A program made the translations under genes and the position numbers. Of a stretch of DNA of 64,000 nucleotides, positions 1 through 64,000 are shown one piece after another. The stretch spans positions 806,001 to 870,000 of the forward strand of contig NZ_CP045455.1 of the NCBI RefSeq assembly GCF_030060925.1, given 5' to 3'. Every line of letters begins with the position of its first letter. The stretch's first letter is position 1. This DNA is from Spiroplasma sp. SV19 (GTDB taxonomy: Bacteria; Bacillota_I; Bacilli_A; Mycoplasmatales; Mycoplasmataceae). A model generated the notes under the pieces. It had not been told where the DNA came from. It worked only from the letters and a program-made list of their open reading frames with translations, and ran no database searches.

Positions 1-52
1 TATATAAATCATATAAAATAATTAATTCATTTGTTTTTTTTAGATCCTTCAT
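1..52 (-). CDS. ylxM: YlxM/UPF0122 DNA-binding protein, N-terminus only
   Basis: Only the first 17 codons are inside the window; they read [17 protein letters not shown] and run off the left edge. This resembles the start of YlxM (UPF0122), a small helix-turn-helix protein linked to the signal recognition particle and often placed beside ftsY and ffh. The ATG overlaps the ftsY stop (TAATG), so the two are translationally coupled. The call rests on a short match plus the neighbour, and ffh would be expected next outside the window. Confidence 0.6.
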   Translation of the reverse strand, partial: MKDLKKTNELIILYDLY

Positions 53-1038
53 TATGCTTCTTCCACTTCATCACTATTAAATAAATCTTTGGTTAAATTA
101 TAAATATATTGTTCAATATCAAATTCTTGCAAATCTTCTGGTTGTTCACCAAGACCAATTAGTTTAACTGGAATATTCAACTGATCTTTTATTGCTAAAA
201 CAACACCACCTTTAGCAGTTCCATCCATTTTAGTTAACACAATCCCCGTTACATTTGTTACTTCAGAAAAATTTTTGGCTTGTGAAATTCCATTCTGACC
301 AGTAACACCATCAATTACTAATAATGTTTCATGCGGAGCATCCGGAATTTCACGTTTAATAATCCGGTTAATTTTATTTAACTCATTCATTAAATTAACT
401 TTATTTTGTAAACGACCAGCAGTATCAATTAAAACGACATCAACTTGGTCATTTTTTGCTTTCATTAAGCCATCATAAATCACACTGGCGGGATCTTGTC
501 CTTCTTTAACTGGTTTAACAATATTAACTTTTAACCGTGTTGCTCATTGGTTTAGTTGTTCCACTGCCCCAGCACGAAAGGTGTCTCCCGCCACTAGTAA
601 AACTGTTTTCCCTTGATCAAGAAATTGTCTAGCTAATTTCGCAATTGTTGTTGTTTTTCCAGCTCCATTGACACCAACCATTAAAATAACATTTAAGCGC
701 TTATCTTTTAAATTTAATTGGTTTTGTTTACTTTTCGGGTCATTATATAGATCCATAATTACTTCCACCAAATAATCATTTGTATCTTCAATACTTCATC
801 CTTTTTGCACTTTTTTTCGAATTTGATCAGTAATTTGCATAACCATATTCATGCCCATATCACTGGCAATTAAAATTGCTTCTAAGTCTTCTAAATATTC
901 ATCATCATATTCTTTATATTTATTTGCTAATTTTTTAATATCATTTGAAAAAGTTAACCTTGTTTTACGTAATGCTTTTTCCAATTTAACTTGTTTTTTT
1001 TCTTCACGCTTTGCTTTTAACCTTTGAAAAAAACCCAT
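52..1038 (-). CDS. ftsY: Signal recognition particle receptor FtsY
   Basis: SRP receptor GTPase that docks ribosome-SRP complexes at the membrane for co-translational insertion. About 328 aa: a short charged N-terminal segment instead of the long acidic A domain of E. coli, a helical N domain, then the G domain with P-loop [12 protein letters not shown], the [12 protein letters not shown] motif, DTAGR and [10 protein letters not shown]. Two TGA tryptophans lie in frame. The ATG at 1038 is preferred because AAAGAG sits 12 bases upstream; an in-frame GTG at 1050 directly abuts that site and is less likely. It is followed without a gap by ylxM. Confidence 0.96.
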
Positions 1039-1063
1039 TTTTAACTTCACTCTTTTCTATTTC

Positions 1064-2068
1064 TTACGATAACTTTACCATAACTTTAAACATATCTTTA
1101 TCCATAAAAGCTTCATACGCTTGTAAAACTTGATCTTTATTAAAAACTTTTGTTACTAATTGCATTGGTGAAATTTCTTTTGCATCAATCTTTGCAACTA
1201 ATTCATCAAGGGTATAAGCATTTAAAATTCCCGTGTGAACAGTAATGTTTTGATATCATAATTGTTGTAAATTAAAGACAACAGCTTTATTAAAAACACC
1301 GATTGTAATAATTGTACCATTAAAATTAATCATTTGTTGAGCCTGTTCAAAGGTTCCACGATCATTACCAACACATTCAATCACCAAATCATATTTAATA
1401 TTAAAACTAGTTTTAGTACTATCATATCCTCTGTGTGCTCCTAATTTTTCAAAATAACTTAATTTTTGACTATGATGACCATATACATCAATTTCTTTAT
1501 GATACTGCTTTATTAATAAGAGAATTCCCAAACCAATTGGGCCATCACCAATGATTGCAATATTATTAATATTTTGGAAATTAATTTTTTTAACCACATT
1601 TTCATAACCCGTTGGTAAAACATCACTAAGCATTAACGCATCAGCTAAATTCATTGTTGACGAAATTTTCACAACACTATTGTCACCATATGGAACACGG
1701 ACATATTCCGCATGTGTTCCATTAATTTTTGTTCCCAAAACAAAACCACCATTAATACAATTTGCAAAAGCTTTACGAAGACACCATTCACAAATATTAC
1801 AATGAATAATACATCCAATCGCTACGCGGTCACCAACCTTAAGTTTAATGACACTACCCCCAACAGCAGTAATAATACCAACTCCCTCATGACCCATAAT
1901 GGTATTGGGAGCAACACTATCATCTTGGCCTAGATAAGGACGATAATCTGCATGTGAAAAAGTAAACCCTTCAATTTTAACAATAATATCTGTTGGTTCA
2001 ATAATAACTGGTTCCATAGTTTCTGTTCATTCAATTTTATTTTTTTCTTTAAAAATTAATGCTTTCAT
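1064..2068 (-). CDS. Zinc-type alcohol dehydrogenase family protein
   Basis: Medium-chain dehydrogenase/reductase, 334 aa. Visible are the catalytic-domain GHEGVG motif, the four-cysteine structural zinc loop (CNICEWC plus a cysteine 8 residues on) and the NAD-binding GDGPIGLG. The usual first catalytic zinc ligand is a cysteine in GICGSD; here the segment reads GFTFSHAD, so Thr or Phe stands in its place. Activity may therefore be altered or zinc binding weakened. The start has GAGGGC 6 bases upstream. The gene stands alone between ftsY and an unknown gene. Substrate cannot be told from sequence. Confidence 0.85.
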
Positions 2069-2166
2069 ATTTTTGCCCTCTTTTCCTTCTACTTATGATT
2101 ATACCCAAATAATAACAATATAAAAAAAGAATAAACTAAAACAACTTTAATTAATATTGTTTTAAC

Positions 2167-2925
2167 TTATTCTGAAACTTGTAATGTTCCGCGTTCAATT
2201 TCTAACGAAATGTTAGGATCAACTAAATCAGTAAATAATCGTTGATGTGGCATTTTAGTATTAAAATATTGACGAGAATTTTTACGAATTAATTCTTGAT
2301 TTTCATCACTTAAATTTATAAAAACTCACGCATCAGTACAAACTGGTAAGTTATTAAACATAATAACTTCTGCGGCATACATTTCTGCTAACTGAACACT
2401 ATCTTTAACATTTTCATCAAACGGAACTAAAAAATTATCTTCTAAATCATAAATCTTTTCTTCTGAAGGATCATTTGCAATCCCAATTCCAACTCTTACC
2501 TCTTTTACCGCTTGATGTTTTTCATATAAGGTATAGTTAATAATTTTAACAGTCGTATTAATGTAATTTGCAATTTCAATTAAATAATCTAAACCACCAT
2601 CATCTTCATATAATGCTAAATAAATATCTTCGTGACGATGGATTCCAATAATATTTGCTGCCATTTTGAGAGAATTTAAAATTGTTTCTTCTAGACTAGT
2701 AACAATCCACTGATAAGTTTCTTTATTATATGTTTTTTTAATTTCTTTTTCATTAATGAAACGCACAACAATCGATGAAATCGACTGATTATTATTTTCT
2801 TTTACATAAAAGGGTGGTAATTGTAAATTTGATAAAGCAACCCGATTACGGTATTCGTTCATTCGATTTTTGCTATAAACATATTCTTTTAATATATCAA
2901 TTGTTTGTTGTGGATCTCATGTCAT
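2167..2925 (-). CDS. Conserved hypothetical protein
   Basis: 252 aa, soluble, no signal peptide or membrane segment. It starts MTWDPQQ with GGGG upstream and ends VSE. A middle stretch (RHEDIYLALYEDDGG followed about 40 residues later by VRVGIGIA) has the strand-turn pattern seen in nucleotidyl-cyclase-like folds, but no catalytic metal or base-recognition residues can be assigned, so this is only a hint. Flanked by the dehydrogenase gene and smpB; no operon partner is evident. Function unknown. Confidence 0.75.
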
Positions 2926-3034
2926 TTTGTTTACCCCTTAGTTAAAAAATTTGCCATATTAATTATACTACAAAATGGAACCAAAAGAAAGATGCTAGTA
3001 AAATCAAATAACAGTCGTCAAATTATTTGCTGTC

Positions 3035-3466
3035 TTAACGTTTCTGACGTAATCGTTCGTTATCACGTTGCTTAATTAATTCGCGCTTATCATAATTCTT
3101 TTTCCCACGAACCAAAGCAATTTCTAATTTAGCATAATTGTTTTTTAAATATAACTTTAACGGTATCACTGTTAAACGCTCTAACTTGATTCGTTGCAAA
3201 ATCTTTTTAATTTCTACTTTATGTAAAAGTAACTTTCTGGTACGATCAGGTTCAGGAACATAAGCTGTCGAAAATTTATACTGCGCAATTACCATATTAA
3301 TAACAAACGCCTCATTTTTACGAATAATAACAAACGCCTCATTAATAGAAACATCCTTATTGCGAATTGATTTAATTTCACTTCCTGTTAAAGCAAGACC
3401 AGCCTCATAAGTTTCAATAATTTCATAATTATAGCGTGCTCTTTTATTAATTGTAATTATTAACAT
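3035..3466 (-). CDS. smpB: SsrA-binding protein SmpB
   Basis: Binds tmRNA and delivers it to stalled ribosomes for trans-translation. 143 aa, the family's usual length, with [18 protein letters not shown], the [15 protein letters not shown]-type segment (the usual SY.P.R.RKLLLH) and a basic C-terminal tail. The ATG at 3466 has AAGGAG 9 bases upstream; an in-frame TTG 9 bases further up would sit on the ribosome site. It overlaps the 3' end of rnr by 20 bases, so the two are coupled. A 16-base block occurs twice within 30 bases (near 3297-3345), giving NEAFVI twice. Confidence 0.96.
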
Positions 3467-5594
3467 TATGATCAACTCCTTGCTTAATTAATTCAAAATC
3501 AATTTGACGTAGTTTCTTGCTTGCTTTTTTAACTCTTATTTGAACTTTTTTTCCTAAAAAATATTCTTTTCGTTTTCGTTCTCCAATTAATTTTAAACTT
3601 TTTTCATCAAAAAGATAATAGTCATCATTTAAATCAGTAATGTGTACTAAACCTTCAATAGTGTTTGGTAACTCAACAAAAATTCCAAATGCCGTAACAC
3701 CAGCCACAATACCATCATACTGATAACCGATTCTGCTTTCCATGTATTCTGCTTCCTTCATTTTATTAACTTCTCGCTCACACTCCATTGCTCGTAACTC
3801 TGCCAATGATGACTGTTGACTAGCGTGTCCTACCAAAGTCCGTGTTTGTTCTAAATCAGCAACTTTCACTTTTGCTTGAAACAAATATTCTTTTAACAAC
3901 CGATGCACAATCAAATCAGGATAACGACGAATTGGAGAAGTAAAATGTGTATAACACCAAGAGGCTAATCCAAAGTGGCCATCATTAATTGGACTATACT
4001 TAGCTTTTTCCATACTACGCAAAACTAATGCTGAAATAACCTTAAAGTTTTCTTTATCTTTTAGTTTATTTAAAATTTGTTGCAAGTCTTTTGAATGAAT
4101 ATTTTCCATCTTACCTTTAATATTTAATCCCAAATAAGACAATTGAGTGTATAAATCAAATAATTTTTTTGGTTTTGGTTTATTATGAATCCGATAAACA
4201 AATGGCAAATCCATTCAATAAATTGTTTCAGCAACAGTTTCGTTTGCACGAATCATAAAACTCTCAATTAATTTTTCAGCATCAGCACGTTCCCGAGTAA
4301 CAATATCTTTAATCTTACCATTTTTATCAACAATAAACTTTGGTTCATCTAAATCAAAATCAACAACCCCATCTTGTTGTTTCTTTCTCACTAAAATTTG
4401 GTACAACTGATGGGCCAAAGAAAGCATCTTTGTTAACTCACTTGGCACTTGATTTTTTTCCTGACGAAAGAATTTATTGACTTCGTCATATGTTAACCGT
4501 GCTTTTGAAACAATAACTGCTTCATAAATACTTGAAGTAACAACATGTCCTTGCTCATCAATTTCCATTTCACAAGTTAATGTTAATCGTGGTTCAAAAG
4601 GATTTAACGAACAAATGCCGTTACTTAATTTTTCTGGTAACATAGGAACAACACGATCAATTAGATAAACAGAACATCCCCGATTAAACGCTTCTTTATC
4701 AAGAGCCCTATTTAAGGGAACATAATGCGCAACATCAGCAATTGCAACAGATAATAAATAATTACCCTTGGCATTTTTCTTAACTAAAATTGCATCATCA
4801 AAATCTTTTGAATCATTACCATCAATTGTCACAAACATTTCATTTTGTAAATCACGACGTAATTTATTTTCTAATGCTTTTGTCACATTAAGGTCTTGTT
4901 CAATTTCGTTAGCTTCACGCAAAACTTGTTCGTTAAATTTAGTTGGAATATTAAATTCATGTAAAACTGCTAAAACATCAACACCAACTTGGTTCACATT
5001 ACCAATAACTTCAGTAACCTTAACTTGCATTAAATTTGTCGTACTATTAATATTTACAATAATACCTTTAATAATTGTATTTTCAATGGCCTCTTTAACA
5101 TTAATAATTTCAGCCCGATATTGTGTCAATTTATTATTTAAAATTTCTAAATGCTTTTGGTTATTACGATTCTTTTTAACAATTCCAATAACATATTCAT
5201 TATTTCGTTTAATAACTTTAATAATTTGTGCCTCAATTTTTTTAGCATTATTCTGCTTATGTTTTTTTAAAATAAATAAAACACAATCTTGATCTAATGC
5301 ATTGTTTAAATCATCTTGCTTAACAAAATATTCTTCTTGTCCATCAGCAATCTTAACAAAACCAAATCCCTTTTTATTAACACTAACAATTCCTTGCAAA
5401 TAAACTTTTGGATCTAAATAATAAAACCGATTGTGATTTGTAACCGCAATAATATTATTATTTTCTAACTCAACTAAAGTTTTCAACATCATTTTGTTAT
5501 CATCAATATTATTAATTGCCAATAGTTGTGCTAATTCAATTGTATCAAGTGGTTTTGCCTGTTTTTTTAAAATCGCAATGATCTGATCATGCAT
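3447..5594 (-). CDS. rnr: Ribonuclease R
   Basis: 3'-5' exoribonuclease that degrades structured RNA and works with tmRNA-SmpB on stalled mRNA. 715 aa: N-terminal winged helix ([18 protein letters not shown]), cold-shock domains, the RNB catalytic domain with [11 protein letters not shown] carrying the metal-binding aspartates, and a C-terminal S1 domain ([18 protein letters not shown]). One TGA tryptophan is just inside the RNB domain. The ATG at 5594 follows TTAGGGGGAAG. The rnr-smpB order with overlap is a common Firmicute/Mollicute arrangement. Confidence 0.97.
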
Positions 5595-5612
5595 ATAACT
5601 TCCCCCTAAATG

Positions 5613-5640
5613 AAAAAAGAGACATTTTTAAATCTCTTTA
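5613..5640 (-). terminator. Intrinsic terminator after secG
   Basis: On the minus strand AAAGAGA, a loop of about 10 bases and TCTCTTT are followed by more T. It lies between secG and rnr, so secG transcription can stop here and part may read on into rnr. Confidence 0.75.
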
Positions 5641-5671
5641 AAATTAATGCCATTATTAGTAATCAACTTTT

Positions 5672-5968
5672 TTAAAGTAATACTTTGGTTAATAAACTTA
5701 TCAATAATGTAACAATTAATAAAGTTGATCCAAAGCTTAACATAAAAATTGATAATGTTCGGTCTAATCCTCTTTCTTTACTATTAGCAAATAGTTCATC
5801 ATTACCACCATTTAAAGCACTTAAACCAGTTTGAGCTTTTTTGTTTTGTAGCAAACCAATAATAATCATAATAATTGAAACAATTAATGCCACAATTTCA
5901 AAAGCATAAATAATTGTATTAGCTGTTTGTGAATCAATTGCTAAAAGCATTACACTTGATAGGCTCAT
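5672..5968 (-). CDS. secG: Preprotein translocase subunit SecG
   Basis: 98 aa, two hydrophobic segments (about residues 18-40 and 73-97) joined by a polar loop with the characteristic GLSALNGGN-like stretch (family SGLSGGA). It is the small accessory subunit of the SecYEG channel. secG directly upstream of rnr and smpB is the usual Firmicute order. GAGAGGAC lies upstream of the ATG; a TATAAT-like -10 is present around 6025-6035 on the minus strand. Confidence 0.88.
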   Translation of the reverse strand: MSLSSVMLLAIDSQTANTIIYAFEIVALIVSIIMIIIGLLQNKKAQTGLSALNGGNDELFANSKERGLDRTLSIFMLSFGSTLLIVTLLISLLTKVLL

Positions 5969-6053
5969 TAAAACCGTCCTCTCTAACTTAATTTATGTCC
6001 TTATTAATAATACTATAATATTAAGAAAATTATAGCATTTTTAATGGTAATTT

Positions 6054-6905
6054 TTAATTATTTTGTTCAAGTTTATTTAAGTAGTGATAAATTCCAGCAG
6101 CATTATTACTACCAGTAACATCAAAAGCAAGTTTCAATACTTCTGTTGGGGCATGTTCCATTGCAATAGCATATGGTAAAACTTCAAAAGCAGAACGATC
6201 ATTATAGTTATCACCAAAGTACAAAACATTTTCAATCTTAATATTTGTCTTTTGTGCCTGATTTAAAATATCAACTAAATGTAAAATTGCTTGACCCTTG
6301 CTTGATTGTGCATGAACAATATCACAACCATAATCCGATAATTGTTCAACATTAATATTTTGAACTTTTCTTAACACTTGGAACATTTCTTGAAAAACTG
6401 CTGTTGAATTATGTTTAGCAACAATTTTATTTGCAGCTTTAATTTTATCAACCTGAAATGGTTTTGCTATTTTCATCCCATCTAAAAAAGCACCTGGTTC
6501 AGATTTTATTTTTAAAAGCATTTCACCAGCACAATATAAAGTATCATCGTGCTCATATGAAATCGTAAACTCACACTGATATTTTAATAAAATTGTGACA
6601 ACCGTTTGAACATCATTAATAGACATTAAACTACTGTAAGCAATTTTGTCATTTTTTGCATCATAAACTAATGAACCATTTGCCCCAATTACATATTGTG
6701 AATAATCTTTAATTTTTAAAGCTGTTGTGTAATTATCAAATCCCAACGGCATTCGCCCCGAGGCAATTGAAACATAAACGCCCGCTTCTTGTAAACCAAT
6801 TAATTTATTTTGAACTATGGCGGGTAGCTCTTGTTGATCTGTAACCAATGTTCCATCAACATCAGTTACAATTAACTTAATTTCATGATTATTAATTTTT
6901 AACAT
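6054..6905 (-). CDS. Cof-type HAD hydrolase
   Basis: 283 aa sugar-phosphatase-like HAD protein. Motif I is DVDGTLV, motif II lies in SIASGRM, and motif IV is GDNYNDRSAF; a C2-type cap domain fills residues about 85-190. Such enzymes hydrolyse small phosphate esters, and the substrate cannot be named. It follows a second Cof-type gene by 14 bases and is probably cotranscribed with it. The pair may be an old duplication, as both are similar in length and motifs. Confidence 0.9.
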   Translation of the reverse strand: MLKINNHEIKLIVTDVDGTLVTDQQELPAIVQNKLIGLQEAGVYVSIASGRMPLGFDNYTTALKIKDYSQYVIGANGSLVYDAKNDKIAYSSLMSINDVQTVVTILLKYQCEFTISYEHDDTLYCAGEMLLKIKSEPGAFLDGMKIAKPFQVDKIKAANKIVAKHNSTAVFQEMFQVLRKVQNINVEQLSDYGCDIVHAQSSKGQAILHLVDILNQAQKTNIKIENVLYFGDNYNDRSAFEVLPYAIAMEHAPTEVLKLAFDVTGSNNAAGIYHYLNKLEQNN

Positions 6906-6919
6906 TTAGACCTCATTTT

Positions 6920-7750
6920 CTATTTTAAGATGGTTTGATAAAGATAGTCAGCAATCCCCGCGGCATTGTTATCTTTCCTTGTAACAGCTGTTGCAATCTC
7001 TTTTAATTCCGGTGTTGCGTTAGCTAATGCAATCCCATATTTTGCATTTTTAATCATTTCATAATCATTCATTTGGTCACCAAAACACATTATTTCATCT
7101 CAATCAATATGAATATTTGCATTATCTTTCAAAGCTGCAGTTAGCCGTAAAATTCCTTGCCATTTATTAACGTTCTTCGGAATAATTTCAATAAAACCAT
7201 AACCAGTAACCTCGGTACGTAAAGTAGTGCTAACGGCAATTTGTTGGCGTAATCAATTTTGCTTTGTTTCATCATGGCAAGAAATGACAACTTTTCGCAT
7301 TTGGGGAATGTTATTTCAATCAAGTATTTCTGGTTTAATGTCACTATTTCGAAACAAAAAAGTATCCTCTTCAATAACATTTTTTCGTGAAACAAAAGCT
7401 TTGTGCTCATCAAGTGGTGCTAAATAAAAGTCATAACCAAATTCTTTTACAATTGTCATCGCTCATAATGTATCTTTATATGAAATTACTTCATCATAAA
7501 CATACTCACCTGTTTTTAAATTTAAAACAGCCCCACCATTACTACCAACAACATACTGGCAATTATTAATAATCCCTAACGCCGCAGCATAGTCATATAA
7601 ACTACTTGGTACTCGTCCCGATGCAATTGTCACTAAAATCCCAGCAGCTTGGATCTTTTGCAATGCTTCAATATTAACTAATGGAATTACTTTCTCTTTA
7701 TCTGTTACTAATGTCCCATCAATGTCACAAACAATCATTTTTACTGCCAT
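6920..7750 (-). CDS. Cof-type HAD hydrolase, second copy
   Basis: 276 aa, read through four TGA tryptophans. Motif I CDIDGTLV, motif II TIASGRV, motif IV GDQMNDYEM followed by GIALANATPELK. Same C2-capped phosphatase class as the next gene downstream. AGGA lies just upstream of the ATG at 7750. Substrate unknown. Confidence 0.9.
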
Positions 7751-7814
7751 AGGAATTCCTACTTTCTACTACCTATTACTTATTATCTTATCGTGTTTTT
7801 ACTATAATTAACAT

Positions 7815-7841
7815 AAAAAATCTCAAAAAGAGATTTTATTT
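7815..7841 (-). terminator. Terminator of the ATP synthase operon
   Basis: Minus-strand AAATCTC-TTTTT-GAGATTT followed by TTT, starting only 9 bases after the atpC stop. It closes the upp-atp transcript. Confidence 0.85.
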
Positions 7842-7849
7842 TTTCTTAT

Positions 7850-8113
7850 CTAATTAATAATGTCAACTTCATCTGTCAGAATCTTAACAAATTCTTGTTC
7901 AACTTGTAAGATTCCTCCGCCAATGCTTAATTTGTGTTCTTGATTATTAATTTTATATGACATTTCAGATGGAATAAGCGTTGAAACAAGCGGAATATGA
8001 CCATATAGAATTCCCATATAACCAGTTATTGTTCTTACTGTCACAATATCAACTGGGTTATCAACAATCACTCCTTGTGGAGTAATAATTTTTAAAGCAA
8101 TTTGATTAGCCAT
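7850..8113 (-). CDS. atpC: ATP synthase epsilon subunit, short form
   Basis: 87 aa, about two thirds of the usual 130-140. The N-terminal beta-sandwich is present (IALKIITPQG, then GYMGILYGHIPLVSTL and SIGGGILQV), but the protein stops where the C-terminal helical hairpin should begin. The stop is TAG and the operon terminator follows at once, so no hidden extension or frameshift is visible. The hairpin normally inhibits ATP hydrolysis, so this enzyme would lack that brake. It overlaps or abuts atpD with one base between them. Confidence 0.92.
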   Translation of the reverse strand: MANQIALKIITPQGVIVDNPVDIVTVRTITGYMGILYGHIPLVSTLIPSEMSYKINNQEHKLSIGGGILQVEQEFVKILTDEVDIIN

Positions 8114-8114
8114 C

Positions 8115-9527
<1,413 letters not shown>

Positions 9528-10385
9528 TTAATTTTCTTGTGCGCCTGCTCCAGCTACAATTTCTGTAATTTCTTGTGTAATTGCTGCTTGACGCTTACGA
9601 TTATATAATAATGATAACTTTTCTAACATTGCGTTAGCATTATCCGTTGCATTTTCCATTGCTACTCTGCGTGATGCTTGTTCAGAAACTTGCGACTCAA
9701 CAATTGTGGAAAATAAAATTGTATTTAAATACATTGGCACTGCATTTTCCAAAATTGTTGCTGGGTCTGGTTCAAATTCGGTAATAACATGTAAGTGTTT
9801 AGTTTCTTCTTTACTATTTGCCTTAACAATTGGCAACAATTGTAAAATTGTTGGTTCAAAAGTAACATTATTTATAAATTTTGTATAAGCAATTTTAATT
9901 TCATCATAAGTATTGCTATTAAAACCAGATAAAATTTCTTGCGCAAATTCACGAGCATCATCATATGAAAAATTAATATCAATATCTTTTCTGGCATGCA
10001 TAATTTTAAAACCTTTATGAAGATAAAATGATTCTGCTTTTGACCCAATGGCAATAATACAATCATTTGGCCGTAATTCTTTTAAAACTAATTTATTAAT
10101 ATTAATGTTATACCCACCACACAAACCAAGATTTGAATTGACTACAATTCAACAGGTTCTACTACTAGCTTTGGTTGGATCTTTCTTTTGATAAATTGAA
10201 TCATCTGCTTTACTAATAATATCGTTAAAAACCGTATAAACTTCAGCAAAATATGGCTTTGCATTTGAAATTCGTTTTCCAACTTTCTTTAATTTCGCGG
10301 TAGCTACTAACTTCATTGCTTGTGTTATTTTTGAAGTTGAGTTAATTGAAGTAATTTGTTTTTTTAAACCTGTTCCGACTGCCAT
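9528..10385 (-). CDS. atpG: ATP synthase gamma subunit
   Basis: 285 aa central rotor stalk. The N-terminal helix (KKQITSINSTSKITQAMKLV) and the C-terminal helix (RRVAMENATDNANAMLEKL, then YNRKRQAAITQEI) are the conserved coiled-coil ends. One TGA tryptophan falls before IVVNSNLGLCGGYN, the usual SDRGLCGG block. Lies between atpA and atpD. Confidence 0.97.
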
Positions 10386-10400
10386 TTTTAATAACCCCTT

Positions 10401-11981
10401 TTATTGTCCTAGTTTACTTCATTCTTCAATTCGCCCAAATCGCTCTGGATTATAATCCTCAATTTTGTTAGTAATTTTTTTTACAACATTAATAATTTCA
10501 TGATCAATATTTGCCATTAAAGTTTCACTATAAGCTTTTTCTTTTGTTAGTTCATCATAATATTTTTTTGCTTTTGTATTAAAATGTTCAATAATTTCTT
10601 CTTTAAATTCCTGAATTTTATCAACTGGAATTCAACGAATTCTTTTTTTATTAACTGCTAACAAAATAATTGCTTGATCAATTTGAGAAAGGGGCGCATA
10701 TTGTTTTTGCTTTAAAATTTCAATTACCCGTTTTCCGTGTTCTAAGACTTCTTTTGTTGTGTCATCTAAATCAGAACCAAATTGGGCAAAAGCTTGCAAC
10801 TCACGATATTGTGCTAATTCTAATTTCAAAGAACCCACCACTTGTTTCATTGCTTTAATTTGTGCAGCAGAACCTACCCGTGACACTGATAACCCCGCAT
10901 CAACAGCAGGACGAATCCCAGCATTAAACTGATCATTATTTAAAAATATTTGTCCATCCGTAATTGAAATAACATTTGTTGGAATATAAGCAGAAATATC
11001 ACCAGCTTGCGTTTCAACAATTGGCAAAGCTGTAATACTTCCTCCCCCATATTCTTTTGTTACTCGCGCTGCTCGTTCTAATAAACGACTATGCAAATAG
11101 AAAACATCACCCGGATAGGCTTCTCGACCTGGTGGGCGGTGCAATAACAATGCCATTGTTCTATAAGCAACAGCATGTTTGGAAAGATCATCATAAATAA
11201 TAATTACATTATCTCCTGATTCCATTCATTCTTCCCCAATTGTTACACCAGTATAAGGTGCTAAATATTGTAATGGTGCTAATTCACTTGCTGTTGCAGA
11301 AACAACAGTTGTATATTCCATTGCGCCAGCAGCACGCAGTTTTTCAACAATTTGCGCAACCGTTGATGCTTTTTGCCCAATAGCAACATAAATACATTTA
11401 ACATTTTTCCCTTTTTGATTTAGAATAGCGTCAATTCCAATTGCTGTTTTTCCTGTTTGACGATCACCAATAACTAATTCCCGTTGTCCTTTTCCAATTG
11501 GAATCATAGCATCAATTGTCATAATTCCGGTTTCCATTGGTTGGTCAACTGATTTTCTAGTCATAACTCCTGGAGCAATTCTTTCCACGGGTCTCGTTTT
11601 TGTTGCTTTCAATGGTCCTTTGACATCAATTGGCTGACCTAAAGCATTAACAACACGTCCTAATAGGGCATCACCAACTGGTGTTTCCACAATTTTTCCT
11701 GAACGACGAACTTGGTCACCTTCACGAACAGTCGTGTCATCCCCCATTAAAACAGCACCAACAGCTCCTTCTTCTAAGTTTAACACCATCCCATAAATTT
11801 CATTTGGAAAAATTAATAACTCACTCATCATTGCATTATCAAGTCCATCAATTAAAGCAATTCCATCTCCAACAGTAACAACAGTTCCTTCCTCATGAAT
11901 TTCAATTTTCTTTCCATATTCTTTAATCTGTTTTTTAATTATTTCAGAAATTTCATTTATATTTAAAGCCACTTTTTCCAC
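10401..11981 (-). CDS. atpA: ATP synthase alpha subunit
   Basis: 526 aa. [15 protein letters not shown] is the P-loop, with [20 protein letters not shown] and [21 protein letters not shown] following. Two TGA tryptophans occur, one shortly after TIGEE and one near the C-terminus. The GTG at 11981 is used here; a second GTG at 11972 (giving VALNINEI) has GGGGTGG five bases upstream and is an equally good start. Confidence 0.97.
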
Positions 11982-11989
11982 CCCATCTT

Positions 11990-12535
11990 CTATTTATTAT
12001 GTATTGCTTTTTGACGCATTGTTTCTAATTGTCCAGCAATCGAGCCATCAATAATTTCATGTTTAATTTTAACGCGAACACCGCCAAGTAATGATGAATC
12101 AATTTTATTAACTAACTCAATATGATATCCAAATTTTTTACTTAATTTGTTTTCAATTGTTTCAATTTGTTTTTTTGTTAACGGTTGTATTGAAAAAATA
12201 TTCCCATATTGAACATCATAACTAATATTGATGATTTTTCGTAAACGCTTAAAAATTCTACGCACATAACAAAAGGCTTCCCGATCAATTAATAAAAAAA
12301 GCGCATTTAGAATTAATGGATCAACGGTTTTTTGGAATGGTCTTGCTAAAATTTTTTTGCGTTCTTCTTTCGTGATATCAGCATTCAGCATTAATTTAAT
12401 ATAATCTGGATTTTGTTTAAATAATTCCACAATTATATTACTTACTTCTAAATAATGATCAAGTCGTTTTGTCTCAAGGGCTAAATCCATTAAAGCAGCT
12501 GCATAATTATCAATAAATTTTTCACTAACTAACAT
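11990..12535 (-). CDS. atpH: ATP synthase delta subunit
   Basis: 181 aa peripheral-stalk subunit linking F1 to the b subunits. It begins [19 protein letters not shown] and carries the C-terminal [16 protein letters not shown] block typical of OSCP/delta (family GGl.i.igd.viDgSv). Confidence 0.95.
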
Positions 12536-12541
12536 AATGTT

Positions 12542-13069
12542 CTAATCTAAATCCTTAATGAAATCTTCCACTAGTTTCTCATTTTTTTCTTTTGTGATTT
12601 CTTTTTCTAATAATTGTTCAGCTGCATTAAAGGCAATATTAATAATTGATTTCCGAATATCATCTTTATATTGTTCTTTTTCCTTTTGTATTTCTTTATG
12701 TGCTTGTTCATTTAAACGAACTACTTCCGCTTTTGCTGTTTCTAATACTTGATGTCGTTTTGTTTCTGCTTCAGTACGCGCATCAGCAATAATACCATTC
12801 GCTTCTACTTTTGCAGTTGTTAATAATTTTGATGCTTCTTTTTGGTCAATTGTTGCTTTTGCTTGTTTATCAGCAACATCTTGAATTAATTCACGAATTT
12901 TATTACGACGAGCACGCATTGCCTTACGAAATGGGTTATATACTCATTTCGATAACAAAATCAATAAAATAACTGTTGCAATAACATGCGCAATAAAAAT
13001 TCATAAATTTGGAAATAATTGATTAATAATTTCTGCTGGTTCAATTGGTTTTGACATTAATCATAACAT
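12542..13069 (-). CDS. atpF: ATP synthase b subunit
   Basis: 175 aa: one membrane helix (about residues 20-42, WIFIAHVIATVILLILLSKW), then a long charged dimerisation helix. Two starts are possible: ATG at 13069 (MLWLMSKPIEP) with GGA six bases upstream, chosen here, or ATG at 13057 (MSKPIEP) without a clear ribosome site. Unlike some mycoplasma b subunits, no usable lipoprotein signal is seen after either start. Confidence 0.93.
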
Positions 13070-13117
13070 AAGACATCCAAACCTTTCTATTTCAAAATTC
13101 TTTAATATTATTAATTC

Positions 13118-13405
13118 TTAACCAGCCACAAATGCTAAAATAATAGCAATAACTAATGCATAAATTGATCCTGATTCTGTAATAGCAGCAGCAATAATAT
13201 ATTGGGTACGAACTTTCCCCTCAACTTCTGGATTACGAGCAATCGCTTCAACTGCTTTCCCTCCAGTGTATCCTTGTCCAATTCCTGAACCACAACATCC
13301 AATCGCAGCCAATCCTGCTCCTAATAATGACATTCCTTTGGTAAATCCTTCATTAATTCCTGCCATTAATCATACGCCAATCATATTTGACATTAAATCT
13401 AACAT
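13118..13405 (-). CDS. atpE: ATP synthase c subunit
   Basis: 95 aa hairpin of the membrane rotor ring. Helix 1 contains GSGIGQGYTGGKAVEAIAR and helix 2 AITESGSIYALVIA, where the Glu is the ion carrier. Gln in GIGQG plus Glu-Ser and the Tyr five residues on match most of the sodium-binding set described for Ilyobacter tartaricus; the Thr after the Ser there is Gly here. The ATG at 13405 has AGGAG 9 bases upstream; the protein carries about 13 extra N-terminal residues before MAGINEG. Confidence 0.95.
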
Positions 13406-13456
13406 ATTGTAATTCTCCTCTTCTTTAAAAATATATAATTTTATTTTAATACTTTT

Positions 13457-14275
13457 TTATCCATTTAAGTGGACATTTTGAACATTTTTTACTTTTTTAT
13501 GTTTTTTTAATTTAATTGTTTTTTCTTTCTCTGTTTTTTCATCCGTATGCATTTCCATTGCTCAATATGCAATTGTTAAGACAGCAAAAATATACGCTTG
13601 AATTAAACCATCAAAAACATCAAAATAAATACTTAAAAATGGTAAAAACATCCCAGCCAATAAATCAACTGGTCCAATATAAGGAATTTGCCCCCAAATA
13701 AAGCCCATTAAAGCGGTAAACAAAGCAATAATAACTGTTCCCCCTAAAATGTTTCCAAATAAACGAAATGAAATTGAAATTAACGGCACAAATTGTGTCA
13801 ATAATTCTAATGGATTAATAAATTTTTTAAAATACATCATTTTCTGATATTTAATCCCAAAATAATAGATTCCAATGAAAGTAACTAATCCCATTGATAA
13901 TGGCACTGTATAAGCAGTTACGAGTGAATCAAATCCAACGACACTCATTAAATTACCAATACCAATATACAATAATAAGTACATAACATAAACTGTTAAA
14001 AATTTATATTTTGGTCCCATTAAATCCACAACTTGCTTCTCAACCCATTTAATTGCAATTTCAGCAAAAAGGACTAAGCCTGTTGGAACATCAGTTGGAC
14101 CAATTTTTTTCAATCGTTTATAATAACCAATTGATAAAAGCATAATAATAAAAGTAGTCAATACTATCGTTACTAATTGCGGCAATAAAATTGTATAGCT
14201 TCATGCTTCCATTCCGGTTTTATTTGCATCAGGCACTAAATTCATTGCAAAAAGTTGATAAAAATTAACTTTCAT
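13457..14275 (-). CDS. atpB: ATP synthase a subunit
   Basis: 272 aa, five to six membrane helices. The stator arginine helix is in PLISISFRLFGNILGGTV. The C-terminal tail is long and lysine-rich (EMHTDEKTEKEKTIKLKK), cytoplasmic by topology. The start overlaps the upstream atpI-like gene by 11 bases. Confidence 0.95.
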
Positions 14276-14645
14276 CGCCGTTTATACCTTCCTTTCTGTT
14301 TTTACGTTTTGGAAATTTAATATTAACAAACAATGACGATAAAGGACAAAGACTAATTCCCACAATTACCGTATATATACTAAAAAAACTAGTATTCTTA
14401 GCATAAATAACTATTGGTATAGCATAAATAACTAAGCGAACTAGGTACAATAAGATAAAAAAGTACTTATTTAAACTTATACTTAACAATCATCCCGAAA
14501 AGCAAATGATTAAGAAACCTATAAGAGAAAACAAATATCCTAGGGCTAATCCTGAGTATAAAGTTCATTCTTGTTTTAATGTCAAATATATAATCGTCAA
14601 TACCGCAAATATCCCCAAAAACATAATTAAACTTATTATTGACAT
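14265..14645 (-). CDS. AtpI-like small membrane protein
   Basis: 126 aa with about four hydrophobic segments and a basic C-terminus (KFPKRKNRKEG). Position directly upstream of and overlapping atpB is that of atpI, a poorly conserved assembly factor for the c ring. The sequence itself is not diagnostic, so the call rests on position and topology. AAAGGTG lies about 10 bases upstream of the ATG. Confidence 0.75.
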
Positions 14646-14694
14646 TTTATATTCTACACCTTTAAAATGATTTTTTCAATGTAATTTATTTTTT

Positions 14695-15318
<624 letters not shown>

Positions 15319-15346
15319 TAATTATTTTTCCTCCTTAATTTATTAG

Positions 15347-15375
15347 ATTTTAACATAATTCAGAAAAGATACCAA
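15347..15375 (-). promoter_or_regulatory. Promoter of upp-atp operon
   Basis: Minus strand TTGGTA, a 17-base spacer and TAAAAT, about 30 bases before the upp ATG. Confidence 0.65.
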
Positions 15376-15397
15376 GGTTTCATAAACAATTAACAAC

Positions 15398-15427
15398 AAA
15401 AAATCTTAACAGGTTGTTAAGATTTTG
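15398..15427 (-). terminator. Terminator after the mupG-like gene
   Basis: Stem AAAATCTTAAC / GTTAAGATTTT with a five-base loop, then T-rich sequence on the minus strand. It ends the beta-glucoside operon three bases after the last stop codon. Confidence 0.85.
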
Positions 15428-15429
15428 TG

Positions 15430-16539
15430 CTAAATTAAGTTAAAACTAAATTCACGATTCGGCATTAAACAGTCAATAATATTTTGCTCATTTTCATCTA
15501 ATTGACCAACTCAATTTCGAATCCCATCACTTGCCATTTGTTTTGTAATAATTTGTAATTCACCCCGATAATTTTGTGCTTTATTATTTAAAATAACAAT
15601 ATCCCCTTTTGCAAAAGATTTTCCCTCAAAAGAACGAGGTGGAATATCAAGGTCACGATATTTTAAACGTGAGAAAGTACTACGAATCATATATTCAGCC
15701 AAATCAGGACGTACAAAGTGCACATTTTGATCACTTAAAATTGTTTTTTCAGCAGAAGTAATTTCAATTGATGGTTTTAAATTCAATGTTATTTTATGCA
15801 AATTAATATTATTTAATGTCGTCAATTCTTCATCATTTAGAAATTGTGTTGAAACAATAATATCATCAACACCTAACGCAACAAAATGTCGAACTTGGAA
15901 ATCTAATGGTAAATCACGATGCATTTCAATACTTGGTAATTTATCATTATGCTGTCAAGGACCTTGTGCATCTGGACGTTGTAAAGCAACAAAGGCCTGT
16001 GATAAAATTCCCTCTGTTTTTAAAATAGTCATTTTTTCTACAAAATACGGTAATGAACTAGCAGTATAACGTTGCGGATAAAAATTTCAACATGCTACCA
16101 AATTACTCTTCTTTGCCTGTAAAGAAAGTAAATATGGGATTTCTTGGGCAGGATTTGAACTATTTAAAATAATTTTAATGTCTTCATGATTATGCGTTAA
16201 CTTTGCAATTCCTTCGGCACTAACTCCTGCATCAAATCGAATCCCTTTTAATCCTAATTCCGTGGTAAAAAAATACATAATTTGCTCACGATTATTTTTA
16301 TCTAATTTAAATTCATCATACACCGTGTCATCAACATCACCATAAACTTCCATTCCTAACTTGTGCGCTATTTTTGTTAAAGTTAAGAACCGTTGAAATA
16401 ACTCTTGATTATCTTTTTTGACATTAATTAAAGTAGTGAAAATAACTTTAATTTGTGCTTTTGCACACTTTATTAAATACTCTTCTAAATCATAGTTTGC
16501 TTTGATCAAATGCGGATATAAACTAATACCAAGACGCAT
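15430..16539 (-). CDS. MupG/DUF871 family TIM-barrel protein
   Basis: 369 aa: N-terminal TIM barrel (LGISLYP at the start; GIRFDAGVSAEGIAKL in the middle) and a C-terminal cyclophilin-like domain from about residue 250. In Staphylococcus aureus this family includes MupG, a 6-phospho-N-acetylmuramidase acting on phosphorylated MurNAc-GlcNAc taken up by a PTS. Here it sits last in a PTS-IIA, ROK kinase, Gfo/Idh, GH1 gene run, so a role on a phosphorylated disaccharide is likely, but the exact substrate is inferred. It starts 5 bases after the IIA stop. Confidence 0.88.
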
Positions 16540-16544
16540 AATAA

Positions 16545-16877
16545 TTAATCTAAAACCTTTTTAGTTTGTAATTTATCATATAAATCAATAAATTCTTTTG
16601 CAAGTTCAATAACCATCTGGGCTGTCATCATTTGATCTTCAGCATGAATAAATAACACCGGAACTTGGTGTTTAACACCTTGAGCCTCTTGTTGAATAAT
16701 ACTCATATGTTGTTTTTCTGCTTCAATAATATTTTGCTCTGCTTCTGTAATTAAAGTATTAGCATTTTCGATATTTCCCTCTTTTGCTGTTTTAATCGCA
16801 ATTAAAGCATTTGACTTTGCCATCCCAGCAAAAGTAATAATACCAAATGATACTTCTTCAAAATTTATTTGTTCCAT
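16545..16877 (-). CDS. PTS lactose/cellobiose-type EIIA
   Basis: 110 aa helical EIIA. The phosphoryl-accepting His78 and the metal-binding Asp81 lie in FIHAEDQMMTA, at the same numbers as in the S. aureus lactose EIIA. Passes phosphate from HPr to the EIIB at 22870-23166. Good ribosome site GGAGAAAATT upstream. Confidence 0.95.
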   Translation of the reverse strand: MEQINFEEVSFGIITFAGMAKSNALIAIKTAKEGNIENANTLITEAEQNIIEAEKQHMSIIQQEAQGVKHQVPVLFIHAEDQMMTAQMVIELAKEFIDLYDKLQTKKVLD

Positions 16878-16896
16878 AATAATTTTCTCCTTTTCT

Positions 16897-17850
16897 TTAT
16901 TCTACCTCTTTTATCTTTGAAAGGGCATAATAACCTGTCCCATACATTCCTGCTTTATCTTGTAAATTAGAAATTTCAATTTTAAAAGTTTTTAACATAA
17001 ACTCACCAATTCGCGCTTTAACTAAATTCTCTATAATTTGCTTTAATTTTACACCCAAATTAGTGACCCCCCCTGCTAAAATAATTACCTCGGGGTTTAA
17101 AACATATAGCATTGTAACAATATGATCTGCTAACGGAATCAAGCCCTCGGTAATTGTTACAATTGTGATTTCATCATTTTTATCAAATAATGGTTTAATA
17201 TCAACTAATCTTAAATCACGTTGTAATTCGCTTTTTAAAATAGCTAATGAACTTTCTTGCTTTTCATCAGCCACTTGATTAATTAATTTTGTTAATCCTG
17301 TCGCTGATGATACTGGTTCAATACAATGTTGTAACCCACAAGTACAAGGAAAGCGGTCTTGAAAATGCCCCCCGTGGCCAAATTCCCCAGCATAGCCATT
17401 TGCACCAGTTCATAATTTGCCATCTAAAACAATGCCTCCACCAATCCCCGTTCCTAACGTATATAACAGTAGTGATTCTTTTTTATCATAAATTCGATCT
17501 CAATATTCCGCTAATGCGGCCGCATTAGCATCATTAATAATATGAACTGGTTTTTGAAAAATATTTTCTGCTTCTTTTGTAATATTAAAATAATGTCAAT
17601 TTAAATTTCCTGCTAAAACAACAATTCCTTTTTTTTCATCTAAAAAACCAGGAATGGCAAAACCGATTTGACTTATTGTTAATCAATCAATTCCATATTT
17701 AGTTAATTGCTCATCAATTTCTGTTTTTAGATGCTGTAAAATTGCCTCCTTTTTTGTTGCAACTTTAAATTCACATAGAATTGCTTTTTTTGCCGAAAAG
17801 ACCGCACATTTGGAACTAGTTCCCCCTAAATCAATTGCCAAAACATTCAT
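16897..17850 (-). CDS. ROK-family sugar kinase
   Basis: 317 aa. N-terminal phosphate loop AIDLGGTSSKCAVF, ROK signature region GTGIGGGIVLDGKLWTGANG with the EFGH catalytic neighbourhood, and the zinc motif CTCGLQHCIE. Likely phosphorylates glucose or N-acetyl-hexosamine freed by the phospho-glycosidases of this operon. Specificity cannot be read from sequence. AGGAAGG overlaps the stop of the upstream oxidoreductase gene. Confidence 0.92.
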
Positions 17851-17867
17851 TATAATTTATTTCCTTC

Positions 17868-18902
17868 CTATAACTCAATAATTTCTTTATCGTTAGTATT
17901 ATTAGTTAATTCTAGAATTTTAATAATCTCTAGTGAAATAGCTTTTGTGACAACGTCTGATTCTATTTTTTGATTTTTTCATAGTTCATAAACATGTTCA
18001 ATTTCAAAACATAACCCTTCACCATCTGTTACTAACTGCTTGTCAACAGTTTTAATTAAATTTCCTTGTAAATCATAAACCTGATAAGTATACGCCATAT
18101 GGCAAGAATCTTTATGATAATCAACATTATATTTTTGCAAATTACCACCTAATTTGATATAACCTGCTGTTCCTAAAATTTGTGCAGATAAATCACTTGA
18201 TAAATTATCACTTGATAAAATGGTGGAAATACCATTGTTTTTATGACGAAGATTTAATACCGAAGTTGAAATTGCCGTATGGGTTGAATAAGCATTATTC
18301 AAATGGGTTACTAATTGAACTGGTCCTAATAAATCAAGGCCAATAAACAAAGCGTACATTCCACCAGCAAGATGTAACCCAACAAAGTTTGAATCATTCG
18401 GAACTGGTTGAGGTTTCTTGCCACTCGTTGAAACTTTAGCATGACTAGCACTTAAATATTCAATTGCCCCAATTAAACCTGCTGCAATATCATTTCGCAT
18501 TAGACGATACACTGGCGAAAAACCAGTTTTAATACCATCAAATAATAAAACATTATTAATGGATGCTAAATCATATAATTCTTTTGCTGTTTGATATGAT
18601 AATGTTAATGGTTTTTCACAAAAGACATTAATTTTATTAGCTAATAATTGCTTTGCAATTTCATAATGAGTGGCATCACTTGTTCCAATATACGCTAAAT
18701 CAAAATTTGCGGCATCTTGAAGAACATCATCTAAAGAGCAATAAACCTTTTGAATTTGATATTCAGATTGGTATTGTACGGCTTTTTCATACGTTAAATT
18801 ATAAATTCCAAATAGTTTTATTTTATCGTGATATTTTGTATTTTTTAAATCATTTAAAAACCATTTGGTAATTCGTCCTGCTCCAATAAAAACTATTTTC
18901 AT
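17868..18902 (-). CDS. Gfo/Idh/MocA family oxidoreductase
   Basis: 344 aa. NAD(P)-binding start MKIVFIGAGRITKWF and the conserved CEKPLTLS with the lysine of the EKP motif. Such enzymes oxidise or epimerise sugars. Placed between a GH1 phospho-glycosidase and a ROK kinase, it may process an unusual sugar released in the operon. It ends with a TGA tryptophan readthrough of about 40 residues. Confidence 0.9.
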
Positions 18903-18912
18903 TTGAACCTCC

Positions 18913-20397
18913 CTATTGATATCAAAAGTCTCATGCTAACAGTTCTGCTTTTAGCAACGCTGTTAGGGTTTCATCATCGTCAAAAGTTAAATTCTCTCCC
19001 TGTGAAGCAATCACTCGTTTATATCAGACATACGATAATTTAGGTGTTCGCGTTTTAATCTTGCTATTAAAATCAACGGAAACTAAGCCATAGTCTTTTC
19101 GATAACCACCACTTGGTGAAAAAATGTCACAGTAAGTTCATAGTGAGTAGCCAATTAAATTAACCCCACGTTCAATGGCTTTAAAAACTTCTGCCAAATG
19201 GATACTTAAATAGCGAATGCGATCTTTATCAAGAATTAATTGACTTGTTTTATCATCAAAATCACCCATTCCGTTTTCAATAATCATAATGGGTTTCTGA
19301 TATTCTTTTCACAATATTTCAGCCCCCGTTGCTAGCATTGACGGGTCAATAATTCAGTTTCATTTTGTGTACTCAATATCTTTTGGAAACACTTGTTTAA
19401 AACCAGGAGCAAAGAAAGAATGACTTTTTTGATGAAGTACTTTTAAATTATCTTGGTTTTGATCACTTGTAATATAACAAGGACGATAATAATTTCATCC
19501 AATCAAATCCAACCGATTTTTTGCTAATAACGCTAAATCTTGTTCTGAAATAGTAAAATCAATCTCTTCATCTTTTAACCATTGGAAAAAAACATCTGGA
19601 TAAGTCCCTTTTAAGTTCGGATCTAAGAAAAAGTTCTTAAATCATGCATTATATTTTGCCACTGCCGTTTCATCACCAGTTTGGTATTGATGTGGTGGTG
19701 CTCAATCATGGTCAATCCCTAATAAAGCATTTTTTGCAATATATCCAGCTTTTTTTGCTAATTCAAATTCTTCTTTCGCAATGGCTGCACTAAGATTTAA
19801 GTGATGAATAGCTTTAGCAAAAGCTGTTTTATCTTTTTTTGCTGGTGGTAAATAATCACCTAAATATCCATCTAAAGTAAAAGTTGAGTTCTCATCATTC
19901 ACAAATCATAAATCACTATATTTACCTAAATAACGAAAAACAAGTTTTACATAGTTCCGAAATCATTCTATCACACTTCGATTTTCAAAACCACCTTGAA
20001 TTTCTGCTCACATCGGGGTATCTCAATGATATAAAATTGGAATTGGTTTAACCCCATTTTCAACTAAAGTTTTAAAAACATCATCATAAAACTTCAGTCC
20101 TTCTGAATTAAAATCTGTACTATTTTTGGGAAAAATCCGGGTTCAATCCATATTATAAACAAAACCCTGTAATCCCATTCGTTTCATAATCCGTGCATCT
20201 GTCTTATATTTACTATAAAAATCAGCTGCTACTGCAATAGAATTAATTTCCCGCTCTGCTTTTCCTAATGGTGGAATTGAAAAATTACGCTTTGTAAACT
20301 CATCTCAAATAGAATCTGTTCTTCCGCCTAAATTGCGGCCCCCCTCGATTTGAAAAGCACATGTTGATGCAGCAAAAATAAATTTTTTTTCAGTCAT
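18913..20397 (-). CDS. GH1 6-phospho-beta-glucosidase-like protein
   Basis: 494 aa, GH1 barrel. It starts FIFAASTCAFQIEGG, and the nucleophile motif is IIENGMG. The C-terminal FSPSGGYRKDYG has the Ser, Lys and Tyr that bind the 6-phosphate. The acid/base motif, normally FNEP, reads VNDEN: the Glu appears kept, but the preceding Asn is Asp and the Pro is Asn. That is unusual for an active GH1, so altered specificity or a weakened enzyme is possible. The intact paralogue is at 24927-26333. Confidence 0.9.
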
Positions 20398-20470
20398 AAT
20401 TTCCCTCTTTCTAACTATTACTGTTGTTTTCTCAATTTTATTTCGTTAAAATTAAATAAGGTGATTAAAA

Positions 20471-20671
20471 ATGTCAACACAATATATTGTCATAATTATC
20501 GCGGTAATCTTCTTTGTTATTCCTTTTATTGTTTGAACAATAACAAGATTCCGAACAAGAGTATTACAACGTTATTCCGCATGACATAAAATAGCTTTAA
20601 TTGTATCTTATAGTGTTTGTCTTAGTATTTTTCTAATTTTATTAATTCTAGCAGTAACTGTTTTTGCTTAA
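20471..20671 (+). CDS. Small membrane protein
   Basis: 66 aa, starts MSTQYIVIIIAVIFF, two hydrophobic helices around a basic loop (TRFRTRVLQRY) with two TGA tryptophans. AAGGTG lies 8 bases upstream. It is on the plus strand between two minus-strand operon genes and resembles in layout the 64-aa protein at 23316-23510 that flanks the same PTS genes. Function unknown. Confidence 0.7.
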
Positions 20672-20734
20672 AATAATTTATCAGAAAAATTGAAAAGCAC
20701 CAACCACTAATTAATTAGCAGTAGGCGCACTATA

Positions 20735-22825
20735 TTATTTCTTAGCAGAACGATGTTCTGCTTTTTTTGCTTGACGAACTTTTTTAAGTTCTTCTTTTGC
20801 TTTATTTTTTTCTGCTCTTGCTTCTGCTTTAACTTGGTTCCGATATTCTTTATCGTGTAAGTATTTCATTTCTTCTTCGTAGGCAACAGGGTCAGTTTTT
20901 TTCAATTTACGATAATATGTCATATTATCTAACAAAATAAACGGAACCCAAATCGCGGTCGAAACAGCAAAGGAAATTAACGCAACAAGAATTGCCATTG
21001 GATCAACAGTAGCTAGAATTGCTCCTAAGAACCACGGTGTTGTCCAAGGAACAGTTACATACACAACATTAACAAGATGTAATGGTCCTGTTGCTACTCA
21101 CCCAATTAACATTGCGGTCATTGGTGATAAAATAAATGGCGCCAAATAAGTTGGATTTAACACTAACGGAAACCCAAAAATAACTGGTTCGTTAATATTA
21201 AAACATCCGGCCGGTAAAGCATATTTGGAAACTTCTTTTAATTCCCGACGACGCGATAGAATTAAAACCATAATTAGTAAACCTAATGTTGCTCCTGATC
21301 CTCCAATATTCATATAGATATCAAAGAATGGTTTTCCAAATATTCCAACTTGATCATTTAAATTTGTTCGTGCTGATAATCCCGCTGAAATTAATGCGGT
21401 ATTAACACCAATAATCATTCATCAAATTGGTTCAAAAATGGCAGCCATGATGTTTGAACCATGAACTCCAAAGAATCAAAAGAATGAAATAAAGAAAACA
21501 TAAATAACAGCTAAACCTAATCCACCATTACCAGTTGCAAAACCAATAAATCATGAAGTAAAGAAACGATAAATTGCTGCTCCAAATCCAAATGCACTAG
21601 TGCCAATTGGAACGGTTACATAACGTTCTGAAATTGTTAAGAATGCTTCACCAGCAGCATTTGTTGAGAAAAACATATTTGCTGATAAAAACTCAATTCC
21701 TTTATTACCACTAATAATACCACCATGGTTACCACCTTGTGCTAAAATAAATTGTCCTAGTGAATTTCATCCTGTTTGTGACATTAAACTAGTAGCATTT
21801 TTGGGATCAAAATTAGCAAATCACGCTTCCATTGTTGCTTGATTTCCAACTCCAAAGTTGCCAAAAGCTGTTTGAACGGCTAAGATATCAGCTTGGCCAA
21901 AAATCGTTACTCATCCTGTTCCTTTTGCTGTAAAGTCTCATGTTCCATTAACTTTTTGAAAAATTTCCAGTCCGTAAGTAGAAGATAAGAAATTAGCAAA
22001 ATTATTAAGTGTTACATTCCCACTCATATTCGCATTTCATAAGTTTCCAGAAGAAACTAATGTGTTTCATTGTTCAACCTCAAAACCAATATTTGGTAGT
22101 GCGATTGCTGGTGCTAAAAATAAAATATTAAACACCCCAATAATACTTAAAGTAAAAACCATTGGTAAAAATACCGCAAATGATTTTCCAACCGCTGGTG
22201 GAACACCAGCTGGTAATTGAATTTCTAATTTTTTCATATTTCCAAACCAAACAAATAGTTCAGTTGTGGCAATTCCAATAATTAAAGCAGTAAATAGTCC
22301 TTTTGAATCCATAAAGAATGAAACTTGTCCCATACTTGCAATAATAAATCCAGCAAAAGATGCTAAACCAGCAATAACTGGTGATTTATAGTTTCTTGAT
22401 AAAGCTAAAAAATAACCTAATAAGAAAGCAAAGTATAATGACATTGCCCCAATTGTTGCAATTTGAATTTGCCCAAAAGCTAAAGCTCCAATTTGTGATG
22501 CTTTTCCTCAACTAGTTGTTGTGTCAGCAAATAATGCTCCAATTGAATCTCAACTATATCCTGCTGCTCTAGCAAAAAGTCCTAATAAAGATACTTTCCC
22601 AGAACCAGCGCCCCCAAATATAATTGCATCAATTAATAAACCAATCCCCCCAGCAATAATTAATGGAATCATTGTTCCAAATGAATCACGAATCGCTGAT
22701 AAGTGTCGTTGGTTCCCTAATTTTGACATTGTTGGTAATGCTTTATTATTTCACCAAGTTTTAAAGTCACCTTTATGTTCTTTCTTAACCTTATCAGGAC
22801 TAAACTTATCATTATTTTTTTCCAT
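20735..22825 (-). CDS. PTS cellobiose/lactose-type EIIC permease
   Basis: 696 aa membrane permease, larger than the usual 430-450. Core features: N-terminal DSFGTMIPLIIAGGIG, many hydrophobic helices, and the substrate-site region FNINEPVIFGFPLVLNP. The extra length comes from a large middle insertion (about residues 210-420) and a highly charged C-terminal tail rich in Lys, Glu and Ala, probably a cytoplasmic helix. Takes up a beta-glucoside with the separate IIA and IIB. Ribosome site AGGAAGG. Confidence 0.93.
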
Positions 22826-22869
22826 TATGTGTTGAATTCCTTCCTAATGGTAAATATTATGTTCCAGAA

Positions 22870-23166
22870 TTAACCAATTAATTTTAAAGCTAATTCTAAA
22901 GCCTCTTTTCCTTTTCCTAAGGCATAAATCTTTGGATCGATAACTGAAACGGGTTTTTTTGTCATGCTTTTAATATTATTTTCAATATATTTTACTTGTG
23001 GACCAAGTAAAATCACATCTCAATCATCTAAAACCGATTGGGCTTCAGCCATTGCTTTTGCTTCGACATGAACATCAATACCCATACCTTCAGCAGCTTC
23101 TTCCATTTTTTTAACCAAAATTGAAGTACTCATCCCAGCTGAACATACTAGTAAAATTTTTTTCAT
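22870..23166 (-). CDS. PTS lactose/cellobiose-type EIIB
   Basis: 98 aa. Phosphocysteine Cys8 in ILLVCSAGMSTS, the P-loop-like motif of this class, and ILLGPQVKY. First gene of the beta-glucoside operon; receives phosphate from the IIA at 16545-16877. Confidence 0.95.
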
Positions 23167-23204
23167 AACATCGCTACCTTTCTATTGAAGTTACCTTCTT
23201 TTTT

Positions 23205-23234
23205 ATTATATACTAGGAAATAATAATAAAGCAA
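23205..23234 (-). promoter_or_regulatory. Promoter of the beta-glucoside PTS operon
   Basis: Minus strand TTGCTT, 18-base spacer, TATAAT, about 39 bases before the EIIB ATG. A divergent plus-strand gene starts 80 bases to the right. Confidence 0.65.
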
Positions 23235-23315
23235 TATTTTTTAAACTTTCTCCAAAATTAAGAAAATTATTCTATTTTTTGATATAATTATATAATAGAG
23301 AGGTAAAAAGTAGAT

Positions 23316-23510
23316 ATGACACCATCTTTTTATATTTATTTTGCTTTTATTCCTGCTGCAATCTTTTTTCTCATTTGAATGACAATTCGTATTATCGAAA
23401 AGAATTTTCACCGATATTTATATTATAAAAATCATATTCTTTTTATTTCTGGTGCAATTTGTAGTTTAGCAGTACTAATTATTGTTATTGTTTCCTTTTT
23501 TATTAAGTAA
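23316..23510 (+). CDS. Small membrane protein
   Basis: 64 aa, MTPSFYIYFAFIPAA, two hydrophobic helices separated by a basic loop (RIIEKNFHRYLYYK). GAGAGGT lies upstream, and TATAAT-like boxes precede it. Divergent from the PTS operon. Same size and topology as the protein at 20471-20671. Unknown function. Confidence 0.68.
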
Positions 23511-23560
23511 ATTAAAAGTGTTATAATATTTTAAAATTAATTAAACAAGGAGAAGCAAAA

Positions 23561-24118
23561 ATGACTGATATTTTTACAAGAGATAAAAATGGTGAATTAA
23601 TTTTATTTACAGACCCAGAAATTGGAAAAATAACTAATGAAATCCATAAGGCTCAAAAGCAATTGCATCTTTTGAATTATAAAACTAACAAACTTAAGAA
23701 AAAACTAAAATTGTTTGCAAAAATAATTAATAAGCCATTACCGGAAGGATTTTGATTTTTAACACTAATTTATTTAGATTATGGAAAGAATTTAGAACTT
23801 GGAAAAAACAGTTTTATTAATTTTGGATGTTCTTTTTTAGACCGTGGCGGAATAACAATTGGCGATAATGTTTTAATTGGCCCAAATTGCAATATTATGA
23901 CAACTAATCATCCAATTGCTGTTGATCTTAGAAAAGCAACAATTTCAAAAAAAATAACTATTGAAAATAATGTTTGATTAGGCGCAAATGTAACAGTAAC
24001 TCCTTGTGTAACAATTGGGGAAAACTCAATTATAGCAGCTGGTAGCGTTGTCACTAAAAATATTCCAAAAGATGTTATTGCTGGTGGAACCCCTGCTAAA
24101 ATCATAAAAAAACTTTAA
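23561..24118 (+). CDS. Maltose/galactoside O-acetyltransferase family protein
   Basis: 185 aa left-handed beta-helix acetyltransferase of the LacA/Maa type. Hexapeptide repeats run from GKNSFINFGCSF onward; the catalytic His is in MTTNHPIAVDLRK, and the family end GGTPAKII is present. Acetyl-CoA dependent acetylation of sugars is the known role; the acceptor is unknown. AAGGAG lies 10 bases upstream; probably cotranscribed with the small gene before it. Confidence 0.92.
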
Positions 24119-24301
24119 AAGAAAATTATCAAGAAGAATAGAAAAAAATTTAGGAATGATTGCTGTTAAAAACAATAATTATTCCTTTTAATTTAAAAAC
24201 TAAAAAATGAACACCTACAAAAACAATTTCACATTAAAGAACTCAGAGAGTCCTTATTTAGGATTTATTTTAGATGTTCAAAATAAAGTTTTTCTATATA
24301 T

Positions 24302-24916
24302 TTACTTTGAAAATAAACGAATACTTGCCAAACGTTCTTTTCAACTACTCATTTTAATTTGATAATTTTCTAATTGTTTTGGCGATAATACTGCTAAGTT
24401 TTTCTTTAACTCATACATTTGCATATCAAAACGAATAACCTCTGCTTTAATATAATTATTTCGCATAATTTGTTCTAAATATCCAGTTTTTGCTTTCAAA
24501 CTTTTAACAATTTCTAAATAAATAATTTTAATTGTTTTACCTTTATTTTTGCTAATAAAACGAAAATTTTTACTAATCCAAGCTTCTGGGGTAAACCACT
24601 CTAAAGTGACTTCTTTGTTTTCTTGAAAAGCAGCTAAATGCATTTCTCGTTTTTTATCCTTTGTTCCAGCGCGGTAAAAAGCATCATCTTCTAAATCATC
24701 ATAGGTCAAATTTCCATTCATATCTTTAGCCAACATTGTTAATAACATATGAAAAGTTTCACCTAATGGTTTTTTAACTCTCACAACACGAATTAGTTTT
24801 AAAATCCGTGATGATTCACTATAACGAGAAACATACACTTGTTGGTTAAACATGGTATGTTTATCATCATATTCTTTTCGTAAGGCATCCAACTGTTCTT
24901 GATTTGTAATTTTCAT
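24302..24916 (-). CDS. Hypothetical protein
   Basis: 204 aa soluble basic protein starting MKITNQEQLDALRKEYDD and ending after a TGA tryptophan (SSWKERLASIRLFSK). No motif is recognised. It starts 10 bases downstream of the GH1 stop with AAGGG upstream, so it is the second gene of that operon. Tryptophan and lysine content are ordinary. Confidence 0.75.
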
Positions 24917-24926
24917 TATGAAACCC

Positions 24927-26333
24927 TTAAATTAATTCGTTATCATATTCAAAAGTACCTGTTTCTGCTACTTTTGCAATAAAGGCTGCTGATTTTTTTA
25001 AAACTCGTTTTGCATTGTTTGCTAAATCTAATTGGACAAAACCATAACGATTCTTATAAGCATTCATTCATGATCAGTTATCAATATACGCTCAAGAATG
25101 ATAACCAAAACAATTTGACCCTTCGCTAATTGCTTTATGAACCCACGCTAAATGCTCTTTAACAAAGTCAATTCGATATTGGTCATTAATAACACCATTT
25201 TCTAAAAAACGCTCTTCGTTTTCAACACCCATCCCATTTTCAGAAATATAGACAGGAATGTTATCATAATTTTGTTTTAAATTCATTAGCGCTAAATAAA
25301 TTGCTTTCGGAAAAATTTCTCAACCACGATAAGGATTCATCCGACGCCCTGGCATTTCATATGGCTGATAAAAATAGTGCGGTGTAATTGCCCCATTAGC
25401 AAAATCTGGAATAAAATCAAGACATTTTACTCGCATTGGCTGATAAAAATTAATTCCCAAAAAGTCAAGTTTTAAACTCTGATCCTTAATTAATTCTTCA
25501 TCTCCAGATGCGATTTCTCACATAAAATGATATTTTTCTGCCACATCTTTTAACTCCTGAGGATAAACGTTTTTAACCATTGGGTCTAGAAAACTATTTG
25601 TTGTAAATAAATCATATCATTTTGCTGCTTGCAAATCCGCTTTGTTTTGACTGCGAGGAATTGACGGTGAAATACTTAAAATAGCTCCAATTTGTCCTTG
25701 CAATTTTAAGTTCCGATATTCTTTTACTGCTTTTAAATGGGCAATTAAACTATTTCATTGTGCCTGCATTCCCGCCTGCATATCTACTTCATTTGGTCGA
25801 TGTCAATCATATCAATAGCCACCTTCAATAACAACAATTGGTTCATTAAAAGTTGTGAACATCGTAACACGATCACCAAATAACTCAAAACAAGTTTTAG
25901 CATAAAAAGCAAAAGCATCAACTACTTCTCGTGATAGTCAACCCCCCTTTTCTTGCGCTCAATGTGGCATATCAAAATGAAATAAATTAATAATTGGTTT
26001 AATGTTATTTTTTAACATTTCATTAATAACATTATTATAGAATTCAACCCCCTTTTGATTTATTGTTTTACCGTCTGGAATTAACCTAGTCCATTGAATT
26101 GATGTTCGTAATGAATTAAAATTTAATTCCTTAGCAATTTTAATATCTTCTGAATACCGATGATAAAAATCATTTAAACATGGCTGTTGGTTAAAAAAAC
26201 GATATTTTTCAATTTTAAATCAATAATCTCAATTTGAAGCTGATTTACCATCTTCAAAAAAAGCACTTTCTGTTTGTGGACCTGAAAAGGCACTTCCTCA
26301 TAAAAAATTTTTTTCAAAATTATACTGTCCCAT
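24927..26333 (-). CDS. GH1 6-phospho-beta-glucosidase/galactosidase
   Basis: 468 aa with a complete GH1 active site: acid/base Glu in TTFNEPIVV, nucleophile Glu in YISENGMG. The Ser, Lys and Tyr in WSWMNAYKNRYG mark 6-phospho substrates delivered by a PTS. It begins MGQYNFEKNFLWGSAFSGPQ. AGAGAGGAG lies upstream. It heads a two-gene unit separate from the PTS operon to its left and may serve the same permease, since the other GH1 has an altered active site. Confidence 0.94.
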
Positions 26334-26472
26334 CAGAAATCTCCTCTCTAAATACAAGTCTTATTATATCCATTATATTTAAAGAAACAATACAAACAGA
26401 AAAAATTATTTTTATTAAAAATAACCATCCCTTTGTCTTCGTTTTAACACCAATAAATTATTTGTTACAATT

Positions 26473-26494
26473 AAAAAAATCCTTTGACGGATTT
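26473..26494 (-). terminator. Terminator after DUF402 gene
   Basis: Minus strand AAATCC-GTCAAA-GGATTT followed by TTTT, overlapping the stop codon. Confidence 0.8.
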
Positions 26495-27035
26495 ATTTTT
26501 TGATTTTTGGTTTTAATTTCAAATATTGTTTTCATAATTCCAATGCACGTTCATGTTCAAAAACAAATTTTTTATTTTTAATCAGATATTTTAAATTATC
26601 AATTTCTGTTCAAATTACATTTATAATATCGCGAGTATATTTTCATGCAATTCGATTGCGATTAAATTCTTTTAAATCTAAAATTTTATAACTTCCATCA
26701 GCAAAAACCTTAATGTCCAAATCATAATCAATATATTTAATTGTCTTTTGATCCATAATAAATGGTGATGCGATATTGCAATAATAATTAATCCCTGTTT
26801 CTTTAAACATGCAAATGATATTACTCCAATTTTTGCGATTAAAAATTCAAATTGCGGGTTCATTTGTTTTTCATTTTCTACCATTTAGTTCGGTTACGGT
26901 CACATCTTCATTCACTAAAACAATATATTCTTCTTCTAATAATAAAACAACAGCTGATTCTCAACTTCGGTAAACCGAACCATTATGTTTATAAGCATGT
27001 ACTAAAACACTATCTCCAACTTGTAAGGTGTCCAT
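26493..27035 (-). CDS. DUF402 (Ntdp-type) family protein
   Basis: 180 aa read through several TGA tryptophans. Family hallmarks: WKTNEPAIWIFNRKNWSNII, YYCNIASPF and the acidic IDYDLDIKVFADG, which matches the metal-binding stretch of nucleoside diphosphate phosphatases of this fold. Likely hydrolyses nucleotides or RNA 5' ends; the substrate is inferred. Single gene with its own terminator. Confidence 0.9.
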
Positions 27036-27282
27036 TATGCTGCCTCCCTTATTAATCCATTAATAAAAATTACAACAAAAAACAATTAAAAATAACACAA
27101 TAAAAAATGTCTGTAAAATTATAAGTTGCCATAATATAAAATTTTATCCTTTGATATTAATTAATTTAAAATAAAACTTATTTTAAATACGTCAACATTA
27201 TAATTATAACAGTTATATTTATTAAGTAAATAACAAAGCAGCAACTAGCAGGAAAAAACTTTGATTAATAATTTTATAATTT

Positions 27283-27316
27283 AAAAAAAAAAAAAAAAAA
27301 CTACTTCTTTGTAGTT
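27283..27316 (-). terminator. Terminator after tRNA-His with an 18-T tail
   Basis: AACTAC-AAAGAA-GTAGTT followed by 18 T on the minus strand, directly after the tRNA 3' end. The T run is unusually long for a terminator. Confidence 0.92.
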
Positions 27317-27322
27317 AAAAAA

Positions 27323-27399
27323 TGGGGCGGCTGATGGGACTTGAACCCACGAGTGCCGGAGCCACAATCCGGAGCGTTAACCTCTTCGCCACAACCGCC
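27323..27399 (-). tRNA. tRNA-His (GTG)
   Basis: Cloverleaf on the minus strand: acceptor GCGGTTG/CAGCCGC, anticodon stem CCGGA/TCCGG around TTGTGGC (anticodon GTG), T stem GTGGG/CCCAT with loop TTCAAGT. The extra 5' G (position -1) pairs with C73, the identity element for histidyl-tRNA synthetase, and CCA is encoded. Stands alone with its own terminator. Confidence 0.97.
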
Positions 27400-27604
27400 A
27401 CGTATGATTAAATAAATAACCTTATTTATTATAACTTAAAACAACAAAATGTAAATAGAAAAGCTTCTAGTTCCCAAAAGTTATCTTAAAGTTTGCTTTT
27501 GTCAACAGAAATATTTTAAAACTATTAGATTGTTAATAAATCTTATTTCCAATTTTATATTATAATGTACTAGGTACATATTTACAGTACCCAAAGGAGT
27601 GCGA

Positions 27605-27619
27605 ATGGAAGAAGTGTAA
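27605..27619 (+). promoter_or_regulatory. Five-codon leader ORF (MEEV) before the IMPACT gene
   Basis: The only good ribosome site (AAAGGAG, 27593-27599) is 5 bases before this ATG, and its TAA stop is 4 bases before the ATG of the next gene, which has no good site of its own. Translation of the main gene may depend on the leader. Confidence 0.45.
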
Positions 27620-27623
27620 CTAC

Positions 27624-28229
27624 ATGTATATAATTAAAAAGAACAAAATTTTAACTAAAGAATTAATTATTCGTAATGTTAAATTCCTTTGTTTCGCTAG
27701 TTACGTTCAAACAGAGACAGATGTTATTAACTTCCTAAAAAAGTATAAAAATAAAAAGGCAAACCATAACGCTTATGCATATGTCATTGGCAATAGGCGC
27801 GAAAATATTTATAAAACTGATAATGGTGAAACCCGACATATCGCAGGGAAGACCATTTTAGAAAACATTATTGACAAGAATTTAACAAATATTATTGTCT
27901 TAGTTAGTCGGTATTTTAATCCACTCTATAATTTACTTGAAGACTGAATTAAGAATGGGTATGCAACTATTACCCGCATTATTTTAACTTCTGCCCAATT
28001 AGAAAAAATAAATGAACAAATTAAAATTGGAATTTTATTGCGCCCGTTGAATGAAGTATTCTTACGAGAACTTTTAGACAAAAATAAAATCAATATTGTA
28101 TCTAGACTAATTTATCGTGGTGACTTAATTTTTACTATAATTATCGATCGTAACAATAGTGTCTTAATCGAACTTGATAACTTAATTATTAAAGGAATAA
28201 TATATAGTTATAAAATTTTAAAAAATTAA
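27624..28229 (+). CDS. YigZ/IMPACT family protein, divergent
   Basis: 201 aa. The N-terminal half fits the UPF0029/Impact domain: FLCFASYVQTETDVINFL, then ANHNAYAYVIGN and TAGKPILE-like IAGKTILENI, ILVSRYF. The usual glycine-rich RYFGG..LG.GGL loop is replaced by RYFNPLYNLLEDW, so the RNA-binding or regulatory surface is changed. The C-terminal half has the alpha-beta repeat of bacterial YigZ. Ends at a shared bidirectional terminator. Confidence 0.85.
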
Positions 28230-28264
28230 AAAATCTTATTAATATTTATTAATAAGATTTTTTT
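28228..28264. terminator. Bidirectional terminator between convergent genes
   Basis: AAATCTTATTAATA / TATTAATAAGATTT perfect stem with T runs on both strands. It serves the plus-strand IMPACT gene and the minus-strand E2-like gene. Confidence 0.92.
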
Positions 28265-31200
28265 ATGATAAAGTAATTAATTCTGGTGATTCCAAGATTT
28301 CTTTTAAACGTGTTAAGAAAATTCCAGCTTCAGCCGCATCAATAATTCGTTGATCAACTGTTAAAGCAATATTCATCATTGAACGAATTACTAATTTATC
28401 TCCTTTAATAACAACTGGCTTACGAACAATACGACCAATCCCAATTACCGCCGAGTTTGGATAAAAAATTGTTGGTGTTGCATTAACAGCACCGACAGTA
28501 CCATAGTTTGCAATCGTAATCGTACTTCCTTGTAATTCATAATCATATAATTCACCTTGACGTAAACGTTCAATTGTTTCTTGAATGTTAATTGCAATTT
28601 GTTTTAAACTCATTCGTTCGGTAAATTTAATCACTGGAATAACTAAACCTTCACTAGTTTCTGTTGCCAAACCAATATGTTGTGAATTTTTAATAACAAT
28701 CTGATTTGTTTTTGAATCATAATATGAATTTAATTTTGGATATTCACTTAATGCTAATGAAACAGCTTTGACAAGAAAACTCATTGTTGAAAAACGAACA
28801 CCTGACTCAGAATTAGCATTTTTTAATTTTCGTTGTTGGTCAATAATTGAAGACATATCAATTTCAGCATTAATTGTCAATGGTGGTACATGTGTTTGTG
28901 ACATAATCATTGACTGAATAGCTGGATATCTTGTTGCTTTAATTTCTTCTCTTGTTTCTAACCCTTGGGGTTCAATATTACTATTTGTATTAACAATGTT
29001 TAAACTATTATTTAATGGTTGAATTAAATTTCCATAAGTATTAGGAATTGAATTTGTTTCACTATCAAACTTTTTAACTTGTAAGTTATTACCACTAGGA
29101 TTATTTTCAATTCCTTGGTTAATCATTTGTTTGTTATTCAAATTAAGTTCTTTTAACATTTCCTTTACCATTGGATCTGGCTCATTCATTGTTTTTAACA
29201 TTTGCTGTATTAGCATATACTGCATCATCTTATCCAAGTTGTTAGCATTATTATGATTCATATTATTATTTGTTTCTCGTAAACTTTGAATTTCACGTAA
29301 CAATTCATTTTGACGATTATTTTGCTCTTGATTTGATAATTTTTCTTTTAAAACAGCTAACTCAACTAACATATTGTTATCACTTGCTGGCTGTTGAACT
29401 GATGGTCACTGATAATTATTTGTAATTGGTGGAACATTAACTGTGCCATGCTTTCCATCTTGGTTTACCTGCCCATATGATGGTTGGTTTTTATTTTGTG
29501 TAGCAAAACCTTGTTGATAATTTGCTGCTGATTCAGCTTGATGTGGATTTTTATTACCATAATATTCATCATCCAACATTTCGTATTGTGATTCAATTTC
29601 TTCAAAAGAAGGACGACGATAGTTGTTAATCTCTCCTAATACTGAATCAACTTCAACATTTCCTTTTGCAATTTGTTCCATTCTTTTTTTAATTAATTCT
29701 CGTTGATTTCTTGTTTTTAAAATTTTTTCACGTTGTCCCCCATCATTTAATTTTTCATATAATCGATCACGATAAGATTTCAGCGGTGAAAAATAGCCTG
29801 GTTTCTTCGGCGCTAATTTTTCTGCCTCGTTAGGATCGACTGTATAACCATCAGCTGAAATATAAACTTCATCAGACAAATCCTCATTCTTAACTTGATA
29901 ATCAGGTTGATCATAGCCATAACTGCTACCTCCACCTTGACTACTTAACATTTCTGGTGTAGCATTTCTTTTAATTAAATCATTCATTCTTCCTTGCACA
30001 ATATTACGTAAAATTTTTGGACGCCCATTTTCATCTAGGAAATCCATAGAACTTTTTGAATTATCACTTTCTAATGATAATTCATGAAAATCATTTTTGT
30101 TATGTAATTGCTGACGACGTTGATTAACAAGATTGCGAAAATTACTATTTTCCGCTTGATTACCAAAAAGGGCTGCTGCATTAGCTGGGGCTTCATCTTG
30201 GTGTTTTGTTTCATTAACTAAATATTTAGCATATTCTTTTGCTTGATTTTCTTCTGCTAATTTTTTTTGTGCAATTGGAACAGCATTAGTAACAATATTC
30301 TGTCCATGTAATTTTGTATTAACATCAAAATTAGGTAGCGCTGCATCAAAACTGTCTTCTTTTATCCTATCATTTAAATTAGGCGTATTAATCATCGTAT
30401 TATCTCTCCCCCCATTTTCTACACTTTGTTTATTTGATTGTTTAATTGTATCAATTGAAGGAATTTTGGCACGGTTATTAATAATATGATCATCATCAAT
30501 TGTTAAATCTTTAAAAGAAAGTCGGCGCGTTTTTTTAGGGCCAAATGTCAATTCTGTTTCATCTCATCTTTTAACCTCAGTTGGTTTATTTTCAAAAGCC
30601 ACCCCTTGGTCAGTTACTGATGTTGATTGAACAGACGCATCAGTCACAAATTTTTGGTCTTGTTCCGCTATATTGTATTGTGACAACTCTATATTATCTT
30701 GTGATTGCATAACATTATTTGCAACTAAACTAGAATTATTAATAACTTGTCTTGGATTATTAAATTCCATTTGTTCTGCCAATGGTTGGTTCAAATTATT
30801 TTGTTGAAAGTTTTGTCCTAAACTTTCATTTGAAAGTGGCTGGTCATCAATTAATTCTGCTTTAGAATCAATGTTCATTTCATTATACTTATGTTGCACT
30901 GATTCAACATTATTTTGCATTTGTTGTTGTTCTAATAATGGTGGAGTAAAAGTCGGATTTAAAGTATCTGGCTTGATGAAATCAGCACCAGAATAATCAT
31001 CTTCTTCAACATCTTTTCATTTTGTTCCAAATTCACCATCTTTTGTTGTTGAAAATGTCACCCCGTTTTTATCTAAGTCACTAAATTCATCTTTTTCAAG
31101 ATGCTTAAAATAATATTTTTCAATTTCAGCCTCAGTTGTTAATAAATGAGCAATAACACTATTCCGTTTAATTTTGCTACCAGCTTTAATAGGTTTAACA

Positions 31201-31352
31201 ATAATTCCATCCATTGGGGCTTTAATAATAACTTCACCATTGTCACTTTCAATTAGGGCGATCCCATCCCCCGCTTTGACAGCAACATCTTGGTATAAGA
31301 ATTCTTTTAAAATTCCCTTTTTTTCTAAAAATGATACTTTAATTTTTTCCAT
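28263..31352 (-). CDS. Giant E2-like protein lacking lipoyl lysine and catalytic histidine
   Basis: 1029 aa in one frame through three TGA tryptophans. Residues 1-75 form a biotinyl/lipoyl-like domain, but the attachment Lys is Asn38 (IESDNGEVI, family ETDK). Residues about 85-790 are a polar, Gln/Asn-rich low-complexity linker with coiled-coil parts. Residues about 800-1029 match the 2-oxoacid dehydrogenase acyltransferase core (THVPPLTINAEIDMSS; GLVIPVI; TITIANYGTVGA), yet the catalytic HRxxDG reads QRIIDA, with Gln1001 replacing His. The protein can be neither lipoylated nor catalytic in the usual way. A structural, self-assembling role is an inference. Confidence 0.88.
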
Positions 31353-31504
31353 TGTCTCAATTTACCCCATTCAAAAAAACTTAATTTGTTTTATTAAATT
31401 TTGCCTAGCCGCTATTCTACCCATTTTTATTACAAGATAATTATATCATATATTCCCTATTTTTCCTTGTTAAAATTGAAAGTAATATTATACACAAAAA
31501 ATAA

Positions 31505-31541
31505 AAAAATGCAAAATTTTTAAATTTCTTTTGCATTTTCT
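31505..31541 (-). terminator. Terminator of the MATE gene
   Basis: AATGCAAAA / TTTTGCATT stem followed by a T run on the minus strand; the stop codon lies in the loop. Confidence 0.85.
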
Positions 31542-33196
31542 TTTAATTCTTTCACTTTATTATCAAATTCAGTGATATGCTTTGTTGCTGTTAAGTTTTT
31601 AACCCATTTTTTACGACTTAAGATTACAATTGCTCAAATTGCTTTTAAACTATCCGCTGTTTGCATAATTAAAACAATATAAATAATATCTAAACTTGAG
31701 GTAAAAATTAAAATTGCTAATAATGGTACCGGAACTAACCAAGTAAATAACGCATCTAAAACAAAGGCATTCATAACCGCGCCACCGGTTCTAATAATTG
31801 CATAACTTGTCGCCGCAATCATTAAGCAAGGATAGCAAAGACCATAAGCAAAGAGCATCCAATGGGCAATTCTAAATGTTTCTGGCGTATTATTACTAAA
31901 TAATAGTTCTGGTAAAAATCAACCTCCCGCAACTAAAATTAGACCGGCAATAATTCCAACAAAGAAAGCTAAAATAACTAAATGTTTCCCATTATATTCT
32001 GCTTCTTCTAAATTATTGGCTCCCAACCGGCTCCCAACCAAGACCGAAGTTCCAGCCGAGAAACCATGATATAATGGCGTGTATAAGGCAGCAATTATTG
32101 TGGAAAAAATTGCATTTGCTGTTAAAGCATCTAAACTATAATATGCTCGCAGTTTAACTTGTAAAACCATTCCAACCGATCAAAAAATTTCATTTAATAC
32201 AATTGGTCATGCTTTTTGAAAAGCACGACGAGTTACATAACCATCAAAACGATACCAATTTCGGGGAATAAATTCATATCGTTTATATCAAAATAAAATT
32301 ATAATAAAAGTAAGCTGTAATATCCGCGAAGCAGATGTAGCAATTGCTGCTCCTTGAACTCCTATTCCTTTAAAATCACCAAGAAAATGCGGTTCAATTA
32401 AAAATGGATTCATAAAGCAATTGGTACTTAAGGCAATAATTGAAATTCAAACTGCTAAACCAGCTCGTCCTGTTTCACGCAATGTTGTAATAAAAGCAAT
32501 GTTAATTGCTAATAGTGGATATGATAAGGCAATAATTTTAAAATACTCTGCTCCTTCATGCGTTGAAATTGATGCTGCTTCATATTCAAAGTATTTAAAT
32601 CATTGAATTGCTAAGTCTTTATCACCTGGTTGTAATTGTTTAAAAACTTCTGGCCGTGGGGCATACTTAGGTGATGTTGTAAAACTAATTAATTGATACC
32701 CACAAAATTGGGACAAAATTAACACAACAAAACAAATAATTAAACAAACATAAATTTTTAATAAGGTAACTTCTTGAAGTTCCTTGTATTTTTGCGCACC
32801 AAAATATTGCGCATTAAAAACACCAAATCCATAACAAATTCCACTTAAGATAGCAAACATAATAAAATAAAGTTGATTTGAAGCAGCAACACCATTCATT
32901 GCTAATTGGCCTGCCGTATAATGAAAACCAACATAGTTTCCTAAACCCCACTGTTCTCAAACTTCTTTTACATTATAAACATTATTTGCTCCAAAAATAG
33001 CTTTAATCTCGTCAGCTAGATGATGAAAACCATGCACATTACTTTTAATTGAACTTGCAAAAAAATTATCAACTAAATCCGTTGACTCCATAATAATTTC
33101 TTGCAATGTTGCTAATAAAATTAGCACTAAGGCTGTTGCATATCACTTTTTCGAAGCAAAAAATTTTGGTCGTTTCTTGCTTTGTATTTGTGTCAT
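31520..33196 (-). CDS. MATE-family efflux transporter
   Basis: 558 aa, about twelve hydrophobic helices with the two MATE halves. Recognisable: TDLVDNFFAS near the N-terminus, LSGICYGFGVFNAQYFGA, and in the second half GFSAGTSVLVGSRLGANNLEEA. The loop at residues about 55-95 is longer than usual. Exports drugs or metabolites using an ion gradient. GGAGG lies upstream of the ATG. Confidence 0.93.
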
Positions 33197-33302
33197 TTTA
33201 TCCTCCTTTCCGTTTTACTTAAATTACACTGCAAATATTATAATATAAAAAAATAAAAAAACATTATTTTTTATTTTTTTTCAAGCAATATTTTTGGTAT
33301 AA

Positions 33303-34424
33303 TTAATATCCTAATAAATTACGATATGTTCATTCATCTTTCGAAAATCCTAACTTGTTTTTCTTTGTTCGAATTAATTGTGCTGTATGATTATTAAAAT
33401 CAATTTGATACCATTGTCCACACGCATTTAACATTAAATGCCCACTAATCGTTCCCAGTGCTCCCAAGGCAAATAACGGAACAATTTGAGATGGATAGCC
33501 TCCTAATCAATCACGAACATTAGTTCCACCAAAACTTCATCCACCTTTTCCCATATATTGAAAATTCTCATTTAAAACCGCTGAAAATAATAAGGCAAAC
33601 AAGGCATATATTAAAAACATTATTAAACTGCCTAAAATTTGTTTCTTATCATAACTTGGCGTTCCATAAAGATGCATTCACCAACAGACAGCAATAATTA
33701 AAGCATGGTTCCCATAATGAGCTCAATAATAATAATTTCCAAAAGTATAAGCATCTGGCGGAAAAACCAATGCTAAAATTGGCAATCATACTCCCCATGG
33801 CGCATAATAGGAATATAATCTTCTTGTTACTTTGCTATTTTGTGGGCACAATAGTAAAATTCCATAAATTAAGTTTAATCATTTGCATAACTCTAACGGT
33901 ACAGCGTCCGTTCAATTATCAGCACGAATTGTTGAACCATTAGAAATTGTTTCATAAACACCCGGACTAACTAATTTAACTTTAACTCACGCTTTATAAA
34001 TAGGCAAGTTTAAACAATCAACAGTTCTGGTATCAAAAAAATGTGCATACCATTGCCCTTGATATTCCACAATGTTACTTTGACCATATTGCAGACCATT
34101 AATCAAAATCGTATTATTGTTATTAAACATTAAACTTGGAATGACTTTATAGTAATAAATGATTTTTAGCAATCAAAAAATTAATCAGGCAAAAATTAAA
34201 TAACTACCCAAAGTATAGCGAAAAATGCTTTTAGTTGCTAACTTGGCATTAAACTTTGGCAACAAAAAAACAATTAATAACAAAACAACAACCATACTTA
34301 AACCAACAGCAAATTCAATTCCGAATGTAACAGGTCCCTTGGGCTGTGCTCATTGGCTACCTAATGGATCAAAAAAACCTCATGGTCCATTTCAACCGCC
34401 AAAACTATAACTCATTAAATTCAT
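33303..34424 (-). CDS. YwaF/TIGR02206-type integral membrane protein
   Basis: 373 aa, seven or so hydrophobic segments, very rich in tryptophan (many from TGA). N-terminal FGGWNGPWGFFDP and the histidine-containing YYYWAHYGNHALIIAV are typical of this Firmicute/Mollicute membrane family of unknown function. GGAGGC is 6 bases before the ATG. Cotranscribed with the small gene upstream. Confidence 0.82.
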
Positions 34425-34445
34425 TGCAGCCTCCATTCATTATTT

Positions 34446-34688
34446 TTACTCTTTCTTTTTTCTTTTTTGCTTCGCCGCTAGTTTCTCTGCTTTTTTCTGT
34501 TTACGGTTCTTATGAATTTTTTCTCATAAGCTCTCCATTTTTATCTTTTCACTATGATTTTCAATTTGGTCTGTTTTTCGTTTAAAGAAAAGGACAAGGC
34601 CAATAACAATTGCTAAAATTACAATGACAATTAATAATGCTGCTCATCACGGAAGAACATCGAACAATGACTTTACCATTAGAATCAT
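34446..34688 (-). CDS. Small membrane-anchored basic protein
   Basis: 80 aa: [15 protein letters not shown], one membrane helix (about residues 12-33) and a C-terminal half rich in Lys and Arg, probably cytoplasmic. GGAGG is 8 bases upstream. Sits 21 bases before the YwaF-type gene. No family recognised. Confidence 0.72.
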
Positions 34689-34726
34689 TTAGTTTTCCTC
34701 CTTTGTAATATCTTCCATTATACACA

Positions 34727-34769
34727 AAAATAAAAAATTAATAACGAATGTTATTAATTTTTTATTTCC
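34727..34769 (-). terminator. Terminator of the fructose PTS gene
   Basis: AAAAATTAATAAC-ATTC-GTTATTAATTTTT followed by T, directly after the fruA stop on the minus strand. Confidence 0.9.
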
Positions 34770-36977
34770 TTAATTTCGTTTTGAAAATTGTTTTTGATTA
34801 GCATCCTTTTTAGTTGCTTTTTTAGCTGCTTTAATTTTTTTATCAGCAGTAACTTTATCAGAACGTGTTTTTAAAACAAATTGCTTCATTGAAATTGTTT
34901 CACCTGTACGTCTTTTATCAGCAATTTGTCAAAATCCGTACATAAAAGCAGTAATTAATGCTCCGATAGCCATAAATAAGAATGCTAACAATGTTCATTG
35001 TCAAGCACCAGCTCAACCATAAACACCAGTATCGCCATTCCCACGGCCTAAAGCCGATAAGAATCCAACAATTGGGCCCCCATGCCCAGCTAAGTCAGCA
35101 ATTCCTACTGCTCCAGCTAATCCACCAGCAATTGCTGACCCAACAATATTACTTGGAATAACACGTTTTGGATCATTTACTGCAAATGGAATAGCTCCTT
35201 CTGAGATTCCAATGCAGCCCATAAAGAATGCTGTTGAACCCATTGTTCGTTGTTCTTCGTTATAGAATGGTTTAAAGATTCATGTTGCAATTCCCATTCC
35301 CATTGGAGCAACCGGAATTGCAACTGCCATTGCCCCCATTGGGGTATAAATCTTTGAACCAATTAATCCCGTAGATGCTAAAAAAGCAACTTTATTAACT
35401 GGTCCTCCCATATCAAACCCAGCCATTGCTCCAATTAATAGACCAAAAGCTAACCCAATTGCGACATTAGAAGCATTTGAAATATTTCCTCATGTTTTTG
35501 AAATTCATTCTTGGAATTTTCCCATTACTCATCCAACTGTTGAACCAATTACGAACATCATAATCATTCCATAAACAAAACCAACAACAATTGGAATAAA
35601 GAAAATCGGCATTACTGGTTTTAAACCTTTTGGGACATTTCACGTATTAATTCATTTAACAGTATAACCAACAGCTAATCCAGCAGCAATTGCCCCGACA
35701 AATCCGGTTGGAGTATTAACTGCTTCAATCCCTGGTAAAGGATAAAAGTTAGCAGCATTATTCCCAATAAATGACACAACAATTGCTGGTGCAATTGCTG
35801 AACGACCAGCAATTGAATTAGCAATAAATGCTCCTAAAACAGGAATCATCAAAGTAAATGCTGAACCTCCCAGAATATTTAAATAATAGAAAAAATTCTT
35901 AGGATCAGTTAAAGGATCAGTGTAGAACAATTCGCCTCAATGTGCTGTTCCTCCTGTTGCGTCAGGAATTCAACCCATTCCCTTTGAAGAACCATGGAAG
36001 TTTTCATAATTAGGACCATAAATTGCTTTTGCTAATCCTAATGAAATGGCGATAAAAATCCCCCCCAAGATAACAATTGGCACCATATATGAAACCCCTG
36101 CCATCAAGTGCTTCATAACTCCAACTTTTTGGCCGCTACCATTGCTACCTTTTGTTGTAAATTCACCAACTGGTTCGGTTTTTCCCTCTTTTAAAGCAGT
36201 ATTAATAACTCCTTCAGGGTCTTTAATTGCTTTAGCAACAGGGCAAATATATACTTTTTTGCCACCAAATCTTGTCATATCAAGACCAATATCAGTTGCC
36301 GCAATAATTACTTCCGCACGTTTAATTTCTGCATCAGTAAAATCATTACGAACTCCTTCTGCTCCATGCGTTTCAACTTTAATGTCATATCCTAATTTCG
36401 GACCAGTTTGATTTAATTTGTCAGCAGCTAAGAAGGTGTGAGCCACCCCTGTTGCACAAGCTGTCATTGCTAAAATCAATGGTTTTTCACCTGTTGGCTT
36501 AGTTACTTTTTCAGAACTATTTTGATCAGCACCTGCTAACAAAGCAGCTTGAATCTTAGTTTTATTTGTTTCAATTTTCATTGCTTTTTTGAAATTTTCA
36601 TCCATTAATTTTCGCGCAACTTCACTTAAAATTCCTAAATGAATATCACCTGATTTAGCCTCCGGAATAATTAAGGCAATCGCAACTTTTGTTGGTTTTC
36701 CATCCATTGCTTTTCAATCAACAGAATCTTTGAAACGAATAAACAAAACTGCTTCTTTTTTAACTGCTTTAATCCGTGCATGTGGAATTGCAAAACCATC
36801 TTCAAAACCTGTCGAAGATTCTTTTTCACGAGCCTCAAAACCTTTAACAAGTTCGTTTGGGTCAGAAACATATCCTAATGTTTCAGCTAACTTCGCAAGT
36901 TCTAAGAATGCTTCTTCTTTAGTCTTTGCGGTTGAATCTAAAATGATATGTTTCTCATTAAAAATTTCATTATACAT
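34770..36977 (-). CDS. fruA: PTS fructose-type EIIABC
   Basis: 735 aa fusion in order A-B-C. EIIA (1-150): His66 in GFAIPHAR. EIIB (165-270): Cys174 in AMTACATGVAHTF. EIIC (from about 300) has the helices of the fructose/mannitol class with GFDMGGPVNKVAF and GISEGAIPFA. Imports fructose as fructose 1-phosphate, or the related mannose series. GGAAGGAG lies upstream of the ATG. Transcribed from a promoter with a T16 spacer, just downstream of manA. Confidence 0.96.
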
Positions 36978-37008
36978 ATTGTTTTTTCTCCTTCCATAAT
37001 CGACTTAC

Positions 37009-37036
37009 ATTTTACTAAAAAAAAAAAAAAAAGCAA
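37009..37036 (-). promoter_or_regulatory. fruA promoter with a 16-T spacer tract
   Basis: Minus strand: TTGCTT as -35, then T14 plus AG, a 16-base spacer, then TAAAAT as -10, about 32 bases before the fruA ATG. The homopolymer (37017-37032) lies almost wholly between the two boxes, so a change of one or two T would change spacing and promoter strength. Confidence 0.6.
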
Positions 37037-37088
37037 CGGAATCCTTAAAAAAATAGATTTTTTTAAATAAAATGGAATTTTTTTCTGT

Positions 37089-37128
37089 AAAAAAAAAAAA
37101 AAAAAAAACACCGTTTACGCTTAAACCG
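37089..37128 (-). terminator. manA terminator with a 20-T run
   Basis: A weak stem (GTTTA/TAAAC on either strand around ACGC-like loop) followed by 20 T on the minus strand, just after the manA stop. The stem is short; the T run (37089-37108) is the strongest signal. Confidence 0.55.
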
Positions 37129-37129
37129 T

Positions 37130-38038
37130 TTATTTCTTATAACTTAACAATGCTTTACCCTTGACAGTAACAGTGAGTCTCTGATTTAAATCAACAATAA
37201 TTGCTGATTCTCTCGCTGTAAGGTTTTCTGCCCCAATCATAATTTCTCCTTCAACAACTGTTACCTGTCCTCATTTTACTAATGATAAATCAAGTTCTTG
37301 TGTTTTTGTTAGTAAATGCAAAGTAAAATATTGATTATCAATTAAAATTCCTTCTATAATATGTTGCACTTGTTCATTTGAATCCGGAACTGTTGTTACA
37401 TCAAAACATTCTTGCAAATGTAAGGGACGAAAATTCCCATCTTTATCAGCACGATCAAAATCATAAAAGCGATATGTAACATCAGATGAACGTTGCAACT
37501 CAAAAACAGTTACCCCCTGTGTTATTGCATGGACTTTTCCTGGTGGAACATATAAGAAATCTCCTTTTTGCACTTTTACTTCTGTAAATAATTGCTGTCA
37601 TGCTTTTTGCTCAACCATTGCCATTAACTCAGTTTTTGTTTGTGCTTGATGGCCATAAATCATTTTAGCATTTGGGGGGCAATCAAGCACATATCAACAT
37701 TCTGGTTTCCCTAACATTTTATTATGCCTTAAACTATATTCATCATCAGGGTGCACTTGCACTGATAAATAATCATTAGCCGTAATAATTTTTGACAATA
37801 ATGGAAACTCGCTTTCTGTAGTTCCAAAATATTCGGGATGATTTTGATAAAAAGATTTTAAAGAAGTCCCTTGCTCTGGACCAGTAGCAATATAACTCAT
37901 TCCATTATCTAAAGCACTAATAACTCATGCTTCACCATATAAATCATTTGTTGGTAGTTGAAAACCAAAATCAGCCAGCTTGTGGCCACCCCATAATCGT
38001 TCAGAGAAAAAAGGGGTTACTTTAATTACTTTATACAT
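37130..38038 (-). CDS. manA: Mannose-6-phosphate isomerase
   Basis: 302 aa class I enzyme interconverting mannose and fructose 6-phosphates. Zinc ligands are visible in VQVHPDDEYS (Gln, His), GKPECWYVLD (Glu) and PPGKVHAI (His). Starts MYKVIKVTPFFSERLWGG. Next to the fructose-type PTS, it would feed imported mannose into glycolysis. Confidence 0.94.
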
Positions 38039-38149
38039 AAATGTCCTCCTCAGGCTTTCCATTTATATTTAACCATAAAAACTGAAAAAATAATATTATC
38101 TTATAAATTTATAGTAAGATATAAACAACTAGCAAAAAAGGAGTTTAGA

Positions 38150-38644
38150 ATGGAAATTATTAATATTCGTAGTTATCTTAAAAAAATAAAATGACATCTA
38201 CTATGATTACTAGCCGCTTTAGGTTTAGTCACTATTATCTTTTTAATTATCTTTTTATTACAAAAAAAAATGCCCGCTCAAGATAAATTAATGTACTGTT
38301 CAATTTTTATTGTCATTAATTTACTTTTATTATTTATTAATTATTTAATTATTAAAAACCCTTTTATTTTTTCAAAAATTTATCACTATGATAATGAAAA
38401 AAATAGGTTAAGCCTAAGTTTTTACTTTTATGTTTTTGTTTTCATTATTACCCTTGTTTTTTTCTTTTTAACAATTGTTTCAATTCAACTTATTTTAAAA
38501 ACAACTTTTAATAGTGCCATCAAGCAACTATGATATGCTGGTTTTGGTTATGCCTTATGAAGCTGTTTTATTATTGGTGGTTTTAATACGGTTAATCTAA
38601 TTATTTTAAACCGCCCAATTCCCCCAGCAAAAGCTACTTCTTAA
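38150..38644 (+). CDS. Hypothetical membrane protein
   Basis: 164 aa with four hydrophobic segments; MEIINIRSYLKK at the start, RPIPPAKATS at the end. AAAAAGGAG lies upstream and a TAAGAT -10 near 38114. Its 3' end overlaps that of the minus-strand DUF3137 gene by 11 bases. No family recognised. Confidence 0.75.
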
Positions 38645-39653
38645 AATCATAGGCTTCAATTCATTGTAAAGATCTTAATAGTCAGTTTAAATCTTTTCGA
38701 ATAACATCAACAATATTTGTAATGGCTTCTTGATAGGTTCCAACAAACGAAAAACCAAGTAATCTTCCCGTTATGTCATTAAAATTATTAACATTATAAT
38801 GACTAAAAACAATTGTAATATGTCCCCCATCAAATTGCATTAAGGGGATTTTTTTATTGTTATTAGCTAACTCAATTAAATTAACCATTACTTTTGGTGT
38901 CAATAACTTTCGAATTAGAATTTGATCATTTGCATTAACAGCAAATATTTTTTCAAATTCAGTTGATTCTAAATTAGTATTATCTTTTGATTTAAAAATT
39001 TTAAAAAAAGTCCGCATTGCTTTAATTGTCGCAATCAAATCTCATTCTTCATTAATATCAATTGTCAAATATGGATAACGAGTATAAATAATATCCGTAC
39101 TTTTCCCATTATTAATTACTTCTTTTCGTGTTAAAGTCCCAAATGAATAATTAACATTAGTTGCATTAAAATTAAGCACATAATCTTGTTTGATTTCACT
39201 TTTTGGTGGTACACCAACACGAGGAAAAAAGTCAAACTTTTTTTTAACCGTTGCAACTTGATATTTTTTTGTTGTCATAACATCTAATTCTGTTTGATAA
39301 AATTTTGCCATCGGTAATTCTTGAATAATAAGTTTTTGTAATTTTATTGCTCTTCAATATTTAAATGTTAAATATCCCACACAACTTAAGGTACCTAAAC
39401 TTACAAGAAGAATAAGAACTTGACCAGTAATCCCAAGAGAACTTAAAGTTGCAAAAAAGAACAATTGAATATTAATAAAAGTTATTATTAACAAAAATCA
39501 TAGTAAAAAAGTAATTGTTATTAAGCACCAGTTTAAAAACAAATAACGTTTTTTAAAATATTTAAAATTAGTATTTTTTAATTTATGTTTCATAACCAGT
39601 TCCATAAATTCCTGCGTAACAACCGCTTCTAAAGGTGTTATATTATTTTCCAT
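38634..39653 (-). CDS. DUF3137 family membrane protein
   Basis: 339 aa: two membrane helices at about residues 40-95, then a long soluble domain. N-terminal EAVVTQEFMELVMKHKL and the C-terminal region fit the DUF3137 family, which commonly lies beside lemA. Role unknown; the pairing suggests envelope function. It is downstream of lemA, separated by a terminator that may be partly read through. Confidence 0.82.
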
Positions 39654-39681
39654 TGGTTAATCTTAATTTCCTCACTAACTT

Positions 39682-39727
39682 AAAAAATAGAATTAGGAGC
39701 AATCAATTATTGTCCTAAATCTATTTT
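39682..39727 (-). terminator. Terminator at the 3' end of lemA
   Basis: Large stem AAAATAGATTTAGGA / TCCTAATTCTATTTT with one mismatch, then T on the minus strand. It overlaps the lemA stop and lies between lemA and the DUF3137 gene. Confidence 0.8.
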
Positions 39728-40321
39728 AACATCTTGACGATCAGCAGCATCTGCTTCAAAATATAAAAATGTACTTAAACGTAACGAAGACGCTGCAACA
39801 TTTGATGGTCAAGTTTTTAAACTGGCATTAAAATCACGAACTGCCGAATTATAAAAACGACGAGCCGCAGCAATGTTGTCTTCACAATCTTTAATTCCTG
39901 TTTGCAATTCAATAACACTATTGTTTGCTTTTAAATCTGGATAATTTTCTAATAAGACATTAATTTTCCCCGCTTGACTAGTAATTGCATTATTAACTTT
40001 GTCTAATTCTTGCACATTTAAGTTTTTATTAGCCTGACTTCTTAATTCAACAATTGTCGCCAAGGTATCTTTTTCATACTTCATATATTGTTTTGTACTA
40101 TCAATTAACTTTGTTAACATGTCAACACGGCGTTTTAATTGTACATCAATATCTGATGCTGTTTCCTCAATTTTTTCTTTATTACGAATCAAATTATTTC
40201 TTGATAAAATAAACAAGAAAATTGGAAAAATTAAAATAAACCAAATGTAAACAAAGAATTTGCCCAAAAAACTACTTTTTGCCGCCACTTCCGCATTATT
40301 TACTGTTGGATTATATCCCAT
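39707..40321 (-). CDS. lemA: LemA family protein
   Basis: 204 aa: one N-terminal membrane helix (residues 25-43), then a helical bundle. Conserved NNLIRNKEKIEETASDIDVQLKRR and ARRFYNSAVRDFNASLKTWP at the usual places. Function of LemA is not established; it is often paired with DUF3137. Confidence 0.93.
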
Positions 40322-40402
40322 TTTTGTTCCTCCTTTCTGAACCTATTTGCTAATTATTATATAAGAAAATAATAATAAAAACAAGATAAACTTTTAAATA
40401 AT

Positions 40403-40433
40403 AAAAAAATAGCTCGTAATTGAGCTATCTTTA
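40403..40433 (-). terminator. tuf terminator
   Basis: GATAGCTC-AATTAC-GAGCTAT followed by T7 on the minus strand, 10 bases after the tuf stop. Confidence 0.9.
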
Positions 40434-40442
40434 AAAAGTTAA

Positions 40443-41633
40443 TTATTTAATAATTGAAACAACTGTTCCGGCACCGATTGTACGACCACCTTCACGAATT
40501 GAGAATTTTGTTCCTTCTTCAATCGCAACAGGGGCAATTAATTCAACTGTCATTTCAACATTATCAGCTGGCATAACCATTTCTACTCCGGCTGGTAATT
40601 TAATTGAACCTGTAACATCAGTTGTACGGAAATAAAATTGTGGACGGTAATTTCCGAAGAATGGCGTATGACGCCCTCCTTCTTCTTTACTTAAAACATA
40701 AACTTGTACTTTAAATTCTTTGTGTGGTTTAACTGAACCTGGTTTTGCAATAACTTGCCCACGTTCAACATCTTCACGGTTTACTCCACGTAATAAAATC
40801 CCAACATTGTCTCCAGCTTTAGCATCATCTAATAATTTTCTGAACATTTCTAAACCTGTTGCAACAACTTTTTTAGTTGCTTCTTTTAATCCGATAATTT
40901 CAACTTCTTCATTAACTTTAACAATCCCACGTTCAACACGTCCTGTTGCAACTGTTCCACGTCCTGTAATTGTGAAAACATCTTCAACAGGCATCATAAA
41001 TGGTTTTTCAGTATCTCTTTCTGGTTCTGGAATTCATGTATCAATTGCATTCATTAATTCCATATTTTTTTCTTCTCATTTAGGGTCACCTTCAAGTGCT
41101 TTTAATGCTGAACCTCTAATAACTGGGGTATTTTCTCCATCAAATCCATATTCACTTAATAGGTCTCTAACTTCCATTTCAACTAAGTCGATCATTTCAG
41201 TATCGTCACCCATCATATCACATTTGTTTAAGAAAACAACCATTTTTGGTACACCAACTTGTCTTGATAATAAGATATGCTCTCTTGTTTGAGGCATTGG
41301 CCCATCGGTTGCCGCAACAACTAAAATCGCACCATCCATTTGCGCAGCTCCTGTAATCATGTTTTTAACATAATCAGCATGCCCTGGACAGTCAACATGA
41401 GCATAGTGTCTTTTATCAGTACGGTATTCAACGTGTGAAGTATTAATTGTAATCCCACGTTCTTTTTCTTCAGGTGCTTTATCGATATTATCATATCCTT
41501 GTGCTTCTGCGAATCCTTTTTTAGCTAGTACAGTTGTAATAGCCGCTGTTAAAGTTGTTTTACCGTGGTCAACGTGACCAATTGTTCCAACGTTTACGTG
41601 TGGTAAACTTCTATCAAATTTTTGTTTTGCCAT
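40443..41633 (-). CDS. tuf: Elongation factor Tu
   Basis: 396 aa. [36 protein letters not shown] and the three-domain length are standard. Read through two TGA tryptophans. GGAGG upstream; its own promoter lies in the gap after fusA. Confidence 0.98.
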
Positions 41634-41676
41634 TTTAATCTTTTCCTCCTATATTTAATAGACAAATGTCATAACT

Positions 41677-41705
41677 ATTGTAAATTAATTTATCTTGCTT
41701 TGCAA
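41677..41705 (-). promoter_or_regulatory. tuf promoter
   Basis: Minus strand TTGCAA, 17-base spacer, TACAAT, about 44 bases before the tuf ATG, within the fusA-tuf gap. Confidence 0.65.
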
Positions 41706-41749
41706 TCTTTTTTTCATAATGGTGGATAAAACCATTGTTTTTAATAAAT

Positions 41750-43828
41750 TTATTCCGCTGATTTTCCAGCTTTTTTAATAATTTCTTCGGTAACTGATTT
41801 TGGTGCCTCTTGGTAGTGTGAGAATAACATTGTATATGTTCCTCGCCCTTGCGTAAAGCTTCGTAAATCAGTAGCATAACCAAACATTTCTGACAACGGA
41901 ACTTTTGCCTTAACAACTTGAGCATTTCCACGCTGGTCATTTCCTTCGATTTGACCACGGCGTGATGATAAGTTCCCCATTACATCTCCATAGTATTCTT
42001 CTGGAACTGTAACTTCAACAGCCATAATTGGTTCTAAAATAACTGGCTTACATTTTTTTGCCGCTTCTTTTAATGCTAAACTAGCAGCAAATTCATAGGC
42101 CATTTGTGATGAATCGACATCATGGTATGACCCATCATATAGGGTTGCTTTAATATCAATCATTGGATAACCAGCTAATTTACCAGTTTGCATTGATTCT
42201 TCAATTCCTTTTTTAACTGAACCAATAAATTCTTTTGGAATTTTTCCTCCAACAATCGCATCAACAAATTCAAAACCTTTATCATGGTTTGGTTCAAACT
42301 TAATTCATACGTGTCCATATTGTCCACGTCCCCCTGATTGTTTAATGTATTTTCCTTCTACTTCGGCACTATCTTTAAATGTTTCACGATATGAAACTTG
42401 TGGAGCCCCAACATTGGTTTCCACTTTAAATTCACGCTTCATTCGGTCAACTAAAATGTCTAAGTGCAACTCACCCATTCCAGCAATAATCGTTTGTCCC
42501 GTTTCCTCGTCTGTTCATGTTCTAAATGTTGGATCTTCTTCTGCTAATTTTTGTAATGCTAAACTCATTTTTTCTTGATCTGCTTTTGTTTTTGGCTCTA
42601 ATGCTAAACTAATAACTGGTTCTGGGAACACCATTGATTCTAAGATCACTTCATTTTTTTCATCACAAAGGGTATCTCCCGTTGTAGTTAATTTTAAACC
42701 AACTGCGGCAGCAATATCACCAGCATAAACTTCCTCAATTTCTTCACGATTATTAGCATGCATTTTTAATAATCGTCCAATTCGTTCACTCTTATCTTTT
42801 GTTGAGTTTAAAACAGAACTTCCTTTTTTTAACACTCCTGAATAAACACGGAAAAATGTTAATTTTCCAACAAACGGATCAGTCATAATTTTGAATGCTA
42901 ACGCTGAAAATGGTTCACTATCATCAGCATGACGTTCAACTTCTGTTCCATCTTCTAATACTCCTTTAATCGCCGGAATATCAACTGGAGATGGTAAATA
43001 GTCAATGACTCCATCCAACATTAATTTAACTCCCTTGTTTTTAAAAGCACTTCCACAAAAGACTGGGAAGAAGTCTCCTGTTAATGTTGCAGCACGAATC
43101 GCACTTTTAATTTCAGGAATTGTAATTTCATTTCCATCTAAATATTTCAGCATTAACTCTTCATTAAAATTAACGATTGCTTCAACTAATTTCATCCGAT
43201 ATTCTTCCACTAAATCTTTTAAATCATCAGGAATCGGAATTTCTTGGGCATCCTCATTCGCTGCTCCATCGTAATGATAAGCTTTTCGTTCTACAATATC
43301 AATGATGCCCGAAAATTGATCTTCTGCTCCAATTGGAATTTGTACAGGATGTGCATTTGCTTGTAAGCGGTCATGAATTGTTTTTACTGAATATAAAAAG
43401 TCCGCTCCAATTTTATCCATTTTATTAACAAAGACAACACGTGGTACTCCATAAGTTGTTGCTTGTCTTCAAACAGTTTCTGTTTGGGGTTCAACTCCCG
43501 ATTGTCCATCAAGAACTGCAACTGCCCCGTCTAATACTCGCAATGACCTTTCCACTTCCACAGTAAAGTCAACGTGGCCTGGAGTATCAATAATATTTAA
43601 ACGCATATTTTTTCAAAAGGCTGTTGTTGCCGCTGAAGTAATTGTAATTCCACGTTCTTGTTCTTGAGCCATTCAATCCATTTGACTAGCCCCATCATGT
43701 GTTTCTCCGATTTTATGAATTTTACCAGTATGGAATAAAATCCGCTCTGTTGTTGTGGTTTTTCCAGCATCAATGTGCGCCATAATTCCAATATTTCTCG
43801 TATTTTCTAGAGAATATTCTCTTGCCAT
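41750..43828 (-). CDS. fusA: Elongation factor G
   Basis: 692 aa translocase GTPase. Begins [20 protein letters not shown] with [19 protein letters not shown] and [10 protein letters not shown]; domains II-V follow. Third gene of the str operon. Confidence 0.98.
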
Positions 43829-43851
43829 TTTTAAATTCCTTTCTATCTTTC

Positions 43852-44319
<468 letters not shown>

Positions 44320-44341
44320 AAAATCCCTCCTTCCTTTTTAA

Positions 44342-44764
44342 CTAAGCTTTCGTTGCTTTTGGTCTTTTTGTACCATATAGTGATCTTCCTTGTTGACGGT
44401 TATTAACTCCGGCAGTATCCAATGTTCCACGAATAATGTGGTAACGTACCCCTGGTAAGTCTTTAACCCTTCCTCCACGAATTAAGACAACACTATGTTC
44501 TTGCAAATTATGTCCTTCTCCTGGAATATATGCTGTTACTTCCATTCCGTTTGTTAAACGAACACGGGCATATTTTCGTAACGCTGAGTTTGGTTTTTTT
44601 GGTGTCATTGTTGCAACACGAGTACAAACTCCTCTTTTTTGTGGTGAAGTTACATCAGTTGGTTTTTTTTGTAAAGAGTTTAACCCTCTATTTAAAGCGG
44701 GGGCTTTTGTTTTTCACACTTTTTCTTTACGTGGTTTACGAACTAATTGGTTAATTGTTGGCAT
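44342..44764 (-). CDS. rpsL: 30S ribosomal protein S12
   Basis: 140 aa. [12 protein letters not shown] start, [30 protein letters not shown] and [12 protein letters not shown] are standard; the streptomycin-site lysines are wild type. First gene of the str operon. Confidence 0.98.
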
Positions 44765-44825
44765 TAAACTTGCTCCTTTCTTTTTTCACATATCCGAGTG
44801 TATCAAAGAATACAATCCATATATA

Positions 44826-44854
44826 ATATTACATAAAACCCAAAATTAAGTCAA
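44826..44854 (-). promoter_or_regulatory. str operon promoter
   Basis: Minus strand TTGACT, 17-base spacer, TAATAT, about 60 bases before the rpsL ATG. Confidence 0.75.
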
Positions 44855-44950
44855 TAATTATTTAACGGTTTATTAAAAAAGATGGTAAGAAATAATTGGA
44901 ACTTTTAACAATATATTTTATTTGGGATAACAACAATTATCCCCTCAAAC

Positions 44951-44971
44951 AAAAGACTAAACGTCTTTTTC
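44951..44971. terminator. Stem-loop terminator between str operon and transposase remnant
   Basis: AAAAGAC-TAAAC-GTCTTTT with T on both sides; on the minus strand it would stop transcripts from the transposase remnant before the str promoter. The rest of 44855-45050 shows nothing else. Confidence 0.65.
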
Positions 44972-45050
44972 TTATTTAGTTATTTTTATTTTACCGATTT
45001 TATAACTTTATGCAACACCAAAAGAGAAATATTTTTAAAATATTTCTTTA

Positions 45051-46489
45051 TTATTTTTGTTTATTAAGTAAATTCCTAATTATATCTTGGATTTGAGTTT
45101 TCTTATATCGTAAAACTGGAAGTTCAATATTTCGTTCATAAGATTTATGATAATCTTTTTTTCCAATGCTGATATCATTTTCAAATATTTTGCCGATAAT
45201 ATTTAATTTCTTGCTCATGATAAGCAATAATATTATCTTTTAATACTTTTAATGGATCCAACCCATTGGTTTGGGCCATTGCCAAATCTAAAATAACATT
45301 AAAAGATTCATATTTATAAATTTTTGCTCCATAACCCATATATGCTTTAATAGAATGCGAAATCATTGCTTCTGAACAAGAACCAATATAACCCTGGTGT
45401 TGATAGCTCTCAATCCCTTTTTGATGATTCTTTAAATAACGAATTAACTTATTATAATGCTCTAAATCAATTTTAAATTCTTCTGTATATTTTGTAATAT
45501 TTTTAAAATCATTTAAAAAAGTAATTATTTTATTTACATTACCCTTGATAATTTCTGTTTTAATTTCGGTTATTATTTTATCAAATAAACTTCTATATGC
45601 CGGGTTTAAATGACGTTTTTATTAAATGCTTTGTGAATATACTGTGATAAATGAAAATAATCTAAAACATAATTGGATTTTAATTCTTGCGCAGTAATTT
45701 TAATTCAACCTGCACCATCACCACATAAAAATAATTCTTTTTCTTTATACGATATCCCATAAAATTTCAACAATTGGTTAGTAATTTCATGCACAAATTT
45801 CTTCGTATTTATTTTAGCTCCCTTTGGAACTGATCAATAAAATTGTCGTTTATTCAATAATCGACCATTATGATCTTTACCAGTATGAAAGGTTACTAAA
45901 CGATAACGACACTCATTAGATTTATTTTTAACTAATAAATCTTCTCAGGTATCATCGGTTAAAATATAAATATATTCATATTTACTACTATCTGGTACTT
46001 CGTATTGTAACTTAAATGATTCATTAATTAATTCTTTAATATTATATTTTTAATAATATTGGAAATTGTTCGTTCTGAAATATCCATATTTGGGAAAACT
46101 GCTAAAATATTTTTATATGTTTGTTTAGAGGTAATATGGTCTAAAATGGCAATAATAAAATCTAATGATAATCGTTGTCATTTGTCTAATTGAATGTAAT
46201 CGTCTAACAAATATTTGTAATGTCAACGGCCATCTGCACCAATATATTTATACTTTGTCCGGCGAAATGTAACAGGTCCTTCTTGTGTTAAAATCGTGCG
46301 CGGTACTAATGTATTACGAATATAACCATTTTTTAAACGCCACTTCTCATTACTAATCTGGTAATCCAATTCTTCTAATTGTTGTTTAATACTTTGTAAT
46401 AACAGTTGATTATGCTTTTTCTTTTCATCTGTTACATACTTAACCATATTAAAATTAAGTAAATTAATACCTTCTTTATTGTTGCCCAT
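45051..46489 (-). pseudogene. ISLre2/UPF0236-type transposase-like gene, frameshifted
   Basis: Starts MGNNKEGINLL at 46489 and reads, through three frames, to LLNKQK at 45051. Recognisable UPF0236 parts: the N-terminal RRTKYKY region, the zinc/DDE-like middle YIYILTDDTWED and LFLCGDGAGWI, and YFHLSQYIHKAF. Frame breaks lie at A5 runs (46047-46051 and 45616-45620, one A short each) and at an A4 run (45188-45191). Homologues occur in Mollicute conjugative elements (Mbov_0401-like) and in ISLre2 elements. Probably dead, unless the first two sites (T AAA AAY) support frameshifting. Confidence 0.85.
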
Positions 46490-46612
46490 TTTAATACTGC
46501 CCCTCAATTTATTTTTGTTAAATTAATAATTGTTGATACAGTGAATTTTAAATCTATGCTATAATTATAACATAAAAATATCGCCTTTTTAATAGAAAGA
46601 TTTAGACTTGAA

Positions 46613-47032
46613 ATGAAGCACCTATACTTTAATGATGAATTATATGATTTATTTAATTCAGAAGCTACTGTTTTAAAGCTTCCAGCACGAGTATTTAACA
46701 TTTTTCACAAAAAGTTTGCCAGAATATCTTTTTTATATTCGCAATATGCTGAAGTTAGACATATTATTCAATCAATTTATATTTTTACTGAAAGTGTATA
46801 ATGTAGACAATAAAACTATGACAGAATTTATGGAGATATTAAAAAATATAACTTAAAAATATTCACATACAAAGAAATCCTTGAAATTTATAATTATGAA
46901 TATGTTAATAATAAATGATTTCTTTTTAAAAGCAAAGAAGATACACAATATTTTGACCCATATAAAAATTGACGCCAATTACTTTTAACTGTTGATGCCC
47001 AATTAAAACTGCAGCGTCACAAAAAGAATTAA
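46613..47032 (+). pseudogene. Broken plus-strand ORF of unknown family
   Basis: One reading frame, MKHLYFNDELYDLF to QLKLQRHKKN, about 139 codons, interrupted by two TAA stops near 46799 and 46811. The second half (YKNWRQLLLTVDAQL) uses TGA tryptophan, as real genes here do. No family recognised. It ends inside a strong terminator. Confidence 0.5.
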
Positions 47033-47059
47033 GTAAATTTACTTAATTCTTTTTTTTTC
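47022..47059. terminator. Bidirectional terminator
   Basis: AAGAATTAAGTAAA / TTTACTTAATTCTT perfect stem followed by T9 on the plus strand and a T run on the minus strand. It ends both the broken plus-strand ORF and the large surface-protein gene. Confidence 0.9.
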
Positions 47060-49919
47060 GAATTATCAACCATATCATCCCAATGCTAACCACTATTAAT
47101 GGACATAAAATTACAGGTAACAATCATGATAAATATTTTTTACTATGTGGGCTTTCTGGATTAGCATCCGGATTAGGTGGTAATGGTGGTGTTGGTGGAA
47201 CTGGTTTACTTTCTGGGTCATTAATTAATTGATGATATGAATACCCTGTTGTTTTATCACTAGCATTATCAGCATAAATAATTAAAGTTAATGTTTTAAT
47301 CCCACTAATATTATTTAAAAAGTTATTTAGTAAAACATCATTCAAATCACCAGGAGTATTATGATGGGTAACAGGATCTGCCCTTGGAATTTTATTGCCC
47401 GAAACACCATAATCTTGATTTAAAATAATATCATTGTAACCATATATTTTCATATAATTATCAACATCTTGGTAAATTCAGTTTCGTAATTCTTCAGCAG
47501 TAAAACTATTAAAATTATATTTATATTGATTGAATTTAATTTTACTTAAATCCCTTACTGTCACAGGATCATAAGAAACTGAATTTCTAACTTGAACACT
47601 AGCTGTTCCAATTAACAATGTTGAAGTGGGGCTTGCCTTTACCCTTAATTCTAAATATTGTGGTGTTGTTTTGTTTTGTAATAAAACCTTTAATCCCCTT
47701 TTATCAACAGTAATATCTTTGCCATCAAGGGAATAAACATTGTAATCAGAATTTAACTTTACTTTCGGTCCTTTCAACATCATATATTTATTTACCGCTT
47801 CGATTATATTATTTGCAATAACGTTTATTTCTGTCTCGTTCATTTTAATGATGGGTAGATTCCCGGTGATATCAACATAATTTGCCGGATTGGGATCAGG
47901 GGGAATCCGTTGGGCAATAACATCCGAGGTATATTCTTTTCAATAACTCATTACTTGCTCATAACTTAATTGACCAATATCAGTCGAATTTAAATTTTTT
48001 CATTTAGCTAAATAGTTTTTCAAATGTACCCCATGAATTGTTGTTCAAAAATCAACAGCAATATTAGAATTATTTAACACATCTAAAAACCGCGGATATT
48101 TTTCCGAATAATCTGCTCCAATAATCATAAATTTTTGCGCTGTTGATTGATCGGATAAATTTTCAACATAATGTCAAATTCCACTATCACTTCAATATTG
48201 ATTTTCGCCATCAGATTTTATTCGTTGGTTTTTTTGTCTTGCCGTTGGATTGGAAAAAGGTAGTAAATTAGGATCAACTTCCTTGCGATAAACTGTTGTA
48301 ATATTTGGGCTGCTAAAAGTTTGGTTAACACCCTTTCCGGCGACTGCTCCTTCGGCAATGAATCCTAAATCATAATCCTGTGGATTTATATTGGGATTAA
48401 TCACTTCGCCAAATTGGTTTAATGGATCTAAGGTAAACGGCACTGATGATTTATTTTTAACTCAAATAATTTGGGTTTTAGTTCCTGTGTCTGAATTAAT
48501 TTCCTTATCATATTTTGGATTGGGTTTTCCATCTGCTAAATTTGGTGTAATTAAAATATTTTGTCCTGGATTTTTAGTAGGATCTCATGCATATCATTTT
48601 AATTTTAAATCAGGAATTAAAGTTTCAATAATAATCTTAACTTGATATTGTGCTTTGTATTGCCCATCATCATGATAAACAATAACATCATATGTATTAA
48701 TCGTTTCCCCGGCAATTCTATTATCGAGTAATGTTGCAATAAACTTATTGTCTAAAACATCGACTTTTACCCCATTGATTTCTAATCATTCACTATTATT
48801 TAAAGCACCATCAAATTCCAACGACACTGTCGTATGATATCTTAATGTTCCCCCAAAATTTTTATTGGGGTCAGAAGGCATTAATACATCAGGAACATCT
48901 AGGACCATTCCTTTTGTTGAATCTTGGGGATTAACAATTTGCCCAGGCATAATATGCAATCTTTCATTTAGTAATTTTGCCCAATAACTTGTAGACAATG
49001 TGATTTTAATTGGTGTCGTAAATGTTCAAACTTCTTGATGTTGCGAAGTTGGATTAATAAATTTTATAACTATTGCTGCTTGTCTTGTTGAATTATTGAA
49101 GGAATACGGTTGAATATACTGTTTTCAAGCATAATATTCATCGCCTAAAACATTGTTGATAATTGTATTTATCTTTGTTGTTAAATCATTACCTTTTTTT
49201 GTTGGATCTGTAATATTTCTTTTATCATCAATTGCTCCCGAATAATCTGAAACTAAATTAATAGTATTTGACAAAGCATTATTCAAATTATTTTTAATTG
49301 TATCTAAATTTCATGATGAATGAATAATTCCTCCAGATAACTTAATATATGCCTCTGTTCAAACCGAACCACTACCATATTGATATCCTTTTGTTCATAA
49401 ATAAAACATTAGTTTAATTGTATTACCATTAATTATTGCATCATAATATGCTCCTGCTTGAACATAACTACCTCAATAAAAATTATGGCTTGTATAAGCA
49501 AGACAATATGAAGAACCACTTGCTCTTAAAGTGGCATTACTATGTCAACTTGAACGTTGTTCAATATTAGCAACTGTAATATAAGTATAACCAAAAGTAT
49601 TCTTAGAAGCGCTTTTCCCATCTACATACCCTGATGTGTATAAGGTAATTCTTTTATAGTATTGTTTAAATTGTGTTCAAGAATTAGCATAATTTGTCCA
49701 TATTATTGAAGTATATCCAAGATAAGTTTCTTTTACGGAATGGTCTAAGTTTCCTGATTGACTGTTTTTGTTTTCATCAGTATTAGTAATTTTAATGTCA
49801 GGATGAAATGGAGTTCCTCGTAAACTACTATACATTGTAATTAATTGTTTTGTACTTAATGGTAATAATGGTGTTGTTATTAACATACTTAAAGTTAATA
49901 TTGATAATAAAATTTTCAA
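47043..49919 (-). CDS. Large surface-anchored, adhesin-like protein
   Basis: 958 aa. N-terminal signal peptide (KILLSILTLSMLITTPLLPL), a long extracellular part rich in Asn, Thr, Tyr and Trp without cysteines in quantity, a proline-rich stalk (PVPPTPPLPPNPDANPESP) and one C-terminal membrane helix ending IRKKKN. This layout matches Spiroplasma adhesion-related surface proteins of plasmids (ScARP type) and large surface proteins of mycoplasma ICEs (Mbov_0399-like); I cannot choose between them. The start is TTG with AAGGGGG 9 bases upstream. Follows the relaxase gene after 4 bases. Confidence 0.8.
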
Positions 49920-49923
49920 AATA

Positions 49924-51249
49924 TTATTCCCCCTTTGCTTTCATATCATAACTATTAACATTATGAATTTCATTTTGTAATTGTCTAAAATTATTCATGG
50001 CGTTTTGCATTGCTAAACCAAATTGCTGTGATAATTCATAAGTTAGTTTTGATAATGAATTATATTTTCAATCAAAAGGTTTATTTATTCCTTCATATAA
50101 ACCTGGCGGATATTTTGGTTTTTTTGCATGTTTTGGTTTAAAGTACAAAGTATTTAAAAAAGCATTAGCTAATCTTCGATACAATCCATCTCCATAAATT
50201 TCTTTTCAATATCATTTATTTGCTTTATCAACTGCTGTTTTATTATTTTCATTGTCTTTAATAAGTTGATCACGATGAGTTTGTAGACGAATCAAATAGT
50301 CATCAACCTGAAATTTTAAATCATCATTGTTTTGAATTGCATAGTCAACAATATTACGAAGTTGTAATTGTTTTTCTGGTGCTGTTTGATATAATTCTGC
50401 ATATTTAAAATGCTTGCCATTTTTATGCACTGGAGCATCTGTTAAATAAGTTTTAATTAAAGTAGTTAATTCATCTGAATTATTTTTAATGTCATTATGA
50501 ACTTGCATCCGAAATTTTGGAGTTATTTCATCTCGTTTTGTTCGTAACTCTTTAAAAAACTCACGTCTATTCTCAACATATTGCTGAGTTTGAAAACGAA
50601 AATACTCATTAGCTTCTTCAGCAATTTTGCCCAATTCACGATATTTAAATTCACTTTTTCCTTTTACTAATGATTTTGGCTCTTTTTCCATAAAACCAAT
50701 ATGAGCATGAATATTTTCAGTATTATCATGAACAACAAATCAATAATCTAAGTTGTTAGTATCTAGTCCGGCCTTACGAAAATACTTTTTAATATTAGAA
50801 TCAATTACTTCAGCAATTTGTTCACGATTATGCAAATTGTATTCTTTTTCAAAATCGTTTGAAAAACTTAATACACAATCCCAGAGTAACTGATTTTCTT
50901 CTAAGTTTTTAATTTTACTACTCATTTCGTTTGCTTCTGTGGATGTTAATTTATTGCCGTTAGCATAAATTCCAGTGTCTTTTTTATCAGCATTTTTTGT
51001 AATTTCATTTATTTGTTTACTATAGTCTTTTAGTGAATCGGTAGTTTTTAAATCTTTTAATTTATCATTATTTAAACAACACTTGCATAATGCTTCTGGT
51101 CTAGTAATATATTTTCAATAGTCCCCACTTTTATAATATTTTCGCTTTGATTGAAATTTCTCACTGTTTTTTGAAAACCGAATTATTTTTCAAATAACCG
51201 GGACTGCTTGATCGGTATGTTCATAACCACTATGTTTATCCAAGTTCAT
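49924..51249 (-). CDS. MobL-like relaxase
   Basis: 441 aa. WKYITRPEAL near the N-terminus is followed by the metal-binding NIHAHIGFMEKEP (H-x-H), as in MobL/MobP relaxases that nick the transfer origin. A long charged helical C-terminal half follows. The presumed catalytic Tyr is among several in residues 30-60 and cannot be assigned. The ATG overlaps the primase gene by 14 bases. GAGGAAG upstream. Confidence 0.78.
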
Positions 51250-52276
51250 ATTCCACTTCCTCATAATATAAATCTTTCAACAATTCAAAGTTTTTGCTTT
51301 GACAAATTTCATCGGCATCTTTGTATTGACTATTATTTTCAATTGTTTTTACTGTTAATCCTGTATTTATTAATAAGTTACTAATTTTTTCACTAGCTAA
51401 TTTTCCGGGATTGTCATTATCGAGAAAAATATTAACTTTATCAAAACGCTGCGATAATAATGAAATTTGATGTTTTGATAAATTAGTCCCCATTAAAGCG
51501 ACCGCTGGAATTTGTTTTTGAAATAATGATATTACATCCATATATCCTTCCACTAAGGTAATTTCTTTGTGTTCTTTTGTTATTTTATTTAAATTAAACA
51601 AAATATTACTTTTAGTAAATACTGGTGTTTCAGCAGTGTTTAGATATTTGATTGAACTTTCATTTGTCATATCACGACCAGAAAAACCAACTACTTGGTG
51701 ATTTGCATTTTTAATTGGAATCATAATCCGATTTTTAAAAACACTAATTAACTCATTGTGGTAATTATATCTAGCTAAATTCGCTGTAATTAACTCTGTT
51801 TTACTATACCCTTTTCGAATTAAAAAATTAAGTAAATCATCATTATTTGCATATCCTAAATCAAATTCATTAATTGTATGATCAACATAGCCTCTGTGAT
51901 GCAAATAATCTTTTGCTTCTTTCCCGGGTAAAGTATTTAAAGTATTTTTAAAAAATAACATGGTTAAATAATTTAACTGATATAACTTGTCCTTTTCGGT
52001 TTGCGGGATTGCCTTTACTTCTTTTGCAATAAAATTTTGCTCTAAATTATATTTTGTAGAAAGTAGTTCTTTTGCAGCATTAATTTGCATATTTTCCATT
52101 TTAGCAACAAAATATTCAACAGAACCACCAATATTACAAACAAAACAACGCCAAACTTGTTTTTCAACAGAAACCGACAAACTAGGATGTGAATCACTAT
52201 GAAAGGGGCAAATTGCGATATAATTCCGTCCTCTTTTTGACAATTTTAAATAATCTCTAAAAACCTCTAACATCAT
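51236..52276 (-). CDS. Short DnaG-like primase
   Basis: 346 aa: CHC2 zinc finger (CPFHSDSHPSLSV, CFVCNIGG), RNA polymerase core domain and TOPRIM (LVEGYMDVISLF, VALMGTNLS, NIFLDNDNPGK). It lacks the C-terminal helicase-interaction domain of chromosomal DnaG (about 600 aa). Likely primes the lagging strand of the transferred element. AAGGA lies 6 bases before the ATG. Transcribed from leader copy A. Confidence 0.92.
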   Translation of the reverse strand: MMLEVFRDYLKLSKRGRNYIAICPFHSDSHPSLSVSVEKQVWRCFVCNIGGSVEYFVAKMENMQINAAKELLSTKYNLEQNFIAKEVKAIPQTEKDKLYQLNYLTMLFFKNTLNTLPGKEAKDYLHHRGYVDHTINEFDLGYANNDDLLNFLIRKGYSKTELITANLARYNYHNELISVFKNRIMIPIKNANHQVVGFSGRDMTNESSIKYLNTAETPVFTKSNILFNLNKITKEHKEITLVEGYMDVISLFQKQIPAVALMGTNLSKHQISLLSQRFDKVNIFLDNDNPGKLASEKISNLLINTGLTVKTIENNSQYKDADEICQSKNFELLKDLYYEEVEYELG

Positions 52277-52292
52277 TATTGATCCTTATTAT

Positions 52293-52380
52293 GATTGTCA
52301 TATACCAATATAATAACACATCGGTACACAAAAACGTGTAACCGATGTGTCATTGGTCATCTACATAAATATTATACTAT
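52293..52380 (-). promoter_or_regulatory. Conserved promoter-leader element, copy A
   Basis: Minus strand: TATAAT (52371-52376), conserved GTAGATGACCAATGACACAT, then stem ACACATCGGT-T-ACAC / GTGT-ACCGATGTGT, then ATTGGTATATGACAATC. CCAAT and ATTGG can close an outer stem. Same layout as copies B and C with compensating stem changes. No T run after the stem. Precedes the primase gene by 17 bases. Confidence 0.75.
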
Positions 52381-52387
52381 AAAAAAT

Positions 52388-52414
52388 AAAAAGAAAATCT
52401 TTCGATTTTCTTTT
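52388..52414 (-). terminator. Terminator upstream of leader A
   Basis: AAAGAAAATC-GAAA-GATTTTCTTT followed by a T-rich tail on the minus strand. Isolates the relaxase operon from the cargo genes. Confidence 0.9.
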
Positions 52415-52550
52415 ATGAAGACTTCCTAACGCAAGTCAACTACTGTATTTCTACCATAGGTAAATTAACCACTTTAATAATGTTATTTTTTACATTATAA
52501 ATAATATAAAATTTAATAAAGATTTAGAAATTTATATACAAATTTTTCAA
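52415..52550. other. AT-rich stretch without a clear gene
   Basis: Only short minus-strand reading frames (for example a 15-codon tail NIIKVVNLPMVEIQ) are seen, probably a remnant. No repeat or promoter stands out. Confidence 0.4.
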
Positions 52551-52613
52551 TTATTTTTGAGGCTTAATGATATTTTCCTCTAATTCTATTATAATTGATT
52601 TTTTTGTTTTCAT
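52551..52613 (-). CDS. 20-residue peptide
   Basis: MKTKKSIIIELEENIIKPQK with GGAGGG 10 bases upstream and a promoter before it. An in-frame ATG at 52640 would give 29 aa but would put the ribosome site inside the gene. Lies just downstream of the PIN gene. Too short to classify. Confidence 0.4.
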   Translation of the reverse strand: MKTKKSIIIELEENIIKPQK

Positions 52614-52659
52614 TTTAATTTGCCCTCCTGCTTTTAGCATTTTAATTTTATGCTTATAT

Positions 52660-52687
52660 ATTATATCATATGTGTTATAAAGTCAAA
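52660..52687 (-). promoter_or_regulatory. Promoter of the 20-residue peptide
   Basis: Minus strand TTTGAC, 16-base spacer, TATAAT; about 47 bases before the peptide ATG. Confidence 0.55.
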
Positions 52688-52716
52688 TGATTGAGAAATT
52701 AATTGCTTTTTTTCAA

Positions 52717-53218
52717 TTAAATTAAATTTTTAGCCCTTGGAAAATAATTATAATATTTATTTTTCAATTGATCAATTAAATCATTATCATATGTAATTAT
52801 AAAATCACAACCAAATAAATACACTCCATAAACTATATATGGATCTGCATAATATCTATGTGGATAATGTTTTCTTTAATTCATTTTTATTAATGAAATT
52901 TTCAACTTGACTATCAAATATTTGAGTTTCAGTTCTATTTGTCTCTATAATTTCTAAAGAGTCTTCATTATCTGTATAAAATCCATACAAATCACATAAT
53001 GAGCTATCATAATCTAACAAATAATCATTAAATTCTGATTTTAATTTTGAGCCTGGTAATATTCCAACAAATTTATTACCTCCATTTAATAATAAATTTT
53101 CAAACGAAGAAATAACATTTTTATTTATATATTTTTTTGATCCTAAACAATATGATCAAATACAAGTATCTATTAAAATAATTTTTCTACCTTTAATTAA
53201 ACTAATTATTCTCTTCAT
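52717..53218 (-). pseudogene. PIN-domain protein, frameshifted
   Basis: About 166 codons. First frame: KIILIDTCIWSYCLG with the first PIN aspartate, then the Glu-containing middle. After an A4 run (52870-52873), where A3 would restore the frame to KKHYPHRYYADPY, the rest reads GVYLFGCDFIITYDNDLI with the remaining acidic residues. PIN proteins are RNA-cutting toxins or effectors. The start overlaps the ATPase gene end by 17 bases, so the two form one unit. Confidence 0.75.
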
Positions 53219-54794
53219 CCGTAATTAAACCTAAAACTTTCTTTGATTCTGTTATAAAAAAACTATTCATTTTTTGAGAATTTCCTCTATATTTTCCATT
53301 AGATAAAAGATAAATATTATCTATTTGAGTAACAAAAGATTTTTATTTTTATAAAAATAAAATACTGTAATATTTTCTAAAGATACTTCATTACTATTTT
53401 TTTCATTTGGATAAAAACAAGTTCTTAATCTATTAAGAATATATAACGAATGTGATTCTATAAATAATTGTCTAGCTAATATTCCACCTCTAATTGTTTT
53501 CTTTTTCATTTTTGTATAATAGTTATATAGTACATTGCCAAATTCAGCTTGTGCTTTTGGATGCAAATGAATTTCGGGCTGTTCTATTATGAATCTTTGC
53601 ATCTTATTATTATAGACACTAGTTAATATTGGCAATATTTGAGATATACCCATACCTGCTATTGATAATTTAAACTGTTGTTCTTTTGTTCTATCATTAT
53701 AGTCAATATATCTTGGAACAACAATGTCATAACCCCAAATTTTTTCAGGTTTTACTACAATTTCTTGCAACATTTCTGTTTTTTTAAAAAAATCATTTAC
53801 ATATTCAGTGATTTTTTTATTATCTTTAATTAACTTTAGAGCTTGTGCTAAAATATCATCCTTATTTTTAAAATCATCAGATAAATATACTTTTTTAAAT
53901 TCAGGACGCAGAGAATGAATATAATATGGTGTATCAAACCGACTAAAAAATCTCATTCTTGGAAATACTCTAAATTCAGATGAATCATTTTCTTCATCAT
54001 TTTTAATGTTTGTTTTTTTATATTTATAGCATCATTTATTTCTGAATAATAAAATGAAAAATAATTTTCTAATATTCCAATATCAAATTTAGTTTTTGGA
54101 TTAAGTAAAAATAAATAATCTAAATGATTTCTAGAAATTTCTTCATCATTTTTATTTACATCATTAATAAAATTGTTATTAATATTTTCAATCATAATTT
54201 TATTAATTTTATTATTATCAGAACAATTTCTTTATAATATTTACAATTTTTATCATCATTAATAATTTTCTTTAATTCATTAATAGCATCTAGATTATTA
54301 TCTTTTGAGTCAAAATTCAATGATGCCATATTATATAAAAAAATTTTCATTATTATTTTTGTTATATTTAATTCCTTGTTAGAATCAAAAGCGTAATTTA
54401 TAGAAAATTCACAAATTGCACTATCTTCCTCAACATCTGTATTAGTAACTATTTTCTTAATTAGTGGTTTATCATAATCTTTCACTGTATCTATAGTTAA
54501 AAATTCAAAAGTTGGAAATTTTAAATTCTTATTTGAATTGTTATCTTCATCATTTATTTGAAATGTTCCATATAATACTTCTATTGGTTTATTATTAATT
54601 CTAAAATCATTCATCAAATATTCTGATAAATATGTTCCATTAAAATTTAAATACTCATTTTTATGTATGGCATTTATTAATTTTAAAATTGATGTTTTTC
54701 CTGTATTATTATCACCAATAAAAAAATTAATATTTCCAAAATTAAATATTCCATCTTCTATTGAGCGATAGTTTTTTACTTGTAGATATCTCAT
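53202..54794 (-). pseudogene. AAA (AAA_21/AAA_15-type) ATPase, frameshifted
   Basis: About 531 codons when rejoined. Walker A FIGDNNTGKTSILKLIN at the N-terminus; Walker B and signature FIIEQPEIHLHPKAQAEF and the H-switch FIESHSLYILNRLR in the C-terminal part, the layout of OLD/RecF-like defence ATPases. Breaks: an A4 run near 54207, an A7 run at 54013-54019 and an A5 run at 53340-53344; one extra A at each restores the frame. AAGGAG precedes the ATG. Coupled to the PIN gene downstream. Confidence 0.85.
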
Positions 54795-54805
54795 ATTTTT
54801 TCTCC

Positions 54806-55572
54806 TTACATTCTATTCATTCATTTTATTTCATAGTTATTTCGTCAAAATTGGATAGCTTCTTTTAAAACTTCCGTTTTAATTTCATAATATCCTTTTC
54901 CAGCAAGTGTTCTTTTATACTCTAACAATGCTGGTGGTTTATAAACTAATTTTTTATCCCCTCAATTAGATCACTGTAATAAATCGTTGCGATATGCAAA
55001 CCAACTTTTATTCACTTTATCATATTCGGCCTTATTCAAAAATTCAATCATTCTGGCATATCAATTATGTCTAATATGTACTTTATTTATCGTTGGATAT
55101 AATTATCCCATATAAAAATAGTCACCTATTTTATCTTTAGAAGTAATTTCATCAAATAGCACTTTAGCCTCTTTTCATTTATCCTTTTCAACATGAATAT
55201 TAGTTTCATATGTAATTTTGTCAATACCGTTTGAATCATATTTAATAAACTTAATCTTTCTTTCAATTAATTTTTCTATAAAATTTATTAAATATTGAGA
55301 GCTACCTATATATATGTAAAAATTTTAATTAAAATAAAATTATTTTGACAATTAAGTTTTTCTTTTAAATCTTTTATTTCACCTCTTAACTCAATATTTT
55401 CTTCCTTTAAATTTAAGTACATTTCTTGATAGTCTTTCTGGTGAATGGTTGTATGAATTTCTGAGTTTTTAATATTTTTTGCTTTTGGTCCAATTATTTT
55501 GTCTTGATCTTTATTTCCTGTTTCAATATTAAATTCCAAACTGTTTTTATTTAATGTATTATCTTTTGCCAT
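54806..55572 (-). pseudogene. Unknown cargo gene, broken
   Basis: Starts MAKDNTLNKNSLEF at 55572 with a coiled-coil N-terminal part (LKEENIELRGEIKDLKEKL). It breaks at a TA repeat near 55308-55316, where one TA too many shifts the frame, and continues GSSQYLINFIEKLIERK; a TAA interrupts DYFYMG and LYPTINKV. The C-terminal part is tryptophan rich. About 250 codons in all. No family recognised. Ends 12 bases before the ATPase ATG. Confidence 0.6.
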
Positions 55573-55709
55573 AATTATTTCCTAACTTTCTATATGCTTA
55601 ATTTAAAATTTTAAAAATTATAATTTCCTTTTATAACTTTTTTAACTTTAATTCCATTTTAATGATTTTTTAGTTTTAATATTTCTAATTTTTCAATTGC
55701 ATTTTGACA

Positions 55710-56267
55710 TTAATTTGATAAATTCATAATTAATTTTTGAACGATTACAATTTGAGTATTTATTTTAGCAATATCATTTTGACGATAATTTGTTGGATAA
55801 AGCAACATAATTGCTTTAATGGTTGATAGTGTTGTTAATTTATCTGTTAAAAATCCTAATGCTTTGACTTTAATCGTTGGCTCAATAAAATTACCGTTGT
55901 ACTGTAAAGAAAAAATTTGATACTGACAATCAGATAAAATTACATTATACTGATATAATTCAACCTTAGCTACATCAATCATTTTTTGTAATTCATCACA
56001 AATCAATACACCCCCGCCACAAATTTGAGCAATCATTGCTTGTGCTTTTAATTCATCAATATTTTGTTTTTTATTATCATATTTGACTTTAGTAATATCA
56101 TATAGGTCTTGATAGTATTTTATATCATAAGTAACCGGCGGTTCATCTGGTTTTGATTGGATTCCTTTATCTAGTCCGCTACTATTCTTGTTATTACATG
56201 CGGCAACTGGAGTTACTACTGATATTCCTAAAGTGACAGCACTCAATAAACTTAGTATTTTCTTCAT
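55710..56267 (-). CDS. Lipoprotein, copy 1
   Basis: 185 aa. Lipoprotein signal MKKILSLLSAVTLGISVVTP with lipobox VAAC. The mature part after a proline-rich spacer is helical, with two further cysteines (ICGGGVLICDEL). Its last 120 residues are nearly identical to those of the lipoprotein at 62298-62849, so they are recent duplicates. GGAAGG upstream. Function unknown. Confidence 0.85.
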   Translation of the reverse strand: MKKILSLLSAVTLGISVVTPVAACNNKNSSGLDKGIQSKPDEPPVTYDIKYYQDLYDITKVKYDNKKQNIDELKAQAMIAQICGGGVLICDELQKMIDVAKVELYQYNVILSDCQYQIFSLQYNGNFIEPTIKVKALGFLTDKLTTLSTIKAIMLLYPTNYRQNDIAKINTQIVIVQKLIMNLSN

Positions 56268-56667
56268 AATAATAATTTATTTTCTTTTTTTCCTTCCATA
56301 AATTTTATTTAAAAAGATTAATAATTTTTGCAAAACAAAAAATATTTAATCTTTATACCCATATTTCTCCTTTTTCAAAATTAATATATATGTTGCTACC
56401 TAGGCATATTATAACAAAAAATATGGCTTGCACCATATTTTGATATTATTTATTAATTTCTTTTGCTATGGCTTGAACAAATACCTTTTCATAATGAATT
56501 AAATCAAGTTCCATATTTACCTTACATACTATAGTCTGTACATAAACATTGGGTAAATGTTATAGAATAAAATGGAATTATTATTACAAATGATGTTATA
56601 AACAAATATTTTTCCATTTTACTCTATCTGCTTTCTATAAATGGATGTAAAATATCTTATATATAAA
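56268..56667. other. Intergenic region with remnants
   Basis: Holds a weak minus-strand tail (MELDLIHYEKVFVQAIAKEI at 56446-56514, a probable gene remnant), the terminator at 56414-56441, an extended -10 box (TGTTATAAT) right behind it, and a tiny ORF MGIKIKYFLFCKNY with AAAAAGGAG before the lipoprotein gene. No full gene is seen. Confidence 0.45.
56414..56441 (-). terminator. Terminator upstream of lipoprotein copy 1
   Basis: AAAATATGG-TGCAAG-CCATATTTT followed by TT on the minus strand. The lipoprotein promoter -10 box (56408-56413) follows directly. Confidence 0.75.
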
Positions 56668-57620
56668 TTATTTCTTAAAAATTCATGGCAAATTATTTTT
56701 ATTAAAAATCCCATTTATCTCTTTATTCATATTTTCAATTTCATCAATATTTATTTTTACATAAAATTCATCATTTTGCATAAAAATATAAATTGATCAT
56801 TGCTAGTTTCAAAATTAATTACAAACTCTAAATTAATATTGTTTTTAATAAAATAGATATTTTTGAATTAAGATAATTAATTATTGTTAAACATTTAATT
56901 TTTTTAGATAATAAATATCCCTGCTGAGTTATAAACAAAAATTTATTATGTTTTTATTACTTAGTCTACTTAGTCCATTATTACATTCAGTTATTTTATT
57001 TTTAATTTTACTTAAATATGTTTCTAATTTCATAAAATGTTTGTTAAAAACTTTCTTAATTTGATCTATTAAATCAATATTTAACACTGGTGTTATATTT
57101 TGACATTTAAGTTTTTTAGTTATGAATTCATCCTCCAATTTAAAATATCCCTTATCTGCAGATCAAAAAACTTCTATAGCTATTATTTCTTCATTTTTAC
57201 TATATAAAAAATCAGGTCCTTCAAAAATAAAAACATTATCTCAATTATAATCTGAATTTAAACTAATAAATTTTTCTATTATATGAATCTCTTTTACAAA
57301 TGTATTAATCTTTGAGTTTTTTCCCTTTCTTATTTCATCTTCAAATAAATTCAAAAAAACTAAATCTGTTATTTTATTATTATTTACATACAAACTAAAA
57401 CATCCTTCATTATTATTGTTATTTTTAAGCAATCTCAATTTTTTTTTATTTTAATTTCATCTTCATTAATTATTTTGACAAAATCATCTTTAAATTCTGA
57501 ACCCTTTTTTAAATCTTTTGAATATTCGTTAAAGGTTAAAATTATTTTTTCTAAAATTTGTTGATGTTCTTTTTCTGATTTAAACTCACTTTTGTTTTTA
57601 TTACATTTACAATATTTCAT
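56668..57620 (-). pseudogene. Unknown cargo gene, multiply frameshifted
   Basis: Starts MKYCKCNKNKSEFKSEKEH at 57620 with AAGGAGGG upstream; ends NKNNLPWIFKK at 56668. About 318 codons across at least four frame changes, the first at an A9 run (57439-57447). The middle GPDFLYSKNEEIIAIEVFW has the spacing of a PD-(D/E)xK nuclease core, but the Lys is missing in this copy, so the idea is weak. Lies beside the ATPase/PIN unit. Confidence 0.55.
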
Positions 57621-57745
57621 ATTATTTATCCCTCCTTAACAGTAATTTTATCTATAAGTTATATTAACTTATCTAATATAACTATTTCTTTTCTTCCCCA
57701 ATATGAGCATAAAGTTTATTCCTTCAATCATATAGTTTATTAATA

Positions 57746-58114
57746 TTATCTAGATTTTCATCATAAAATTTGTTCTGTTGTCTTTTCCCTCTGACATAAC
57801 TTCTTGTCAGAGGGAATGTGCTTTTTTAGGAACTCAGCCCGTAATTGTTCTTTCTGCAATTCTTTATTTTTAAGAGCTAACTCTCTTTCTTTTAGTTTTA
57901 ATTGTTCTTCAAGAAATTTAATTTTAACAACATTCTGATCAGCTTCTTTTAATTCACAACAATTATTTTTTAAATCTTTATTTGTTCATTCATAAACTAA
58001 AACAGGCACTGATAAATTAAATTCTTTTGCTAATTTAATTGCTGATTCACCATTTTTAAAGCGCTTTACAACTTCCTGTTTTAGTTCATTTGAGTATTTT
58101 TGATATTTTTTCAT
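57746..58114 (-). mobile_element. IS3-type OrfA (helix-turn-helix), solitary
   Basis: 122 aa, MKKYQKYSNELKQEVVKRF and GESAIKLAKEFNLSVPVLV form the HTH_Tnp_1 domain, then a coiled coil. No OrfB with a DDE domain follows. A 30-codon out-of-frame tail (DNINKLYDWRNKLYAHIGEE) between 57660 and 57750 suggests the 3' part shifted. Beyond the start, GGTGTAAACTTAGCTGTACC at about 58161-58180 (plus strand) may be the element end. Probably a non-autonomous remnant. Confidence 0.7.
57785..57816. repeat. Perfect 11-bp inverted repeat inside the OrfA 3' end
   Basis: TTCCCTCTGAC, 10-base loop, GTCAGAGGGAA. It is GC-rich against the AT-rich surroundings and has no T run, so it is not a plain terminator. May be an insertion scar or a structured RNA site. 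Confidence 0.7.
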
Positions 58115-58149
58115 TTTGTTACACCTTCACTATTTAATTATAACTGTTT

Positions 58150-58449
58150 CTATAGATTTTTAGGTGTAAACTTAGCTGTACCGATGCTACCATTAAAATT
58201 CAAATTATTATGTAATTCTAATAAAATAGATGTACTTGGATGTACATTTGATAAAAGTTCTTTAATATATTGCATATTTCTATTTCATGAATTTTTTTCT
58301 GCTATATTAAATCTAGATTCAATTCCAAGTTCTTTAGCTTTATTTGTCAATAAAACTTTTAAAGTATCATATTCTTTTAAATCACTTAAAAAATTATTAA
58401 CTGTATTTGCATACAAAGGTTTGATATTTTCCAATTCTTTTGTTGTCAT
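58150..58449 (-). CDS. Hypothetical protein, possibly truncated by an IS end
   Basis: 99 aa, MTTKELENIKPLYANTVNNF to GTAKFTPKNL. Helical, one TGA tryptophan. The last codons read across the putative IS end GGTACAGCTAAGTTTACACC, so the original C-terminus may have been replaced. Function unknown. Confidence 0.6.
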
Positions 58450-58516
58450 TAAATCACTTCACTATTCTGTTAATTAATAAGAGTTTATTTAAGTACTTAC
58501 ATGGGAAAAATAGTAA

Positions 58517-58900
58517 TTACTTACTATTTTCCAATTCTTTTAGTTTTAATTCCATTTCAAGGATTTCTTTTTTTAATTTTAATGCTTCTAGATCATTACT
58601 ACTATCCTGTTTAATTTCTGAATTAACATAATAAGGATTGTATTCTGGTGGAATAGCATCTGGATGACGTTCAAAAAATTCTTTAAGTAATAATTCTGTT
58701 GTTTCAATATCTTTATTTCCAAATTCAAATACTTTATTAACGAAATTCTCTGGTCCAACTAATTCTATTAGTTTAAAATGATTTTTATCAGAATAATTAA
58801 TAAATTTTTGTTTTTCTGCTAACTTTTTATACTCTTTTTGATAGTGTCTATCAATTGCCTTATAATTGACTTCACCACCAAGTAAACTTTTAATACCCAT
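58517..58900 (-). CDS. Hypothetical protein with C-terminal coiled coil
   Basis: 127 aa, MGIKSLLGGEVNYKAIDRHY; the last 25 residues are a Lys/Glu/Leu coiled coil. AAAGGAG upstream and a TATAAT at 58956-58961 on the minus strand, directly after the terminator of the transfer operon. Element-specific, unknown role. Confidence 0.75.
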   Translation of the reverse strand: MGIKSLLGGEVNYKAIDRHYQKEYKKLAEKQKFINYSDKNHFKLIELVGPENFVNKVFEFGNKDIETTELLLKEFFERHPDAIPPEYNPYYVNSEIKQDSSNDLEALKLKKEILEMELKLKELENSK

Positions 58901-58964
58901 ATTTCATTCTCCTTTATAAATTAATAATGATTAATACAGTTGATATTTGATTGTATTATAATAT

Positions 58965-58998
58965 AAAAAACTAGAATTTTACATAAATTCTAGTTTTT
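58965..58998 (-). terminator. Terminator of the transfer operon
   Basis: AAAAACTAGAATTT-ATGT-AAAATTCTAGTTTTT followed by T on the minus strand; overlaps the stop codon of the VirB6-like gene. Confidence 0.92.
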
Positions 58999-60555
58999 CT
59001 TTTTAGATTTTTTCATTTTTTTAGTTTCACGTACTCGGATTTTTTCAATTTTAGCTTTTTTAATCTCCTGTGGAATTTCACTAGCACGTTTATAACCTTT
59101 TCTGGCTTCACCAACAAATACTTCGCCAGCTGCATCTCAGCCAACTTTGGTTGCTTTTTTAATTGCTCGACCAGTTCCAACAAATGGGGCTGCTAAACCG
59201 CTACCAACTGCCTTACCAAATTTACGAGCGTATGTTCCAACTTTTCCTTTTCGTTTAACATCAATACCATTTTTGGTTGAAACAATTCCGCTTGTATCTT
59301 TGGCACTAGTTCACCCATTTTTAATCGCTCAAATACTTTTTCCGGCTAAAGCAGCCCCAACACCAACTACTGCGCCTAATAGTCCGATGGCACCACTTCG
59401 ACTTCGCATTTTGGTAATTCCCGATGGATCAATTCCACTATTGTTCTGGTTACTTGCTAATGAATCAGCAGTCGGTCCCATCATCCCACTAGAACCATGT
59501 TTCTTCTCATATTTTAATTGTTTTTTTGATTTAGCAAACCCTAAAGCTTTCCCAACCATTTTCGAAGCACCAGCGGCAAATAAACCACCAGCCATTGTTG
59601 TTCGAATCGAATTCATTCCTTCCATTGCCCCAACACCTTCGCCAATAAAGTTAGCAATAATAACAGTAATTCCTCATGTTCCTAAGGCCCCACCAAGTAA
59701 GCAAATTAAACGTAATAACATTTTCGCATAACCGGGAAAGTCTGATGGTCCAAAATTAGGATTAGAAATAACAGTGGTATATAACATATAAATATAATAT
59801 GCCACCAAGGTTGCTGAAGCAGCTAACATTTTCGATAAAACCATATCTTTTCAAGTTAATGCTCGTTTTCCTTCATCTTGGACCATTCCCGCCATTACTA
59901 ACGGTGATACTAAGAAGAGAAATAGGAGTTCAAACACTTTTTGGGTTAAAGCTAATCCGAGCATAGCAATCGCTATTAACACAAATCATACTGCAAATAT
60001 CTGGACAATAATACTTCAGTCACCAATATTTGCTGGTGGTTTGTAATTGGTAACTGTCCCACCCATCCCATTAATGTTTCCGGCTCAGTATAAGGTATCT
60101 GCTAAATTAATGCCACTTGTCCCAAACACTGTATTTAGAATGGAAACAAATCAAGTAATTATGGCATTAACAAAGAAAAATCCTAACGGAATAAAAAAGA
60201 CAAATACCCCTGCTAATCCGGTATATCTTAAACAAGACATTAATTTGGGTTTCATTTCACCAGCTTCCTTGAATTGGAGCGTTAAAAACTGGGAAATAAA
60301 GATAATAACTAACAATCCGACGGCGACAATTGCAAACTGTCAAAAAGCAGTTGGAATGTTAGCAAACGAAAATTGGCGCTCACTATTAAACAATAAATCA
60401 AAAACTATTCCCGAAGATAAAAATCGCAACACTTGATCAAATACCGAAACTATGCCCAACGGTCCTTCAACAAATATTTTTCACATTGTTTTTAAAATTG
60501 CGTCACCAATCCAATCTGTAATACCCATTAAATATAAATAGTTAGTTAATTCCAT
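58990..60555 (-). CDS. VirB6-like conjugation membrane protein
   Basis: 521 aa. About seven hydrophobic helices in residues 1-330 (VAVGLLVIIFISQFL; VWFVLIAIAMLGLAL; ELLFLFLVSPLVMAGM, as in VirB6/TrbL), then a glycine-rich segment and a very basic C-terminal tail (KKMKKSKKKN). Corresponds to the ICE transmembrane proteins of the Mbov_0396 type. Begins two bases after the pilin-like gene stop. Part of the type IV secretion channel. Confidence 0.85.
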
Positions 60556-60557
60556 TG

Positions 60558-60872
60558 TTACTTTGATGGGGGCTCATACCCACCTGCTCCATTAATTAAC
60601 TCTGGTAAAATGGTATTTACAAAGATTGGGGCAAAAATACACAGTGCCAAACCAAAGATACATCAACAAACAGCATAAATTTGAATATTTCGTTGTTCAG
60701 GATCATCGGCAAATTTTTTAATTTTTAAGCCATGCTTAATAATATAAAGGATACAAACAGCCCCGGCAATAATTGAAATTGGTGTTAAAATCGCATTTAA
60801 CAATAAGACAACTAATTTAGTTGTGCCCGAAAAATCCGGGGTATCCGCTAATAGATTTAACATAAATTGCAT
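60558..60872 (-). CDS. Pilin-like conjugation protein (VirB2/Mbov_0395 type)
   Basis: 104 aa, two hydrophobic helices (LVVLLLNAILTPISIIAGAV and FGLALCIFAPIFVNTIL) around a basic loop with DDPEQRN, the hairpin layout of TrbC/VirB2 pilins. No cleavable signal peptide is obvious. GGAGGG is 10 bases upstream. Directly precedes the VirB6-like gene, as in other Mollicute ICEs. Confidence 0.82.
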
Positions 60873-60890
60873 TTTTTAATTTCCCTCCTT

Positions 60891-61076
60891 TTATTCTCTT
60901 TCAAAATCAACAACTTTATTTTTATTATTTAGCTCATATCACTGATATACGGTAATATCTTCATACGTAAAATCATTTCCAGTTTCTCTTTTATAAAAAC
61001 AGTTGGGGCAAAGATCAGTGTAAGTATAATTATTTTTAAGTTCATATTTTTGATTGCAGTCATTACATGTTGCCAT
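60891..61076 (-). CDS. Small zinc-ribbon protein
   Basis: 61 aa with CNDC and CPNC (two C-x2-C knuckles 19 residues apart) and a C-terminus ending VVDFERE. The DFERE tail is shared with the two genes upstream. May bind DNA or act as a regulator; inference only. Confidence 0.78.
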
Positions 61077-61087
61077 TTTTTCACCTT

Positions 61088-61729
61088 CTATTCTCTTTCA
61101 AAATCATCTGAATTTGGTATTGTATTTTGCTCATTTTCAAAAGTCTTATTTTGTAATTCTTTGGCTATTAGATACTTGTTAAATTCCATTTCATATTCTT
61201 TAAAAGATGCATCTTTTTCATTTAGTTGAAAACCATATTTTGGGGTTTGTTTTTTAAAAAATTCCCCCATTGCAACTCAATTATCATTGTTAATAAAAGG
61301 TTTTACATTTTCTTCATATGCAAGAACTTGTTCTGAACTAAACCCAATTTTTAATAATTCCGTACTTATCTTTGCAACACCAATTTCATTTTTTGTAAAA
61401 TCACGAATTAAATCTACAATAATGTCTTCAAAACATCATCTTTGATATTGTTCATTGACTTTTTTCTGATGAGCAAGTGTTTTTAAATAATTTTCATTAC
61501 AATTAATATCATAATCGATATTATCTTTGATGATTTCTAATTTACCAGGGCCATAACCACCATATTCTATTTGATAATTTAATTCAGATTCTGCATCATC
61601 ATAATTTGTAAAGGTATAAAGTAATTTACTAGCATTAGCATCATAGTTGCCATCCTTATCAAATAAACCCACCTCATGAACCTCATATATTATTAAAGGC
61701 TTTGGTTTAACAGCGTTTTGTTCTGCCAT
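61088..61729 (-). CDS. Hypothetical element protein ending DDFERE
   Basis: 213 aa through two TGA tryptophans. Starts MAEQNAVKPKPLIIYEVHEV; the first 70 residues (LLYTFTNYDDAESELNYQI) look like an antirestriction or host-interaction small domain, but no family is certain. Acidic throughout. GGAGG upstream. Second gene of the transfer operon. Confidence 0.75.
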
Positions 61730-61740
61730 ATTTTATCCTC

Positions 61741-62082
61741 CTATTCTCTTTCAAAATCATCCGTGGTTTCAACATTATTTCCGGTAATTTCATTAACTTT
61801 CTCAATTAATTTATTTTCAACTTCTAAAATATATTTACCATATGCTTCTGAAAAATTTTCGTTTGCACTGCGATCACGATCATTTTCTTCATAATATGCC
61901 GATAAAACATCTTGCTCATCATAACGAATAAAATCTGTATCACATACTTCGTGAACTAAATCACGTAAACTAACATCTGAATCATTATGTAAAACTTTAT
62001 TTACTAAATTTTCTTCTTGTAAACGTGATAATGTATTATTAACAGCACTTTCTATTTTTTCCTTGACTAAATTAAAATTCAT
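61741..62082 (-). CDS. Hypothetical element protein ending DDFERE
   Basis: 113 aa, very acidic, MNFNLVKEKIESAVNNTL. Acidic small proteins of this sort on mobile elements sometimes mimic DNA; this is speculation. First gene after leader B, 56 bases from it. Ends in the shared DFERE tail. Confidence 0.72.
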   Translation of the reverse strand: MNFNLVKEKIESAVNNTLSRLQEENLVNKVLHNDSDVSLRDLVHEVCDTDFIRYDEQDVLSAYYEENDRDRSANENFSEAYGKYILEVENKLIEKVNEITGNNVETTDDFERE

Positions 62083-62137
62083 TTTGTTTTTCTCCTCTTC
62101 TTTTATTTACTTCATATTTTTTATAATTATTTTTTAT

Positions 62138-62227
62138 GATTGTCATATACCAATATAAAAAACACATGCGCGACATTTAAAAATGTCTGACATGTGTCAT
62201 TGGTCATCTACAGAAATATTATACTAT
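62138..62227 (-). promoter_or_regulatory. Conserved promoter-leader element, copy B
   Basis: Minus strand: TATAAT (62218-62223), GTAGATGACCAATG, stem ACACATG-TCA-GACAT / ATGTC-GCG-CATGTGT with a TTTTTAA-type loop, then T6, ATTGGTATATGACAATC. Resembles a terminator just behind a promoter, so it may attenuate the transfer operon. Confidence 0.78.
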
Positions 62228-62297
62228 GAAAATTAGGATATAATTTAATTAAATAACAACAATTTCTTATCAATATGAATTAATTTAGTATTTACCA

Positions 62298-62849
62298 TTA
62301 TGCTGACAAATTTTTAATTAAATCTTGAACAGTAGAAATTTGAGCACTAATTTTATTAATATCATTTTGGGTATAATTTGTTGGATAAAGCAACATAATT
62401 GCTTTAATGGTTGATAACGTTGTTAATTTATCTGTTAAAAATCCTAATGCTTTAACTTTAATTGTTGGATCACTAAAATTACCGTTGTACTGTAAAGATA
62501 AAATTTGATACTGACAATCACTTAAAATTACATTATACTGATATAATTCAACCTTAGCTACATCAATCATTTCTTGTAGTTCCGCACAAATTAACACACC
62601 CCCATCACAAATTTGTTCAATCATTTCTTTTGACTGTAAATCATCAATATCTTGTTTTGTTATTTTATAATCAACTAAAGTAGCATCATATAAATTTTGA
62701 TAATATTTTATATCATGTGTAATTGGTGGTGGATCTGGATTGGGTGAAATTGATTTTGGTCTTGATAAATTATCATTACATGCCGTTAAACTTGCTGTGC
62801 CAATAACCATCAATCCTAATGTACTAATAATTGATAGGACCTTTTTCAT
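62298..62849 (-). CDS. Lipoprotein, copy 2
   Basis: 183 aa. Signal MKKVLSIISTLGLMVIGTAS with lipobox LTAC; mature part almost the same as copy 1 (55710-56267) from DIKYYQ onward, including LQYNGNF and VKALGFLTDKLTTLSTIK. The signal peptides and spacers have diverged. Downstream of the gene at 62977-63459, separated by a stem-loop. Confidence 0.85.
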   Translation of the reverse strand: MKKVLSIISTLGLMVIGTASLTACNDNLSRPKSISPNPDPPPITHDIKYYQNLYDATLVDYKITKQDIDDLQSKEMIEQICDGGVLICAELQEMIDVAKVELYQYNVILSDCQYQILSLQYNGNFSDPTIKVKALGFLTDKLTTLSTIKAIMLLYPTNYTQNDINKISAQISTVQDLIKNLSA

Positions 62850-62873
62850 GAGATATTTCTCCTCTTAAATTAA

Positions 62874-62896
62874 AGACCTTGAAAATACAAGGTCCT
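62874..62896 (-). terminator. Stem-loop between 160-aa gene and lipoprotein
   Basis: GACCTTG-TATTTT-CAAGGTC followed by TTTAATTT on the minus strand. Moderate T run, so partial termination is likely. Confidence 0.65.
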
Positions 62897-62976
62897 TATT
62901 AGTCTAAATAATTAAGTTATTTTAATCTCATAAAATGGCATCATCACCATCGAATGAAATTGAATCAGTAGGAGCA

Positions 62977-63459
62977 TTATCTGCTGTTACTGACATCTTG
63001 TTTTGCTAAAAATTCTTCTTTTGCTTTACGCATTTCATCTCAAATTAAAGCAGTTTCCTCTTTAAAGTGAGTTTTTAATCCTGTTAAAGCACAATCTCTT
63101 TCTTTATAAATTGCTTTTCCTTGTTCATCATTTCCTTCAAACGTAGAAATTTTTACTTTATCCCAATCCTTACTGTTTTTTGGATATGAAATTTGAGCAT
63201 AATCCGCTTCTTCCAAAGTTGAAGTTTCTTTTAATAAATGCTCTCCATCATTAGCTAATGCTTTAGGAAAAACTGAATTTTGCGGATAAAAGAATGTTTC
63301 TTTTTCTGATAAACGAATTAAATACTTAGCTTTTGTTTCTTTTGTTGTTCCATCGGGCAATGTTACTAAAGCTGGTGCTATTGCTTTGATAATTCGTTCC
63401 TTCTTAATTAAAAAGTTGTCATATTCTTGTTTTTTTGGTGTTGTGTTTTGTTCTGTCAT
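62977..63459 (-). CDS. Hypothetical element protein
   Basis: 160 aa, MTEQNTTPKKQEYDNFLIKK; soluble, mixed charge, beta-rich middle (KYLIRLSEKETFFYPQ) and a helical C-terminus containing a TGA tryptophan. Follows leader C by 54 bases. No family recognised. Confidence 0.75.
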
Positions 63460-63512
63460 ATCTTATTCCTCCATGTTCTTAAATATCAATGATTATTAAA
63501 TTATTTAGACTA

Positions 63513-63604
63513 TTTGTCATATACCAATATAAAAAACACATGCGCGACATCATAAAATGTCTGACATGTGTCATTGGTCATCTACACAAATATTATACTA
63601 TAAA
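63513..63604 (-). promoter_or_regulatory. Conserved promoter-leader element, copy C
   Basis: Minus strand: TATAAT (63592-63597), then the same GTAGATGACCAATG, stem ACACATG-TCA-GACAT / ATGTC-GCG-CATGTGT, T6 and ATTGGTATATGAC. Differs from copy B mainly in the loop. Confidence 0.78.
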
Positions 63605-63781
63605 AATTAGTATAGAATTAAGTTAAATAAGAAAATAAACATAATATAGTATTTAAATTTACAATAATATTTTTTAATTCATAAATTTATAAAAAGTTTA
63701 ATAGTTTAGGTTTTTATATAAGTTTAAAAATAATATAATTAAGATATAAATTTATAGTTATATAAGTTGGAGGTAATACAT

Positions 63782-64000
63782 ATGAAAATAGATTTTTACA
63801 TTGATGAATCTGGTGGTATTAATACTCATTATTTCAGTATAGGTGGTTTAATACTTGTTAACAAAAATAATAAAGATAAAATTAAAAAAATTTTAGGAGT
63901 GTATTAAAAAAATTAAAATTAAAATTGGTCAAGATATTAAAAAGAACTAAAAGCAAAGGATACTAATCTAGAACAAAAACAATTTATTTTTCAAAAATTA
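63782..64000 (+). pseudogene. DUF3800 protein, frameshifted and cut by window edge
   Basis: GGAGG 8 bases before ATG. First frame MKIDFYIDESGGINTHYFSI then GGLILVNKNN, the DUF3800 N-terminus with its acidic IDESG motif, and a TAA at 63905. Later frames give KIGQDIKK and ELKAKDTNLEQKQF, the expected continuation, so at least one or two frame breaks at A runs are present. The right end is outside the window. Confidence 0.7.

Follow-up and report, generated by a model that had tools for sequence, protein, structure and literature searches.

A pseudo-E2 of Spiroplasma that has lost the catalytic histidine is kept independently of pyruvate dehydrogenase and co-occurs with MreB

The gene at positions 28263-31352 (minus strand) of the window, which is the whole 64,000-nucleotide stretch of the Spiroplasma sp. 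SV19 genome that was analysed, encodes a pseudo-E2 protein, hereafter A, that is best read as a multivalent scaffold derived from an E2 and tied to cell polarity or the MreB cytoskeleton, with a probability of roughly 0.5. The reading draws on the loss of the catalytic residue, a predicted E2 fold, strong sequence constraint, independence from pyruvate dehydrogenase (PDH) and co-occurrence with MreB; A would thus be a catalytically dead dihydrolipoamide acyltransferase that belongs to no 2-oxoacid dehydrogenase any more.

The host genome of 1.46 Mb reads TGA as Trp (genetic code 4, Spiroplasma type), and under this code A is one open frame of 1029 aa, in agreement with the preliminary description, which had noted a frame open over 3 kb. 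The frame includes three in-frame TGA codons (W112, W263 and W649) and splits into four ORFs when read with table 11. The protein has a mass of about 116 kDa and a pI of 5.2, and possesses no Cys and no clear transmembrane segment. At its N-terminus lies a lipoyl-like beta-barrel domain (aa 1-80; 31113-31352, minus strand, as are all features of A below), modelled with a pLDDT of about 82 and aligned by hhalign to the lipoyl domain of aceF at E=1e-6; the match of PF00364 to aa 24-70 is weak (1.2e-3, below cut-off). At its C-terminus lies an E2 acyltransferase-type core (aa 798-1029; 28266-28961), matched by PF00198 (2-oxoacid_dh) over aa 799-1027 at 2.2e-65. Alignment with aceF from the same genome confirms that Asn38 (codon 31239-31241) faces the lipoyl Lys of ETDKV and that Gln1001 (codon 28350-28352) faces the His of DHR, the two replacements on which the preliminary description was built. 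Most conserved E2 positions are kept in the core, His excepted. The peripheral subunit-binding (E3-binding) domain PF02817, which this genome's aceF matches at 1.4e-14, was not found in A by Pfam or by profile comparison with the middle region.

The middle of A contains 21% Gln+Asn overall and 31% within a linker at aa 601-797 (28962-29552), which includes a long predicted helix (aa 659-696; 29265-29378) that is a possible coiled coil in the structure model. The huge Gln/Asn-rich linker of the preliminary description therefore stands for this part, whereas aa 340-600 are conserved rather than filler. The conserved central region (aa 341-600; 29553-30332) has no Pfam match, is partly helical in the model and carries up to three copies of a motif close to FR-x-[LIVM][LIVM]-xx-[RK][RMKL]-xx-L (FRxLVxxRRxxL), located by motif scan and profile comparison at positions 405, 448 and 550: R1, FRNLVNQRRQQL (aa 405-416; 30105-30140); R2, LRNIVQGRMNDL (aa 448-459; 29976-30011); and R3, QRELIKKRMEQI (aa 550-561; 29670-29705), which is clear mainly in genus g1, the genus of the window. 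Profile comparison aligns copy 1 with copy 2 (E=1e-6), and copy 3 is weaker. The motif, defined post hoc from the A sequence itself, occurs at 1.97 per 1000 aa in A orthologues versus 0.018 in 483 neighbouring proteins, and is absent from aceF and from B, a further PF00198 protein of this genome. Profile comparison gave no support to the central region being either a hidden E3-binding domain or a domain common to B.

The neighbours of A in the window are a MatE transporter, a UPF0029 protein and a DUF402 protein, and the 64 kb contain no E1 or E3 gene, as previously described. Elsewhere in the window, two lipoprotein-like paralogues (55710-56267 and 62298-62849) with nearly identical C-terminal parts enclose membrane proteins and mobile-element-like genes, and a relaxase-like frame (49924-51342) and a DnaG-primase-like frame (51236-52276) overlap; judged by eye, 49924-52276 resembles a section of an integrated mobile element. 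Outside g1, A is accompanied in many genomes by two uncharacterised protein families with no Pfam match, clusters c2 (L084:6642-7904) and c5 (L084:11074-12336), which occur at 23 and 21 of the loci with A, respectively.

PF00198 matches three places in the host genome: aceF, A and B. The canonical aceF, whose presence elsewhere in the genome had been left to check, is intact, encodes 426 aa in a pdhA-pdhB-aceF-lpd cluster about 230 kb from A, and carries the lipoyl Lys, the DHR motif and the E3-binding domain. B comprises 756 aa with a lipoyl-like domain, a Ser/His-rich middle and LGYNEAVVDVTEA where active E2 has LTIDHRLIDGADGG, and looks like a second dead E2. It lies near the pdh operon (G000:C1:607624-609891; L100:10622-12892, minus strand) and has lost the core His; at its lipoyl-like site, Lys is kept in g1 members, and not in most of g4, g8 and g9. 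The distribution of B in family f1 is nearly that of A, B being missing in g10 and broken in one g1 genome (G011).

Full-length orthologues of A number 38 (850-1075 aa, one per genome) and occur in genera g1, g4, g5, g6, g8 and g9 of family f1; among named Spiroplasma, these include S. phoeniceum P40, a S. phoeniceum MAG, S. poulsonii and a Spiroplasma MAG. The cores are 57-99% identical, and A is found in every related genus that bears MreB, with g10 possessing only shortened forms (533 and 656 aa) that lack the lipoyl-like domain and have R or Q at the site. A second family, f9, contributes two orthologues of 670 and 692 aa, both with Gln. Gln occupies the His position in 39/39 aligned sequences, within LTxDQRIIDAAEAG, and no orthologue has His, let alone Lys and His together. 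At the lipoyl position the same 39 sequences have Asp in 17, Asn in 15, Lys in 3, other residues in 3 and a gap in 1. The three Lys, all in genus g9, lack the usual lipoylation context. The expectation that orthologues would keep both substitutions is thus borne out for Gln and not for the loss of Lys, which is general rather than absolute; the three g9 orthologues rule out Lys loss as a conserved feature, and the conserved change is Gln for His.

In four moderately diverged pairs (G000-G010, G000-G009, G003-G006 and G001-G013), dN/dS of the A core is about 0.02, and that of the active aceF core in the same pairs is 0.02-0.05. The A core, without its catalytic residue, is constrained as tightly as the active enzyme. 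The central region shows about 0.1 and the first linker 0.2-0.6. A sequencing error or a pseudogene is ruled out by the core dN/dS and by the intactness of A in nearly all genomes, the exceptions being G042, where a stop follows the lipoyl-like domain, and G088, where A is fragmented. At the G042 locus (L086), a TAA separates the lipoyl-like domain from the remainder (ORFs of 90 and 857 aa), and the barrel may thus be translated separately or not be needed. On a phylogenetic tree, the cores of A (support 93/90), B (100/99) and aceF (96/98) each form one group, so that A represents one old split from E2 and not repeated decay; the best explanation is that A diverged from pyruvate dehydrogenase E2 before the sampled spiroplasmas separated.

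The distribution of A does not follow that of PDH. In five genomes (G004, G007, which is S. phoeniceum P40, G008, G011 and G012), A is intact although neither a full-length E1-alpha nor an intact aceF is left; remnants are an E1-alpha fragment in G007 and an aceF match with two TAA in G012. All five belong to the genus of the window, and the truncated pdhA of G007 has unrelated genes behind it (L107:7709-8350). G002, whose PDH is intact, falls between G011 and G007 in the tree of A, indicating at least two losses of PDH in lineages that kept A. Conversely, 16 genomes (g3, g7, g11 and g12), none with a Spiroplasma-type MreB, possess E1-alpha and aceF without A, the aceF match of G024 being partial, and presence of PDH and presence of A are unassociated in family f1 (Fisher p=1). 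Because A survives where PDH is gone, a role outside PDH is required, and it is very likely that A is a dead E2-derived protein acting outside the complex.

The distribution of A does follow that of MreB. Spiroplasma-type MreB was defined by a best PF06723 E-value below 1e-100, the genomes without it giving only weak matches (1e-61 or worse). Among the 60 genomes of family f1, A is present in 42/42 with this MreB (two of them with shortened forms) versus 0/18 without it, an association with a Fisher p of 1e-15, a figure that ignores shared descent. In genus g20 of family f9, one genome (G078) has four MreBs and an intact A, a second (G067) has MreBs decaying through stops and an intact A, two (G073 and G083) have neither, and in G088 MreB is absent and A is broken into fragments. 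These last three genomes also have a missing or truncated PDH E2, and f9 alone therefore does not separate PDH from MreB. Over both families, A follows MreB rather than PDH, and A and MreB were lost together at least twice independently; the association rests on few evolutionary events, and the f1 losses may be a single one. With its MreBs in differing states of decay and transposase-like genes around A, genus g20 constitutes a natural series for the loss of a helical cytoskeleton. A search for fibril as a second marker with PF01048 gave only small nucleosidases.

Published work constrains where A could act. A is not among the 16 proteins of the Triton-insoluble fraction of S. eriocheiris (PMC5289999) or the six proteins of the isolated ribbon (PMC9582952), lists that would miss parts of the pole that are soluble, of low abundance or lost. 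MreBs are the known minimal system of the helical swimmers: MreB4 and MreB5 alone confer helicity and swimming on syn3B (PMC9710875), and A is therefore not needed for either. In syn3B cells given the MreB/fibril set of Spiroplasma, the tapered pole and its dumbbell, 'made by unknown proteins', are missing (PMC9710875). A would thus fit polarity or regulation better than force generation.

The core of A, modelled from 37 sequences (pLDDT 86, pTM 0.86), finds its best structural match in the E2 core of pig heart PDH (Z 29.7, 206 residues, 1.5 A), and the retention of the E2 fold claimed in the preliminary description is upheld at the level of the predicted structure. In the full-length model, the linker is mostly below pLDDT 50. 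Inter-trimer contacts in E2 cages are made by the C-terminal tail, and a hydrophobic tail (aa 1021-1029; 28266-28292) with an invariant Pro1023 is kept in A and placed as in cage-forming E2s. The core may therefore self-associate into trimers, possibly 24- or 60-mers, to form a multivalent hub with radiating flexible arms, whose length would reach about 700 residues. Each arm would carry one to three copies of the short, putatively amphipathic Arg-rich helix motif, would terminate in a lipoyl-like domain that bears no lipoate and would serve to dock partners. These most likely belong to the MreB-based helical cytoskeleton or to a cell-pole structure that organizes it, and the odds of such a tie appear evenly balanced. 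That A is a non-enzymatic scaffold of some kind is probable, and the scaffold role first proposed on the grounds that the fold is kept without its chemistry is partly supported: the chemistry residues are gone, aceF lies elsewhere and the role is outside PDH. A more daring version is doubtful, namely that cage-like hubs of A, perhaps together with B, construct or nucleate the dumbbell of the tapered pole; if true, a metabolic cage would have turned into a polarity organelle, the dumbbell being thought to give swimming its direction.

Other roles for an E2-derived protein are less probable. Eukaryotic dead E2 cores act as structural subunits of PDH (E3BP/PDHX; PMC7494870, PMC10156792), and the predicted fold of A matches human E3BP (Z 26.6), however, A lacks the E3-binding domain and the 16 PDH-bearing genomes without it, together with the five in which it outlives PDH, make an E3BP-like function highly improbable; the PDH-less genomes rule A out as a subunit of that complex. 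Similarly remote is the idea that A is still an active acyltransferase whose chemistry has changed, with Gln or some other residue taking the place of His. A new activity would likewise agree with the invariant Gln and the tightly constrained core, but most A orthologues have a lipoyl arm without Lys, and the E2 mechanism needs His as general base, so that A presumably lacks activity.

Two scaffold readings without MreB are unlikely but weigh more than these. The dead core may bind CoA or acetyl-CoA and organize Pta/AckA or report acetyl-CoA, as a scaffold or sensor of this metabolism. The order coaX-coaD-pta-ackA-(membrane protein)-A, with all genes except coaX on the strand of A, is common in genus g8, coaD lies near A in G019 and G051 as well, and the retained E2 positions of the core also count in favour of this reading. 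However, g1 has none of coaX, coaD, pta and ackA near A, the g8 gene order may be left over from a pdh-pta-ack cluster, and the presence of A does not follow PDH. Alternatively, A may be a scaffold of another Spiroplasma-specific process (membrane, chromosome or division) and be associated with MreB by shared descent only, since the losses of both fall on few branches and helical and non-helical genera are separate lineages; we consider this about as unlikely as the CoA reading. The co-decay of A and MreB inside g20, in a second family, argues against it, although PDH E2 is lost there too. The scaffold linked to MreB or cell polarity remains the preferred reading.

A shares with AceF/PdhC (E2p) the order of lipoyl-type domain, linker and E2 core, the C-terminal tail, the core sequence (1b5s, 1.9e-43) and the fold (Z about 28-30), but differs in the absence of the catalytic His (DQRIIDAA versus DHRxxDG), in most cases of the lipoyl Lys, and of the peripheral subunit-binding domain, in its occurrence without PDH and in a middle region of up to about 700 residues where the linker of AceF/PdhC is short. 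With E3BP (PDHX, fungal protein X), A has in common an inactive E2-derived core that would act by structure (PMC7494870, PMC10156792), but E3BP recruits E3 inside PDH, whereas A has no domain to do so and is kept in PDH-less genomes. A precedent in the same bacteria is fibril, a nucleosidase fold put to cytoskeletal use (PMC9710875); its fold differs from that of A, and it is the main ribbon protein, whereas A is outside the ribbon lists. Corynebacterial AceF and OdhA (6zzi, 8p5s; Z 24-28) also place the E2 core fold in another architecture outside the classical cage, but these are active enzymes of 2-oxoacid metabolism, unlike A.

To our knowledge, and in our literature search, the only known role of dead E2 cores is that of PDH subunits (E3BP), and the search found no paper on a Spiroplasma pseudo-E2. 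The conserved central region with its repeated motif, the dead-E2 paralogue B and the link with MreB go beyond the preliminary description. A and B represent two dead-E2 families freed from PDH, of which A, probably masked by its annotation as an enzyme, is under constraint as tight as that on the active enzyme and is retained throughout the spiroplasmas. Both are concrete candidates for the makers of the pole of these helical swimmers, and A may join fibril as another enzyme fold that has taken on a structural role.

Follow-up and report, generated by a model that had tools for sequence, protein, structure and literature searches.

Several surface-protein genes of the mollicutes are described as being switched at the level of transcription, through changes in the length of the spacer between the two promoter boxes. 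In Mycoplasma hyorhinis, where the spacer of the vlp promoters is a homopolymer, such switching has been demonstrated (Citti and Wise, 1995, as described in PMC10502178 and PMC2268961), and in M. arthritidis and M. mycoides spacer-length changes are described as switching transcription of the surface-protein genes maa2 and vmm, respectively (PMC2268961, PMC10502178, PMC3053259). A cautionary case is provided by the vpma genes of M. agalactiae, another mollicute in which a T tract lies directly upstream of the -10 box; in the account given in PMC2268961, the switch operates by site-specific recombination and the tract is reported to have no role in variation, which warns against inferring function from a tract alone.

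The promoter described here lies in a window of 64 kb, the whole stretch of DNA that was analysed, corresponding to positions 806001-870000 of the 1,456,516-base chromosome of Spiroplasma sp. SV19 (G000). The sequence-only reading had placed TTGCTT and TAAAAT, separated by 16 bases, at 37009-37036, and these coordinates were confirmed exactly, on the minus strand. Read on the plus strand, the stretch consists of ATTTTA (37009-37014), CT, A16 (37017-37032) and GCAA (37033-37036), while the minus-strand order is TTGCTT, the 16-nt spacer, TAAAAT, GGAAGGAG and the ATG start codon (36977-36975). It had also been proposed that a T16 tract fills the spacer. The tract is indeed T16, but two of its T's form the end of the -35 hexamer, leaving a spacer of T14 followed by AG. 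As in the vlp-type systems, a simple repeat separates the -35 from the -10 box. Within the window, runs of A or T reach a length of 9 and then occur only at 16, 18 and 20, with none of 10-15; from the base composition of the window, and taking bases as independent, about 0.01 or fewer runs of at least 16 would be expected per 64 kb. TTGCTT is a weak -35 box, matching TTGACA at three of six positions, and for this reason the permease promoter is missing from a generic consensus promoter scan, which returned as many sites as shuffled sequences and was not used as evidence. Support for the promoter comes instead from relatives and from the genome-wide set of tracts. The palindrome upstream of the -35 box is possibly an operator for a sugar regulator or an upstream element (Table 1).

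Table 1. Positions of the promoter elements, tracts and genes discussed in the text (window numbering unless a locus is given).
Feature	Position	Strand	Basis
-35 box TTGCTT	37031..37036	-	sequence; TTG kept in 4/5 aligned sequences (TTC in S. phoeniceum P40)
T16 homopolymer (A16 on + strand)	37017..37032	-	sequence; A/T run count
Spacer, 16 nt, T14 + AG	37015..37030	-	sequence; 16-17 in aligned relatives
-10 box TAAAAT	37009..37014	-	sequence; TAAACT in all four aligned relatives
Ribosome-binding site GGAAGGAG	36988..36995	-	sequence
Palindrome TTAAAAAAATAGATTTTTTTAA, upstream of -35 box	37045..37066	.	sequence; outline kept in relatives
EIIABC permease, Fru family, 735 aa, probably mannose-type (manP-like)	34770..36977	-	domain match; manA linkage
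T20 homopolymer just after manA; manA terminator place in some relatives	37089..37108	-	run count, position
manA, mannose-6-phosphate isomerase class I, directly upstream of permease	37130..38062	-	TIGR00218 over cut-off
Spiralin gene	L044:1611-2888	+	T19 promoter, predicted spacer 16
Spiralin gene	L047:1580-2275	+	T23 promoter, predicted spacer 21
N6-methylase + EcoRI-like endonuclease	L085:6416-7613	+	behind neighbouring T18, T20

By analogy, the anatomy of the Spiroplasma promoter is that of the vlp, maa2 and vmm spacer switches, as these are described in the sources cited above. The likeness to vlp consists of a homopolymer within a mollicute promoter spacer and of one kind of tract standing before many genes of a genome, although the vlp tracts are adenines whereas those studied here are thymines on the coding strand, and the vlp genes encode lipoproteins whereas the window gene encodes a sugar permease and the Spiroplasma set is scattered. 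Repeats of the vmm type likewise precede several lipoprotein genes of one genome, but they are TA dinucleotides rather than a T homopolymer. Switching has been demonstrated for vlp and for the surface proteins encoded by maa2 and vmm, whereas at the Spiroplasma permease promoter it is a prediction.

The permease gene had been named fruA and assigned to a fructose PTS, which the analysis does not support. A separate fruR-fruA-fruK operon, encoding a DeoR-type regulator, an EIIABC permease and a 1-phosphofructokinase, is located elsewhere (L169; G000:C1:1259401-1263315), and the window permease is 28% identical to the FruA of that operon. Linkage to fruK and a DeoR-type fruR was not found for the window permease, whose neighbour is manA, a gene that it follows here and in most relatives checked. 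Since the fructose operon lies elsewhere and the gene follows manA, mannose, perhaps with fructose, is the likelier substrate, and the permease is probably a mannose-type, or mannose and fructose, transporter. In Bacillus subtilis and Vibrio cholerae, manP and manA are described as sharing an operon; V. cholerae ManP is reported to transport both mannose and fructose, and a B. subtilis table lists manP in the fructose/mannitol family (PMC9392796, PMC6148471). The window permease resembles these systems in being a Fru-family PTS permease linked to mannose-6-phosphate isomerase, but its domain order is EIIA-EIIB-EIIC, whereas B. subtilis ManP is given as EIIBCA (PMC6148471), and, unlike in the ManP-ManA operons, the permease gene comes after manA and is served by a promoter of its own. 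The permease frame contains 13 TGA codons, which are read through. In L005, L006, L036, L008 and L009, manA ends 113-188 nt ahead of the permease; for G006 and G008, inspection by eye recognises manA sequence in that place, and L034 showed no manA end there. S. poulsonii has a gap of 1188 nt, or about 1.2 kb, between manA and the permease (L035:2812-4000), and its permease reading frame occurs twice and is split. Downstream of the separate fructose operon, a T34 tract lies after fruK and before an ABC-transporter ATPase gene (L087), its counterpart in the sister genome G010 being T17.

Among named relatives, S. poulsonii and S. phoeniceum share the permease. The promoter region was aligned for the window sequence, G010, G012 and two S. 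phoeniceum sequences (MAG and P40), the boxes being TTGCTT-16-TAAAAT in the window, TTGCTT-17-TAAACT in G010, TTGAGT-16-TAAACT in G012, TTGATT-16-TAAACT in the MAG and TTCAGT-16-TAAACT in P40. The claim of a homopolymer between the -35 and -10 boxes was thereby borne out, in that the boxes exactly flanking it are kept as a promoter in the aligned relatives; the homopolymer itself occurs in one of the five sequences, that of the window. By eye, G006 and G008 carry TTGTAA-16-TATAAT. In two more distant loci with 68% protein identity, L008 (G004) and L009 (G009), A16 and A15, respectively, lie between TTTAC(A) and (C)TATAAT, forming poly-A spacers of 16 and 14. Together with the poly-T of the window, these show a homopolymer in the spacer of the permease promoter in two lineages, though not on the same strand. 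The T16 tract is absent in the nearest relative and has no G010 partner among reciprocal-best tract pairs, and S. poulsonii has a different sequence ahead of the permease. A DNA search of a plasmid collection gave no match.

The larger finding is a class of about two dozen promoters with poly-T spacers in this Spiroplasma genome, mostly before surface lipoprotein genes. A search for runs of at least 13 T's gave 66 tracts in G000, with actual lengths of 15-36. Under a box test whose thresholds (a hexamer matching at five or more of six positions at offset -1 to +5; a gap of 0-2 nt between TTG and the tract) were set after these tracts had been inspected, a TATAAT-like hexamer directly follows 37 of the 66 (shuffled mean 10.6, maximum 20), TTG directly precedes 25 (mean 7.2, maximum 14) and both boxes are present at 23 (mean 1.1, maximum 5; 300 shuffles in each case), while the same tracts read in the opposite direction give 8, 7 and 1. 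In G010, also inspected before the test, the corresponding values among 44 tracts are 25, 21 and 18 (both boxes: 0.8 in shuffles, maximum 4), with 5, 4 and 1 in the opposite direction. The direction control is independent of the chosen offsets, as is a pattern search for TTGC followed by T13, which found 43 occurrences in the 14 genomes of the genus (13 in G000; present in 9 of the 14) and none of the reversed control. Across the order, this pattern is present in 54 of 198 genomes and its reversed form in one. Long T tracts occur in all 14 genus genomes, at 2 to 66 each. The promoter-type tracts of G000 are spread over 11 of 37 clusters, by single-linkage clustering that lumps many lipoprotein promoters, and are not one family; they are 16-25 long, with predicted spacers of 13-26. 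One or both boxes are lacking at 43 of the 66 tracts, which indicates that tracts grow outside promoters too, and the lengths of tracts without promoter boxes span a similar range. A terminator-like hairpin precedes 23 of the 66, and 13 of these 23 also have a -10-like box.

Several individual tracts deserve mention. L040 and L072 are paralogous genes with similar flanks; TTGC-T16 is present at L072, while at L040 a T24 replaces TTGC, perhaps because the tract has expanded into the -35 box. At L079, T18 is followed by a 24-aa frame, whereas in its G010 counterpart (L165) this promoter is followed by a frame of 286 aa; the SV19 copy seems to be broken early. In another family of the order, TTGC-T13 sites stand about 1.3-1.6 kb apart, five in G119:C1:451134-456968 and four in G149:C1:121580-125592, and from their sequence these arrays look like tandem switchable gene clusters.

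Spiralin is the best-known surface lipoprotein of Spiroplasma, and the genes behind tracts with both boxes include two spiralin genes, many genes for lipoproteins of about 480-550 aa and one for a propeller protein that contains a spiralin domain. Matched repeat stretches number three in one spiralin gene and one in the other. Tracts whose boxes are incomplete or of another kind stand before genes for ABC transporters and before an N6-methylase gene followed by an EcoRI-like endonuclease gene. In G006 and G008, TTGC-T17 stands before gene starts similar to this N6-methylase locus. According to a curated lipoprotein-signal model, a T tract lies at most 300 b upstream on the same strand in 16 of the 57 matches over the cut-off, 0.4 being expected by placement, and a tract in the opposite orientation in one of the 57; the figures for 28 weaker matches are six and zero. 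This count is preferred over that of a cruder lipoprotein regex, which gave 25 of the 66 tracts. The Mycoplasma-like arrangement suggested in the sequence-only reading thus recurs before many surface-lipoprotein genes of the genome; the window gene, an EIIABC permease, is not itself a surface lipoprotein gene, but many sibling tracts precede such genes.

Three other explanations of the tract have been weighed. That T16 is the U-tail of the manA transcription terminator is suggested by the many T tracts of the genome that come after hairpins and by the presence of another tract, T20, closer to manA. Nonetheless, it is T20 and not T16 that takes the terminator position, the fold immediately before T16 reaches only -2.4 kcal/mol and the promoter boxes around the site are kept in relatives, which makes a terminator role of T16 highly improbable. 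T20 is probably the manA terminator, judged by position alone, since its preceding hairpin is weak in the window and folds no better than shuffles (z -0.22). The tract could also belong to a static T-rich promoter, as a mere spacer or as bent or stiff DNA that tunes promoter strength, with no role in switching. The vpma tract is a precedent for this, the spacer of 16 equals that of relatives without the homopolymer and the promoter-type tracts of G010 have tight lengths of 17-18. On the other hand, the tract and spacer ranges among the promoter-type tracts of G000 are too wide for selection on strength alone, provided that the assembled lengths are right. A profile search for MutS_V found no match in any of the 14 genus genomes (a control search was positive in 11 of the 14), and a 2025 Spiroplasma preprint reports MutS, MutL and MutH as missing across the genus (PMC12408004). 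On this absence of MutS, the host lacks tract-stabilising mismatch repair, which is a permissive rather than a strictly defining feature of vlp-type promoters, and tracts as long as these should be unstable. A static promoter is considered unlikely.

Instability may equally be read as neutral slippage, in which intergenic T runs longer than about 9, in an AT-rich genome without mismatch repair, would grow to an equilibrium of about 17-20, those in spacers surviving since the genes are non-essential. The bimodal run lengths in the window agree with this, as do the similar lengths of tracts without boxes, the 23 tracts that follow terminator-like hairpins and the permease gene being broken in some relatives. 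However, the tight anchoring between TTG(C) and TATAAT, the concentration before lipoprotein genes and the ten G000-G010 pairs that are promoter-type in both genomes (counted from the pair table) exceed what neutral growth would produce, and a purely neutral account is considered unlikely; a neutral origin would, moreover, be compatible with a switching effect. Between the two genomes, 27 of 30 reciprocal-best tract pairs differ in length, but these differences prove little, because in G010 each of the 44 tracts measures 16-18, irrespective of context, against 15-36 in G000, and lengths therefore seem to depend on sequencing or assembly. In the preprint cited above, homopolymer indels are treated as probable assembly artefacts (PMC12408004).

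With moderate confidence, it is proposed from the sequence that the spacer T tract of the permease promoter is a slipping on/off switch. The spacer of a sigma-70-type promoter, serving a manA-linked Fru-family permease, would have been turned into a T homopolymer; replication slippage without MutS would then add or remove one or a few T's, and each change in length would shift the -35 box relative to the -10 box, so that transcription would go up, down or off in single cells. What the sequences show is the promoter anatomy, its conservation as a footprint in relatives, the class of similar tracts across the genome and the absence of MutS; that the permease tract slips, and that slippage alters transcription and sugar uptake, we infer. 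Since the assembled spacer of 16 is that of most relatives, the permease allele is predicted to be ON. More tentatively, independently slipping poly-T promoters might form a genome-wide layer of control over spiralin (two copies, predicted spacers 16 and 21), a large lipoprotein family and the mannose-type permease, and perhaps also over ABC transporters and an EcoRI-like restriction system. Clonal cells could then vary simultaneously in their surface, their defence and their diet, and the permease promoter would have acquired such a tract at least twice (poly-T here, poly-A elsewhere).

The spacer-switch mechanism is already known in mycoplasmas; by analogy, the addition here is a metabolic gene among the putative targets. 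A search of open-licence papers on Spiroplasma repeats, promoters and phase variation found no account of homopolymer promoters in Spiroplasma, which is weak evidence of novelty. If the proposal is correct, individual cells would differ at random in sugar uptake and in major surface proteins, as mycoplasmas do in their surface antigens, and the homopolymer length differences dismissed as likely artefacts (PMC12408004) may hold real, heritable switches.
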